NCBI GenBank assembly: GCA_020740775.1
Contig: JAHEWK010000023.1
Span: 806,001-870,000, forward strand
DNA: 64,000 nt
Source of the DNA: Ilyonectria destructans
Lineage: Eukaryota; Ascomycota; Sordariomycetes; Hypocreales; Nectriaceae
Reading direction: 5' to 3'
Shown here: positions 1 to 64,000 of the stretch, piece by piece
How the letters are laid out: each line of letters starts with the position of its first letter
Numbering within the stretch: position 1 is the stretch's first letter
The notes under the pieces: generated by a model
Databases searched by the model: none
What the model was told of the DNA's origin: nothing
What the model saw: the letters and a program-made list of their open reading frames with translations, nothing else
Made by a program: the position numbers and the translations under genes

Positions 1-229
1 CTGCGGATTGGCTATCGCATCTTATATTTCTTCGTCGGTATAAATCTCGTCTAGTTTCTGTGGTTGTTCGGTGCTGTTACTACCGCACCGTTAATATTCA
101 ATATGTATGGTTCGGCTACTGCCAGCACCGCGTAGTCCCGCAAGTCTCCGTCGTTCATCATGCTCAGTTTCACTGCATCCCTCTTCCCCACGTTAAGCTG
201 GAGGATCTGGAGGTTAGTATATATTGTTG
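1..229 (-). pseudogene. LINE ORF2 N-terminus (endonuclease), nonsense-mutated
   Basis: From about 215 downwards the minus strand encodes LQILQLNVGKRD, matching the start of the endonuclease-reverse transcriptase ORF2 at 6453 (FQVIQLNVRKQD). Two TAG codons, at 51-53 and 12-14, sit where the intact copy has Trp (HPKW and GRWP). Both are TGG-to-TAG, which is CpA-to-TpA on the other strand. Only the first ~75 residues of the endonuclease domain are in the window. Confidence 0.8.
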
Positions 230-1698
230 CTATGTATTTGTCGTACTCGGCAGTTGCGACTGAGCGATTCGTGTGGCCCTCCGCAGAGAGCGCACTTCGG
301 CTCGATCGCCTGGTACTGTGTGTGCTGGTGTTCCGTCTCTGCACATTTGCCACATCGCTGGGGCCTGTTACAGGTGAAGTCCTTGTGACCAAGCTCCCAA
401 CAGTTGTAGTATTGGACCGGGCCTTGGCGTTGCTTGAAAATGTTGGTGCTGGCCGACTCCCCAGCGAGGTGAAAGTATCTCTCTTCCAGCAAGTGTTGCG
501 TATCGCTTACCTTCGAAACGTAGATTACTATCGAGCCGTAGGATTTCCTATTCTTCTTGTTGCTGAGCCAGTATATCTTGGCAATCGTCACTCCGTTCTC
601 CTTTCCCAGCGCCTCCGCCGCGCCTGGCAGCACGTTGCCAGCTGAGGCCAGTACTGCTGCCCTGTTTGTACCGTTAATTTTGACCGGATATAGTTGGTCC
701 CTGAGGATTCTTGCGCCTGTGACTGCTGTCTTCTCCGCTGCTTTCTTGACGAGCTTCATCTCCGACTCGTCTCGGCAGATCACCTTAATACGGTCTGCGT
801 TCTTTGCGTTCCTTATTACGGCTGCATACCTCCAGTCCTGTCGGCCCTCCTTCTTTTGTATCTCCTCCTTAATAGCCTGTCGAATTCCTCCTACTTGCGC
901 TTTGCCCTTCTCCTCCTCGTTGACACGCGATATGTCGATAGTGCAGAAGAGAGTATCGGTAAGCGTGGACGGTGTTGTTTGTATCGACGAGAGCGTTTGA
1001 ACGTTGCTTGGCTGGCTTGACGGCGGGGTACGGGCTACGTCTGTATATAATGGGTGCGGGCTCGTCTGGGCGCTGTTGGCCTGAATACTTTTAGCTATCG
1101 CGTCTAGTTGCTCTCGCAACTGCTTTGTTTCTTCTACCGCTTGTTCTCTCACCTGCCTGAGCTGTTCACTCAGCTGCTTGCGCATCTGTTTCATCTCACG
1201 TGCTGTCTGTTCCTGCATGCTTCTGGTTTCCTCGGCCTTTTTCCGGTCGTCAGCCGCCTCGGCCCTGACAGTCCGTATCTCCTGCTGCAGTTGTCGGATT
1301 ATCTCCAGCTGATCGCTCGTCCCCTTTGCCGCTTTTCGCTGGTTCTCCATCAAAGCATCCCAGAGCCTCTCCGGCATCTGTTTCTGCTTGTCCATAAGAT
1401 GGCTCGACGTTTCCTGGAGCATCGTCTGGAGCGTCGTCTGGAACATCATCTGCACTAGCGATGAATCGCTGCGGGCCGCGCCATCCACGGCCTGCAGTCT
1501 CTCGTCCGCATTGTCCCAGCCGTTGTCGCCTGATGCCACTTGCTTTGTGCCGGCATTCTTCGATGTTCCGGCCTGGCTTGAGGCTACTTGCCAAAATTTT
1601 TGGGCTTTCGCGGTTGGTTTCACAGATCTCGACGAGCGACGCGTCGCGGTCACCGAATCCCCACCCCCGACAAAGATCTCCTCGGCAGTCGCGTCCAT
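214..1698 (-). pseudogene. LINE ORF1 (gag-like, zinc knuckles), damaged
   Basis: A 494-residue ORF1-type protein that would bind element RNA in the cytoplasm. Residues about 90-215 are a long Gln/Glu/Arg-rich coiled coil (many REQ and KQLREQ segments). The middle part matches the region before the knuckles in the ORF1 at 5150-6460. The C-terminus carries the gag-type cysteine cluster, but the first Cys of knuckle 1 has become Tyr (QYYNC where the intact copy has QCYNC). A later Cys is also Tyr (TQYQ versus SECQ). Both are TGC-to-TAC type changes. The frame is open, yet loss of zinc ligands means it is probably non-functional. Confidence 0.8.
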
Positions 1699-1861
1699 CT
1701 CCCAGTGCCACGTTCACGGCAGAGCCAACCTATCCTTTCGCCTAAAAGAGTGTCTCTGATGCAATATTATAATTAAAGACCGGCCTGGTCCCCTCTCCTC
1801 TGTGATAGAGTAGCAGTCAGCGGCGAGGCGGGAAAATTACAGTGGACGTTCTTCTACTAAC

Positions 1862-2086
1862 TCATACCGGACCATTCCGATCACTGGAAATGGGCTGACG
1901 GCCTGGATCAACCTTGATTCGGAGCCAAAAGATAATTACTTGAAGGATTGTTGGGACATTGTGGTGCGCTCTAAATGCGATCATGTCGCCCGGATAGCAG
2001 CTCTGCCCTGGGACTGCAAGATCGGCGATGATTACTTGGTATCCGAAGGGGATCGGAAAAGCCCAGTGATTAAGATTCCCCTCCAC
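1862..2086 (+). other. Unrecognised open fragment beside a Tc1 relic
   Basis: An open plus-strand stretch with protein-like composition (PITGNGLTAWINLDSEP, then DYLVSEGDRKSPVIKI). It has no start codon in a plausible place and breaks at the Tc1 remnant that begins at 2088. I do not recognise the family. It may be an exon of a disrupted host gene or the worn 5' part of another element. The stretch 1700-1860 shows no gene. Confidence 0.3.
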
Positions 2087-2087
2087 C

Positions 2088-2342
2088 CAGGATTGGCCGC
2101 CTTATTCACCAGATTTGAACCCTATCGAGAACGTTTGGCACCTTCTTAAGCGTGCCATTAGAAAGAAGTTCCCCCATCTAGCGAAATTGACAGATGACGA
2201 AGAAAACCGGGCAGAGTTGCTCAAATGCGCCGAGGTGGCGTGGGCTGCTATTAACCAGTGCTAAATTCGGGGTATACTTGAGTCACTCCCCAACCGGCTG
2301 CGTGCAGTCATTCAGGCTAGGGGTTGGTGTACTAAATATTGA
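2088..2342 (+). pseudogene. Tc1/mariner transposase C-terminal remnant
   Basis: Translation gives DWPPYSPDLNPIENVW, the hallmark block holding the third catalytic acidic residue of Tc1-type DDE transposases. It is followed by the usual helical C-terminus, ending RLRAVIQARGWCTKY and a stop. One in-frame TAA at 2262-2264 probably replaces a CAA codon (C to T before A). Nothing N-terminal to the DWPPYSPD block was found, so only about a fifth of the enzyme remains. No inverted repeats were recognised. Confidence 0.85.
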
Positions 2343-2465
2343 AGGACGTCACTGGGGCATCATTTTGATATACATCAATCTTATTTTAGCCTTCATTTGG
2401 CTGATTTATTGACTCATGAAGTTATGCGTGATGAACAGCGCGGTGGGCTCATGTGCGGGGTGGAC

Positions 2466-4513
2466 TCAGACTTTTGGCCGCTGACTGTAACGAATGGATT
2501 CCAGCAGCTTGATGACCGCCGCATGCCCCTCCCGTGCTGCCCACGACAGCGGCGTCCGGCCAGAGTTATCTTTTGACTCGAAATCGGCACTCTTCTCAAG
2601 TAGCAACTTAACAACTGTATCGTGCCCCTTCTGTGATGCACAGGACAGCGGGGTCTGGCCAGAGTTATCTTTTGATTCGAGGTCGGCGCCCTTCTCGAGC
2701 AGCAATCTGACGACTGCCTCGTGCCCCTTCTGTGCTGCCCATAAGAGTGGCGTCCGGGCCCAGTCCTTGTCTTTTGACTCGAGGTCGGCACCCTTCTCAA
2801 CGAGCAATTTGACGACTGCCTCGTGCTCCTCCTGTGCTGCCAACGACAGCGGCGTCCAGCCAGAGTTATCTTTTGACTCGAGGTCAGCGCCCTTCTTGAG
2901 TAGCAATTTTATGACCGCCTCATGCCCCGTCCATGCTGCCCACGACAGCGGCGTCCGGCCAGAGTTATCTTTCGACTCGAGGTAGGCGCCGTTCTCGAGC
3001 AGCAATTTAATGACTGCCTCGTGCCCCTCCTGTGCTGCCCAAGATAGCGGCGTCCGACCATCTATGCCTCTGGAGTTAACGTTGACGCCCTGGATGGTAA
3101 GAAAAAGTTTGACGATACCCTCGTGGCCGTTCTCAGCGGCATAGGATATTGGCGTTCGTTGTTCCTCATCTTTATTGTCCAAGTCACCTGTTGTAAGTGA
3201 AAGTAGATCAAGGGTTGCCTCGTCGCCAGTCCAAGCCGCCCAGTGCAGCACGGTTAATGATCCCCCCAATAGGAGAGACTGGGTCATCTGCTGCTGGATA
3301 CCGTGCAGGTACTTTTCTGTCTTTTCAGAGACTTCTTTGACGCTGAGAAAGTCGTTTGGTCCAACGTCCTTCACGGGCTCAATTTGAAGTCTTCGGTACG
3401 GGCCCAGAGGAATGCTTCTGATACTCTTTTGGTGTTGATTACGAATAGTATCGTAAATTTTCTAGGATAAAGTCAGTCAATCCCGATAAATGGAAGATGT
3501 TCATACCTTCGGGTCCCTCAGCCCTTCCTTCGCTCTTGACATTTCATCTTCCGGGGCCCGACGATGTTGAAACATGGAGAGGATGGGAAGAAATGGAGGA
3601 GGATAAGCCAAGAGAAGAAGGTCATGAATATCGTCCACCTCAATGTCTCCTGCTCCAATACTGATTATTGCATGGATTGGTTCGTCGGGGAATAACTTCT
3701 CAACCTCCCTGACAGCCAGCTCAGTTGGGTCTATGAGACCAAGAGGGTAACCCTTATCCAAAAACGAGATGTTGGATCCGTCGGCTGCTGGAAGAGTCAC
3801 TTCTGCAAACAGCCCTCGTGCTGCAGAGATTGCTGCCGCCGCCTGAGGGATAGTAGTGATGTCAGAGACCTCCTCATCGGGAGATGGGTAGGTTCTGATG
3901 CAGACAACTCCTTCACCCTTTCGTACACCATAGACGAACCTAAGATAGTTAGGAACATACCCACCGGTTGGTCTAAATCCGTTCATGAAGTCTTACACTT
4001 TGGTTGCTCTGGTTGGATCTTTCAGCGGCAATCCTTTAGGGTAGTATTTTCGGACAATTTGATCCATCACCATCTCCAACTTCCTTATGTCAAAGAGAGG
4101 CGGCGCAGCACCGTACCATTCTCTCTGAAGCATAAGAGACGACAGCTTCCAGTACTCACTCATGGACTGTGACACGGTGAGCTTGAGACAGCCGAGAAGA
4201 AGGGCGAGAACTCTGTTGGGGTAAGCTGATAGTAAGCCCGCGTAATTGAAGCCAGCGAAGGAGGCGGAGCATACCCTCCCATGCCCGCGCCAGTGATGCA
4301 CCTAAAGTGATCGCAGGGCTTGGCCTCTTCACCTCCTTGTCCGGTTGGGACATCCTCCATGACTTTCGCGAGGATCATTAGGCTACTGAGCCCTCTGATA
4401 CCGCCACCATCTAGTGCTTGAGTCAGCCCCGCGCCTCACGCGGTATGGACATTTGCTAGACTTCTCTTACCCAGCGAGAGAACCCGCAAAGGTTGCTCAG
4501 GGCCGCCCGACAT
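2466..4513 (-). CDS. Patatin-like protein with C-terminal ankyrin repeats, nucleophile Ser missing
   Basis: Reconstructed as five exons: 4513-4471, 4416-4275, 4212-3997, 3939-3507 and 3461-2466. The four GT-AG introns are 45-62 bp and join in frame. The start codon is at 4513 (MSGGPEQPLRVLSL). The oxyanion motif DGGGIRG lies near residue 16. The expected GxSxG nucleophile elbow reads GAGMGG, so Ser is replaced by Gly. The later DGG/DGA motif reads DKG. Hydrolase activity is therefore doubtful and the domain may be a pseudoenzyme. From about residue 330 follow eight ankyrin repeats (consensus RTPLSWAAQEGHEAVIKLLL), nearly identical to one another. Such patatin-repeat proteins resemble fungal NOD-like/allorecognition receptors without the nucleotide-binding domain. 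All exons are open, so it is probably expressed. Confidence 0.85.
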
Positions 4514-4988
4514 TTGCTTCTCGGTTGAATTTATGCGTTAAAGATCTGAGAGAAGGTGTGCCGCGGGTTAGAAGTTTGCAAAGCAGACGCGGCTCAGCTT
4601 TGTCGTGGCTGGGGGCCGATTGTTTTTACCTTTGGGGTTGGGCAAAGAGTCAGCTGCTAATTAGTAATTACGTCACACTCCGCCGTTCTCCACATCCGAC
4701 TCCGGTCGGTAGGTACCTGGTTCCTTGCGAATGTTACCTCGATAGTATGTGTCCAGTACTTCCCAATACTAGGAATGAACGTACCACAGAGAGCCAATCA
4801 CTTCGCGGGCCACCACACCACTCTACGACTCTGGACACACAGAAATGACGAGGACACTTGCCATGCATATCTGCATAGGGTGATGCATAACTTACTCCAA
4901 CACGGCATGCACGCAATATGCAGGTGGCTGCTTAGCAAATCGCAGGCGGTGGGTTGGCTCCAATTTTAAACGCATTGGATGTCTACAT
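4514..4988. other. Upstream region between divergent patatin genes, left of the LINE
   Basis: No gene is supported here. Together with 10504-10723 it formed the original roughly 700-bp intergenic region between the two divergent patatin genes before the LINE inserted. Small ORFs on both strands lack recognisable domains. Confidence 0.6.
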
Positions 4989-4999
4989 CATATTGACGT
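4989..4999. repeat. Left target-site duplication of the LINE
   Basis: CATATTGACGT directly precedes the 5' end of the LINE and recurs exactly after its 3' CCAT tail at 10493-10503. Confidence 0.85.
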
Positions 5000-5149
5000 G
5001 ATCTGTTTCAGACACTGGTAGATAGTCCCTGGTTTTCTGAGAGGGAGAGCTCCAGGAAGTCGGACACTTCTCGAAATCTCATTATTTATCTTCTTTATAA
5101 CTTTTGAAATACCCGGTAGCCGCTTGGCGGAGATTCAGGCCTTTGGCGG

Positions 5150-6460
5150 ATGTCTGGTGTTGCGAACCCCGCTTCAGACGTCATTGTCGTCATGGAAGGC
5201 GAACCGGATGTTCCGGGCGGGGGATATCATCGTCCCCTGCGTAAAAGGACCAGAACGACGAGGGCATTGGAATCCGAACAGCAAAATGGTGATATGGAAT
5301 GGCAGGAGGAGGAGAGCAGTGAGGAAGCTCTGAGTCACACCAGAACTAAGAAAAGGACCACGCCTAAGGCAGCTGGCAGCATGACGGAGGCAATCCAGGG
5401 TCTGGAACGACTCCTAGAACAAGACTTCAATAAGAGAATGGCAACGATGAAGGCAGAGTTTCAGCTCGAGTTTACAAAACTTAGCGACCGCATGGCTGAA
5501 GAAGTCACTAGGACCACGGCCCAGATGGCACAAGAATTATCTCAAGTCCGAGAGCAGCTTACCCAGGTTTGCAGCGAGTTGGAGCAGACCCGGCTACAAC
5601 TGGACGCCTTAAACAATGCTCATGCAGCAAGGTCGCCTGGTCAGACATATGCAGATGCTGCTAGAATGACGCCTGCTAGTATCACCACTCAAAGCCCATC
5701 CACGGTCCGATCAGCAACCCCGGAACCGATGTTCTGCACAGTAGACACATCTAGGGTGCCCGAGGATCATATTGGAGATACTGCACCAGCAGTCATTCGC
5801 AGGACCATTGAACAGGAAATGCGAGCATCCAGCGACCAACCTAGCTGGCGATGTGTTGCGGTAACCAGAGATGGACGAAATACCAAGCGCCTGAGGATCA
5901 TCGGTAGGAATGAGGAAGAATTGAAGAGGATCAAGATGATCATCGAGGCCAAGAAGGCCCCAGGCACGAGGGTGCTCCGAGACCAACTGTACCCCGTCAA
6001 AGTTGACAATGTGAACCGTACCGCCGTCCTTGACCAGGAAGGCAAGGTCCTCCCTGGAGCAATGGAAGCCTTGGGCCAAGAGAACGAAATCCAAATTGCA
6101 AAGATCGCCTGGTTGAGCCGAAAGGACAGCGCAAAGGCGTATGGATCCATGGTGGCATACCTTACCAAAAACAGCGATGCTAGGAGACTCCTACAGGAAC
6201 GCTACTTCCTTGCAGCCGGTGAATCGGCATACACCAACGCGTTCGAGCGGAGAACCGGACCGATACAATGCTACAACTGCCAGGAGCTTGGCCATAAGGC
6301 CTTCTCGTGCAGCAAGAATCGGGTATGTGCGAGATGCGCCGCCGAAGGCCATCATCATAGTGAGTGCCAGACGCAGGTACCCAAGTGTGTGCCCTGTGGT
6401 GGACCGCACGAGTCGTTCAGCAGAAGCTGCCCGAAACTCTATCCTACCCGGCATGAGTAG
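5150..6460 (+). CDS. LINE ORF1 protein (gag-like RNA-binding, three CCHC-type fingers)
   Basis: A 436-residue protein that should coat LINE RNA as a chaperone. Residues ~1-75 are basic and acidic patches with an NLS-like TKKRTTPK. Residues ~75-145 are a coiled coil (MAQELSQVREQLTQV). Residues ~185-350 are the conserved mid-domain. At the C-terminus come two CX2CX4HX4C knuckles (CYNCQELGHKAFSC and CARCAAEGHHHSEC), then CVPCGGPHESFSRSC. The ATG at 5150 follows a 150-bp leader. The stop overlaps the ORF2 start (ATGAGTAG), which suggests termination-reinitiation for making ORF2 protein. Confidence 0.9.
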   Translation: MSGVANPASDVIVVMEGEPDVPGGGYHRPLRKRTRTTRALESEQQNGDMEWQEEESSEEALSHTRTKKRTTPKAAGSMTEAIQGLERLLEQDFNKRMATMKAEFQLEFTKLSDRMAEEVTRTTAQMAQELSQVREQLTQVCSELEQTRLQLDALNNAHAARSPGQTYADAARMTPASITTQSPSTVRSATPEPMFCTVDTSRVPEDHIGDTAPAVIRRTIEQEMRASSDQPSWRCVAVTRDGRNTKRLRIIGRNEEELKRIKMIIEAKKAPGTRVLRDQLYPVKVDNVNRTAVLDQEGKVLPGAMEALGQENEIQIAKIAWLSRKDSAKAYGSMVAYLTKNSDARRLLQERYFLAAGESAYTNAFERRTGPIQCYNCQELGHKAFSCSKNRVCARCAAEGHHHSECQTQVPKCVPCGGPHESFSRSCPKLYPTRHE

Positions 6461-9400
6461 GATGTTTCAGGTAATCCAACTGAATGTGAGAAAACAGGAT
6501 ATGGTACATGAAAGCCTAATGAACGATAAGCGACTCCAAGATTTTGCAGTTATAGCGATCCAAGAACCACAGGCACGGAAAATTGACGGCAAACTTCTCA
6601 CAGTCCCCATGGGACACCCCAAATGGATCAAAATGGTTCCCACAATTTGGAGAGATGGCAGATGGCCAATCCGGAGCATGTTGTGGGTGAATAGGGATTT
6701 GGAGGCCGAGCAAGTACCAATACAGTCCCCGGACTTGACAGCAGCAACCATACGACTTCCGGACCGAATAGTGTTGGTCGTGTCAGTGTACGTGCCGGGG
6801 GGCAAGCCTCAGACTCTTCGACACACATGCCATACCCTGCACCAGGTGATCCTCGACCTCAGGAGCAGGACAGGGATGGTGGTGGACGTCTTACTGGCAG
6901 GAGATTTTAACCAGCACGACCGGCTGTGGGGAGGAGACGACGTGCCATTGGTAAGGCAAAGCGAGGCCGAACCGATCATCGACCTCATGAACGAACACGG
7001 TCTTTGCAGCCTTCTCCCGAGAGGCACAAAGACATGGCAAGGCCCCGACAAGGAAAGCACAATCGACCTGGTGCTGGCGACGGCGGAAGTGGCAGACGAA
7101 ATGGTGACGTGCTCCATACACCCGACAGAACACGGATCGGACCACCGGGCGATCCAAACGACGTTCGATCTCGCGAGGCCTGATCGGATTGCCGCGGAAA
7201 GACTGTTGTTCAAGAATGCACCATGGACAACAATCAGAACCAGGGTGGAGGACAATCTCCGAGAGCTTCCCTGGACTGTCGGCGTGCAGGAACAGACAGA
7301 CCAGTTAATGAGGGTCATCCTCGAGGCGATCCACGAGCTGACGCCCCGAGCACAACCAGTACCGTACGCGAAGCGCTGGTGGACGAAGGATTTGACAAGA
7401 CTTCGGCAGGTGTATACGTTCTGGCGGAATCAGGCCAGGGTACAGCGGCGAGCAGGTCAGATGAGGCACGACCTGGAAAGACGGGCCAAGGAAGCATCCA
7501 AGGAGTACCATGATGCCATCCGGAAACGGAAGAAACTGCACTGGGACGATTTCCTGGCAGAAGATGTCAACATATGGAAGGCGGCCAAATACTTGAAACC
7601 TGGAAAAGACATCATGGACAACAGGGTACCCCCTTTGAAGAGACAAGACGGCTCCACCACGAAAGATAGGGTGGAGCAGGCAGAGGAGCTGTTCAGCACG
7701 TTCTTCCCGCCGTTGCCGGCCAGGATTGAAGATGAAGGTGACCGACCGCAACGGAGGGAAGTGCACATGCCAGACCTCACCATGGAGGAAGTTGAAGGAA
7801 AAGTGCTATCAGCGAAACCTTGGAAAGCGCCTGGAGAGGATGGTCTGCCAGCAATGGTGTGGAAACAGCTTTGGCTAGTGGTTAGATACCGTGTCTTGCA
7901 CCTCTTCGACTCATCCCTCAGGGATGGTGTGGTACCCCACCAATGGAGGAGTGCGAAGATCATCCCGCTAAAGAAAGCAGATAAGGGAGACTACACAGTG
8001 GCCAAGGCATGGAGACCGATATCGCTGCTGTCAACACTGGGCAAGATACTCGAGGCAGTCGTTGCAGAGCGGATATCCTATGTTGTGGAGAGCTATGGAC
8101 TGCTGCCCGCAAACCACTTCGGGGCAAGGAAGCGAAGGTCAGCCGAACAAGCACTGATACTGCTGCAGGAGCAGATCTATAAGGCATGGAGGGCCGGCAG
8201 GGTGCTCAGTCTAATCAGTTTCGACGTCAAAGGCGCTTACAATGGAGTGTTCAAAGAACGACTACTGGAGAGGCTGAAGGCGAGAGGCATACCTGGTGGA
8301 CTGGTGAGATGGATTGACGCCTTCTGCTCTGGACGAATGGCCACCGTGGTGGTAAATGGGCACACGTCACAGCTACGGGAGTTGCCACAGGCAGGTCTCC
8401 CGCAAGGATCACCGCTGTCGTCGGTGTTGTTCTTGTTCTTCAATGCAGATTTAGTGCAGAGAAGAATCAACGCAAGAGGTGGTTCGATGGCATTCGTGGA
8501 CGACTACTCAGCCTGGGTAGTGGGACCAACAGCGGAGGAGAATCGAGCCGGCATCCAATCAATTATAGACGAAGCACTGGGCTGGGAAAGACGGAGCGGT
8601 GCGACGTTCAACGGAGACAAAACGGCCATCGTGCATTTCACGCGAAACGCCGCGCGTACCAGCGACAAACCGTTCATGATCAAAGGAAAAGTAGTCAAAC
8701 CCAAAGCGAGCGCCAAGATCCTGGGAGTGGTCATGGACGCGAAACTGCGGTACAAGGAACACATAGCTAGAGCCGCCGCAAAGGGGCTCTCGGCTGCTAT
8801 GTGTTTGAGAAGACTGAAAATGCTGTCACCGCGGACGGCAAGACAACTGTTCGTAGCAACAGTAGCTCCCACCATGGACTATGCGTCCAGCGTGTGGGCG
8901 CACTCATGTGGCATTAGAGAAGCTGCTTGGCTGGACAAGGCACAGATGGTTGGAGCACAGGCGATCACGGGAGCTTTCCGGACCGTCGCAACGGCGGTGG
9001 CAGAGGCCGAAGCTAGCATCCAATCGGTGCAAGAACGGCATGCGCAAGCGGCAACAAGGTTTTGGATCAACCTCCGGACCCTTCCCAGGACACACCCGTT
9101 GGCGACACTGAAAGTGAAAGTGTGTCGCCGATTCGTATCGCCGATGCAGAGGATTGCTCAAGTACAAGGGGAAACAGCCACTGAACGAATGGAGATCATT
9201 CGGGAGTACGCGTTACCACCATGGCGAGACCGTATCCCGGTGTCGTGCGACCCTGACCGGGAGAGAGCGGCGGAAGAAGCAAAGAGGGTGGATGGCATAG
9301 TCATTGCCACCTGCTCCTCGCAGAGAAGGGGCATGGTAGGCATGGGAGGTGTCGTACGAGACACGGCGATCAATAACGATGACGAGGTAGTGGCCAGCTA

Positions 9401-10232
9401 CTCCATCACTCTCGGATTGACGGAGGAGCTGAACCTATACATCGCCGAGCTAGGAGCTATAGAGATGGTATTGAGATGTATGCCGTCTGGACTCTGCCGG
9501 CGGGATATGACTGTCATGACGAGCAGCCGCTCCGCACTAGAAGTCATACGGCGGCCACGACAACAATCCGGCCAACAGATCATACGGCAAATATACGACC
9601 ATATCAAGCGTCTCGAAGACGAGGGCCACTCTCTCCGGATGTTGTGGGTTCCAGCAGGAGAAGAGGATTTCGCGCTGGGAACAAAAGCCAAAGCAGCAGC
9701 GCGGAAGGCCACAGAAGGAGAATGCAGACCAGACGTGCCACCACATCTAGCAAGATCCACAAGGATAAGACTAGCGATAACCAAGCAGCGGCAAACAAGA
9801 ACACTACCAGAAAGAGTCGGGAAATACTCGAAGCAGATAGACACGGCACTGCCAAGCAAGCATACCCGTACTCTATATGACCCGCTGAAGAGGAAGGAAG
9901 CAGACGTACTGTCGCAGCTCCGCACCGGAATGGCGAGACTTAACAGCTTTCTGTGCAAGATAGGAGCAATGGAATCGGACACTTGCGAATGCGGGCAAGC
10001 ATCAGAGACAGTGGAACACTTCCTATTCCGCTGCACAAAATGGACCGCGCAACGAGAAGGCATGCTGCGATGCTCACAGACAAAGATGGGAAACCTATCA
10101 TACTTCCTGGGAGGAAAGGCGGCGTCTGACGGTGACAAATGGGCGCCAGACATGCGGGCAGTACGGGCGACGATCAAATTTGCCATTGCAACGGGGAGGC
10201 TTGACATGGACCAGAAGCCTCAGGCACACTAA
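6453..10232 (+). CDS. LINE ORF2: endonuclease, reverse transcriptase, degenerate RNase H
   Basis: A 1259-residue polyprotein that nicks target DNA and primes cDNA synthesis on it. The chosen ATG at 6453 overlaps the ORF1 stop; the frame is open further upstream but homology starts at FQVIQLNV. The apurinic-type endonuclease (residues ~1-230) shows EPQ, LLAGDFNQHD and HGSDHR motifs. The reverse transcriptase (about 430-760) has WRPISLL, SFDVKGAYNGV, GLPQGSPLSSVLF and the catalytic FVDDYSAW. The RNase H-like region (~940-1085) keeps ELGAIE, but the usual TDGS and TDS acidic sites read ATCSS and TSS, so it looks catalytically dead. A CXCX7HX4C-like finger (CECGQASETVEHFLFRC) lies near the end. 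Confidence 0.93.
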   Translation: MSRMFQVIQLNVRKQDMVHESLMNDKRLQDFAVIAIQEPQARKIDGKLLTVPMGHPKWIKMVPTIWRDGRWPIRSMLWVNRDLEAEQVPIQSPDLTAATIRLPDRIVLVVSVYVPGGKPQTLRHTCHTLHQVILDLRSRTGMVVDVLLAGDFNQHDRLWGGDDVPLVRQSEAEPIIDLMNEHGLCSLLPRGTKTWQGPDKESTIDLVLATAEVADEMVTCSIHPTEHGSDHRAIQTTFDLARPDRIAAERLLFKNAPWTTIRTRVEDNLRELPWTVGVQEQTDQLMRVILEAIHELTPRAQPVPYAKRWWTKDLTRLRQVYTFWRNQARVQRRAGQMRHDLERRAKEASKEYHDAIRKRKKLHWDDFLAEDVNIWKAAKYLKPGKDIMDNRVPPLKRQDGSTTKDRVEQAEELFSTFFPPLPARIEDEGDRPQRREVHMPDLTMEEVEGKVLSAKPWKAPGEDGLPAMVWKQLWLVVRYRVLHLFDSSLRDGVVPHQWRSAKIIPLKKADKGDYTVAKAWRPISLLSTLGKILEAVVAERISYVVESYGLLPANHFGARKRRSAEQALILLQEQIYKAWRAGRVLSLISFDVKGAYNGVFKERLLERLKARGIPGGLVRWIDAFCSGRMATVVVNGHTSQLRELPQAGLPQGSPLSSVLFLFFNADLVQRRINARGGSMAFVDDYSAWVVGPTAEENRAGIQSIIDEALGWERRSGATFNGDKTAIVHFTRNAARTSDKPFMIKGKVVKPKASAKILGVVMDAKLRYKEHIARAAAKGLSAAMCLRRLKMLSPRTARQLFVATVAPTMDYASSVWAHSCGIREAAWLDKAQMVGAQAITGAFRTVATAVAEAEASIQSVQERHAQAATRFWINLRTLPRTHPLATLKVKVCRRFVSPMQRIAQVQGETATERMEIIREYALPPWRDRIPVSCDPDRERAAEEAKRVDGIVIATCSSQRRGMVGMGGVVRDTAINNDDEVVASYSITLGLTEELNLYIAELGAIEMVLRCMPSGLCRRDMTVMTSSRSALEVIRRPRQQSGQQIIRQIYDHIKRLEDEGHSLRMLWVPAGEEDFALGTKAKAAARKATEGECRPDVPPHLARSTRIRLAITKQRQTRTLPERVGKYSKQIDTALPSKHTRTLYDPLKRKEADVLSQLRTGMARLNSFLCKIGAMESDTCECGQASETVEHFLFRCTKWTAQREGMLRCSQTKMGNLSYFLGGKAASDGDKWAPDMRAVRATIKFAIATGRLDMDQKPQAH

Positions 10233-10492
10233 CTATTCAGATTGAATCCTACTAACATCATACAGTCTCATTTTGGCAGACCGTGCTTCAGCTGCTGAGG
10301 ATAGGATGCTGAACACTTGGAGAAATTGGCCTTCAAGCAGGCCTGTCACTGCATATACATCAGATTGGAACAGTCAGTAAAGTGAAATTGTGGGGCTTCG
10401 GGTGATTATGGAAGAACCGTACGAAACGAAAATAGCTTAGCGCAAAGGCCCTCTGGGGTGTGTCCCCCCGGGCGAAATAAAATCCATCCATC

Positions 10493-10503
10493 CATATTGA
10501 CGT
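10493..10503. repeat. Right target-site duplication of the LINE
   Basis: An exact second copy of CATATTGACGT. Because the element tail is made of CCAT units, the duplication may be 8-11 bp. Confidence 0.85.
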
Positions 10504-10723
10504 AGGGTTGTCACTTTCTGAAAACGCGGTAAGTTCTTGTGGGGCTGTTCGCTATCTTATATTCCCCCGTCGCTCTCTCTATACTCGGTGCCTGTCAGAG
10601 GATCTCCGCTGATCCACATCAAACCACTTCGCATCAGACCTTCGTTAGGACCGCCATCCGACTTTAATAATTCGTATGCATTTTCACGTGGATCGACTTC
10701 CATCGTACTAGTATCCATCCAAA
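10504..10723. other. Promoter region of the second patatin gene
   Basis: No gene. This is the right half of the intergenic region split by the LINE, directly upstream of the ATG at 10724. The open frames across 10537-10955 have no protein-like features. Confidence 0.5.
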
Positions 10724-12066
10724 ATGGCGGTACAAGACCACCACTTTTGGGTCCTGTCTCTCGGTTTGTTGAACCAGGGATCCGATTGAACTGAAAGTTG
10801 ACCTCTAATATCTTCCTAGACGGCGGCGGTGTTCGCGCGTTATCGTCTCTGATCATATTGAAACGATTAATGCGCGAGGTTGGGAAAGAACCTGCAGCAG
10901 TATTTACGGCTGCCGTTGGCACAAGCGGAGGAGGGTATGTATGGCTCGGAGACAATAATCCACCGTGCTTTGGTTTTGTGCGCGTAACTGACTGCTAGGT
11001 ATCGCTCAACTCGAAGGCTCAACGCTCTCATGATAGGAAGACTTGGCTTGGAGCTGACAGCCTACCAGCAACAGTTTCTCATTTTGTCCCGCGAGGTATT
11101 CCAGCGCCGTGAACCATGGCACATGCTTCGGGGCATTCTTAGACCTCGATATTCACATCTCCGCATGGAGGAGGAGATAAAAAAGGTGATGGAGGTCGCA
11201 ATGTTGGACCGAAATGCGCTCATGCAGGCAGCTGCAGCTGGTCACCTGCTGCGGCAAATGTAAGGCAACCCCGAGTCAATGCTCGCATCCAAGCTAAGGT
11301 CCCTAACCTGCAAAGGCATACTTACGTTGTCTGCCGCAAAGTCAACCAGAATGGAGAATTGGACCCGTTGCATACCGCCCTGAGTACGAGAGCACACACC
11401 AGCATGGCACCCACCGGCATCAACTGCGAAGTTTGGAAAGCCAGTCGAGCAACAAGTGCTACCCCAACTTACTTCCCTCCTCAAGACATCGGAACCGCGA
11501 GCTACGTGGATGGAGGCCTAGGGTTCAACAATCCCATTCAGACCATCAGTGATGAATACAGGCACCTCGGCTTCCAAGACGTAGACGAGAAACGCATCAC
11601 CTACGTCAGCATTGGTACCGGGAAGCCAAGCAACAACGAGCTTGATCGCGCAAGACAGTTCTGGCGACAACGACCCAAATCCTTCCGTTGGTCAGCGCTC
11701 CAACGGTTTCTTGCATTCCTGCCCCCACATACTCGAGGGGCCCAACTAGCTGGGTATTTGAAGGATCAGAAAGTCTGGAACGTTTTGCTTGATCTAGCCG
11801 AGGAAGAAAATGCACACCTATCATTCCAAATAGCTATGGGTCAGCACTCTCCAGGCACAAAGAGGTACTTCCGGTTTAATTGTGACAAAGAATCTGACGT
11901 GCTTGATGATGGTCGTGGTCTCTCCGACATTGCACTGGATGGATACGGGGATTTGCAGAGCATCGAAGATGTCACCAACATGTATCTTCAACGTGAGCCA
12001 GCGGAGATTGACCAATGTGTGGAACAACTACGAGCGCATGCAAGGACTATCGCGTTTGTTACCTAA
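10724..12066 (+). CDS. Patatin-like phospholipase (catalytic dyad present)
   Basis: A four-exon model that joins in frame: 10724-10763, 10820-10934, 11017-11259 (acceptor after 11016; a competing acceptor ends at 10998, same phase), and 11316-12066. The protein starts MAVQDHHFWVLSLDGGG. It carries the oxyanion loop DGGGVR (residue ~14), nucleophile elbow GTSGG (Ser ~49) and the dyad Asp in SYVDGGLGFNNP. It should be a cytosolic lipid acyl hydrolase of the iPLA2/patatin type. There are no ankyrin or TPR repeats. The length of about 380 residues fits a single-domain patatin. It runs divergently from the ankyrin-bearing patatin at 2466-4513. Confidence 0.85.
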
Positions 12067-12285
12067 CGATCCAGTTTTGGTTAGCTAATTACATGTGCTA
12101 CACACAGTAAGGAGTGATTCTTCGGCCCCAAAGGTTCCAAAACTTTTAAAATCCAAAGGATGCGGGCAAAGACCCACCTCAAAAGAGGTAATGTAGATTC
12201 TCTATGTCTGTCCTCGCGTAATTATCGAATAAATGAGGCCGCTGCGCATTATGTCTTCTCGATTCTATCATTTGCAGGCTAAGGT
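12067..12285. other. Short intergenic stretch
   Basis: Nothing recognisable was seen between the patatin stop codon and the bHLH fragment. Confidence 0.5.
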
Positions 12286-12578
12286 TCATTCATCAGGACC
12301 CATTTTCTCAATCCTCCTCAGTAGCTGCTCTCTCTCTCGCTGAAGCACTTCTTCCTTTCGCTTTAACGTCTGAATGTATTGTCTCGCCGCGTCTAGGATC
12401 TCGCCCCTGCTAACCCCGCGGCTGTCATTGCGTGCTTTGCCTCGCAGGCCCACGGACTCATCAGTGTTAGCAGAGCCACTTTCCTCACTGTCAGTCTGTG
12501 AGATTGCGGGGATCATATTTAGCAGGATTGTGTATTGTGAGTTGAGTCTGTCGCGGTACTGCTTCTCGGCTCTGTTGT
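12286..12578 (-). pseudogene. bHLH transcription factor fragment cut at a hAT end
   Basis: The minus strand encodes a basic helix-loop-helix: basic region NRAEKQYRDRLNSQY, helix 1 TILLNMIP, a 30-residue Ser/Glu-rich loop, then helix 2 and leucine heptads (VSRGEILDAARQYIQTLKR). The C-terminus ends 15 residues later. The reading frame upstream runs straight into the terminal repeat of the hAT element at 12579 without an ATG. The remaining N-terminus is not found beyond the far end of the hAT at 15604. The gene is therefore truncated at the transposon border, most likely with loss of flanking DNA. Confidence 0.7.
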
Positions 12579-12599
12579 CAAGGCTCGGAACCACTACAT

Positions 12600-12745
12600 C
12601 CACTCCACTTTGGGCCAAGTAGAGTGGATGTACGATTTTTTAGGCAATTACATAGTGGATGTAACACATATTCGACCGGAGTGGAATGGATGTACACACG
12701 TGGATTTATGAGTGGATTTATAAGTGGATTTTTGAGGCTATTTAC
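12600..12745. repeat. Left subterminal GTGGAT cluster of the hAT element
   Basis: Repeated AGTGGATG and GTGGATTTA motifs (for example near 12618, 12653, 12685, 12700, 12711 and 12723). Their reverse complements cluster at the other end (15455-15580). Such subterminal repeats are typical transposase-binding sites of hAT elements. Confidence 0.65.
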
Positions 12746-12759
12746 AGCCTCGTCTGTGC

Positions 12760-15241
12760 CTATTTAGCCTCACTTTCAGCGGTTGACACTAACTCTTCAG
12801 CCTGGTGCTGCTGTGATGAATCGTCAACCTCGCTGGCGCTTTCCTCGCCCTCCAATGGCCATTTTGACTTAGCAAGTGCCAGTACGTCGTCGCTTAGAGT
12901 CCCACAACCAGCATCTAGCTTACTTTCAAGGTGTGACTTAAACAATGGATCCAGGTCCTTGATAAGGCCAGCACGGTACCAAGAGCGTAAAACCTGACAA
13001 ATGGCGATAATCTCGGCATCTAGGTCCGTACGCAACCCCGAGACCATCTTGCCAGCAGCTGAAAATAACCTCTCACACTCGGCTGACATCGGCTGGATCG
13101 TCAGGAAGTCCAAGGCCATCCTGGATAACCGAGGATATCTGCGTTGCTTAGTGATCCAGTAACCAATTGGATCACGAACGTTGCCGTCGCTGGCCTCACG
13201 ATCCGTCTGCCACGCTTGGTACTCGTCACCAACAATAGCTGCTGCGGAGGCTGGTGTTGAGCTTGGCAGACGGCTGTTCTTCTCGAAGGGGTTGAAAAAC
13301 CGAGGTCTTCTTGCTGGTGGCTCGTCGTCGCCTCTGCTGCTGCTGGTTCTAACCTCGAGACGAGCGTAATCGGACAGCCAGACGTCGGCAACCGTCTCCT
13401 TTACCTTTTCAACCCAACTAGGCTTATGAGCCCACGTTTCATCAAACCAGTCCCAACGATAAGCTGGATGGAGCGCCATAGCCGTATAGTAGATGGGCGT
13501 CTCATCCAGCCGCCGATAATATTCATCCAGCTTATCCCAAGCAAGGTTGATTCCGATGCGGAAGTGCTCTGGATCAGGAAAGTCAGCAGCGAGCTGCTTA
13601 TATTCTTCCAGTGTGCTAAGCAGCAACTCACAGCCAAGCACCACGTCCCAGATATTGCCATAAGAGCCAGTCCAGCCTTGCTTACGCCTGCGGATGTGTC
13701 CATCACCCTCAAGCGTCTTTACCACGGTCTCAAAAACAGTCAGAATAGCCTCCAAATGGTAAAGAACCTCCCAGTCTTTGTCCGTTAGCTGATTCTCGTC
13801 TCGGAGGATGCGTGGTTTTTTCGCCAACTTGGCTTGTGTCACTTGGCCAGTATTTTTAGACCGATTTTCGTCCTCCCATTGCGCCTTATACTTGATCAGT
13901 AGGAGTTCGATAGAGGTTTTCAACCGTAGAGCCCTGCGGATCATGTAGAGTTGTGACAGCCAACGCGTGTCGTTATCGATAATTAGCTTGAGTGGTTTCT
14001 TCGATCGGAGTTTAAGGGTGGTGGCGCGATTAATTTCGTCCTGTTAGATATACCAAATTAGTATGAGACGAATAGGAATTAGTAAAACCGCGTACCCTCT
14101 GGACCTCCTTGAATAAGTAAATTAGCCGATGGCTAATACGCACATTAACTACGATATTGTGTAACTTGCCAACTGGTCCTTTTTTGCGCCATTGAGCGTA
14201 TTCAGTATCAGATAACGCTTCTGCGCCTGATAATTGCTGCTCGAACGCGCCGGCGTTTTTGCCAAATAAGAGCGCCTTGGCTGACAAGTTAATTGTGTGG
14301 CCAATACAGCGTCCTCGGCGTAGTCGGCCATCGAACCCAAGTTCAGCACCAATGACCTCCATTGCAGTATCATTGTTTTCAGCATTGTCGAGCGTGAAGT
14401 AGCCAATCTTCTCTGGACTCACGCCAAGAGTGTGTAGGACGTCGAGAACCTCCCCACCGATCGTTGAGCCGAAGTGACGATGAGCCTCTGGAACCCCAAT
14501 CATGATTTTGCATGGCCGATTCTTCTCATCTCTGAAAAAACAAGCAATGCCGTAGAGGGCAAGCTTATTTCGAGACGTCCAGCCATCAAATGAGATGTGA
14601 ATCGCTCCAGGGGAGTTCCTCAGCACTTCGATAACCGTCTGCTTGTGGCGGTTATACTCTTGAATGATCTTATATCGGACAGCCCTGGCACTCAAGTTGG
14701 CGTGTTGGATCGAAACGGAGGGACTCAAATAGTCGAAGATTTCTCGGAGGATGGGGTTCTCAGCGAAGGAAAATGACTGGTTGCTACTGACGATTAACTC
14801 GACTAGCATACGCTGAAAGTGTTGCTTATCAAAGCGTGAGATGAAGCTATTCGCGATATTCTATTCCGTAGGCTTGTTGACGTCCAGTTTCAAAACAGAG
14901 GCAATAGTCGGCTGGTTCGATTTCAGTGCGCCTTCGGATTTCAGCTGTGCTGTGCTCTTTTTCTCTCCCTCTGGTGCTGGTGTTTTGTGTTCACGCCATA
15001 GATGATTTGCCGCGTTCTGGAGACCTGAAGAGGTAAAACTCGCGATAATGGGACGATTTCCGAGGATACAGTCCTTGCAAGCCCATTTGCGTAAGCCATG
15101 ACGTTGAATATCGTAGCCAAAGTCCCACAGCCAAGAGCTAGTATCACGAGCGCGTTCTGACCAAGTCCAGCCTCTGAAATGGCGAAAAAGGCGGTCTTGG
15201 AGCTGCTGCTGTTGGCCTGGCTGGTTGGCTGACATCGTCAA
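12760..15241 (-). pseudogene. hAT transposase with one premature stop
   Basis: The exon at 15241-14863 encodes a BED-like zinc finger (WACKDCILGN, then NHLWREH). The frame continues through a single TAG (14863-14861) into 14860-14094, which carries ISFDGWTSRN, YFTLDNAENND and GRCIGHTINL. A GT-AG intron (about 14093-14038) leads to the last exon, with DNDTRWLSQ and the hATC dimerisation block (PMSAECERLFSAAGK). The TAG replaces what was probably CAG, a RIP-type C-to-T before A. Everything else is open, so one point mutation separates it from a coding-competent enzyme. Restless/Tol2-like fungal hAT families have the same domain order. Confidence 0.85.
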
Positions 15242-15604
15242 TTTTTTTTAATTTTTTTTTTTACAAAAACAAAGCAGGAAATCTGTAGAAAACGCGCTCA
15301 ATAGGGGTAGTTTCTCGTATAATGTTATAAGATTAGCTGTAGGGGTGATCGACCTCGGCTAACTTGGGTCCAGATACCTCGATTTAATAGGCAATTATAT
15401 ACAAAAATAAGTACTGTGAACCGTACAGGGTCAGGGAATATCCCACTGTACCTAAATCCACCTAAATCCACTCCATTACATCCACTTTCAGGTCCAAGTG
15501 TAGTGGATTATTACGTAATCTGAGCGCCGACAAGTGGATGTAATAGAGATGGGCCACTTATAAGTGGTCCACGTGGATTTGCCGTGTAGTGGGTCCGAGC
15601 CTTG
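15242..15604. repeat. Right subterminal region of the hAT element
   Basis: Non-coding, with AT-rich runs near the transposase start followed by repeated ATCCAC/ATCCACTT motifs up to the terminal repeat at 15604. Confidence 0.6.
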
Positions 15605-15668
15605 CCCTCATCCCTGTACAACTCTGGCCATCTATTCAAATGATAGGAGTCGGTAGAGAGCATTTTCC

Positions 15669-16613
15669 CTACTCGCCCAACAGCGTCTTGAGAACTTGAG
15701 CAGGGGTGCGTTTCGGCGCGGCTATCTCAAGGACCTCCTTGCTCGTCGTGTCAATTCCGCACTTGCCCTCCCAGGCGGTTTCCGCAGCGTGCCTGATGGA
15801 CAGGATGACATTCGGGGCCTCCTTACTTTGGGCTGCCATATACTCCACAAACGAGGTATCCTTGAAGCTGACATCCTCGACCTTGGTGCCAATGTACTCC
15901 TCAGTTAGGGCGACGATCTGGCGGCCAGAGATATTCTCCGGTCCGTTCATGACGTACTTGGCCTTGTTGTGCGGGGTGACGTCCTCGGCGACCAAGAGGT
16001 GAGCTGCGAAAATGCCCACGTCGTTGGAGTCGATGATGCCGACAGCCGCATCCTCGGAAGACATCATCCTCAGGGTCTCCTGCTTGCCGGTCTCGCGGAA
16101 CTTCTTGATTAAGGCGGCGGCAGACATAAGGACGAACTGCGTAAAGACGTTGGGCTGCAGTGAGGTCCAGCGCAGACGCTCGAATTCCGGCGAGCTCAGC
16201 AGGGCCTCGATTGCCCAGTGCGTACGGGGGTAGTAGGCCGGGCAGTCCGGACGCACGTTGGCGGCCGTGGTGGAGATGCGCACGACGTACTCGACGCCGG
16301 CGTGGAGCGCGGCGAGGTGGAACGTCGACTCCTCGGCGAAGTGGTTGGGCTCGTTGTGCGAGGCAATAAAGGCCCGGACGACGTTGTTTTCGCGGAGCCA
16401 GTCGGCCGTAATCTCAACCCACGTCTTCTCGGCGACCTCGACGCCGGGCAGTTGGGCCAGCTTCTGGGCTGCCGCGCCGCTCGAGGAACGCGTGAGGGCA
16501 AGGATGCGGTAGCCAGCAAAGGCAGTGCTGGTCTTGAGAAGCTCCGACAGGGTCTCGACCACGGCGCGGCCGGTGTTGCCAGTGGCGCCGGCGATGAGGA
16601 ATGTAGGAGCCAT
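15669..16613 (-). CDS. NmrA-like NAD(P)-binding protein
   Basis: A 314-residue single-exon protein with an N-terminal Rossmann motif GATGNTG (residues 8-14). It has the overall layout of the NmrA/HSCARG atypical short-chain dehydrogenase family: dinucleotide binding, no Tyr-x3-Lys catalytic pair visible, and an extended C-terminal lobe. Such proteins act as redox sensors or as reductases in secondary metabolism, and the sequence does not decide which. A TATA-like TATAAGTAGAG lies about 90 bp upstream of the ATG at 16613. The gene looks intact and GC-rich, unlike its transposon neighbours. Confidence 0.85.
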   Translation of the reverse strand: MAPTFLIAGATGNTGRAVVETLSELLKTSTAFAGYRILALTRSSSGAAAQKLAQLPGVEVAEKTWVEITADWLRENNVVRAFIASHNEPNHFAEESTFHLAALHAGVEYVVRISTTAANVRPDCPAYYPRTHWAIEALLSSPEFERLRWTSLQPNVFTQFVLMSAAALIKKFRETGKQETLRMMSSEDAAVGIIDSNDVGIFAAHLLVAEDVTPHNKAKYVMNGPENISGRQIVALTEEYIGTKVEDVSFKDTSFVEYMAAQSKEAPNVILSIRHAAETAWEGKCGIDTTSKEVLEIAAPKRTPAQVLKTLLGE

Positions 16614-16699
16614 GGCTGCAGGTGGTTGGATATGGATGGTAGAATGGTGGTTTGATGGTGCTGGATGAAGTAGTTTGTGTCCAAGGGTGCGACAGGGCT

Positions 16700-16712
16700 G
16701 CTCTACTTATAC
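16700..16712 (-). promoter_or_regulatory. TATA-like box of the NmrA-like gene
   Basis: Reading the minus strand, TATAAGTAGAG occurs about 90 bp before the start codon at 16613. This is inferred from sequence only. Confidence 0.4.
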
Positions 16713-16713
16713 C

Positions 16714-17535
16714 AGCGCAACCGCAGCACCACTTGCAGATGAGCACCGCTTGCAGTATGAGATGAGATTCCGGCGCTGGGATTGATGACCAATTGTCCTC
16801 CCACTTATCTCGACGAGTTTTTGGTGGCGTGAAAAGTCGGTCGGAGTTTATTCACGAGGGCCAATACACAGACGCCTCGGTGCCTGAATAAAGTTGAAGC
16901 ATTCACTCAGACGCTTATAAATAATTTGTCGTGCTCCGCAAATGCTACGCTCCAGGGGCTATCAGGTCCCCGCTTTGAGTCTCCGAGTACCGCCTGCCCC
17001 CCAGCCTTTTTCCTTTTTCCGCTTTCGTTGTCATTCACCTTGGCTTTCACTACCAGATGTTTCTTTTCCTCCACCTTTCAGTCACATCATCTCCTTGAGT
17101 GTGCTAAAGTACATGCCATGGTGAGTACTTTAGGTTATATGCACAGCTGGTTAATCACTCTAGCTATATAATTCTCCCCTCAATTGACTTGCTATTAGAC
17201 ATCTCTGAGGTCTGGGTTAATGAGAAGCTAGGTACGCCACTGGCTGTTTACGTATGAAAACACTTACTAGATGAGAATTGGTACTCTTGCCAGACTATGA
17301 ACGGATGGAACCCTCCAAACGGAGTTTGTTGGGATTTCCGGGAACAAGGAAGGTCGATAGCTGCACAAAACCACAACACCTGCGCTGTTGGTCTCCGATG
17401 TTACTCGGATTGATTTGTCATGAAGCACACGGTCTTTTTATTCAGCCCAGAGCGCCCGCATCCCCTGCCTGCTCCTGCATAGCTGTTATGTTCGTCGGGA
17501 ACTTAAACTGAGAAAGTATCATACCTGACAAGTTT
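16714..17535. other. Intergenic region without supported genes
   Basis: Pyrimidine-rich and with several short open frames that lack domain features. No element ends were recognised. Confidence 0.5.
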
Positions 17536-17537
17536 TT

Positions 17538-17738
17538 GCCATAGCGTCAGAGTTGGACCTAGTTGCGGACTTTGTAAGCTGGCTGACCGTTTTTGCCCTT
17601 TCCGTCATAACGTAGTTAGCGTTGGAGTTGCCCTGGCTACAGGCTTTGTAAGCTGGCTGACAGTTTTCGCCTTTTTAAGCTTAGTCTTCACATGGGGCCT
17701 AGCGGCGACGACGGAAATCCCCGGTCGCGAGGGGAGCG
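17538..17738 (-). repeat. Inverted copy of the bZIP promoter repeat
   Basis: Contains about two units of the 65-bp repeat found at 22100-22375, in opposite orientation (core AAGCTGGCTGACCGTTTTTG). It then continues into a copy of the bZIP gene start (CCTAGCGGCGACGACGGAAA, versus CCTAGCGGCGATGATGGAAA in the gene). It ends where the Fot relic begins near 17738. This is a duplicated and inverted promoter-plus-start fragment. Confidence 0.8.
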
Positions 17739-18552
17739 ATGGCTCTTATGCCCGTTGAGTACTAACAACCGATAGGCACCTCTTGCGCGCGACGCAGTGT
17801 GCTTGTCGAAGTGCTTGAGCCATTCTAAGCCTGTCTCGTTATCTCTCTACCCATTTCAGGTGGGTTTTATGGCCCCGTCTGCGGTAGGTCGGTCGCTGTG
17901 TACCAGCTGGCCAGGTGGTACTGACCTTCAACGACGAGAAACGGAGGTATACTCCAACCCTCCCCATTGGTGCATGTGATGACCGTCGCCCATTCCAGAT
18001 TGTCATCAGACCGCGTGCCCACCATGCCGTGGCAGATAACACCCATCATAAAGCCGGTCTCGTCGAAATCGTATAGGTCGGCGTCCTGGATACCGTACTT
18101 TGTCCTCATATTTGCCACGTGCCGTAACCAATCCTCGATAAGCTTTGTATCCTCGCAGAGGGCCCTCTAGAAGTCGTATACGCAAGAAAAGCGCGTCTTG
18201 AGCTCTTGTCGCCGTTGGACGAACCGGTATGCCCACTGCTTGACGGCGCGACGTGTCCGACGCTTCGTGAGGATGTAGTTCGCTATATCTTCCACGTCAG
18301 CAATCCGGGGCGGGAATCCTCGCCCGTCTTGGTCCAAAATGTATTTGACAATAACATCCTCCTCTATTGCTGTTAAAATCTGAGCCGCGGGCCGGCGATT
18401 GAGAAGTGCAGTTACGCCGTTCGTTATGCTACGCAAGGTCGATTCGGAGGCGTGATATAGTCTTACAGCGATGCGACGGCTGAGTTTTCTTTAGATGTTC
18501 GGATAGCGTCAATGGCTGAAATGGTTCTTGCTTCTTGTGTTTGAGCAGACAT
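17739..18552 (-). pseudogene. Fot-type (pogo/DDE_1) transposase relic
   Basis: Starts MSAQTQEARTISAIDAIRTS at 18552. It continues with a CENP-B-like helix-turn-helix (about 18436-18170, IADVEDIANYILTKRRTRRA) and the first catalytic block DLYDFDETGFMMGVI. It ends after RLLVLNGHKSH, where the family has LDGHESH, so the second catalytic Asp is Asn. In-frame stops include TAG at 18167-18169 (CAG to TAG) and TGA/TAG near 17830. At least one frameshift separates the segments. The third catalytic region is missing. Most changes are RIP-like transitions. Confidence 0.8.
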
Positions 18553-18785
18553 TGTCGTTTGGGGAGCAAACGCGTGTTGAAGTTGAAGAGGTGGTGGGTC
18601 CGGGGGGAAGTGCGCAGAACTCCAGTAAAAACCATGGCATGATATAACCATATCAATTATATTAACTTTATGCTCTAACATGTGTAGCATGTCGGCCTTC
18701 TTGTCTCTCTAGGGGCAACTCCTCCCGTCGTCTTCGTCGCGAGGTATTCTGTATCAGCCGAAACTAGCTGTTTGGAAAAGTCTTA

Positions 18786-19386
18786 CTAAACCGAAGCTTG
18801 TCCCACGATTTTCTCAACCGAAGCTTGTCCCTCCATTTGCACCATATCCTCTATATCCTTGATCCAATCGACTCTGTGCTTTACATACTGCTCGATCGTT
18901 GGCCTCAACGCAGTCTCCCCAAGCTTGAAATCATCTACTGTGCCGATCCTAAGTATACTCGCCCCTAGCAAACCTGCACCTCTCCGGTACATCAATGATC
19001 CACAAGTACTGCAAAAGAAGTTGGTCATGAGGTTCCCCTTTTGCTCGATTGTTTGTGATTGGCTGAATTGCTTGAGATTTTCTTCCCCACGAACATGTTT
19101 TAAGTAAGTATCGAGGATGACGAAACCGGAGGTAAACATCGAAGCCGTGATTTTGCGGCAGTCACTGCAGTGGCAGACAAAGGCGACAACGAAGCCTGGT
19201 TTAGATAGAGGCTGGCAACGATGAGATACGTGCGTCTTTGAGGAATTTTGACGAACTCACAAAAGAAAGTTGCACAGTACCGCAATAGCATGTCGCTGTT
19301 GCTTCTTCCTTTGTTGACCAGCCATCTTGCGCAAGGCCGGCCTGGGGGAAGAATGACCCTGTCTTATCGATTACTTCATCAGCCAT
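18786..19386 (-). CDS. GFA/CENP-V family zinc protein (formaldehyde-activating-enzyme-like)
   Basis: Two exons: 19386-19261 and 19211-18786. The intron of 49 bp joins SF to PLSKPGF. The ~184-residue protein has the three-part zinc signature of the glutathione-dependent formaldehyde-activating family: ATCYCGT, VCHCSDCRK and FFCSTCGS. The fold binds zinc and acts on glutathione adducts in studied bacterial members; the fungal substrates are unknown. The C-terminus ends with an imperfect duplication (QASVEKIVGQASV). No damaging mutations are seen. Confidence 0.85.
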
Positions 19387-19607
19387 GTTTATAGGATGAT
19401 CGGGGTGATAGGTTGAAGAGAGAGGCAATCTCCTTTGCACCTCCGTTAACAAAGTGTGAAACCTTTACTCCGATAGGTCGTGGTTTCCTGAAGGCTATGG
19501 GAATGTAATTTCACTATTTTCTCAGCTATGAGGCCATTCTATATATTTATATACCTACTGACGGCAATGGGCAATTCGTTTCGTTCCTACTTAGGCCCTT
19601 ACGGCCG

Positions 19608-19672
19608 CAACTCCGCAACTCCGCAACTCCACAGCTCCACAACTCCACAACTCCACAACTCCCACCCATTAC
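19608..19672. repeat. Minisatellite of 9-bp CAACTCC(A/G)-type units
   Basis: About seven tandem copies of a CCGCAACT/CCACAACT-type unit, lying in the intergenic space between the GFA gene and the methyltransferase relic. Confidence 0.8.
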
Positions 19673-19960
19673 CTGGTCTAAACCCAAATCTTTCTCGTGT
19701 TACATAGGCAAGATAATTTATCGGGTTGTCATTCAACCGGAATAATTAATTTGCCTTAAGTGTCACTTGTGGTATGCCACGAGGGCACTATTACATAAGT
19801 GACTCGAGATCGTACGAGAAGCTCTTGTCATCTTAGCATTGCATTGTTCCTACGGAGTAGATCCGTAATGGCAGCTCATTCCGTATTTCCGTAGAGTAAC
19901 ATTCACTCTGACCGAAATCAGCTAATACTAAGGTCTGGTCTCCCAGTCCTGTCTGGGCTT

Positions 19961-20565
19961 CGGGTCCTGGACCTCAGCTGTGGCTTTAGGTGGTTTTCTC
20001 GCTAGGCACGAAGTGCGGGCGCTTCGTCTGTTTACGCAATTGATCTGTCGCCAACATGTTCGACCAAGCGCAAGCCATGACGGAAGATCCCAACATTACA
20101 TACGAGCGGGCAGACTTGGACAGTCTGAGACTCCCAGATTCTGACGAGGGGACATACGACGTGGTGTTCAGCTCGCTTGCACTTCACTACCTCGTCCACT
20201 TCCCAGAACTAGTTAAAGTGAACCGAATGCTCAAACCCTGAGGTCCTTTCGTATTCTCTACCGAGCACCCGATTTTCACTGCACCATCTCGCCCTGAGTT
20301 CATAACAGACCCAAACTCTGGGCACGAATGATAGCCGTTGGACGATTACCAGAAGGAGGGCTTGCGACTGACAGAGTGGCAAGTCGAGGGAGTACAGAAG
20401 CAGCATCGCACTGTTGTCACGTACATCAACACGTATGTGGATGAAGGATTCGAGATAAGGGGGTTCGCTGAGCGGTACCCAACTCCAAAGGAACTAGAGA
20501 AGAGTTCCTGGCATCGGGTGTTGCATCGGCCTATATTTCTGCTGATTTCAGTCGTGAAGAAATAA
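19961..20565 (+). pseudogene. SAM-dependent methyltransferase relic with RIP-type stops
   Basis: Class I methyltransferase (Methyltransf_11 type). Motif I appears as RVLDLSCGFRWFSR, where the family has GCG, then YAIDLSP. After a frameshift come MFDQAQAMTEDP, YERADLDSLRLPD, YDVVFSSLALHYL and the C-terminal LDDYQKEGLRLTEWQ. Stops at 20003-20005 (TAG) and 20329-20334 (TGA TAG) fall where relatives carry Trp (RWAR and EWWPLDDYQ). These are TGG to TAG/TGA. Another stop, at 20239-20241, is not of RIP type. The N-terminus is absent. No element ends were found around it, so it may be a duplicated host gene caught by RIP. Confidence 0.8.
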
Positions 20566-20942
20566 GCGGGAGGATACGAACTTGGTGGTACTTGGCATGA
20601 TAATCTGCACTCGCAATGAAAGACTAGGCAATAAAAATGCCTCAATGGACGACTTGGATGCTGACTGATGAGTTCCAAAACACTGACTATGTGTGATACC
20701 ATACGCCAAAGATATCCAACTTACCCAGGAATTCACTACTATAGAGCCACTTGCTGCAGAATTATCATGGTAGTTATGAAGATCTGTATTGAGTCGTGGT
20801 CTCCATTTGTGCTCTCTCTAAAACCTGAGATAGAAACGTGATTCGGAGGCACGGTATGGAAAGGGTGTACTTAAGATGGCCTAGGCACAAGTCACTAATG
20901 CTAGTTCAGCTACGTACCCTGCAAGATATAATATAAAGCCTG
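20566..20942. other. Intergenic region between relic and bZIP gene
   Basis: No gene recognised. It probably holds the 3' flank of the bZIP-DUF3425 gene. Confidence 0.4.
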
Positions 20943-22059
20943 TTATTGCCCGCTTTGAGGACGTATCTGGAGAGAATGTTCGCCCCTCGTGGTTCTCCAT
21001 TTGTTTGCGATGTCGACAAGTTCACGGCATCCCTCGACAGCCCATGACCACTTTATCAAAAAATGAGCAGTAGCTTCCCAATTCTCTTTCAAATGCGGCT
21101 CTCCCCATAGGATAAGTCCCTTCCCATCTTGTGCAGATTGGCTGTCATCTTGCTGCCGATATTGCTGTGAATTTGGTGTTGATACCGGGCCTCTCTGACT
21201 CTGTGCAGGCAGTGGATGTAAGTATACCCGATCGCCAACAAGATCCTCTAAAAAGTGCCTGTGATTGAACAGATACTGCCGCCTGATGAGATTGTCCCTG
21301 ATTTCAGGGAACGGAAGCGCGTCCATCCAGGTAGGATGTGGGCTGTTCATTTGAACCTGTGTTGGTAAAAGGTCGATTGGCATTGTTCGGTGAGTAGGTC
21401 GAAGCACCACGGTTTCGCATCCTATTGCGAAGTCGGGGAGTAGGGGCGGATCGTGAACGGCGCTGATGTAACTTGCCACGGCTCTCACTACACTTCTGTT
21501 ATGCATGAGCCCTCGGCATGCGTTGTGGGTGATGAGATGGATCAGAATGTGGTCAGCAGGTAGAGAAGGCCCGGGATCATGGACTACTTCGGGCTCTAGA
21601 GAAAGCAGTGCTCTGCTTGGTATTCTGCGGACTCTGGTTGTCTGAGGCTGGAGTGGTTGGGTGGTTCCATGGTCAAGAGCCTGTCGGTCGTTGGCAGCGG
21701 TGTCCGAAGTGAGAACAAGGGGCCGAGAAGTCTGCATTGAGAGGTCAAGACCATTATCCAATCGCCAGCGTTCAATCCGAAAAGGGTTCTTTTGAGTCTT
21801 GGTATCCGTGTCCTCTTGGTCCTTGATCCGCTGCCCTGATCATTCCATCAGCTAGGAAGACAGCTTACAGTTACAGGCATCTCGTAATCTTACTGCGCGC
21901 TCTCTGGTTCAGTCGGTTCTGCAATTTCTTGCGCTCTCTCCGCTCCTCCACAGTGGGCTTTTGGTGAGTGGGCACCATCTTCGCAACGAGCCGATATGAG
22001 AGGAACATCAGTCCGAGTAACATCAGGACCGGGACTCGACATTTGGGAATTTCCATCAT
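20943..22059 (-). CDS. bZIP-type transcription factor, DUF3425 family
   Basis: Exon 1 encodes VEERRERKKLQNRLNQRAR. An intron starting at 21893 (GTAAG) and ending about 50 bp on restores RRQRIKDQ and NPFRIERWRLDNGLD. This gives a canonical fungal bZIP basic region without a long zipper, followed by the DUF3425 domain (residues ~120-320, with HLITHNACRGLMHNRSV and the C-terminal LVDIANKWRTTRGE). It is nuclear and probably a regulator of metabolism or stress genes. The start is uncertain. The in-frame ATG pair at 22059 or the ATG at 21978 would give an intact product. An ATG at 22075 needs an extra intron. It is divergent from the SDR at 22622. Confidence 0.75.
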
Positions 22060-22099
22060 CGCCGCTAGGCGTCATGCGAAGGACTAAGCCTAAAAAGGC

Positions 22100-22375
22100 G
22101 AAAACTGTCAGCCAGCTTAACCATGTCAACTCCGACGCTATGACGACAAGGGCAAAAACGGTCAGCCAGCTTACAACGCCTGTAACCATGGTTAACTCCA
22201 GCGCTATAACGGAGAGGGCAATTACGGTCAGCCAGCTTGCAAAGCCAAAACCATGTCAACCCCAGCGCTATAACGGAAAGGGCAAATACGGTCAGCTAGC
22301 TTGCAAAGCCTGTAACTAAGTCAACTCCAGCGCTATGACGGAAAGGGCAAATACGGTCAGCTAAGTTCCGACGGA
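22100..22375. repeat. About four and a half 65-bp tandem repeats in the shared bZIP/SDR promoter
   Basis: Units read ACGGTCAGCCAGCTT, then GCAAAGCCTGTAAC, TCAACTCCAGCGCTAT and AACGGAAAGGGCAAAT. Successive units diverge by 10-20%. The array lies immediately upstream of the bZIP start and before the SDR. An inverted partial copy lies at 17538-17738. The palindrome-containing AGCGCT core and CGGTCAGC are candidate binding sites (inference). Confidence 0.85.
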
Positions 22376-22621
22376 GACAGCACCTGTGCAGGAGCGGGCA
22401 GAGAACGCGGGGCGCTGGGGGACTAAGAGACACCCAGATAGGAGATAGGGATATAACACTACATAGACAGAATAGTGTTTATAGGCGGAGGATGTATCTC
22501 CAAACCAAGTATAAAAGACCTGGGGAACATCAGCTTCTGAGGTCCATCTCCATACTGATCTACTTGTTCCTTGCCTACATCACCTCTCAGCCCCAATTCT
22601 CAATCGACAGAATCACCAAAT

Positions 22622-23617
22622 ATGTCTCGCTACGCAGCAGCCCACGCCAATCCTCAGGGTCCCGGCGACGCCAGACCAACCGCGCTGCAGATCATCAAAG
22701 ATGAAGGTGTGGAGGGCAAACTGCAAGACAAGGTCATGGTCATCACTGGCACCTCGTCAGGGATTGGAATCGAGACAGTTCGTGCTCTCTCGGCTACTGG
22801 AGCCAAGCTTTTCTTGACGGCCCGAAATCTCGCCAAAGCCAAGGAAGCCCTAGCTGGCATTTTCGACCCCAGCCGCATGGAGCTTGTCGAGATGGACCAA
22901 GAGTCTCTGGAAAGTGTCCGTCTCGCAGCCAACAACATTCTAGCTAAGACGGACAAGATCAACATCCTGGTCAACAATGCCGGAATCATGGCCATCCAGA
23001 CCCTTCAGTTCACCAAAGACGGTCACGAGCTGCAGTTCGGCACCAATCACTTGTCCCACTTCTTGTTCTTCGAGCTGCTAAAGCCGGCACTGCTGGCAGC
23101 TACTACGCCAGACTTTCACAGCCGTGTTGTCGTTGTGGCTTCTACCGCACACCTGAGGAATGGCATCAATGCCTCGGACAACTATAACTTCGAAAAGAGC
23201 GAATATACTCCTTGGGGAGCCTACGGACAGTCCAAAACTGCCAACATTTACATGGCCAACGAACTGGAGCGGCGACATGGCTCTCAGGGCCTTCACGGGA
23301 TAAGCCTACACCCTGGTGGGATCATGACCCCTCTCGCAAAGCATCTTTCACAAGCTGAGTTGGAGAGCGCCGGCAGCGACGGGGAGCTCTTTAAGCAGTT
23401 CAAGAGCCCTGAGCAAGGAGCTGCAACCACTGTTTGGGCGGCAATTGGGAAGCAGTGGGAGGGAAGGGGAGGGAAATATCTTGCCGAGTGCGCTGAGGCG
23501 GGTCCCTCAGAGGACGAGAGCAACCCTTTTGGCTCGGGGTACGCCAAGCATGCGTTCGATCCGGAGGCCGAGGGTCGACTATGGAGGGACTCGCTCAGGC
23601 TCGTTGGGTTGTCTTGA
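22622..23617 (+). CDS. Short-chain dehydrogenase/reductase (retinol-dehydrogenase-like)
   Basis: A 331-residue classical SDR. The cofactor motif TGTSSGIG is at 43-50, NNAG at 118-121, the catalytic Ser in VVASTAH near 174, and Tyr-x3-Lys (YGQSK) at 201-205. It should oxidise or reduce a hydrophobic alcohol or ketone with NAD(P), in the cytosol. The ATG at 22622 is chosen because it is the first ATG of the frame and agrees with family starts; the frame stays open upstream. The gene is intact and shares its upstream region, including the tandem repeats, with the divergent bZIP gene. Co-regulation is plausible. Confidence 0.9.
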   Translation: MSRYAAAHANPQGPGDARPTALQIIKDEGVEGKLQDKVMVITGTSSGIGIETVRALSATGAKLFLTARNLAKAKEALAGIFDPSRMELVEMDQESLESVRLAANNILAKTDKINILVNNAGIMAIQTLQFTKDGHELQFGTNHLSHFLFFELLKPALLAATTPDFHSRVVVVASTAHLRNGINASDNYNFEKSEYTPWGAYGQSKTANIYMANELERRHGSQGLHGISLHPGGIMTPLAKHLSQAELESAGSDGELFKQFKSPEQGAATTVWAAIGKQWEGRGGKYLAECAEAGPSEDESNPFGSGYAKHAFDPEAEGRLWRDSLRLVGLS

Positions 23618-24152
23618 AATCATTGCGACTAGATAATTGTGACCCGACACTCAGTTCTAGGTATCTTCACACATACATGGAGGAAGACCATCAATTTGTC
23701 ATTGACACCAAACGATCGTACGACAGCTGTTCGGCAGTAAACTCGCCGACCCAACAGTGATCCAAGTGAGGAACAGGAACGTGACGGCGACGTTAAGCAC
23801 TTGCGGACCTTTATTTCCATCCTGCCAGCCGAACTCGTGTGCTAGCTGGGTTACTGATGGACCCATCCAGCAGTGAAACGAGGACGCCGCTGTCTCGCGC
23901 TCTCCTCTGGAGTGCTTAGTGGGATGCGCAGCGGCTTAAGCCTCTTAGCTGCTGCTTAACTGAACGCGAACGTAGAGAGGATTCGTCGGCGGGCGAAAGT
24001 CGATGAATCTAAACTGTGCTTTTTTTAATATTTTATTGGCGGGGCGGAGCGTTGTTATGTTGTGGGCAGCTTGCAGACTGCAAATCTGGCCGGGACAGCG
24101 GACGGTGGCGAGCACGTGCATCCAACAATATGTTTCAAGAGCAACACCCGAT
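23618..24152. other. Intergenic region left of the 24-kb element
   Basis: No supported gene. The sequence is ordinary and ends at a TA dinucleotide that abuts the terminal repeat at 24155. Confidence 0.5.
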
Positions 24153-24154
24153 TA

Positions 24155-24345
24155 CGGCAGGCTATAGGGGTGACTTGTTGCAAAACCCCAAAATCCACCA
24201 CGCAAGTGTCGAAATGGGCTAGCGGCATGGACATCCCGCCCCGCAGTACATTGCTCCATGTACCTCAGCGTCGATTACCTGGGTTTTTTTTTCGCGTTTC
24301 AACAGATGCAAGTAAAGCAGCGGGGCCGCAGCGGACCAGCAAAGC
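24155..24345 (+). repeat. Left terminal repeat, includes start of DDE_1 gene
   Basis: Begins CGGCAGGCTATAGGGG after a TA. It contains GTACATTGCTCCATGTAC, an inverted repeat that can form a hairpin, and extends into the helix-turn-helix codons of the transposase. It is homologous to 31564-31754 on the opposite strand. Confidence 0.75.
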
Positions 24346-25969
24346 GCATTTTCATTATCGATTAAGAGGCGTACCGTCAAAGTCTGAGGTCACCCATCCT
24401 TCCCAGCTGTTATCCAAGTCTCAGGAGTCCAGATTAGTCACATGGATACTTCGACAAGAGGCCTTGGGCTATGCTCCTTCTCACAGTCAAGTTCGCGCCA
24501 CCGTCGCTGCCCTCTTGAGACAACAAGGCCGGGAAAGGGTAATCGGTGCACACTGGATAGCCAGGTTCATGAAACGTCATCCAGCTATCAAGACGAAGAT
24601 AGGGAAACGCCAGGAGGCCTCGAGATTCAATTCTTTTACTCCAATGGCCGTCAATTGGTACTTTGATATCCGGGAGAGAGAGTATGGTTGGATCAAGGCT
24701 GAGAACACAGTTAATGTTGACGAGGGCGGTATTATGGCTGGATTTGGTGAGTATTTATCGTTTTTGCCACAAAACTCACTAATCCATTGCGAATCTAGGC
24801 TTGGATTCCTTGGTTATCGGCAGTAGTGATCCTAAGAGGAAGGCCTTCCTCAAAGGCTCTCAGTCCCGCGTTTGGACTAGCTTTATCGAAGCCGTGACTG
24901 CAGATGGCCGTCTTCTGAAACCTGGGATTATTTTCAAAGGCAAAGAGCTTCAGCAGCAATGGTTTATCAATGAGTTCAAGAAGATAGCCGACTGGTATTT
25001 TATCACTTCTGAGAACGGCTGGACAGACAACCATATCGCAGTTGAGTGGCTTAGAGAGGTCTATCTGCCTCAAACCCGGCCAGAAGATGAGTCCGATGCC
25101 AGACTTATTATATTAGATGGCCATGGAAGCCATGTATCTGCAAGTACCTAACTGGTCTGGGTTATAAATGTCGCTGACTCAAAATCCAGGATGAGTGGAT
25201 GGCTACGTGCTTTTTGAATAACGTATATTGTTGTTACCTGCCGGCACATTGCTCTCATGGTCTCCAGCCGCTGGACAATGGTGTTTTTAATGCCTCCAAA
25301 GCTGCATATCGCAAAGAACTCCAAAAACTGGCAAGCCTGACTGATTCTGCACCGGTGGATAAGGCCAACTTCATCAAGGCTTATGCCAAAGCCAGGGAAG
25401 TGGGTATGACCCAGAAAAATATCCTCTCAGGCTGGAGAGTGACTGGAAATTGGCCAATTTCACGACGGAAAGCCCTCATACATCCAGAGATTCAACCAGA
25501 CAAGAAGGAAACTACGCCTGAATTAGAGGGTCTCAAGAACGGGCAACTCAACTCTGATAATACGCCAAAAACCAGCCGTCATATCAGAGATCTGGGGAAA
25601 AACAAGAGCCCTTCAACCAGAAGACGGTATTCTGTGATATCGAAAGGGTTTGAAGCCCAAGAATCAAAGATTGCCTCCCTAAGCTCAAGAATCGCCAGTC
25701 TGGAGGAGGAAGTCGGCCGGTTGAGTAGAGGCAAGAGGAGAAAAGCCATACCCAATCCCAACAAGAAGTTCATGACATTAGCCGAGGCTCTAGTGGCTGG
25801 TGAGACTATTCCCGAGCCAATCCAAGCAAATGAGGAGACGGGGGCTGTTGAGGATGTGATCGAGGTGGGAGGGATGCAGAAGGATGAAAGTTCAAACTCG
25901 GAGGCGGAAGAGTTACTCATTGTACGCACTCGCTCAGGCCGCGAGGTTAAAAGGCCAAGAAAATATTAA
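24227..25969 (+). CDS. DDE_1 (pogo/CENP-B-like) transposase, apparently intact
   Basis: Three exons: 24227-24746, 24799-25139 and 25190-25969 join in frame to 546 codons. Intron 1 is GT-AG. Intron 2 begins GCAAGT, a GC-AG intron, and restores DGHGSHVSDEWM. An N-terminal psq-type helix-turn-helix (SKAAGPQRTSKAHFHYRLRG) is followed by the CENP-B-like second DNA-binding domain (ILRQEALGYAPSHSQVRAT). The catalytic residues sit in NVDEGG, LIILDGHGSH and LQPLDNGVF. The C-terminus has a coiled coil (SKIASLSSRIASLEEEV) and a basic end. It cuts and pastes DNA between TA-flanked ends in the nucleus. No stops or RIP marks were found, so it may be functional. Confidence 0.85.
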
Positions 25970-26069
25970 AATATATTGAATTCTAACCTGAGCACTGGAA
26001 ATGAGTTTATTTTTGCTAATTTTGTTAAGTTTTTCTCATGAGGTTGAAAAAATGCATTTTGTATGGGGA

Positions 26070-26125
26070 AACTTTTTTTTTGCTTATCGGTAGAGGGGTC
26101 TTATCGGTGGAGGGGTATCGCATGG
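26070..26125. repeat. Tandem CTTATCGGT(A/G)GAGGGGT pair downstream of DDE_1 gene
   Basis: Two adjacent copies of a 16-bp motif (CTTATCGGTAGAGGGGT and CTTATCGGTGGAGGGGT) about 110 bp after the transposase stop. They could be subterminal sites of a 3' end, but no convincing inverted match to the 24155 terminus was found. Confidence 0.45.
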
Positions 26126-26300
26126 TAATGGAGTATCTAGGTGCCATAGCTTATGTGATCCCTGCTTCATTGAGAGTACAGCCGCCGCTTGCGCCCTTCC
26201 TGCCAAAGCGTCGCAATGGAGTCATCCTCGTCACATCACGCAGCTCGGATCAGTGATCGGAATGGTCTGGTCTGTCTTGGTCTCGGTCTGGTCTAGACTG

Positions 26301-26335
26301 CGGAGGCCCATAGGGCACACTGTTGCAAAACTCCC
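26301..26335 (+). repeat. Internal copy of the terminal-repeat motif
   Basis: CGGAGGCCCATAGGGCACAC followed by TGTTGCAAAACTCC matches the tips at 24155, 31754 and 47441. The common core is TAGGG(C/G)(T/A)CACTGTTGCAAAAC. It could be the left end of a 5.45-kb integrase unit (26301-31754) similar in size to the element at 47441-52727, but the flanking dinucleotide is TG rather than TA. Confidence 0.6.
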
Positions 26336-27073
26336 TGTCAGCTGTCTTTAGTGCCCATCCCCCACTATTAGGCCAGAAATGACCCCACACCTTACTAATC
26401 CAGATACTTCAGCATAAGTAGTAAGCAGGTACTGCGGACCAGCTGCGGGCCCGCGCGATTCGTATCCGTCCAACCTGCTGTTTGAATGCTACGAAGTGGC
26501 AACGTGCTCCAGTGATGTTGTAGAACCTCAATCTACACAATACGGTCCAAGCTATTTAGTTCTTTCCAAGCAATCACTAGCGAACTATAAGGCATTGTAA
26601 TCAACCTGATTTTCATTTGCTATGGTTGTAAGTCGAAATGCCGCTGTGCCGGATGTAAACTCCCGGTACTTATCCAGCCTTCAAAGTGGCCTCAACCTCC
26701 AAATTTGACGGCGCTGAGGACGTGTATATGCCAGCGTCCCTTTCACAATAGCCTCAAATTTTCATTCAGAGACTCAAATTGCGATCCCCATTTGAGCTGG
26801 TATTTTTTTTGCTCAAGGATTCTTCACACCAGGTGTCAACCGCCTATGTATGAGCACACAGCTTGGTAAGCCAGCAGCGGCTCAGCGCAGTGTTCCCGAG
26901 TCGGGTCAGCAGAGGACTAGCGTGGCGATCTCACGCTCAAGAGAGTCTAGTGATCACCATTCATCGTAGCAAAGGGTAACATTGTTATGTTTTGTAAACA
27001 ATAAAATCTCGTTCCCAATGTCAACTTGTTTCATTCTTTGCTTCTCTTGGCCCAAGGTCTCTCCTTAAACAGA
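26336..27073. other. Non-coding leader region before the accessory gene
   Basis: AT-rich, no supported gene. It contains several CCTCAAA/CTCAAAT motifs (26690-26800) of unknown meaning. Confidence 0.4.
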
Positions 27074-28387
27074 ATGGAACCCCTAGACATTCCCCCTGAG
27101 TATGTCTACTGCGTCAAAGCCGGGAAGAAACATCATGATCTCTTTACCACGATATACGCTGGCGAAAACTATTGTGGCCGTTGCGGTTTAGCCAACCCCT
27201 TTCAATCCCAAGGTCGGGCCAGGTCCAGAACTCCAGCCCTTCCGGGCCCCTATGATGAGGTGGTTGAGGTCGAAGACTCTCCGCCACAGCCAGCCAGTCC
27301 AGCAAGTCAGCTTATGCGTGACAGACCAAAACTAGTATCGTCTTCCGGTATTGGGTACGCGCAACTACTGCCCAACACGGTGCCTGTCTCCAATGGAGTG
27401 ACTGCGAATACACGGGCACGCCTATATCCCTCTAAGCCGGCAAGCGATACTCCCTATCCGCAATTCATGGCGGTCGCATCGGCGGCCAGTCAGGCCATTC
27501 AAAACACCAAAGGCAGCACCAGAAAGCCTAAGCGGCAGCGCACTAGCTACCAATGGGTCCACATCAGTCTCCTGCTCGTGAGCTTGGAGACCAGGTACTT
27601 CAATGGCCTTGCGATAGAGGTCCCAGAGACGGTGCTGCCTCTAAAGGATACAGTGATCAAGTTTAGCGCGGCCGACCTCCTTACCTGGCCTTCATTCACT
27701 CGGGTCTTATTTGAGCACCTGCGTCCACTCCCAAGCACCATCGATCCAACCAACAAAGAGCTTTGGAACCTTTCTTACGCTTCGTCCTTTTCTGGCAAGA
27801 AAATCGTTACCGTTCCCAACACCGATAAGTACACGACGCCGTCAAGCATGCTCGCTTCTGGACACTTTTCGAACAACCAATCTGGGCAGGTAAAGGTGCT
27901 CGTTGTCCTGACATCGACCGATGTCGTTGACAAGCAGGAGCCAATCACCCCGCTGAGGCCAGACGAGTACTTAACGCCTGTCAGGAAAGACAAAAAAAGG
28001 AAGGTCAAACAGGAGGACTCAAGCCCAGAGCTGAAGAAGCGTATCAAGCAAGAGAGGCAGATCAAGAAAGAGAAGGGTGTAAAGAATGGGAGACAAGTCA
28101 AGCAGGAAAACGCAGTTCCGGCTTCCTCCTACTCGAACCCGGCGGTTGATGAGGGCAGCACAATCGTCGACAACATTGTTGTGCAGGTGGATGCAGCAGA
28201 TCTGAGCGATCTGGAGGATCCCGTTGACGATCTAGTTTTCGACAGCGTCTCCGACGTGGAAGGGGATGAGCGTGAGGCAGACCAAGGCCCCGAGATCGAA
28301 CGTGGGAATGACGCAGGTTTTTTTAACAGAGTTCGTAAGAATCCCGGCCAAATTTTCACCCAGAGAAATACTGACCTCAGAAGATAA
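27074..28387 (+). CDS. Accessory protein A of integrase element (CHCC finger, SIM-like and psi-K-x-E motifs)
   Basis: A 437-residue protein of no named family. The ATG at 27074 is the first in frame. N-terminus: Cys-x6-His-x13-Cys-x2-Cys (CVKAGKKHH, then CGRC), a likely zinc finger. Then comes VVEVEDSPPQP, resembling a SUMO-interaction motif followed by acidic residues. A hydrophobic central region (residues ~180-320) follows, including WNLSYASSFSGKKIVTVP and QVKVLVVL. Next is a Lys-rich NLS-like stretch with four psi-K-x-E matches (VKQE, IKQE, IKKE, VKQE), then an acidic tail (DLSDLEDPVDDLVFDSVSD). The same order of features occurs in the protein at 48373-49542. It is convergent with the integrase gene. 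The function is unknown; a nuclear cofactor of transposition is the simplest guess. Confidence 0.75.
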   Translation: MEPLDIPPEYVYCVKAGKKHHDLFTTIYAGENYCGRCGLANPFQSQGRARSRTPALPGPYDEVVEVEDSPPQPASPASQLMRDRPKLVSSSGIGYAQLLPNTVPVSNGVTANTRARLYPSKPASDTPYPQFMAVASAASQAIQNTKGSTRKPKRQRTSYQWVHISLLLVSLETRYFNGLAIEVPETVLPLKDTVIKFSAADLLTWPSFTRVLFEHLRPLPSTIDPTNKELWNLSYASSFSGKKIVTVPNTDKYTTPSSMLASGHFSNNQSGQVKVLVVLTSTDVVDKQEPITPLRPDEYLTPVRKDKKRKVKQEDSSPELKKRIKQERQIKKEKGVKNGRQVKQENAVPASSYSNPAVDEGSTIVDNIVVQVDAADLSDLEDPVDDLVFDSVSDVEGDEREADQGPEIERGNDAGFFNRVRKNPGQIFTQRNTDLRR

Positions 28388-28729
28388 ACCTGCAGTCGGC
28401 AGTCACACCAGAATCTACCGAACAAGCTCCAACACAACAATTTGAGGATAATGCCGTCGAAGGAATCCCCCCGGCCCACTCAACACGTTTTAGGGGCACG
28501 AAGATCCCCATGACCTTTGCCTCTCGACCTAGAAAGAGGAGAGATTGACTATTCAAGCTACCCATCAGAGGTGCCAGCGTCCTCCTCGTCATCACTTATT
28601 CCCTCAATGTCATTTCCATTTTCGTCTTCAACGCCAAGTTCAACAAGCGGCTGTTCTGCTGGTTCCATATCTGCAAGCTCCTCTTGATGGGCTTGATTTG
28701 CTCGTGCAAGTAGTGCTTCCTATACATAG

Positions 28730-30280
28730 TTAACTGGATACTTTAATGCGCAGATAGACATAGCATCTTACATATTCGGCAACTCCCCCGGTCGGTGCTC
28801 TACGGTAGGCTAGCGTAGGCCGTTGTCCACTCTCTATGTGCCGAATGATCCTGTCGCGAAGGGCAAGGTAGAAGCGCTTCAATGGGCGCAACTTGTCAGG
28901 CTCCTGGTGATCGCCGAGGACTACATTATGGTAATCCATTTCGTTAAGAACGTCGCGGCACCATTCCTTTGTCTCTGGCTCAAGACATGTGCTGATGTCG
29001 ATGCCAGCCAGTGGCTGTGCCAGCTCGCCTAGAACTGTACGGTCGATGGGGATTCCCCAATTGCAAGCCTTGCTTGGGTCAGGGTAATGGTAATTCATCC
29101 AAGGTTGGCCGTGCACAACATGAGGCCGGTTCTTCTGAAGGCGAATTTTGTGTAGATTCCACGCCTCTACGAAATCGAAGAGCTCTTTACGCAGCACATA
29201 TTCGAAGACAGCGTAGATAGCAATCTGGTCCTCGAGCATATCGCCGTCAAAGTCCCCATCTCTGGCAAGCTCCCCAAAGTAGTCCACCCACTGCCGTGAA
29301 GAGACGTGAAGCATGCTCTCCCACCACTTCTCGATCTTGACGTTCTTCGTACTCGGTGCCGCCTTGTAGGAATCCTTCATCCGCTTGCCCTGCTGGAAGA
29401 CTTGGCCATTCCATTCCACGCGCCCACCAGCAGCTAAGGCAAAGTTCCAATGGGCTGCTGCGACCAGTGGCGTTTCGCTACCCCGGTCTGCCTGCAAGTA
29501 CCATGGGCGCAAGCCATAAGCGTCGCATGCAGCCAAATACTGCTTCAACACACTCAAGGCGGTGCTGGCTGAGTGGCCAAGGTAGAACCAGACAATATTG
29601 CGGGAGTATGCATCAATCGCGGCGTATATCTCGAAACCGTATGCCTTCAGCTTGTCATGGCCGTCAATGCACCACTGGTAGTTCGGCCCCGGGACGAGGA
29701 ACTGCCCTTTCTTCCTTCGCATCATCCTTCGGCGCATCTCGACATCGTTTGGGAACATGACTTTGTACATTTCAAACAGGGGATCCCTGGGTACCCAAAG
29801 CTGCTGTTGTTGGCGTAGATATGACTGGAGAAACCTTCGACCGTATCCTGCAATGGCATTAGATCGTTGAGCCATCTCGACAATAACTTGCTCTGTCTTC
29901 TCCAACAAAGCAAGGCGTTCCTCGTCGCTGTTTATGCGACGTAGCCAGCGACGGTCCCGGTGGAGTCTGATGCGTTTCAAACCTCTTTTAGTGATAGGCC
30001 AGCCTTGCCTCTGAAGAACACTCAAGGTCTGCTTCTCGGTAAGGCCAACACGGAAGATAAGGTCGTGAATAGCTTCCATGAGCTCTGGAGTCTCAATAGT
30101 GCGTGATTGTTGACGCGGAAGTCCCCAGCTGGCCACCCGCCGCGAGATTGTGCTAAGGTTGACAGCGACATTGTAATGTTTCCGCAGCTTATATCTGATC
30201 TGGCTTCGCGAGACGCCATTGAGGTACAGCAAGCTGACATAGTCGCGATATTGATCGATTGGGTTGGGTGGCCGAGCCAT
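28730..30280 (-). CDS. DDE/rve-type integrase (transposase), intact
   Basis: A 516-residue single-exon protein. Two helix-turn-helix-like segments (residues ~15-55 and 75-110) precede a retroviral-integrase-like core. The catalytic residues are D206 (CIDGHDK), D265 (QADRGSET) and E317 (NVKIEKWWE). The block GFEIYAAIDAYSRNIVWFYLG and the Trp-rich NVKIEKWW are typical of a eukaryotic integrase-core family found in animals and fungi. There is no protease, reverse transcriptase or chromodomain, so it is a DNA transposon enzyme rather than an LTR polyprotein. No stop codons. It faces the accessory gene and lies divergent from the six-cysteine gene. Confidence 0.85.
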   Translation of the reverse strand: MARPPNPIDQYRDYVSLLYLNGVSRSQIRYKLRKHYNVAVNLSTISRRVASWGLPRQQSRTIETPELMEAIHDLIFRVGLTEKQTLSVLQRQGWPITKRGLKRIRLHRDRRWLRRINSDEERLALLEKTEQVIVEMAQRSNAIAGYGRRFLQSYLRQQQQLWVPRDPLFEMYKVMFPNDVEMRRRMMRRKKGQFLVPGPNYQWCIDGHDKLKAYGFEIYAAIDAYSRNIVWFYLGHSASTALSVLKQYLAACDAYGLRPWYLQADRGSETPLVAAAHWNFALAAGGRVEWNGQVFQQGKRMKDSYKAAPSTKNVKIEKWWESMLHVSSRQWVDYFGELARDGDFDGDMLEDQIAIYAVFEYVLRKELFDFVEAWNLHKIRLQKNRPHVVHGQPWMNYHYPDPSKACNWGIPIDRTVLGELAQPLAGIDISTCLEPETKEWCRDVLNEMDYHNVVLGDHQEPDKLRPLKRFYLALRDRIIRHIESGQRPTLAYRRAPTGGVAEYVRCYVYLRIKVSS

Positions 30281-30636
30281 GACAATAGGTAGGGATGAGA
30301 ACCAAAGGCAAGGACGAGGTCGTGGTGTTTAATGCAAGGGGATTTGTGGCTGGAACCCCTATTTGAGCAACGCGATCGGCGCGGACCGTCGCGCTTTTGC
30401 TGCTGCCTCGCTGCGGACTAGATCAACTAGTGGGATGGCGGATACCACTCATTAGGAATAGCTTGGACGCGGATCAATTCAAGAACGCCTCAAGTGGCCT
30501 ATTGATAAATGAGTTTTCCGCTCTGTTCTCATTATCGTCACCAAGGAAACGAATTGGGCTCTTCTAACTGTCACCAAGGTGCTTTTAATCAGAAGCGTAG
30601 TGCAACATAACTGTGCGCCGTCGACTTACATTAGTC

Positions 30637-31482
30637 ATGGCAAACGTAGACGCTGTACGCGCGTCTGGTGGACTGCAGTCCAACAGCGACAAAATTGTCA
30701 ACAATAAGGGAAGAGTCCAGTCCAGCACCCGCAAATCCGCGAGCAAGATCACCGTACGGTCCACCCGGCTGCTCTGCACATGGTATCGTTACTGATTACA
30801 TTTGTTTGGGTAGAAGAAGAGGGCACAAAAGAAGAAGGCACCTCCGATCGGCTCGGCGCGTGACTTCCCCTGCCGCCCCTGTGTTACCCGCGCTACCAAG
30901 AACCCTGGGCATGAGTGTGCCTCTCAGGATAGTAAGTGGCTATTCTGTCGTAGAAGCTTTTCCAGGGTAACTTATACGGACAGATACTGGTGCTGCCTGC
31001 TGGGACTGCGCAAAGAACGGTCACACGTGTCGGCCAGTGAGTAAACAATACCGACTCTCTACAAATCAGATGCTAATCAGTTGCTATCAAAGGTCCCCGC
31101 TGGTGCCGTCTCTGCTGTGCGTGCCTTCTGGGAATTGAACCGGCTGATCGACGATGTAAATAAGGATCCCGACGATGCCTGGCACTCTGCAGCACAGCGC
31201 GCAGCACAGCAACTACGCGCTTGCGGTGCTGCTGACCGGTGTCCTGCTGCCGCTCTAGCTCATTCTCCCGCCTTGGCTCGCCTTGGTGAATCAGCCGAGC
31301 CGACACTCGAGGAGCGGAAGGTTGCGGCGCTGGAGGCCATCGCTGAGGCTGCTCGTCTCTGGACTGTAAGTAGGTCAAGACTTAGTTACGAATCCGTTAG
31401 TTACTGAGTCGGTATTTAGCAGCTCAATAAGCCGAATGAGGAAGGTACAGAAGTGGGAGAGGAATCGGATAAGGAATACTAG
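30637..31482 (+). CDS. Six-cysteine (DUF3716-like) protein of integrase element
   Basis: A model with short GT-AG introns: exons about 30637-30750, 30814-30929, 30986-31033, 31081-31368 and 31422-31482. They join in frame to about 205 residues ending in TAG at 31480. After a Lys-rich N-terminus it has CRPCVTRATKNPGHEC, then CWDCAKNGHTC. This gives C-x2-C-x11-C-x9-C-x2-C-x6-C, like the fungal DUF3716 cysteine domain. The rest is helical, with an acidic end (EVGEESDKEY). Equivalent proteins occur twice in the 47-52 kb element. A DNA- or protein-binding zinc role is likely; no enzymatic motif is visible. Exon edges are by eye. Confidence 0.65.
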
Positions 31483-31563
31483 GCGTTGATATCATCCAAC
31501 AAAATAGAGCTGTTAAGGGGTTTATTTGAAGTGGAATGTTTTGGTCGAACATTAGTGAGACTT

Positions 31564-31754
31564 CTAAGCGCTGATCCGCAGCGGCCCCGCTGTAGTTCGT
31601 TCTGTTGACCGTTTGGGCATGAATTCAACAGAATTGAGTACGGAGGTACATGGCTCAATGTACTGTGGGGCAAAAGCCTTGATCATGTGGACCCCATTTT
31701 GCGTGTTCAGGCGTGCTTTTGGGGTTTTGCAACAGTGACCTCTATAGGCTGCCA
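31564..31754 (-). repeat. Right terminal repeat matching 24155-24345
   Basis: On the minus strand it begins TGGCAGCCTATAGAGG, next to TA. It carries CACTGTTGCAAAACCCC and the hairpin GTACATTGAGCCATGTAC, and ends inside sequence equivalent to the DDE_1 helix-turn-helix codons. Differences from 24155 include C-to-T and G-to-A changes. Confidence 0.75.
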
Positions 31755-31762
31755 TACTACTA

Positions 31763-31845
31763 GGGGGGTCTCGTCATTTCACTTCAGCTCAACCCCCCGT
31801 TCGTCCCTCACGGGGGGGTCGTTGACTAGCGAAAAAGTCGGCGAC
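31763..31845 (+). repeat. Left 83-bp terminal inverted repeat of pogo element
   Basis: Identical in reverse complement to 34457-34539. It includes two C/G runs able to pair with each other (AACCCCCCGTT and ACGGGGGGGT). Confidence 0.95.
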
Positions 31846-32049
31846 TCGCGAAGCTAAGAAAGGTACCTAGAAATTAGGTGTGCGCACTAGTAAAGTTATG
31901 TACCAATGTTTAATCGAATAACTCTTTTACGTACAAGGCGTATGCAGCTTCTCGCGCTGTGACATATCTGCAACATCAACCCCGCATCATCACATCGTCA
32001 AATTGGTAGCATCTACTAAAACACTACAACTTCAAACCACCACAACATT

Positions 32050-34302
32050 ATGAGTTCTTTGTCAATTGGTGATCAGAATAGCGCATCTTGCAGCCTAGAG
32101 CCAGAATTATCTGCAGTAGAAAAATGGATTAACCCTCACACCGGGAAGCCTGACTTCTCGCGATATAATGAGGGGAATCTTGAGCAACGCACTCTTGCTG
32201 CAGCTGAGCTCCTCCGAGAGGGTTTTTATCGATCTGCTGCCGCGGCATCGCGAGACCTGAAGGTCCCGTATCATAGACTCCTAGGCCGTATTAAAGGAGC
32301 GAAGCCTGCCACCCAAAATGGCGGTAACAACACTCTTTTGACCGACATACAGGAGGCGGCAATACTGTGTTGGGCACATCGCCGGGTCACACAGGGCCAC
32401 CACATTCAACTTCGATCTCTTCAACACAACGCAAATGCTATTCTGAAGGCCTCTGGCCAGCCTCACAGGGCATCACAGAGCTGGGCCAAGCGCTTCATGA
32501 AGCGTTGGAGAGCTACCTTTTATGTGAAGAAGTCAATGACCCGAGATGTGAGGCGTAAGGCGATGCAAGACCGCGCCCACATCGAGGCCTTCTTCCGCGA
32601 ATTTGAGCTCTTTGTACGTGAGAATGGCATCAAAGTTGAGCATATCTGGAACTTCGATGAGACGGGCTTTATGATCGGATATCTCCAGAAAGGCACCTTC
32701 GTGTGGACTTTTCGAGAAGTTGAACAGCCCATTCTAACTGATGCACACACTACTATCTCTGTGACTACAGTTGAGTCAATATCGGCTGCTGGTGACTCTA
32801 TTCCTCCATTTATTATCGTACCCGGTGTCAACATTCCCGTCAAATGGGTCCAAAATCGGCTTAGTGACGATACTACGATTACGACTAGCAGCAAGGGGTA
32901 TATCAATGACATCCTAGCTCTCGAGTGGGCTGTGCACTTCGAGCGACTTACACGGCCTACTAACCCGGAAGAGAAGCGGCTGCTTCTTATGGATGGGTGT
33001 GAGAGCCACTTTACGAATGAAATCTTCTATTTTTGCAGTCAACACAACATCGAGCTGTTCCCTATGCCTCCACATCTTACACATTATCTTCAGCCTCTTG
33101 ATGTTGGTGTTTTCAACGCATATAAGCAGTGGCATCAGCATATCCTCTATAGGGAAATTGCTGATGGCGCCAATGACTTCAATAAGACCGACTTCCTATA
33201 CCACCTCCAAGAGATACGAGAACGGACCTTCCAGAAGAACACGATTATCTCTGCTTGGGAGAAATGCGGCCTCTTTCCTCACAACCCAGCTAAGGTCCTA
33301 GATAACCTCGCTGATCCGCTGTCATCATTGACAGCAGATATCTCTGCTGAGAGTCTCCCAGGTCATATGGAAGTTGGCTCTTCATCAATAATCACAACAC
33401 CACATCAGCATAGCGGTGATAGCTTCACAACCCCTGTGACGCCTCAGAGGGTGCCGTTAGCAGCGTATAACTGGGGAGAGGCAACCACACCACCACTACG
33501 AATGAAGGTTATTGAGAGATATCAGGATTACGTGATGCTTCGAATGCACACATCAATTACATCAGGGGTGCCGTTGACCCTGTCAGTCATGCGTGTATTT
33601 GAACATGCAGTCAGTGCTAGTAACACACTGGCCCTGAATGGTATTACCGCCACTCAGGAGCTGCACCGTCTGAAAGATAAGGCTACAAGACGGTCAGCCC
33701 TCCAAGCACAGACGGGGCTTGTAGCAAAATACGGCCCAATTAGTGTCGGTGATGCTAGGCTTCGAGTCTCAAAGGATGAATACAATCAACAAGCTGCACA
33801 GGCTGATGAGAAGAAGCGAATTTTACATAAAGACAGTCAAGATGAAGGTCTCTTTTTACGCCGTTGGATACGTGATGTCAGGTCACATGTGAGGCCTAGC
33901 ATCATGGCTCTGAAGCTAGAAGATATCTATTCTAACCCCAGAAGAGCCTGGAAGCCACTGTGTAAGCTGCAGCTACAGCGCAGCAACTGGTGGTCCAAAA
34001 CAGACCGGCGTTCTCACCTTGCTTCAAGTGAGTGGCTTGCGCAGAAATATGCTCTTCATCGCCAGCTTCAACAGCTAGGAATAGGTGACAACAGATGGCA
34101 AGGAACAGGATCTTGGCCGAGAGACTACGACCCCGAAGTGGTCCAAGAAGCGGTCAACTTTGCGATCTTCAACGTACAGGAACGGGCTCTTGGAAGAAAG
34201 AAGTTGACTTTTGAGGTTGATGGAGTTGAGGTTATTGCAGATGATGTAAATCATACTAGTCAGGGTGAATTCCTGGTCCCAAAAGACGAAATAGATGACT
34301 AG
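32050..34302 (+). CDS. Fot/pogo DDE_1 transposase, intact
   Basis: A 750-residue protein encoded without introns. N-terminal psq helix-turn-helix (residues ~45-85, SAAAASRDLKVPYHRLLGR), CENP-B-like DNA-binding domain (~95-165), and DDE_1 catalytic core with D203 (WNFDETGFMIG), D315 (LLMDGCESH) and D351 (LQPLDVGVFNAYK). The last two are spaced as in Fot/pogo enzymes. It is longer than Fot1-type proteins because of a ~330-residue C-terminal extension with WWSKTDRRSHLASSEWLAQK. It excises and inserts the element at TA sites. No stop, frameshift or RIP mark is visible. Confidence 0.93.
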   Translation: MSSLSIGDQNSASCSLEPELSAVEKWINPHTGKPDFSRYNEGNLEQRTLAAAELLREGFYRSAAAASRDLKVPYHRLLGRIKGAKPATQNGGNNTLLTDIQEAAILCWAHRRVTQGHHIQLRSLQHNANAILKASGQPHRASQSWAKRFMKRWRATFYVKKSMTRDVRRKAMQDRAHIEAFFREFELFVRENGIKVEHIWNFDETGFMIGYLQKGTFVWTFREVEQPILTDAHTTISVTTVESISAAGDSIPPFIIVPGVNIPVKWVQNRLSDDTTITTSSKGYINDILALEWAVHFERLTRPTNPEEKRLLLMDGCESHFTNEIFYFCSQHNIELFPMPPHLTHYLQPLDVGVFNAYKQWHQHILYREIADGANDFNKTDFLYHLQEIRERTFQKNTIISAWEKCGLFPHNPAKVLDNLADPLSSLTADISAESLPGHMEVGSSSIITTPHQHSGDSFTTPVTPQRVPLAAYNWGEATTPPLRMKVIERYQDYVMLRMHTSITSGVPLTLSVMRVFEHAVSASNTLALNGITATQELHRLKDKATRRSALQAQTGLVAKYGPISVGDARLRVSKDEYNQQAAQADEKKRILHKDSQDEGLFLRRWIRDVRSHVRPSIMALKLEDIYSNPRRAWKPLCKLQLQRSNWWSKTDRRSHLASSEWLAQKYALHRQLQQLGIGDNRWQGTGSWPRDYDPEVVQEAVNFAIFNVQERALGRKKLTFEVDGVEVIADDVNHTSQGEFLVPKDEIDD

Positions 34303-34456
34303 AAATAATGAAAATGGCACTTTGGTCAGTCACTTACATCACACCGACTTTTCGTTTGGAACATACCGATGCAACTTACCCCATGTAATCGCTATAATGA
34401 AGGTACCTCGTCTACACCAAGAATTTGGTGTGGATTGATGTACCTAAATTTCGCCG

Positions 34457-34539
34457 GTCGCCGACTTTTTCGCTAGTCAACGACCCCCCCGTGAGGGACG
34501 AACGGGGGGTTGAGCTGAAGTGAAATGACGAGACCCCCC
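34457..34539 (-). repeat. Right 83-bp terminal inverted repeat of pogo element
   Basis: An exact reverse complement of 31763-31845, followed by TA. Confidence 0.95.
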
Positions 34540-34541
34540 TA

Positions 34542-34696
34542 GTAGTGCTAACAGCCGCTAGTCAGGAAGAATTTTACAGGAGAGAGTTGTAGAATACGGC
34601 CAATACGCCACGGCTGACCAACAGGAAGTGGAGTGCCTGCAAGCACCAACACTTACCCCAACCATCTACCCGCTCGTATCGTACTCGCGATTGGAA
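34542..34696. other. Upstream region of the F-box gene
   Basis: A short non-coding stretch between the pogo end and the ATG at 34697. The insertion lies about 155 bp upstream of this gene and may affect its promoter. Confidence 0.4.
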
Positions 34697-37534
34697 ATGG
34701 ACGAGTTTGACTGCTATTGTGCCATCTGCGGCGCCTCGATTACTGGGGGCGAGATTGGCTCTAAGGAGCCGGACGCCTTAGCATACCGCCACAGGCTAGT
34801 TGAGCGACGGCGCCGGGCCAGAGAGCTGGGCGAAGAAGAAGCGAGTTCAGAGGAGGACGAAGGTGACTATTGGGTCCTATAGTATTTAATTCTGGTACTG
34901 ACGTTACAGGTGATGATAACGAGGACGACGGTCACGTAGAGTCTTGGTGGAAAGATGAAGAGCAACGGACTTATGATCCGGAGCTGGTGAACGAGAACAG
35001 TATTGCTTGGCTGTTTCAGGTCCGTTGCCTCGGCTTTAACTGCCTCTCAGCGGGTAATTCCAGGTGAGGCATTCCTAGCGTATTACAAACTGGTGTTAAT
35101 GACATCAAAGCAGGGCGTTCATTTCTGGACCGGGCTCATATGAAGATGCTGTATGTCGTCTAAGGAAGCCTTCATCAGTGTTCCACATATCTTATCAGTT
35201 TGCAGGGCTCCTTGGAAGTAGAACTCGGAGACGGTACGCTAGGGTTATTAACAGATGGATCTCTGACTAGGCTAACAAACTTGAAGATCCAAATCAGCCA
35301 CAGAGTCCTACCATGTTCAACTGGTTAGTGGCAGTTCCTACCTCTACTTATGAGTGCTGACCAGGCTAAGCTACGAAGCCATTGAACAAGGCATTGAAGC
35401 CGTGTTTCCGCTCCACGACTGCTGCTTGGAACTTTTAACTGAGTGTCTGACTGGGGCAAAAGACGTCAGTGGCCTCGACAAAGATGTTCTCTACGAAGCC
35501 ATGTTTCGACTCTCGGGTGGATATGCTACATCGTTGAGCTTGGACTACGGAGCTATTTCAGGCCAGGATCAGTGCTGGGAGTCTATTTCTGGGGAGGAGG
35601 TGAGTTAGCCAACCTATTCGAGTACGGTTGAGTCGCCCGTCCCCGAGGGCGGCTGGATGAAACCGCCAACCTGACATTTGCAGTTCTCCGTGTCGCACCC
35701 TCTACAGCCCAACGACTTCATTCATGCCTTGTCCACTGCTATTGTCAGTGGGCTCTTCACAACTCCATCGGGCTCTACCTTGCCGCGGCATAATCACATG
35801 GTCCAAGATCCATTCAGCAGGTTATCACCTGAGCTCCTCTACTCCGTTCTTGACTACTTGCCTGGAAAGTCCCTCTTGGCACTGATCACCGCGTCGTGTC
35901 CGGCATTCTTGGTCACAAACAGCAACGACTTCTGGAAACAGTACCTGTATAGAATTCCGTGGAACTGGGAATTCAGAGACATGCTCGATGAGACAGGGAT
36001 CGTCAGTGTGGACTACAAGCGGTTATACCTCTGGCTTGAAGCAAAGACAACCCCGGTATCTGGTGTGGATGTTCTCTTCATGAGTATTGCCAACCGACGT
36101 CGTATTTGGGGCGTGTGTGAGCAGATCAAGGGTCACTGTCTGAAGGCAGCATACTACGAACCGCAAAATGAGCCTGACAAGACCATCGTCGACCAAAGCG
36201 AATGCTCTCACATGCCATTCGTGTCGGTTCCACCGCCAGAACAGCCATCTATAGTAGAGACGAAGCTCTGGGTCCACTCTCGGAAGGAAATAGACGGCTT
36301 TTTGTTGGTCTTTGAGGCCTTTTGGGACCCGGCCGGTGCATTGGTGGGGCTCGGCGTGGCCGTGGGCGCAAGTCAACGCATATTTGGAATCGACGACTCT
36401 CATAACATGACAGTCAAGAAGACCGCTGGTCGCATTGAACGCAATAACTGGGTTGAGAGCCTGGTTTTGTATAGCAATGAAGCACACAACAGTGATGACG
36501 CGGAATTACAGGTTGCCATTGGCCTTAAGGTAAGTACAGCCAGTCCCGAATTACAATATTTCGTAGCTAATACTACGTTAGGTCAATTTGACGTCTGGAA
36601 AATGTCTATCGATGGGTGTTACCGGGGTCATACTTAATCAGAGATCACTCGTTGTCTCCGAAGGGGGATTGGTAGTCGGAATTTCTGGGCAGATCAGAGA
36701 GGTAAGTCACTACCTAGGATATGGAGCGAAGCCAAGTAGGTGTCCCTGACAGCAAGCATTCTAGGACGGTGTCATCACTCGGCTAGGACTTCTCGAGTGT
36801 CGCGAACCGAACAGCACCGCGACCTCTTCAAGATCGTACACGAGCTCTCCTTTGCAGGGCCGTCTTCTCCACTCAGGTACGAGACACGACCTTCCTCTTT
36901 ACACTTCTCTGGACAAAAGTTCGCACAAGCAGTCATCCTCTCTCGTCCTCCTGCCACTGACAAGCGCGGACGGCCACGATGACCCGTTGCTGCGCGATCT
37001 CTCTGCGCATGCGACCCTCCTATGGGGAAGCGGTGCAGGGGTGTTAGGGAAATTGGAGCGAATCTGGCTGCGAGTAGCCAAAGATGATGGCGTTTCCGGC
37101 GCTGGCAATCTCCTACTTGGAGTGGGAGTGCAGTACATCCTGAGATTTTGGGAACCCGAGCGTTATATTGGTCTAAGATCCCCGGGGTGTATGGGGAAAT
37201 TTCACGAATGGCCTGTCGATGAGATGGTACAATTTGACGTGGACGGCCCTGGCGGAGAAAGAATCACGGAAGTAGCCATCGCTTGGACTACTGAGCTCAG
37301 GGTTTTCAAGGTGAGATAGTCACGACTACGAGGCAGGGATTTACCATCTAACGCCCCGCGAAACAGCTTACAACCAACAAAGGGAGAGAGGTCTCAGTAG
37401 GGCATGGAGAAGACCTCGAGTGGACAGTACAACGAGCACCGGAAGGCCAGGCACTCGCAGGACTCGTCATGGCATTCGGCATACGAGGCAAAGGACCTGT
37501 AACGGCGGTCATGGTCTTGGCCGCTTCCGAGTAG
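34697..37534 (+). CDS. F-box protein with large fungal C-terminal domain
   Basis: A multi-exon gene. Exon 1 34697-34862 and exon 2 34910-35063 are clear. Small exons follow from 35114 (FISGPGSYEDA, then GSLEVELGD), then about 35275-35325 and 35365-35599 (WLSYEAIEQGIEAVFPLHDC). A long exon begins near 35683 and the last piece starts near 37367. The N-terminus carries a cysteine pair (CYCAIC). The F-box (about 35810-35950) reads DPFSRLSPELLYSVLDYLPGKSL and FWKQYL. It should be a substrate receptor of an SCF ubiquitin ligase. The C-terminal half is a beta-rich domain shared by similar fungal F-box proteins. All segments are open and introns are GT-AG. Small exon borders are approximate. Confidence 0.8.
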
Positions 37535-37649
37535 AAGGCAACGGGCCCAGTGCAATCTCAATCTCATCAATTCATAACATCTTTCATTTCTACCGCATTA
37601 TCTGCTCATCATTTTTTTGCCACCTTCAAAGAGAAATCCCCGATTGCTC

Positions 37650-37735
37650 TAGTGATGTTGTACTTTTCGTACAACACGGTTGTACATACATACGTACAAA
37701 AAGAAAAAGTACGTACACGTACTACGTACGTACAA
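37650..37735. repeat. TACG/GTAC-rich simple repeat
   Basis: Imperfect runs of ACGTAC around TACGTACAAAAAG and GTACTACGTACGTAC. Low-complexity DNA in the 3' flank of the F-box gene. Confidence 0.7.
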
Positions 37736-37863
37736 TGAGGGTCCATGATATTCCTAATAAGGCAATTTGTGGATCACATCGTACAAATACGGGGCTGTTC
37801 AAAAACTCTGCTCGCTTAGCAGCTCAACGCACTCTGCCATTCTCTCCCAATTGAAGGTATCGC

Positions 37864-40606
37864 CAGTGTTGCTAATAATATGACAATAAAACAATATATT
37901 GCAATACATACAATACAATATGCGTTTTCAGATATTGTACCAATATAATACGTAGGTTGTGATATTGTGACAATACAATATAAGGTTATCCATATCGGCA
38001 ATATATCGTCTGTTTGGCTGGCGGATCTTCGGGCAAAATGCACTTGTTTTGTTGACAATTAACGTCGACATGTGGGGACGCGTGCGAAGAAAACGCGTAA
38101 CTGGTTTATTGTTTTACGTCAGGGGCAAGAAAACGCGTAGTGAAAGTATAAATTCATGGTCTACAGGGTAGGGTATCGTTCACGGGCAGCCCCTCGAGAC
38201 CCTCTTCTGTCACTCTACAGAGGACTACTGACAACCTCCATGCCTCAACAACGCCTGCCTTTTGTTCAAACGTCGCAACGAAGAGGGTCGTCAATATCAG
38301 ACGACTTTTCGGAGCTCTCCAGTCAGCAATTACATGACCCAGACGAGAGCCAAACCTCCAATTGCCAATCGTCGCGACCTCGCACAGTCTCTAGAACCTC
38401 CTTGGCCAAGCCAAGAATATCATGGGTCTTCTCCCATATGCCAGACGAGGAGATAGAGACAAGATACTACAATCAACGGACCGGAAAAGAAGAGTGGCGC
38501 TGCAAGCATTGTGACAAAACGTATTCCTGTTCTGGTGGAACTGCCGCTCCAGCCAAGCACCTTACAGATCCTCTTCCTGATGGTCATGGCCTCCCAAAAG
38601 GCGCCCCACGAACAGCTAAAGTCACAAATATACGAACTATTCTCGAACAAGCTCGTTTTACGGCCGATGAAAACCCCCGAAAACGGCGTCGGCTCAACGA
38701 TCAATCCGGAGACTCGATCGACCCAAACCAGCTCGAAGTGTTATACGTAAGGTTTATTACGGCCTGTTCTCTCCCATTTCGGCTTGTGGAATGCCCAGAG
38801 TTCCGAGCACTCTTGGCTAGCCTCAATACCGATATCGATACTTAGCTTCCAGATACACACGAGACCATCAAGAAATGGATTATGCGGCAGTATGAAGGCC
38901 AGAAGGAGATGGTCAAGCAGCGCATACAGTCGGCAAAGTCAAGGATTCACATCAGCTGCGACCTTTGGACTTCTCCCAATTCTTTGGCCATCTTAGGCGT
39001 AGTCGCTCACTATGTTACGGAAGACGGTCAGCTGGAACACCATGTCTTGGCCTTGAAAGACATCGACAGTGAGCACGATGGTTCTCACCTTGCAGCGGCA
39101 GTTTTGGAAGTGGTCGATGATTGGGGGTTTGCTTCAAAACTTGGATATTTCGTGATGGACAATGCAGGCAACAACGATACAATGATGAGATCTCTTTCTC
39201 TTGGTCAGTACGACGCACTATTTCTTCGGATTTGCCCTAACATTCACAGGCCTTCTGCGCCGATTCGACATTCAATAAGACCCCAGATCTCACCGCCTTC
39301 GCTGCCAAGGTCACATCATCAACCTCGCCGCCAAAGCTTTCCTCTTCGTTACCGACAATGAGAAGCTCGAACACGACGATCCTGGTACATATAATGTGAC
39401 ACTAAAGGAGATCGAGGCGTGGCGGCATAAGGGGCCTCTTGGCAAGCTTCATAACTTCGTCGTTTTCATCCAACGAAGTGTTCAGCGTTGCCAGAAGTTT
39501 ATGGCTATTAGCCATAACCGCAAGCTTGCGCGAGATAACGACACGAGGTGGAGTTCGTGGTATATTATGCTACAAGCGGCCTTGCATCTTAGGGACGCAA
39601 TCGACGGGTATTTTAACAAATGGGCGGAAGCAGATTGCGCTGGAGACGAGCTCTCTTCGGAGGACTGGATCATCCTCGAGAAGATCAGGTCCTTTTTAGA
39701 GAAGCTCAAAATGACTACCAAGGCTCTCGAGTCACCGTTTGCAACCCTCGACAATGTCCTCTTGGCTATGGACTTCGTATTGGCACGATTCGAAGCAGGG
39801 AAGGAGGCACATATCGACCACCGGATTATGGCACCGATGTATAACTCGGGATGGGCAAAAATGGACAAGTACTATCGCCTTACTGACGAATCGCCTGCCT
39901 ACGTTGCCGCGATTGTGCTGCACCCTTCGCATAAATGGCACTACATACACGAGAACTGGAAGAAGGAGTGGGCTGAGTCGTCAAAGAAGTTGATGGAGAC
40001 ACTGTGGGATGAATATAAACCTGTGGAACCGCATCTTCCTCTATCTGAGGTCCCGTCGACGACTACGAATGAGTTCTTGAATTGGAGAAACAAGCATCTA
40101 CAACCAGCGCTTATCACAGATGAGTATGAGCGTTATTGTAAGTCTGAACGGGTTTATGGGTTTACAAGCGCCCTTGCATGGTGGCTAGAGGAGACACAGC
40201 AAAAAAACCATCCTAACCTGAGCAAAATGGCCGTGGATATACTGTCAGTTCCTGCAATGTCTGCCGAGCCTGAACGACTCTTCTCTGGGGCAAAGATAAC
40301 GATTACGGACCGTCGAAATCGACTTGGGGGGGATGTAATTGAAGCATTGGAGTGCTTGAAGTCATGGTTTGGGATTCGAGATTTTCAAGGTGATGATATT
40401 ATAGCTACGGCAGGTGAATAATGAAGGTCACGTGTAATATATGGGATATATTGTCACACTGCCAATATATTGGATTCTTGGCAATACAATACAATATCGG
40501 CCATGTTCATATTGGGTAATACAATATGCACCCCTTGACAATACAATAATATTGCGAGGGGTCCATATTGCCAATATACGTATTGTTTATATTATTAGCA
40601 ACACTG
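37864..40606 (+). mobile_element. hAT element 2, defective
   Basis: Ends CAGTGTTGCTAATAATAT at 37864 and, inverted, at 40606. Subterminal regions are rich in CAATAC and CAATAT motifs. The flanking 8 bp (GGTATCGC and GCTCCAAC) do not match. The right flank is the truncated ABC transporter and the left flank is F-box 3' DNA. The transposase has two stops. A deleted relative lies inverted at 45808-46893. Confidence 0.85.
38156..40421 (+). pseudogene. hAT transposase 2, two nonsense codons
   Basis: BED zinc finger near 38490-38570 (WRCKHCDKTYSCSGG). Core motifs are HISCDLWTSPN, YFVMDNAGNND, RCQGHIINLAAKAF and NDTRWSSWY. The hATC domain near 40230-40390 reads PAMSAEPERLFSGAK. TAG at 38843-38845 interrupts DT*LPDT where Trp is expected (TGG to TAG, RIP type). 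TAA at 39276-39278 interrupts FDIQ*DP. An intron around 39205-39250 is likely. It is related to, but distinct from, the hAT at 12579. Confidence 0.85.
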
Positions 40607-42420
40607 GCTCCAACTGCTTCTCTCGAGGAGCATTTTCCCATTTGGTGCCCACGAGGCCATTCGAGATGTTGTCGAATACAGTACCATTGAATAGCACGGG
40701 TTCCTGTAAACTTATAAGCCCAGAAACTAATGGGATTCACCAGCTATTGCGATTGAAACGCACCTGTTGAACTAGTCGCACATTGGTTCGAAGCCAGCCC
40801 AGGTTCAGTTTCTCAATCGGAACCCCATCCAGAGTAATCGACCCGCTGTTGGGATTGTACCACCGTTCTAAGAGGCCAACGACTGTACTCTTTCCTGATC
40901 CACTGGCGCCCTGCGAAGTGCCATTTGTTTAGCCGATAATACGCGTTTTCCAAGATGACAAAACTTACAACCAAGGCCGTGACCTTTCCGGCGGGTACAT
41001 GCAGCGAAAAGTCGTCGAGGACCTTTGTGCCTGGTCGGGTAGGATACGTGAAGCTAACTCCCCGCAACTCCACTGTACCAGTCACGTTTTCAGGTGCATC
41101 TCCACCAACATCGAATGGATTGATCTTGGACTCTCGATCTATCAGAGAGAAGAGCTGAGAAGCTGCAGTTGCTGCACGAGTGAAGGCCATGATGTTGGGC
41201 GCAGTTGCACTAAGCATGCTTGAAGCGATGATAACAGACATCAGGACACTAAGGAGTGTTAGCATGCGCACTTGAAAGAATATTCTTTCGCGGGGTTGTG
41301 ACGAACGTGAAGACTGTGCCGATGCTATCGATTTCACCTTTGGCATACATGTTTATGCCCTGCCAGAATGCCAAACCCATTCCAGCATAGGTTGTAAAGT
41401 ACTGAACAGCAATCATTATGCCATAGAGGATATTCTTCTTTAAACCGAGATGTAGAGCGTTGGTGAGATACTTGTCGAAGTTTTCAACAAGCCTTGGCCG
41501 CAGGCCGAATGCCTTTACCGTCCGCACACTGCCCAGCACGCCTTCGGTATATGAGCCTGCCTGTGCGTGGACATCTAAGATCTGACTCTCAATGCCGGTA
41601 TCAAACGCGGACGTGATGCCCACGACAATGACAATCGTAGGGACAATGCAAATGATAATGGCAGCCAACTTCCAGTGAACCACGAAAGCGATAACAAAGC
41701 ACCCGATGAAAGTAGCGATAGTCTGGAAGACTTGTCCAAGTTTCTCCGCGATGCCTGCCTGTATCAAGGCCCCGTTCGAAGTTGCCTGGGCAGCAATGGC
41801 ACCGCCCTCGCCCTCGTCGAAAAAGGCGATCTCTTGGCTCAAGGCCGCGCGCAAATATGACCGGCGAATGTTGCGTGTGATGCGGTAGGCGGAGATGCTC
41901 GAAAGGACGCTGAATATGTAGATCAGGAAGAGCCTCGCGATGCCCAGGTAAACGAAGTATAACCTAGATGTGTTGATACTTAGCACTGCTTCTATGCCAT
42001 CGAGGCTCGATGCAGAATTTGACAACTCACGCGTATTTGGAAACAGAGTCAATGAAATTGCTGATCTCGAAGTCTCCGCCAGAAAAGTCGCCCATTACAG
42101 TGAGAAAATCGCCCATAACTAGGTTAGCATGGCCACAGCTACACCCGAGCCAAGTGCTGCGACGAGAGAAATGCCCAGCAATGCTTTGTCCGTGGTCGTG
42201 CAGTACGAGAATACTCTCTGCTCGGCGAAAAGAGACATCCGATGTCAATTACATGTCGGAAGAGGGCTAGAATAGGATAGGAACGTACCACGTAGGCTTG
42301 AAAGGCCGTCTGCTTCTTAGGACTCTCTCCTGGCTCGTTGTCGACGGGCTTTTCCACTTCATGGCTCCCAAGGGGCAAGGTGGCTTCGTCGCCACCTTTC
42401 GAATCCTGTTTAACACCCAT
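40607..42420 (-). pseudogene. ABC-B (MDR-type) transporter, truncated within the first nucleotide-binding domain
   Basis: The N-terminus starts MGVKQDSKGGDEATLPLG at 42420. Several exons encode the first transmembrane domain (for example FLIYIFSVLSSISAYRITR, the intracellular loop QEIAFFDEGEGGAIA, and LAAIIICIVPTIVIVVGI). The first ATPase domain follows, with the A-loop region GVSFTYPTRPG, Walker [10 protein letters not shown] and the Q-loop LVQQEPVLFNG. The frame runs into the hAT terminal repeat at 40606 just after REKQLE, before the signature LSGGQ and Walker B. The missing half is not on the far side of the hAT. As full MDR pumps are about 1300 residues, well under half remains. It cannot hydrolyse ATP. 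Confidence 0.85.
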
Positions 42421-43349
42421 ATTTAGGAGATTCGCGGCGTGGAGAGGTGGCGGCTCGTAGTTGGACGACTGTCAGTCCTGGATTAGATCAAAGAGATGCG
42501 GCTCGTCGATACTTATTCCAGGACCCTCCAAGCCATGCCCCCTTTCATGGTTGATGAGGGAGAACATCTCTGCGCATTCCGTCATAATCTCCGAGCCAGG
42601 TGTATTGTATCCCGAAATACATGTCAATGGGGGCAATTTGCTTGGCTTCCGCATGGACGGAAACCGCGGGGCCGCGTAGCCGTGACGCCGGTGGGCACAT
42701 TTTTGCCCGGATTTGGGATGCATCAATTGGACGAGATTCTCCCCGGAACACAACCAAAAGATAAGAGTATTGCTGCTGCTAGAGAATCAAGATAGAGTAA
42801 GGAGTCTCATGACGACTTGCTTGTGGAAACCTGCCTTTGTTGTTTTATAGTCCAGTACCCAAGCACTGTGGATGGTGCACTACGGCGCCCCACTCGCGTT
42901 ATGCAGGTCATCCTAACCCATCCCATTCAACACACCAACAAGCATCATAAACATCTACCTACCCTATTACAGGCGTTTCCGGAGCCATCAAAGTATTTTT
43001 GTTTCAACTACATAACGAACAGAAAGTGGACGGACTGATCTTCTCCACCGATATGTCGAGATTCTCCCGACACCGTTGGAGGCCTTGCGCGCGATAAAGA
43101 TGGAGAGGTTTACTGTAACTCGCCATAAAGACGGTTTATTATTCATAATTTGTCTAATAATAACTTGATCTGATGCGAATATACCGCGGAGGTCACATAA
43201 AGTGTGGTTGTCATGTAGATGTAGAAAGATGGATGACGAGCTAAGACGACAGTTGAGGACGGATGCATAAGGTCTCCTTCCTCACGTGATGTTACATATA
43301 ATGCCAGTCTTAAGCACCAGGCCCAAGACTGGTTCTTCACGTATCATGA
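42421..43349. other. Intergenic region without supported genes
   Basis: Short ORFs on both strands only. Ordinary base composition, no repeat ends seen. Confidence 0.5.
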
Positions 43350-44612
43350 TCATTCCCTTAATAGAACCGGAGGTATAGGTGCTCTATCCCCAAAGTCCGC
43401 AGCATGGCTGGCATACGAGTCGACTGGGCGATAGCGTATGGACCTTCTCGACTTTACAACCGTGAGACCCTCATCCCCGGTGAACGTCCTCCGGCCCTCG
43501 GTCGATGATAGATTCTCCAGTGCGTAACCTCCATCGCCAGTGGAGTTGGTATATGTTTCGTCTGATATGTGGCTCGATGTTGAGTCTCGAGCGATCTTTC
43601 CGATGAGCTCAGCCATGGACATTTCGATGTTGAGCTTGACAATGTATGCGAGTGGGTGAAACTGCATGTAGCTGTGGACATTAGCTAGCGTTCTGTGCGG
43701 AGGGTCGGATTGAGGCTGCCAGAAGCTGTCATCGAGGACAAGACCTACACGAAAGTATTCTTCAAGCTCATCATGGTAATGATAAGAACATCCATGCTGA
43801 GGGAGAAGCCAATGATGAACATATTGAAGTGGGCCAATCTTTTATACTTTGTCAAACCAAACATGACCAGGTTGACCCGAACGAGATAGATGTAGTAAAA
43901 GTTCAAGCAGCCGTCAACAAGGAGATAAATGACCTTCTCGCATCGGTCCCACCAGTCGTTTAGCCAGATGTATCGTTCTGAGATTTGTAAACGGGCAGGG
44001 ATCCATATGTTGTAGACAGATATGTTGACTGCTGTGATTAATATCGCCACGCCGACCTTTAGACGCCATGATTTTTCCGCGTCGGCCATGATGACAGCGC
44101 ATCGATTAATGATGATTTGAAGAAGGAATTGTACCTGGAAGTCTGGGTTAATATTATCCCAGGATAGACGAAGGAGAAACACTTACTTGAAGGGCCCAGG
44201 TAGTAACTGTGAGAATGATAAGTCAGCAAGATGCATGCATGATCAATAATGGATCGAACATACGGATGCAAAAGTAGAATGCGAAACTATAGTCCCCCAA
44301 CATTAGCATCGCGTCAAGCCATTGACCAAAAAGGAATCAGACTAACCTCGGGGGTATAATACCTAACAAATGCAGAAAACAAATTATGGCGAAAATAAGA
44401 CAGACGAGAATCTCCAGCCATATCATCACAACGTAGGCATTCGAAAAGACACGACGGCCGCGTCGCCTCGCAATGCGCGTCGTCTGCTTCACGGCCGTCC
44501 ATGTCGTCAGCCAGCCGAAGCCGATGGTAAACCCCCAGGCCAGGGACGCGATGATGAGATCAGTTTGGGTGACTTCTTGGGCGACGTAGTGCGGCGAGAG
44601 GAGGGTTTTCAT
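43350..44612 (-). CDS. Multi-pass integral membrane protein (unknown fungal family)
   Basis: A several-exon gene starting MKTLLSPHYVAQEVTQTDL at 44612. It has about six or seven hydrophobic helices: LIIASLAWGFTIGFGWLTTW, VVMIWLEILVCLIFAIICFL, VQFLLQIIINRCAVI, VGVAILITAVNISVYNIWIP, VIYLLVDGCLNFYYIYLV and FNMFIIGFSLSMDVLIITM. A hydrophilic Ser/Thr-rich tail follows. The intron near 43760-43685 joins NTFV to YMQFHPLAYIVKL. The layout resembles rhodopsin/PTH11-like fungal membrane proteins of unproven function. Exons are open. It is probably functional and probably in the plasma membrane. Confidence 0.7.
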
Positions 44613-45260
44613 GGCACACCCACGAGGCGAAAGCTCGGATGCATGATGTGGATTGCGGATGAACGGATCAAGCTTTCCACACTAGAGAGCGCGGCGGCGG
44701 TGCAATAGATGTAAGGAAAAATTGGCTAGGGGGACAAATGCCGCAGCTGACTTGGGCGACCAGTCCTAGTATTTTCGGGACTTCGCACGGAATTGCAACC
44801 GCAAGACCAATGCGAGACCGACTTGGCCGACTTGATGTTAGTATACAAGCCTCGTTATGCAGCGGCATGACTGCGAGTCGCGGCTATTGGACATGGGCAC
44901 GTTGGGGTAATTATGCAACCGGGCGACTCGCGGATGATTGCCACTCGTTCAGAGACATTCAGAGACATGGGTCCCATTAAAGTTCGCTCGATGGGACTCG
45001 ATGGGAGTCTCGATTCGGCCCAGCTCCCGGACCGAGCTCACGGCGTTGCGGTGCAGCGATCTACGGCACTTGTTACCGAGTTGAGGCTACCCCGGAATTG
45101 GGCGACGCCACGCCGGGAGATGGCGTCCGCTGTGGCAACACGTAGCGTACAATGTAGGAGCCTAGGGCGGCATGTGGCCGTTTCTCATGTGCCGCGGGCG
45201 AGTTAGCTCCGACTGTGTGTTTGAGGCGTTGGGCCTAGCAACGAGAGCTGAGGTCTGCTC
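44613..45260. other. Intergenic region
   Basis: No gene supported. Open frames here lack domain features. Confidence 0.4.
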
Positions 45261-45310
45261 GGATGGTAGCGGATGGTAGCGGATGCTAGCGGATGGTAGC
45301 GGATGGTAGC
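45261..45310. repeat. Five tandem copies of GGATGGTAGC
   Basis: A 10-bp unit repeated five times, with one G-to-C change in the third copy (GGATGCTAGC). Confidence 0.95.
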
Positions 45311-45807
45311 GCCATGGAATCATTCAAGCCTCGATGTAATACATTGCTAATGATCGGCTCCAACGACCTGCTTGCAATGACCATTACCTTTGCTTTCTAT
45401 GTGTTGAATGCGTATTACTCGTTTGACTTTTCTTAGTAAAAGAGGCACACCATGAGTCAAGTTGGAGAGCATCGTGTTTGCAAAATGTCATTTCATCTTC
45501 TAATAGCTCCACCCGCAGTCCAAGACCATCACGTGCTTCCTCGGAATCTGAGATCTCGTACGGATCTGCAATTTCGCTCGAGACATCTTGCAAGCGACCT
45601 GTGGAGAGCATCTCCTGGCACATCACATCTCATTCTGCGAGCTCCACGGCGATGCACTCAAGGAGGCACTTGAAGACGCCCAAATATCATGTCATAAATG
45701 CTGAGTGAGGCTTTTAGCGACGAACCATTTTACAAAAAGCACCTCATTTGATATCGCTGGGCACATCGTGCGAGAAGCCTGAGATGCATGGGGAGGGGCC
45801 CGGCCGC
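45311..45807. other. Unassigned stretch before the deleted hAT copy
   Basis: The minus strand carries an 80-residue open frame (45384-45626, with acidic EIADPYEISDSEEARDG) that has no recognised domain. It may be a gene fragment, but support is weak. Confidence 0.3.
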
Positions 45808-46893
45808 CAGTGTTGCTAATAATATAAACAATACGTATATTGGCAATATGGACCCCTCGCAATATTATTGTATTGTCAAAGGGTGCATATTGTATTACCC
45901 AATATGAACATGGCCGATATTGTATTGTATTGCCAAGAATCCAATATATTGGCAGTGTGACAATATATCCCATATATTACACGTGACCTTCATTATTCAC
46001 CTGCCGTGGCTAAAATATCGTCACCTTGAAAATCTCGAATCCCAAACCATGGGCGTTGTTGAGGCATCGAGGTCGTCTCTACTCCTTTGTGCCCTGACAG
46101 CAGCGGGGTTGCGGGGTTGGTGTTGGGGGACTGCTACCCTATAGCACTCGGTTGACACCTCCATGACGCCTTTTTTCACGCGTCATCGCGTGTCAGTTAC
46201 CCGTTGGCATTGTGGGGCAAGCAAGCATGCCAACCTCGTCCCGAGGTTGGGCGGAAAAACCCTTGTCAGCCGGTTTAATATTGTCACACTTTTTGGTGTA
46301 AAATGCCGTTTTTTGGCCCTTTATTCTGCCTCTAATCCATATATATATAATCTTTAGAAAATGGATTTAAATTAAGTAAGCTGAGGGCTTTAAATTGGAG
46401 ATCTCTTTTTCTATTTTACTTAAATTTTCAAGAAAAAAGAAAAAAAAGTGAAGTATTTTCTAAGATTTAAATAGAAAAAGAAATTGAGGTTCGTTTCAAA
46501 GCCCTCAGTCTGGCCAGTCTAGATATATTTTTTAAAGAATTTATATATATAAATTGGGGGCAGAATAGAGGGCCAAAAAACGGCGTTTTACACCAAAAAG
46601 GGTGACAACTATTAAACCGGCTGACAAGGGTTTTTCCGCCCAACCTCGGGACGAGGTTGGCATGCTTGCTTGCCCCACAATGCCAACGGGTAGTCAAATT
46701 GTCAACAAACAAATGAACTTTTCCTCCAAAGCGACAAGCCAATACAAAAAATATATTGCCAATATGGACATCCCGATATTGTATTGTGACAATATGGCAA
46801 TCTGCATATTGTATTGGTACAATATAGTGTAGGGTATATCATATCGTATGTATTGCAGTATATTGTTTTATTGCCATATTATTAGCAACACTC
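45808..46893 (-). mobile_element. Internally deleted, inverted derivative of hAT element 2
   Basis: 45808-46055 is the reverse complement of the right end of hAT element 2 (40360-40606), including the last transposase codons. 46695-46893 is the reverse complement of its left end (37864-38070). The transposase body is missing. Terminal repeats CAGTGTTGCTAATAATAT and ATTATTAGCAACACT bound a ~1.09-kb non-autonomous copy. A foldback MITE (46200-46690) is nested inside. No matching 8-bp flanks. Confidence 0.85.
46200..46690. mobile_element. Foldback MITE nested in the hAT derivative
   Basis: A 491-bp element whose arms (46200-46385 and 46510-46690) are near-perfect inverted repeats (tip CCCGTTGGCATTGTGGGGCA) of about 180 bp, around an AT-rich centre. 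TA lies on each side (46198-46199 and 46691-46692). It would fold into a long hairpin. Its size, TA duplication and lack of coding capacity suggest a Tc1/pogo-mobilised MITE. Confidence 0.85.
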
Positions 46894-47440
46894 TGCGAGA
46901 TATGGCTTTCGGTCGAGGTGGCGGCGAGGCGACGCGACGCGACGCCGATCGACACGTCGTCAGCTTTGCTCTGCGACAAACGCAAGCGCTATATTGTCAG
47001 TGCTCAAAACTTGGAACTGCAAGCGTTATATCCCAGATTGAGCTGAAGTGAACCTGGGCCATGACAGTCGGAGCATCGTTTCACTTGCCGTGTCCCGATG
47101 AAGTAACCATGCAGCTACACGTATACACCAGATGGCCAAATACGTTAAAAGCGGTCAATACATCGAGGTAGACTCGCCTGGTGCCAGCGTTTAATCGGAT
47201 GCTTCCCAGCGCATTGGACAGGGGCTGCCACCGCATTGACCCTTGTCCATCTCGATGAGAAGCCGAATGATTAGGAAGCAGGAAACTATCTGGAAATTAT
47301 TACGAAAAAAAATATTAAAGACGCTGGGAAAGACACAAATGGTAGACATCTCACGCTTGATTTAGAGGGCAAAACAGTCACATTCCACAGAAGGAAAAGC
47401 ACCGTTGAACTCAGACGCAGCTGTTTCAGGCCCAGACCTA
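46894..47440. other. Intergenic region left of the 47-kb element
   Basis: No gene supported. A short GGCGACGCGACGCGACG run lies near 46920-46940. Confidence 0.4.
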
Positions 47441-47492
47441 CGGTTGACTGTAGGGCTCACTGTCCCAAAACCCCATTTTCAAAAAATTTCAT
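47441..47492 (+). repeat. Left terminal inverted repeat of the 47-kb element
   Basis: CGGTTGACTGTAGGGCTCAC, then TGTCCCAAAACCCC and ATTTTCAAAAAATTTC. It matches 52676-52727 inverted, with differences only after position 31. The core TAGGGCTCACTG, then CAAAAC, also matches the tips at 24155, 26301 and 31754. Confidence 0.9.
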
Positions 47493-47679
47493 CATTAGAG
47501 CCACCCTAGCGTATCTTCTTCATAAGCCCGAAACCCCCAAATACATGAATATTCAATTAAAGCGAGAGGGATATTCCATATACAAGGTCATACAACAATT
47601 TTTCCCCCAGTTCACGTCATCTTTTCCCTGTCACATTCTCCATCAATACATATCAGCAAAAACACCAACTGTATTACAC

Positions 47680-48259
47680 ATGTCACCTCCAATTAACTCA
47701 ACTGCCAAGCAGCCATCAAATAAGGCTGCACTCACATCATGGGCTCTTACAAAAGCCCAATTAATACGGCCTGCAAAGGTGATAAGATGTCAAGAGCAGG
47801 CAACAGAGAGCCGTCTGTTACAGCTGAATACACGAGCTAGACAAGGGCGGTCTGCATCAACTGGCCTTGACTTAACCCGTACACAAAATATTGATGCACT
47901 ACTCATCTATATTTATGGGACTTCACGCACACCTTCCTGTATGCAATGTGCGAGAGGAAATGGCATTTTTGAAGGGTGTATCACTAAGAGTGATATTGCT
48001 GCTGGTGCATGTGCGAACTGCACATATTCATCGAGAGGAATTCGATGTTCATATCATGGTAAGCTATTGAACCTTTCTTTATATAACAAATACTAATCAG
48101 AATATATTAGATCGGCCAAAAGAAACACAATTATCTCAGTCCATAATAGAGAAAATCGTGAAGGAGTCTACACCTGATCAACTACGTGCATTTGGAGCAG
48201 ATCTAATTGAAAGAGCTAAGGTCCAAGAGGAACTTAGCTCCACACAGCCCGAAGAGTAA
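47680..48259 (+). CDS. Six-cysteine DUF3716-like protein
   Basis: Two exons (47680-48058 and 48111-48259) around a 52-bp GT-AG intron encode ~175 residues. The ATG at 47680 is chosen as the first likely start after the AT-rich leader; the frame is open upstream to 47545. CMQCARGNGIFEGC and CANCTYSSRGIRC give C-x2-C-x9-C-x10-C-x2-C-x8-C, matching the fungal DUF3716 pattern. The C-terminus is helical (STPDQLRAFGADLIERAKVQEEL). It is probably zinc-binding. It is the first gene inside the left terminal repeat and points inwards. No damage is seen. Confidence 0.7.
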
Positions 48260-48372
48260 CTAGTCTAGGGTTACGGGTGATGAGTCATTAGTGCTAATAT
48301 TCTCTTTATTTAAAGTGAAAAGTTTTGCGTACGCAAATAATCCAACTTAATCCTTCTTTATTATTCTCTACT

Positions 48373-49542
48373 ATGAATTCCACAATCTGTTCCAAGAAGG
48401 GTTATCTCCATTCTGTTGTATTGTAGTTAAACCCAGACTGGGCTCGTTGTTATTTCTGTGGAGATAATATTACACCTTTAACTCTCCCTTCTTCTGCCAA
48501 TCCTCAAGTTAATATGGTCGATTTGACTGGAGACAGCCCAATCCCACCTACACAGGCACGATCACGACAACTCCAGCATGCACCTGCACCTGCAATGACT
48601 ATCCCTTCCTACAATCCTGCTCAACTGGAATCCGCTGTCAATCAGGGCAACCAAAGCCGAAATCTCCACGCCCAAGCTACTCGAACGAAGCCGATACCTA
48701 ATACACCCATTGAGTTGTCAATTACCTTATATACAGCAGCATATAAGTGTAAACCAAGCGGTCAATTGGAGATCAGGAAGTGGCAGCCTGGATCTCCTAG
48801 TGTTGCTACGAAAGTTAGCAATTGTTTTGTTACAAACGCAACACACAACTATCCTTCACATGCCGACTTTGTAAAGTCAGTTGCAGGACGTGCAGCAACT
48901 GATGCAACATATCGGGCTGTTAACTGGGAGTTCATTTCTGCTTGCATCTGTAACAGTTCTACAAGCATTGTTTTCTTTTCTCAGGAGGTTCTTGAGACAA
49001 CTTCTCTTGCTGCATTTCTTACTGCAATCAATCCTCAAGGTCCGGTTCCAACCAAGGCCAATCTTTCACTTCTGTATGCTTATGAAGCGAAAGAGGAGGA
49101 ATCTGACATGATCACTCCTGTTCCAGTGCAAAAGAAGAAGGTCAAAGGCGAAAAGAAACTATCTCTTCCTATACAAAGCAATCCCCCAACACCATCTCCA
49201 ATCAATCGCAAACGAAAGGCATCTACACAAGCAGCTCCAACAACGGAGAGGAAGGTGAAGATAGACACGAAAAAGGAGGAGGTGTTGGTCTTACTAGAGA
49301 AGTCTAATGGAGAAGATGACTTTGCTGCATTCTTCGATACGGATGTGGATGGATCGGATTTGAATGGACGAGATGAAATAGTTGTGGAAGTAGCTGGGCA
49401 AGGTAATGAGGATTTAGAGGCATTTGTGTCAGATGATGGAAGTAGAGAAGTGATTGAGGGAGATGTAATTAGTACAGGGCGGAAGACTGGCAGTAAACAG
49501 CCACTGCCTCCATTAAGCATGGTAACTCGCCAGCGTAAGTAG
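48373..49542 (+). pseudogene. Accessory protein B of integrase element, one early stop
   Basis: A counterpart of the protein at 27074-28387. From ATG 48373 the frame reads CSKKGYLH, then CYFC, i.e. Cys-x6-His-x12-Cys-x2-Cys. A TAG at 48424-48426 lies inside the finger (CAG to TAG would be RIP-like; alternatively this is an intron end and translation begins elsewhere). Next is MVDLTGDSPIPP, a SUMO-interaction-like motif. A central region (residues ~115-235) contains NWEFISACICNSSTSIVFF. Then come basic clusters with VKGE and VKID, INRKRK, and an acidic tail (EDLEAFVSDDGSREVIEGD). The order and motifs agree with accessory protein A although overall identity is low. It ends 26 bp from the convergent integrase. 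Confidence 0.7.
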
Positions 49543-49567
49543 TTTCAATCCTCTTAAGTCTTTTCCT

Positions 49568-51157
49568 TTATTGATCTGCTGCTATCCATGATTCAAACAC
49601 ATCAATATCGATATTCTGAGCCTGTAGAAGTTGACTAAGTCGATCTCGCCCATCTCGGGGTCGGTCAAGTAAGGACAGTCGTGGTAAAGTCCCATTCTGA
49701 ATATAAAGAGCCAATTCACCTCGTAGGAGATTGTACTCATCCAAAAGTGGATGTGTGACAACGTTCGATATTGCTGGTAAAGAGCCAATTGTCCTTGTGA
49801 TAATATCTTGACAAATGGACATTGTTTCTTCTGGTAAGAAAACATCCAGATCAGATTGATCAAGATTAAAGGTTTCTTGACAGAATCTGAATCGATCGGG
49901 TGGAATCTCTTCAGCAAAGTTCCGTGCAGTCTCTGAATTGAGATCATGATATAGAACTGAGGGTTGTCCAGGTTGAACATGTGGTCGATTGGCTTGACGG
50001 CGAATAGAATGGCTATTCCAGACTCTTACAAATGATATCAAGTCATGCCGGATCGGATTCATAAAGATGAATAGAATAGCAATGCGATCAGGGAGAGAGC
50101 CGCCATCAAAGAGCCCATTCTCTGTTAGCCATTGGAAGTATGTCTAATCGAAGAGAATTAGTAAAGATCAATAAGAAATAGTAGAAACTTACCCTCCATG
50201 ATCCTCCACGTGCTTGATAAAGCCGATGCCACCAGCTTTCAATTCGAGTATTATGAATACTCCGTCCAAAAAACCAACAATCCTTGAACTCAATTGGAAC
50301 TAACTCTGTTCCAATTCGTTTCGATTCCCAGAAAGAAAGTAATGTAAGCCACACATCAGAGCTGTTTCCCCTCCGTGATCAGATCGAATAGCTCGTGGCA
50401 TCATACCACGCTGCCGCAGAACTGATAGATACTGTAAAGCAATATTCCAACTTGTTGCAGCAGAATATCCACAGTAAAACCATGTAATATATCGGGCATA
50501 CCCATCAATACCAGCATAGATCTCAAAGCCCCATTGCTTAAGCTTATCATAACCATCAAGGGACCATACCCAGTCAGGCCCTGGAACAATGAAGTCACGA
50601 CGTTGAAAACGCGCTTTACCCCATCGATCAGTAATGCTTTCAGGTGCAAAGTCTCGATAGACAGTGTACAATGCATCGCGACTGATAACATGATGTTGTT
50701 GCCTCATGTATGTGTAAAGATAGCCTCGACCAAAGTTTTGAATGACAGTTGAGACTTGAGACTCATCGTGAAAGAAAGTTCTTGCAAGTTGTTGAGCTAT
50801 TTGAAGCTGGTTATTGTCTTGCCGCCTGAACAGACCGAGTTCCCGACGGATCTTGCAAAGTCCAGTCATACTCAAGATAAACCCCTCATCTTGAAGCCGG
50901 CGTAGGATAATAGCATCTTTTAAACAGTCATCAAAGAACATTGACTTGATTCGCTCTCGTAGGGGTTCAGTATTAACTGTACGTTGTTGATGTACAAGTT
51001 CACATTGCTGTAAGAATCGGTACAGGACTGAGCGACTGACTTGAATATTATAATTGGTAGAAAGAGAAAGAATAATACCAGAGATTGGGGTATTTTCTTC
51101 ATGAAGAATAGTGATATCTTGACGGAAAGGGTTAAGATCTGTTCGAGGTCGAGGCAT
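49568..51157 (-). pseudogene. rve-type integrase with one frameshift
   Basis: MPRPRTDLNPFRQDI at 51157 starts a ~510-residue integrase related to the one at 28730-30280. It has helix-turn-helix segments, then catalytic D in WSLDGYDKLK, D in IRSDHGGET and E in HNTRIESWW. A frameshift near 50330 separates HYFLSG from ESKRIGTELVPIEF, and no GT-AG intron can bridge it. A canonical intron (about 50192-50144) joins GGSWR to TYFQWLTENGLFDGG. The remaining C-terminus is open to the stop at 49568. Apart from the frameshift it looks complete. Confidence 0.8.
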
Positions 51158-51169
51158 GTTGATTGAGGT

Positions 51170-51330
51170 TGAAAAGGAGAAGAAAAAGAGGAAAAGATAA
51201 GAATGGAGATAAATAACTTAAATATAAAATGTAATTAGTTATATGTTTATTAAATAACTGTTTAGTTACATATATTACTTAATTATATTTCTATTTAAAT
51301 AAATAACTAAATAAAACTTGAGAAATCTTT
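51170..51330. other. AT-rich divergent promoter-like region
   Basis: Very AT-rich DNA (ATAAATAACTTAAATATAAA and similar) directly upstream of the integrase ATG. It probably holds its promoter. Confidence 0.4.
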
Positions 51331-51476
51331 GTTTTGTTTCAAAGACAAAGTCTGTAAAGCTCTTTACAGCTCTGTTCATACCTGATCAGAACTATGCTAA
51401 TCATTATGCTTGAAATCTCAGAAACCCAAGCCCATATGTCCCCGTAGAGCCATGTACATAGCTAATCAGACATAAA

Positions 51477-52265
51477 CTAATCAGTATCATCATGAATATT
51501 GCCGTCAAGGAGTGCCTCGAAGACATTCTTCATGACTCTGAGCGATTTGTTGTCAAGACTCATGAGCTCATCCATAACATCCTCTGCCTTGTAGTCCCGG
51601 CCAGATTTTTCCTTCTTGCTCTTTTTCTTGCCCTTACCCTTCTGCTTTTTCTGGTGCTTGGAAGTGGCTCATCGTCAGAGGATTCGTCGCGGGATCTCTT
51701 GCTGCCACCTGTGGTTATTAGTGATAGATCCAGACCAGATATGTACATGTATGTACAGAACTTACCAGAGACAAGTGAGCAATGTTTGGCAGCACCACCG
51801 TAGTGGCAAGTGGCACAACCCAGGTGACATTTCGTCCAATGCCACATAAGCATTGAACGCACCAGTACCGTCCTTGCACTTCTGGCACGCCTGTTTGCCT
51901 TTGTTTTCTTGCCCGTACATGAACTTGACCAAGGAATCGGCGGCTTGAGGGCGTGTAACGTTCACCACAGGCATGACTTTGCCTGACTTGGTCTGTCGAG
52001 AACGTAGCTCAATGAATCGCATCATCTATCCAACAGTTAGCCATGTACAGGGCTGTACAGAGTCAATCGAGTAAGTACTCACGGGGAAATCAGCGTCACG
52101 GTCGAAGATCGCAGCGGCCTTGGCAGTAAAGGAAGCCTTGACGTCGTAGAACAACCGCGCGAACAAGTTCGCGGGCGACATGTCCACGGGGTCGACGTTC
52201 TCCTCAGATGGGATGGGAGTACCGTTGAGATCGTCAGGCAACTTGAACACAACCGTGGACGCCAT
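51477..52265 (-). pseudogene. Second six-cysteine (DUF3716-like) gene, frameshifted
   Basis: Exon 1 (52265 to about 52083) begins MASTVVFKLPDDLNGTP. The intron is GTGAGT to ATAG. Exon 2 carries CQKCKDGTGAF, and after a one-base loss CATCHYGGAAKHCS. The pattern is C-x2-C-x9-(Tyr for Cys)-x10-C-x2-C-x8-C, the same spacing as the gene at 47680. Another intron follows (GTAAGT to ACAG), then GSKRSRDESSDDEP. A second frame change leads to a Lys-rich tail and EDVMDELMSLDNKSLRVMKN, ending at TAG 51479-51477. The Cys-to-Tyr change is RIP-like. It points inwards from the right terminal repeat. Confidence 0.65.
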
Positions 52266-52421
52266 TGTTCAATGCGGTACAGGCGTGTATGGGCGTGTGG
52301 ACGCGTAGTCGAGAAGTTGTTGTTGTCTGATGATAAACGTGAAGCAATGGCGGATGATGTTTTGCGACATGGGCCAATGTTTCGCGATGTTTGGTGGTGT
52401 ACACGTCTGTAGACCAATGTT

Positions 52422-52423
<2 letters not shown>

Positions 52424-52455
<32 letters not shown>

Positions 52456-52462
52456 AGAAGAA
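52424..52462. repeat. Poly(A)/AAG tract
   Basis: About 29 A residues followed by AAGAAGAAG, between the second six-cysteine gene and the right terminal repeat. A simple repeat. There is no sign of a retroposed copy next to it. Confidence 0.9.
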
Positions 52463-52675
52463 AGATGACGAGGGAAGAATTCCAATTGCGCGCGCTTAAA
52501 AAAAAGACGAATCTCTATGCATGTGTTCTACGCCTGTAACTATCTGTGAACAGCTGTTCACAGCTGTACTCGAATTCTTGCCAGTATTGGAATGAGAGCA
52601 TGTAAACGTCATATAATCGGTTTAAAGGATATTACATTTACGATCAGGCGTGAATACGCCCGTAGTGTGCGGCTA

Positions 52676-52727
52676 GTGGGAAATTTTTGAAAATGAGTTT
52701 TGGGACAGTGAGCCCTACAGTCAACCG
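52676..52727 (-). repeat. Right terminal inverted repeat of the 47-kb element
   Basis: A reverse complement of 47441-47492 with a one- to two-base difference after the first 31 bp. Confidence 0.9.
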
Positions 52728-52729
52728 TA

Positions 52730-54770
52730 TCACCACGTTTCTTCGGTCGCTAAGCTTGGTTTCATACATCCTCTTGTCTTCATAGATCCATTCGTTCATA
52801 CGCCTCCTTATCGAGTCGTCGTTTGTAAGAGATGCCGCTTCGCGTGCGTAGCTGATACGCATGTGCAGACACGATGTCACATCTATCACCGACTTCGGCA
52901 GTCAAAGGCATACGATTTTGCTTGCTTTTACGGACTGTTATTTTCCCAGACGGACTAATAGGCCTAACAGCTGATCCTACTGTCAGGGGGCTGACCCTGA
53001 TCCCTGTACTAAGACATCTATTGTGTTCCAATTCCTCTATAAAATACGGCCCTTCAGACCGTCAGTTAGCTAGGAATCAAGATCTTCTACATGTTCAATT
53101 GCAATCCCGCCTTCTGATACACGACATGGCGATGTCCCACCTGTTCGCTACCACAACGAGAAAGTGCGCTAGATCTGTCACGAATCGCACGATGAGGCAA
53201 TTGTTGGGACGGTTCAGCAGATCCACAAAATAATATGAAGCCAGGCCGAGCTTGTCGCGTTTCAATTCCCCCTGCCAACATCAGAGCCAATCCCCTTTCT
53301 CGGCCGCCGGTCGTGCCTGCTGTGGTCAGGGTTCTGCATTTCAAGTCAGCATTCGCTCTGCGACATGCCCTCAGAGAAGCAGGTGGATTTCTCCAATCAA
53401 AGCCCGACCCAGAGCCCGCCATACAGAGGAAACAAGACTTTGCGTGACGTGCTGTATGCGGACAGGTGAATCGATGGCGTGGTGATTGTCGGCTTATGTC
53501 GATTGATGACATAGGAACGTGAAAAGTGCATCACTTTCTTCACAATTTTCCACGACCCCATGTCGGGGCAGTCCTTCCATTGACGGAGCAGACAGAATTA
53601 GGTTGACGCAAGCGGTAGTGCATCACAAAATATGACCATATTTTCACCATTTATGAGAACGAGGATAAATGTGCTAACATGTTCAACAGTTACTGACCAG
53701 CGTGTCCGTATAACTTATCTTAGAGTAATACTACAAAAATAATACTTTAGGGTCGGATTCCTATCGCGAGCGGAATACCGTATATAGAGTTTGAACAGCT
53801 TCGTTGCACCGACAAGCACAAACCTCCCCTGTCAGCTAAATTATCGGTGTTCTGCTATCCCTAAGCCTCCTTTGGTCGCAGTTTTGTCATCCCTGCTGCC
53901 TAGAAACTCTCCAGAGACACTTCGATAGCTTATAAATCGTGACAGCCAATACTCGACGGATTTTTGCTTAGTCCTGATAGGCAACTGCGTAATAGCGACC
54001 GGCCGAAACCTCCCTAAAGATACTTGAATGGCCTTCGCATCACAGGTCGTCTTCCCAAGCCAATCTTGCGTTCCGTTCCACAACAGGGTCAGGAGCTGAT
54101 TAAAGTTTTCGTGCTTTCTTCCAAGTCATCAATCAAATTCATATGCGACTGCATAAAGTTACACCAAAGCATCTGCAAGTATTGATATTAATAACGTCAC
54201 GTTGCATATAGTCCAGAACTTTATTAATGGATCTCAGATGTAGATGTGTGTGGATGAAAAAGTCCTGGTGGCTCTTTAATGAAATCCTACTACAGCTGCG
54301 CGCCATAGTGCAACCAGTCAAGTTGCTAAGAAAGCTAGAGCGACCGAGAAATTTAAAACTTAAAGGTTCGTAATAAAAGTAACGATATCACGCCCCAATT
54401 TAACAATCCAACCATGTTCGAAACTGGCCCTCTACGTTCTTCATGAATATCCTGAAAACAAAACCTAAAGAGCTCAATAAATCAGCTATCATTATTAAGT
54501 CATACTTAGAAACTTTCCAGAGTTTCCCAAGGTTTCGTATCTAAATTTATCTAGTTCCACACAGACTGTGAATGGGTTTTGCATGTGATTGCATGGTAGC
54601 TGCATGTGACTGCATGATGCTCAATGAGTATCTGTAAGTACCTACTGTACCAATTCCCGTTGGCATTTTAACAAGATGCCACCAAATGGATCCGTGTACG
54701 CGAGAAAAGATCACAGCTACAGACGTTTAAGCCTTATCTCGAGGCTTGTCACTCTCTCGGTCTTGCCGTC
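52730..54770. other. Gene-poor stretch
   Basis: No gene supported. The ORFs on both strands at 52874-53512 lack domains. A promoter-like block at 53028-53095 resembles 61880-61930. The region 53530-54700 is AT-rich and featureless to my reading. Confidence 0.5.
53028..53095 (+). promoter_or_regulatory. Promoter-like block shared with 61880-61930
   Basis: CTCTATAAAATACGGCCCTTC, then AGTTAGCTAGGAATCAAGAT and CTTCTACATG. It matches TATATAAGGGC, CCTTCAAATAGCTAGAAATC and AAGAGCTTCTA at 61880-61930. A TATA-like box and a start-site-like segment are preserved, yet no clear gene follows at either place. Possibly a decayed LTR or a duplicated promoter. Confidence 0.45.
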
Positions 54771-54773
54771 GAA

Positions 54774-55067
54774 GTGGTCACTCATCGCTCTTTGACTACG
54801 CAAGGCGATACGACTAATCCGACCGGTCGAAGTTACAGAGCAGATGAGTCGTCTAGACTCGAAGGCTTTCGACATTCGTCTGTTTCTCCCGGACAGCTAA
54901 TATGGTGCCATCATCGTGGCGACACGGTTGTCTACAGTCAAAATTGGTTAGTCTATTGCTGGGCAAGCTCCGATGGTCTCCCTCTTGCCCTCTTGACGGC
55001 CGGTGCATACCTAGAGCAAGTTTCTACGACGTGGAAGGAGTACCTCGAACTATACGAAAGGTTATAG
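54774..55067 (+). pseudogene. NB-ARC (fungal NLR) fragment
   Basis: The 3' part reads DGLPLALLTAGAYLEQVSTT, then WKEYLELYERL. This is the GLPL motif and following helices of the NB-ARC ATPase seen in fungal NOD-like receptors. Upstream, in another frame, a decayed FDIRLFLPDS, then GAIIVATRLS corresponds to the preceding sensor region, so there are frameshifts and stops. No P-loop and no TPR repeats. A relic only. Confidence 0.7.
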
Positions 55068-55757
55068 TATAAACTACAGAAATTGAGCCTTCAGCTCCTA
55101 TTATACGAGGACTGCTAAATACTCAACATAGAATATTTCATACACAAATGGCGAGCGACAGAACAAGACGTCAGCAATTCTGCTCCGGCTGTAGGCGTAT
55201 TTAGGCAACGAGAATTTACGGTACAAGCTGCTACGTAATAAGAGGCTCAGCAGCACCGCAGTCGCTACAGGACTTAACGGAAGACAGACTCACTTTTGAC
55301 GAGAGCATGCACAAGACCATGAAGGAAGCTACTTGCCTAGTTAGATGAAGATGCTTTGAAAACGGAACGCCCTCAGACCGCAAGGAGCAGCAGCGAACCG
55401 TGAGAGGCACGAGGCGAGAGTCAAGGGGAACGGCTGGTGTATGTGGGAAGAGCGCAAAACTAGGGGAGGGGACAGTGGGCGGCAGTGGAAGGAAGGCAAT
55501 GCACAGAGCCAGCACTACGGGAACCAAAGTGGAAGCATAGTCTTATCACGGATACCTGCCCTTCGAAGAGGTACTCAGTGGTAGAAAAAAAAGTCCTCAT
55601 AAATATTCACCAGACTATACCACGACTCGATGAAAGTACAGGAAAAAGAATACAGAAAAAAGAATAGTGAATAGTGAATAAAAAGCAAGGCGAACAGATT
55701 TGTGCAACTCGAAGGAGAAAGACCGACCAGCTGTGATCAATATCTGGCAGCGAGGCT
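55068..55757. other. Intergenic region, 3' flank of the GMC gene
   Basis: No gene supported. A-rich towards 55580-55690. Confidence 0.4.
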
Positions 55758-57737
55758 TCAGAAGTGGCGACTCTCGCCAATGGCTTCAAGAATAACATCA
55801 GTCGCCTTCTCACTAACCATATAGATGGGAAGGACGATAAAGAACCCAGGAATACGAGGAAAGACGGAAGCATCAACAACGCGCAGGTTGCTCACACCGC
55901 GAACACGAAAGCGAGAATCAAGAACGGCTTTGGGGTCTTCATCCGCTCCAATGGGGCAGCTGCAGGAAGCATGATGGCCCCAGGCCTCATTCCTAATGAA
56001 TCCTTTCACCTGCTCTGTAGAAGCCAAGTGACGGCCAGGCGATGCTTCTTCAAGGGGCCCAGTGACAATCGGCAGGACATCGTCCATAATGCGTCGTGCG
56101 AAGGCGACGCCTTCGGCAATGGCGCCGAGATCCCGCTCAGATGCATGAATCTCGCCCGGAGTCGTGGTAAAGTAATTGAAATTGATATCTGGCACGTCTC
56201 GAGGATTGGCTGAGGTGAGCATGACAGTTCCGTCCTGGTTATGCGTGTGAGCCTTGAGCACGGCCCACGTGAAGTGTCTCTTGTCCGAAGTGGTGAGTTC
56301 TGAATACCCAGGAAAGTACCCCCGGAAGAATGCAGGACCGCCGAAGATGAAGAGATCAGGGTCAACATCTGCTTGACTGGACTTCTTCACTATGCCAATG
56401 GTGAGTCCATTCGATATATAGGGCCCACACTGATGGTTCCAGTCTTCGAGGCACGGGTCCCCAGGCTTCCCGAACGTGCATTTCGCTATGATTGGGAAGT
56501 CATCCTGTATTTTAGTAACGATGGGAATCTCGTAGCGGTCCTGGAGATTGGTTCCAACGCCCTGCATATCTTTGACGACACGAATCCCAAATGTCTGCAA
56601 CTCGTCTTTTGGACCTACGCCGCTCAACTTCAGGAGCTGTGGTGTGCCGAAAGCCCCAGCCGCAAGGATGACCTCTCGAGAGACGAGGGCGCGATGTTTG
56701 GTGCCGCTGGTGGATGAACTTGACCGAGGATCGGCCTTATACAGACTGCTGCCTTCGAGGAACTCGACACCAGTCGCCTTCGGAGTGGTGTTGGCGCCAG
56801 AATTCTCGTCGAAAAGTACACGGGTAGCAAGGCACCCTGTCCTGATTTCCAGCGGATACTTCTTGGCAGTATCTACAAGAAAATCGCGAGTACCGCTTCG
56901 CTTTGCGTGACTCATGGCCAGGGGGAGTTGGTAGATACCCTCAGTCATATCCCGGCGAGGATCAATGGAATTCACGTCCCGCAGCAGGAGTCCAAGTAGT
57001 TGGGAAACTTTATCGGGGATCAGGCCGAGGATCGTATTACCCATAGCCGTAGCAGCGGCACCGATTATAGAGAGGACCTTAAAGTCCCCCAGTGCCAGTT
57101 TGAGATCAGCGCGATTTGTACCAAGCCATCCAGTGAAGCCGTGACCAGGGGTATCCTTTGGAAGATACTCGCAGCGCTCCAGGCGCTTGAAGTACTGGCG
57201 CATATTTTTTGGGTCCCACGAAGTATCGCCGGTCAGGTTGGCGATGTTTGACCAATCACTCTCGTGCGGATAGATGGTGATCATGGCATTGTGTGCTGTA
57301 CAACCACCAAGCGTCCCTGCGCGCGGGTAGAGGATTCCTTTCGGCTTTGATCCGCTGGGTGGATCCAATCCGACATAAAGGGTTCCCATGGGTGTCTCCC
57401 AGGTCATTTTGGAGTCTTTTTGTGCGAGCTTCTCGTCTGCGTAATGTTTGACGAAGTAGTCCCAGCGCATCTTCTCGTCCTCTGTGGATCTGAAATGGAA
57501 GGCAGGAACCTGCTGGTTGAGATTGGATCCCTGATCATCGCCTGCTTCGAGTAAGAGAACTTTGTGGCCGTTCCGGGCGAGATTGGCGGCTAATGGTCCC
57601 CCGCCGGCGCCTGAGCCGACCACGACGTACTCATAACCCTCCAGTGTGTCCACTTCCTCATCAGGGAGCGCTTCGCCATGTCCACGCATAGAGCTGACTG
57701 TTGCCTCTGGCACATGGGTTGTGGAAGGTTCGCTCAT
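55758..57737 (-). CDS. GMC-family FAD oxidoreductase
   Basis: A 659-residue single-exon protein. The FAD motif GSGAGGGPLAANLARNG (residues ~42-58) is followed by LLLEAGDD. The GMC signature region is GTLGGCTAHNAMITIY, and the second signature GAFGTPQLLKLSGVGP is near residue 370. The catalytic His lies in WGHHASCSCPIG, with the C-terminal FAD site DASVFPRIPG. The length is typical of fungal alcohol/glucose/choline-type oxidases. No signal peptide is seen, so it is probably intracellular. The substrate cannot be told. The gene is intact. Confidence 0.92.
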   Translation of the reverse strand: MSEPSTTHVPEATVSSMRGHGEALPDEEVDTLEGYEYVVVGSGAGGGPLAANLARNGHKVLLLEAGDDQGSNLNQQVPAFHFRSTEDEKMRWDYFVKHYADEKLAQKDSKMTWETPMGTLYVGLDPPSGSKPKGILYPRAGTLGGCTAHNAMITIYPHESDWSNIANLTGDTSWDPKNMRQYFKRLERCEYLPKDTPGHGFTGWLGTNRADLKLALGDFKVLSIIGAAATAMGNTILGLIPDKVSQLLGLLLRDVNSIDPRRDMTEGIYQLPLAMSHAKRSGTRDFLVDTAKKYPLEIRTGCLATRVLFDENSGANTTPKATGVEFLEGSSLYKADPRSSSSTSGTKHRALVSREVILAAGAFGTPQLLKLSGVGPKDELQTFGIRVVKDMQGVGTNLQDRYEIPIVTKIQDDFPIIAKCTFGKPGDPCLEDWNHQCGPYISNGLTIGIVKKSSQADVDPDLFIFGGPAFFRGYFPGYSELTTSDKRHFTWAVLKAHTHNQDGTVMLTSANPRDVPDINFNYFTTTPGEIHASERDLGAIAEGVAFARRIMDDVLPIVTGPLEEASPGRHLASTEQVKGFIRNEAWGHHASCSCPIGADEDPKAVLDSRFRVRGVSNLRVVDASVFPRIPGFFIVLPIYMVSEKATDVILEAIGESRHF

Positions 57738-58280
57738 GGTGGGATGCGCGAATTGGGTTCTTCGTGTTTGACAAGTCGGATGAGATTAGTGTATCTTCAG
57801 GTTTGGTCTGCGAGGATGTTTTATACATGTAACCTCGCAACTTGCGAACAAGGCAGGTTGGAAAGTAAAACTCTCGAATCACAACTACAACCCATGGTTG
57901 GACACAGCGCATGTGAAAAGCATGTGGATTCAACACATCCCAGCTTCTGACATGTGAATCTGAGACATATCCGTTTTTGTTTAGCTCTCTAGATTTCTTT
58001 TAGGTTACATGACATCACCACTTTTACCGAGAATCTTTCGCTTCAAGATTCAGGTACTTTATACCTCTAGTATTTTTAGTAACTCTACTTAAACTATAGC
58101 AAGCTGCTTTAATAAACTTTTACTAAAATATTACTATGATGTGACGACCAACGTATTCCACTACCTCGAGACCCCCATTGGTAAGACCAGCATTGATCAG
58201 GGATTCCTTAGAAAGACTAGCCCCTCAAACTGACAGTTTCTTCTCCCCTTCATTTTTCAACGATCCAGCCTTGCTACACT
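57738..58280. other. Divergent intergenic region
   Basis: Upstream region of the GMC gene and of the DUF2235 fragment. Nothing else recognised. Confidence 0.4.
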
Positions 58281-58500
58281 ATGCCAGAAGAAACGCCGGA
58301 GCTGGCAAGCTATAAGCGCATCATCCTCTGCTCAGACGGCACATGGCTTGCGTCCGACATGGGCGACAAGTCCGTCCCTTCCAACGTCGCTAAGTTGGCT
58401 CGAGCAGTTGCGAACAGTGGCCCTGATGGTAAAGGTAATCTCGTGAAGCAGATAGTGTCGTACCATTCGGGCCTTGGAAGCGGGACCTCCCATTCCAGAA
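58281..58500 (+). pseudogene. DUF2235 protein N-terminal fragment
   Basis: MPEETPELASYKRIILCSDG, then TWLASDMGDKSVPSNVAKLA and QIVSYHSGLGSG, match the start of fungal DUF2235 (T6SS phospholipase-like alpha/beta hydrolase) proteins. Homology ends at the GLGSG segment near 58490. The family continues for ~300 more residues that are absent here. A separate open block (58620-58765, EERQTEKPHFTPIVFGENNY) follows and is not recognised. A truncated gene. Confidence 0.7.
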
Positions 58501-58639
58501 AGCCACCTATGATGAGTTGCTCAAACCTAAATCTTCCTCTTCACTTTCGCTCGGACAGCTCTACTGATGTGCTTGCTAGTGCTGAGTATGGCTGCTGTGA
58601 TTCCAAACTCAAACGGCATACTAGGACCTGGCCATAATA

Positions 58640-59687
58640 ATCCCATTTCTACTGATCCCGAGAATGCGGGTTCGAAATAACTCCTCGAACTCGTTAAAGA
58701 ACTGAGTGAGGAGCGCCAGACGGAGAAGCCACATTTTACACCTATTGTCTTCGGTGAGAATAATTATAACCGAATTTAATGTGTTATTGCTAAAAAATTA
58801 GTTATTGCTGACGGATGACACGTTACAGTTTTGCTTAGCAGACTTCAAGTTTGACTTCCAGGCAATCAGTGACGATTCTTGTACCTCGTATTCAATGATA
58901 AAAGCAGCCAATGGGATGGCTCATTATTGAATGGATGCTGACCAGGTGCTGCCTCACATCGCGCCAACCCCTGGCAACCCACTTCAGCCCTTGGGTTAAA
59001 CTCTATGCTGCTTGGTATCACACCATTCGTATAAGCCGTCTTGGTAGTATGGGCGTAGCTTTCCTGACGCATGTATTCCTGTAAGCTTTCGCATATAGCA
59101 GTCACCCCAGGTACATGTACTGAACCTGGTGTGAAGAAAGATTGCAGAATATGGCATGATAAACAAGCTTTAGCATGTGAATAAGATGATCGTTCGTAGC
59201 GTAGACGTGCTCTTAGAAAGGGTGGTATGAGGGTGATGATCATGTGAAGGTCTCGAAAGTTCTGAGAAGGCTGTCGAGATCCGCTAATTTCACATGCACC
59301 GGATAGCGGCTTGCTGTGAGATAAGTATAAAGGACATTGAAGAGTGCAAGGTTCACGAAGAAAGTTTAAGATAGCTTCCAGTAAGAAAATGATATGATTA
59401 TTCCCAGATCACGCGTAGTCTACATAGAGTATTACTTGCCTGGCTTCTTGAACCTGCTTGGATCCGAGGTGTGATAGTAGCGCTAACCCTTGCTCGTGCG
59501 GCTGAAGTGCATCTCGCAGCACGTCCCCCGTTTGGAACGTCCGCATTACTACATTCTCTCGATATTGGGCGAGGTGATTAAAAATTGAAATTATCCGGCT
59601 ATATATAGACTCCGTATTGCAGGTGGCGTCTGTCAGCCCCATCCTCAACTTTTCCTCACTCCGGCCCTATTGCGCTCTTCGCTCACC
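58640..59687. other. Intergenic region
   Basis: No gene supported. TATATATAG near 59600 may serve the peroxidase gene at 59688. Confidence 0.4.
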
Positions 59688-60974
59688 ATGGTCAGCTTCT
59701 TTACCACCGTTTTAGGCATCTTTATAAGGCTTATTCATCTATCAATCACCTTTATTCCTTTCCTCTTGTTTATCATTGGGCTCCATACCCGTGACCTAAT
59801 CTATAGCGTGAGTGATCCCTCTCCATTCCTACCCACCGCACAATTCTAAGTCTGAGCGGAATTTTGTATAGATCGCCAACCTTTTCTTTCCCAGTCGTCG
59901 CGTGGGGAGCGTTGTGCCTCCTGGCCACCCAGGGCATCGTGGCGTCTGGCCGCAGTACATCGCTCCCACCCCCGGAATCGAGAGCCGTTCCCCCTGTCCT
60001 GGGTACGCATCCCCACCCCCTCCGCATCCCCCCTTTACACTTCTGATGGACTTGCTTCGTTTCACGCAGACTCAACAGCCTTGCCAACCACGGTACGATA
60101 TACCGCAGCCTCTTCACGGATTGTCTTTCACTAACATGCACGTTCAGACATCTTGCCGCGCGATGGCAGACACATCACCTATAAGCAGATGTCGCATGCA
60201 ATCCAGCACGCATATAACCTTGCGCCGTCACTCGCTGACCAGCTCACTGCTTCCGCCGTGCAGCTCGATCAAGGGCGGGGTTGGATTGACTTGCATGATC
60301 TAAATGCCTTGAACGTGAGTAGCGCAATATGAATGCAATATGAATATGCTCCCTCTTGTCAGATCTAGCTGTACGCTCATCAATCCCTGATCTCGCAGGT
60401 TATCCAGCACGACGCCTCGTTCACACGTCCTGACATCGCCTTTTGCGCCGACCAAAGCTTTCCGGACCCCGACCTCGTAGACAGGTTTCTCGCCCACGCG
60501 TCGAATGGAACATCACTCTCGCTCGATGACATTGCCTACTTCTCCGGGCTCCGGCGCGCCGAGTGCAAACGCACCAACGGCCAATACTCGCTGACATGGA
60601 GCTTCCTACACGAGTTCTTCGGTGGGACCCCCATTGCAATTTGAGCTTTGCTGTTCTCACTGACGCGTGCTTCGCCCTAGGCTCCGGAAACGGCGCGCTC
60701 ATGTACTCGATATTTGGCGGCGATGTCAAAAACCTGCGGGTCTGGCTTGCCGAGGGGCGCTTTTTGGATGGCTGGGAGCCGAAGACCAGAGAGGCGCTGG
60801 GGCACACGATCGCGGTACGTTCTCTACTCTTCCCTGGGCGATCTGTCCGCACGCTGACCGGGATGGTGCGCACAGCAAGCGCAAATCACCTCACTCGCGA
60901 TCGAGTTCAACATCAATGAGAAACAGAAGCTCCGGCCTGGGGATACGGCCTACCTCAAGCCCAATGGGGCGTAG
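59688..60974 (+). CDS. Heme-thiolate peroxidase (chloroperoxidase/unspecific peroxygenase family)
   Basis: A multi-exon gene with GT-AG introns. Exon 1 is 59688-59807, encoding a hydrophobic N-terminus (FIRLIHLSITFIPFLLFIIGL) that is a signal anchor. Then comes SPCPGLNSLANH across an intron near 60000-60070; the Cys of PCP is the heme ligand. DILPRDGRHITYKQM follows another intron. The distal motif reads VIQHDAS, where family members usually have EHD, so Glu is Gln. The C-terminal exons encode EFFGSGNGALMYSIFGGDV, then LRPGDTAYLKPNGA and TAG at 60972. It would use hydrogen peroxide to oxidise or oxygenate organics. It is intact apart from the unusual QHD. Confidence 0.85.
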
Positions 60975-61278
60975 ATTCTATGCTCTGGTTTATCTGTACC
61001 CTTCTTCTGTCACCGCGAGGCTGCCTGTCTGTGTTCATAACTCGTCCCAATCGCGCCGTGCAAGCGGGATGTTACCTGATTGGCTGTACCTTTTTGTAAA
61101 CAAGGTTTCTTTCGTGCAACATAAATTGGTGATGTATTTAGGAAGGTTAATTATTGGATACAATAACTGCCTATTTCATCCAGGCCTCCAATGGCTGGGA
61201 GTGGTGGAGTTGTAGTGCCACAAAATCGCTGGGATCCGAACAAATCATGATGGGCCTTTCGGATTGATGGATACGCCA

Positions 61279-61769
61279 TCACGAACATGACGAAGAAGAG
61301 AACCGACAGCATCCAAGAGATGACCCTTGCGGCCAGCGACTACGGCCCCAGTTCGAGCATGTTGAGGTCATGCACACAACATCGCCGACATTAGAAGCGA
61401 GGAGCGAGGCGCCAGAGCTGATTGCGGCGCCAGAGTGAATGCCACCGAGGTGATAAATCTTAGCACACCGAGATCTGATGGCGAGTGGCCAAGACTTTGG
61501 CACGCTACACGTTATCGTGTATGAGGCATTGATGACGAAGTCCTGTCGAATAAGAACGGCAAGGGCGAGGTTGATAGCTGTAACTGTACCCAGCCATTTC
61601 TTTGGACACCAGAGAGAATGACTGCGAGAGCAGCTGCGATATTGAAGATGCCAACCAGAGTGAACAAGCGGTGATACACAATGAGGATGCGATGTCGGAG
61701 ACCTCGCATACGTTTACTTTGCCTCTTTTTAGGAAGCGCCGCTTCGAAGTCGATTGTCACAACTATCAT
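61279..61769 (-). pseudogene. TmpA-like integral membrane protein fragment
   Basis: RHRILIVYHRLFTLVGIFNI, then TAINLALAVLIRQDFVINA, then CSVPKSWPLAIRSRCAKIYH and LGGIHSGAAIS resemble the membrane region of fungal TmpA-like proteins. Two frames have to be joined near 61505-61600, and the C-terminal flavin/nucleotide-binding half is missing. A gene remnant; the family assignment is moderate. Confidence 0.5.
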
Positions 61770-61879
61770 CAGACTCTAGGATCATGTTTGCTTTTTTGTG
61801 CCCTCATAACAGGCCACAGGCTCGAGCCCCTGAAGGCTCGGATCCCTGACTTAGGTCACGAGACCGTCTTTTCCTTCAT

Positions 61880-61932
61880 GTATATAAGGGCTGCTTTAGG
61901 CCCTTCAAATAGCTAGAAATCAAGAGCTTCTA
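61880..61932 (+). promoter_or_regulatory. Promoter-like block shared with 53028-53095
   Basis: TATATAAGGGC, then CCTTCAAATAGCTAGAAATC and AAGAGCTTCTATTCACATC. A TATA box about 30 bp before a conserved segment. Immediately after it lies the 3' end of the NB-ARC relic on the other strand, so the block is cut off from whatever it drove. Confidence 0.45.
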
Positions 61933-61938
61933 TTCACA

Positions 61939-62883
61939 TCACAATGCACCCTTCCTATCCGATGCAACATCGATGCTCTGTTCAACAACAGTTGCTTCCG
62001 ACTTTTCAGAGGTATAGCTGACTTGTGTGAGGCTTGAGCTTGCCTTCTTATTATCGCTCCTCCGGATCTCGTCTAGATAAGCCGATACCAACATGCACGG
62101 TATTCTTCGCTTGATGTAAGCGGCAGCCTGGGTTATTGCAAGTGGCATGTAGTTTAGTTCATCGACTAGATCTGTCATTACCACATCAGCCTCGGCGCAC
62201 TCCTCCACGAGCCTGTTCCGGAGAAGCTGCAGGGTTTGGCCTTTCTCCATCATCGGTACCTCGTAGATGGCATCCAGGCCGACCAACCTCTCCGCCGCAT
62301 CTGTGTTGCGAGATGTGATGACGATCGATCCGCAGCCGCTCTTTGGTAGGAATGATGCCAGCGGCTGGTCGCGTGAGTGATGCGCGCCCCGTCTCGGAAA
62401 GAACACCTCAATGGAATCGGCGTTATCGAGCACCATCATCCATGGTCCATTCTCTTCGTCACACAGCCAGGAATGCACCAGCCGGAGCACGTTGCGCTTC
62501 GGATTATCTCGTCCCGAAAGCTGCAGCGTATCGGTGGATATTTCGGTATGCCTCCTGGAAACGGGCCGTCGAGCTCGCATGCACCCAGAAAACCCAGGTA
62601 TCTAGTGACGCCTGTCGGACTTCGTGCGCGTAATGGATCGCGACCTGTGATTTGCGGCTGCCCAGTTGCCCAGTTGCGCGGTTTGATCACGCAGTCAGAG
62701 TAAGATATCAGCCCGCTCAACGAACTTCGGATCCGGCGGGAAATGGACGGTCGAGAAGGGTCGGATAGATCGCGGCGGGGCATGGGCGCCAAAATTGAAG
62801 TTGATCGTCTCCCCGCTGGACACGTGCGCGCCGACGATCAGGTTTTCGCCGCGAAGTGGCCCTGGAAAGCTGGTATGACTCAT
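61939..62883 (-). pseudogene. NB-ARC (NOD-like receptor) relic
   Basis: Starts MSHTSFPGPLRGENLIVGAH, then the linker STVHFPPDPKFVERADIL. Next is a ruined P-loop region (the family has GGVGKS; here only LGSRKSQVAIHYAHEVRQ is readable). Then WVFWVHASS, Walker B WMMVLDNAD, GSIVITSRN, MMEKGQTLQLLRNRL and GLPL-like MPLAITQAAAYIK follow. Frame changes occur near 62690 and 62535. No TPR or ankyrin repeats remain, and the frame stops at 61939. A hAT-type insertion lies just upstream (62968). Confidence 0.75.
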
Positions 62884-62959
62884 GGAAGCAACACGTCGCT
62901 GTGAGCATTTCACTGGGTCTACGAGCAAGTCATACCCCAACTAATGGCAGCGGGCGGCT

Positions 62960-62967
62960 ACCGGTGG
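62960..62967. repeat. Left 8-bp target duplication ACCGGTGG
   Basis: Identical to 63707-63714 and directly adjacent to the terminal repeat. Confidence 0.9.
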
Positions 62968-63706
62968 TAGGGATGCGTTTTTGACGTCATAAACCCCAAG
63001 TTACCAATTGACGTCATAAACCCCAACTGACGGGTAATTTACCGTCATAAACCTCCTTCCTAATTGGGTTTAGTGACTATCCCAAAAGGGGTTGGGGTGG
63101 GGGACGACCATGAGTTGTTGCGACCCCTGAGGAGGCTTCATCACCCCCCGATGTTGCTGTTGAGATTTCTTCACCGACAACAACTATTTATGGTCATTAC
63201 TGAGTCAATATGACCAATCGGGGAGGTCGTCCTAAACTTCATGGCATTGACGAATATTTCCGGCCGGCTTCGGAAGAGGGCTTTACGCTGAACCGTGTAG
63301 TCTGCAAGCTCTGCTCAAAGACTATGGCGAAGCACACCTCCAAACAACTTCGACACCTTCACACGCAATGCACCGCATATCGACAGCTTCATGAAGTCAT
63401 TCCCAGCCGACAACCGCTCATCAACACTAAGTTGGATAGTGTTAGCAAAGCATCTAAGGATGCATTGGACCTCTTGTACCCGCACAGCCGATTTTGGTGT
63501 GATCGGTACCTCATCCCCGACGAATACCAATGCACACCAGACTGACTGTATGTGCGTATATCATTCCACCGACGCCGTTCCGTAGTCACCAAATAGTACT
63601 GGAAGCACGTGATAAATGACGCGTCATAAACCTCGGGTTTATGACCGTCATTTACCTAGGGGTTTTGGTAATTTACCTCCTGGTAATTTACCTCGATGCA
63701 TCCCTA
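62968..63706 (+). mobile_element. 739-bp hAT derivative encoding only a zinc-finger ORF
   Basis: Terminal repeats TAGGGATGC at 62968 and, inverted, at 63706 are flanked by identical 8-bp duplications ACCGGTGG (62960-62967 and 63707-63714). Subterminal zones contain repeated GTCATAAACC and GGTAATTTACC motifs. The only ORF (63210-63545) is a BED-like finger protein. The size and missing transposase core make it non-autonomous. Confidence 0.9.
63210..63545 (+). CDS. BED-type zinc finger protein of the hAT derivative
   Basis: A 111-residue ORF starting MTNRGGRPKLHGIDEYFRPA. VCKLCSKTMAKHTSKQLRHL, then HTQC, gives C-x2-C, then His/Cys ligands as in BED fingers at the N-terminus of hAT transposases. 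The sequence stops after DRYLIPDEYQCTPD, so no catalytic core is present. It would bind element ends without cutting. Whether it is expressed is unknown. The frame is undamaged. Confidence 0.65.
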   Translation: MTNRGGRPKLHGIDEYFRPASEEGFTLNRVVCKLCSKTMAKHTSKQLRHLHTQCTAYRQLHEVIPSRQPLINTKLDSVSKASKDALDLLYPHSRFWCDRYLIPDEYQCTPD

Positions 63707-63714
63707 ACCGGTGG
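63707..63714. repeat. Right 8-bp target duplication ACCGGTGG
   Basis: Identical to 62960-62967. Confidence 0.9.
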
Positions 63715-64000
63715 TAGTGGTGATGTTCAGAGAGTTGATAATTTTGAATGAGATGCATATATTATATTGTCGGTACCGTAATATGTTGGAAGGATTGAGG
63801 TTTCCCCCTCGACTTCATGACCCTGATGTCATGACAAACTCTAAAAGAAGTCCTAGATGGTGGCGACTTCGTAGGACTCAGGCTCATATTGAAGTATAAG
63901 AGAGGGCTTTCACGTTCATTAAAAATTAAGAATAATCACAGTCAGAATAATAACAACCACCTTTTATCAAGTGCACTCAGCATCACTGCGCAATCCAACA
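63715..64000. other. Right edge, nothing recognised
   Basis: No domain-bearing ORF or repeat end. Confidence 0.4.

Follow-up and report, generated by a model that had tools for sequence, protein, structure and literature searches.

A decayed transposon, very probably of the IS3EU type, and its proposed helper genes in Ilyonectria destructans

The window, a stretch of 64,000 nucleotides of the Ilyonectria destructans genome (71.7 Mb), covers positions 806001-870000 of contig C16 (901,828 bases). It contains a decayed element of this nectriaceous fungus, which is very probably a cut-and-paste DNA transposon of the IS3EU type, accompanied by genes for proposed helper proteins. The target duplication of the element is 5 or 6 bp. 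The reading of the sequence alone had suggested a distinct multi-gene transposon type in fungi. A multi-gene integrase element with recurring tips and partner genes was indeed found. It is not a new type, since its ends, the size of its duplication and its integrase core are in keeping with IS3EU, a superfamily already described. The helper gene set, a partner protein with zinc and SUMO motifs and in several families a DUF3716 protein, appears to be new.

IS3EU elements are little studied and have been tied to chromosome rearrangements in another fungus. The genome of I. destructans harbors many families at once. Clean ends and duplications, together with empty sites and derivatives lacking the integrase, allow the roles of the partner genes to be compared by family. 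The SUMO motifs give the role of the accessory protein a concrete, testable form.

Element borders, tips and copies

The element in the window [family A] spans 47439..52729, the TA..TA ends included. Its inverted repeat (47439-47484/52684-52729) comprises 46 bases at 89%, of which the outermost 33, including TA, are identical. The left copy of the identical part is located at 47439..47471 on the plus strand (TACGGTTGACTGTAGGG...), its right partner at 52697..52729 on the minus strand. The tips read TACGG...CCGTA. Counted from CGG, 31 bases are identical, which agrees with the matching inverted tips described earlier from the sequence. The gene order given there was also recovered: a DUF3716 gene (+), an accessory gene (+), an rve/rva_4 integrase gene (-) and a second DUF3716-like gene (-).

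A search with the element's initial 160 bases identified seven family A copies in the genome. Six of them have both ends on one contig, and the seventh runs off contig C29. The six sister copies have flanks unlike those of the window copy, so the borders of the element are not due to chance. The copy on contig C33 has a length of about 7.0 kb versus about 5.1-5.3 kb in the others; its left tip is partly repeated and it carries an insert.

At least 134 integrase matches are present in the genome, with identities down to 27%. Full elements were read for families A, C, D, E and G, together with the family J copy in the window and one family K copy. Their lengths range from 3.6 to 5.5 kb. Tips and partner gene types recur in several families of this genome. 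Ends of the form TACGG..CCGTA were identified via inverted repeats in families A, C, D, E, G and K. The tips are of the TACGGAAG type in C, D, E and G, TACGGTTGACTGTAGGG in A and TACGGTCGCACATTACC in K; those of J are decayed. The D/E tip pattern TACGGAAGNCCATANGGGNCA has 51 matches in the genome versus one for the reversed pattern, and the K tip pattern 89 versus none. Tip pairs recur at a fixed spacing in families D, E and K. The further D, E and K copies were chosen by tip pattern and are no independent test of the ends.

Target duplication and exchange of flanks

The TA on both sides of the tips had been taken for the target duplication. Both TAs are part of the inverted repeat, and 24 of the 54 end pairs compared have direct repeats of 5-6 bp immediately outside TA...TA. 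A TA next to a tip need not be a target duplication. Two tips facing each other at about element length were treated as a pair, and the bases just outside TA..TA were compared. The 54 pairs comprise 24 from families A, C, D, E and G and 30 from K, including a 235-bp mini-element; tips without a partner, some at a greater distance and the C29 copy running off its contig were omitted. Exact duplications of 5 bp occurred in seven pairs and of 6 bp in 17. As a control, left ends were combined with right ends from other copies; this yielded 2 and 4 among 2862 combinations, respectively. The 6-bp duplications belong to K (15 of 30 pairs, with no 5-bp case), G (1 of 1) and E (1 of 11), the 5-bp duplications to A (1 of 6), C (1 of 1), D (3 of 5) and E (2 of 11). 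An exact duplication is missing in 30 of the 54 pairs. Seven of these take part in closed exchanges of flanks and one, a D copy, is one base off; 22 pairs stay unaccounted for.

Empty sites were obtained by joining the flanks minus one copy of the repeat and matching the product to paralogous sites in the same genome. None carries an added TA. Three empty sites fetched for family C are exact at the junction, with the target CGTCC present once. The family D site has GGATA once; the left repeat copy at this element is the one that is one base off. In family A, an empty site identified by crossed flanks has GGTCT once. The family G site is diverged, has a one-base gap at the junction and agrees less cleanly, also with no added TA. 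Two empty sites of the A copy on contig C35 do not fit a simple insertion.

The window copy is not flanked by a duplication of its own; its outer bases are cagacc and tcacca. This is explained by an exchange of flanks with the sister copy on contig C13. The left flanks of both copies share GGTCT (right sense), and the right flanks share TCACC. Accordingly, AGACC at 47434..47438 is one half of a 5-bp target duplication and TCACC at 52730..52734 one half of a second, with the other halves located beside the C13 copy. At a paralogous site on contig C12 the left flanks of the C13 and window copies meet, with GGTCT between them once. Two E copies, on C16 and C38, form a closed exchange with two 6-bp matches, and the six flanks of the K copies on C15, C18 and C30 match one another in a closed cycle of three. 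When 2000 sets of 6-mers were drawn at random from the window, a two-copy cycle of any kind arose in one set and a three-copy cycle in none.

The flanks of the window copy may have been swapped with those of the C13 copy by ectopic recombination or by a join in the assembly. It is close to an even chance that the missing duplication and the other exchanges are assembly joins over near-identical copies and do not reflect recombination in the fungus. The near-identity of copies within a family makes such joins plausible, and misjoins are equally expected to produce closed two- and three-copy cycles. Against this, rearrangements linked to the element Styx have been reported, as described in the available part of that study (PMC10853768). 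In the assembled sequence, misassembly would leave the same pattern as recombination between copies, and the two would not be separable.

Integrase gene

The integrase gene is located at 49568..51157 on the minus strand, with exons at about 51157-50193 and 50143-49571. The encoded transposase consists of an N-terminal helix-turn-helix-like part followed by an rva_4 DDE core (PF24764, E 4.1e-14 in a Pfam scan). The first exon matches PF24764 and, weakly, PF00665; an H2C2-type/HHCC domain was not found in this exon by the Pfam scan. A Clr5-like N-terminus is weak in the window integrase (E 0.18) and is listed for some relatives. In an alignment of the integrases of seven families, D202, D261 and E309 are invariant. 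The protein thus agrees with the description of IS3EU transposases: a DDD/E rve-like core, no HHCC domain and the first catalytic D 100-300 residues from the N-terminus. An apparent intron directly follows the catalytic core (..WR) and occupies one shared alignment position in the A, C, D, E and G integrases; it is absent in J and K.

The frame is shifted in the window copy and open in sister copies. The open frame comprises 371-374 residues in other A copies compared with 305 in the window copy. The dN/dS values between A1 and A2 copies are 0.12-0.16.

Partner genes

DUF3716 gene a is located at 47680..48259 on the plus strand (exons 47680-48063 and 48110-48256 plus stop). Its product matches PF12511 (E 1.2e-13), and its exons match a named I. 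destructans protein. DUF3716 gene b, on the minus strand with approximate limits of 51492..52265, is broken by a frameshift in the window copy and scores weaker for DUF3716 than gene a. Both genes had been read as six-cysteine genes. This holds for gene a; gene b encodes five of the six cysteines, and the third is missing, as seen in the C13 copy.

DUF3716 has 53 matches in the genome, of which 46 have an integrase match no more than 4 kb away. The earlier reading had allowed for homologous integrases that consistently lack partner genes. DUF3716 matches lie near 41 of the 48 best integrase matches and near only 3 of the 86 other listed ones. The DUF3716 protein occurs in several, not all, families. 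The K copy read contains only integrase and accessory genes, so the partner gene set varies, and a cysteine-rich gene of family J is unscored by PF12511. Values of dN/dS for gene a are 0.08-0.18 between A1 and A2 copies. The DUF3716 protein is probably a zinc-binding helper and might act in end binding or regulation.

The accessory gene (48373..49542, plus strand) encodes an N-terminal C..H..CxxC zinc motif, the SUMO-binding-like motif VDLTGDSP, an ordered middle domain and a charged tail. The product has no significant Pfam match, and the window copy has one in-frame stop. An accessory gene accompanies the transposase gene in all seven families with elements read (A, C, D, E, G, J, K). Family K, with just integrase and accessory genes in the copy read, suggests that the accessory is the basic partner. 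Three partly overlapping accessory queries yielded 45, 33 and 19 matches, of which 32, 27 and 19, respectively, are located at most 4 kb from an integrase match. Together, 78 of 97 fall into a zone that makes up 1.5% of the genome. Accessory matches are near 37 of the 48 best integrase matches and 26 of the 86 other listed ones; the K accessory is too diverged to match these queries, and those of G, H and I were not among them.

Seven accessory tails contain 23 SUMO-acceptor motifs (psi-K-x-E) versus a mean of 1.93 in shuffled tails. None of 5000 shuffles reached 23, and the reversed motif was counted three times. The family A tail has a single acceptor motif (P 0.31), as does that of family I. 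The SUMO-binding motif is missing from the accessories of families G, H and I.

The accessory dN/dS is 0.50-0.51 between A1 and A2 copies and 0.69 for the damaged C33 copy (125 codons). Between families D and E, with dS near 0.9, values of 0.16 for the integrase, 0.30 for DUF3716 and 0.32 for the accessory were obtained. Judged by these ratios, the genes appear to be coding and under constraint, which is weakest for the accessory.

The zinc motif, the SUMO-binding motif and the SUMO-acceptor motifs suggest that the accessory is most likely a nuclear cofactor, which would link the transposase complex with repair sites or with chromatin rich in SUMO. A more specific proposal is tentative and has a somewhat less than even chance of being right. 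The IS3EU accessory would then be a SUMO adaptor encoded by the transposon. It would bind SUMO through its IDLTxDSP-type motif, be modified itself on several tail lysines and perhaps carry a ubiquitin-like middle domain. The element would depend on it, either for recruitment of the transposase to SUMO-marked chromatin or repair sites or for evading silencing. No report on such a partner was found in the literature on SUMO-interacting motifs and transposases, as judged by titles and the openings of abstracts.

Integrase-less derivatives and further elements

Two derivatives without an integrase gene have tips and 6-bp duplications of their own. The 235-bp mini-element (C16:744061-744295) has K tips and the duplication TTTGGG. 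A 1.6-kb derivative (2902-4517 of excerpt L155, contig C31) has the tips TACGGAAGTCCATAT and the duplication TCATTG, and holds remnants of accessory and DUF3716 genes. Eleven accessory matches far from integrases represent a 196-residue frame, namely that of the C31 derivative and ten similar ones elsewhere. Since these integrase-less copies have tips and own duplications, they may have been mobilized by an enzyme supplied in trans.

The window contains a second IS3EU-type element of family J (26299..31756) with the decayed tips TGCGG/CCATA. It includes an accessory gene (27074-28318, plus strand), an integrase gene (28733-30280, minus strand) and the cysteine-rich gene (about 30640-31480, plus strand). 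A further element at 31756-34546 adjoins its right end and has 97-base inverted repeats that are 98% complementary. A lone J-type tip (TACGGCAGGCTATAGGGGTGACTTGTTGCAAAACCCC) is present at position 24153.

Transposition and alternative explanations

The transposase, with its helix-turn-helix-like N-terminus and rva_4 core, most likely binds the TACGG.. tips. It would excise the element and join it to target DNA at positions staggered by 5 or 6 bp, giving rise to the duplications of 5-6 bp. The duplication itself is documented by the empty sites and flanks. The enzymology, including cut-and-paste by the integrase, is presumed from the family.

Three other explanations were considered. An integrase transposon that targets TA, with tips CGG..CCG and the duplication TA, would account for the TA that adjoins the tips in nearly all copies. 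It is very improbable in view of the repeats outside TA (24 of 54 pairs versus 6 of 2862 in the control) and of the C, D and A empty sites, in which CGTCC, GGATA and GGTCT occur once with no added TA. Still less credence, close to none, is given to an unrelated MITE pair flanking four genes by chance, as had been considered from the sequence. Short elements with such tips do exist (235 bp; 1.6 kb), but tips and genes stay together in sister copies, and the spacing of tip pairs in families D, E and K is fixed. Membership in a separate superfamily, convergent on IS3EU-like ends, is unlikely. The 5-bp duplications of families A, C and D speak for it, as does the gene set, which was not found in the literature searched (mostly open papers, without Repbase, where such IS3EU entries may exist). 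The same literature yielded no paper on DUF3716 at all, in transposons or otherwise. Against a separate superfamily stand the rva_4/rve core in which the HHCC domain was not found, the 6-bp duplications in K, G and one E copy, and the ends of fungal IS3EU elements, given as TAYGG..CCRTA in the available part of the source (PMC12730594). The assignment to IS3EU, made against published descriptions and not reference sequences, is thus preferred.

Comparison with known systems

Ginger1, Ginger2 and Polinton, likewise DNA transposons of eukaryotes, share an rve-type DDE integrase with the present element. Their duplications are described as 4, 4-5 and 6 bp, respectively, and their origin as likely separate (PMC10045372). 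In addition, the Pfam scan detected no replication or capsid family in seven window ORFs, and the elements read here are 3.6-5.5 kb long. Tc1/mariner elements share the TA beside the tips. Here, TA is not the duplicated target and the transposase is of the rva_4/rve type; empty sites without the TA and the 5-6 bp duplications speak against a Tc1/mariner-like TA duplication.

Styx from Zymoseptoria is described as an IS3EU-related element of 7927 bp with four ORFs and 6-bp duplications, tied to rearrangements. According to the text available (PMC10853768), a Styx copy with a non-functional integrase has moved, and the study reports no Styx-like element beyond Zymoseptoria. Four genes, as in the window element, the relation to IS3EU and, in some of the present families, 6-bp duplications are common to both. 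The integrase-less derivatives would parallel the moved Styx copy, and the flank exchanges, if due to recombination, its rearrangements. By description, Styx differs in its length of 7.9 kb and in its partners, which are GATA, CCHC and DUF3577 genes (PMC10853768).

Complete IS3EU families are described with TA..TA ends, usually 6-bp duplications and no HHCC domain (PMC10045372; Kojima and Bao, 2023). In Colletotrichum lupini, IS3EU is reported as the most abundant DNA transposon (PMC11645255). The TET+ IS3EU elements of rust fungi have TAYGG..CCRTA ends, 6-bp duplications and opposed transposase and alpha-kinase genes, as far as described in the accessible text (PMC12730594; Kojima, 2025). With IS3EU/GingerRoot as described there, the present families share the TA..TA ends, inverted repeats of more than 30 bp and a DDE core without HHCC. 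Some of the present families (K, G and one E copy) also show the 6-bp duplication, and extra genes, some of which oppose the transposase gene, occur in both. Differences from these descriptions are the 5-bp duplications in families A, C and D, where 6 bp are usual, and the partners, which are not TET/JBP or alpha-kinase but a protein with zinc and SUMO motifs and DUF3716.
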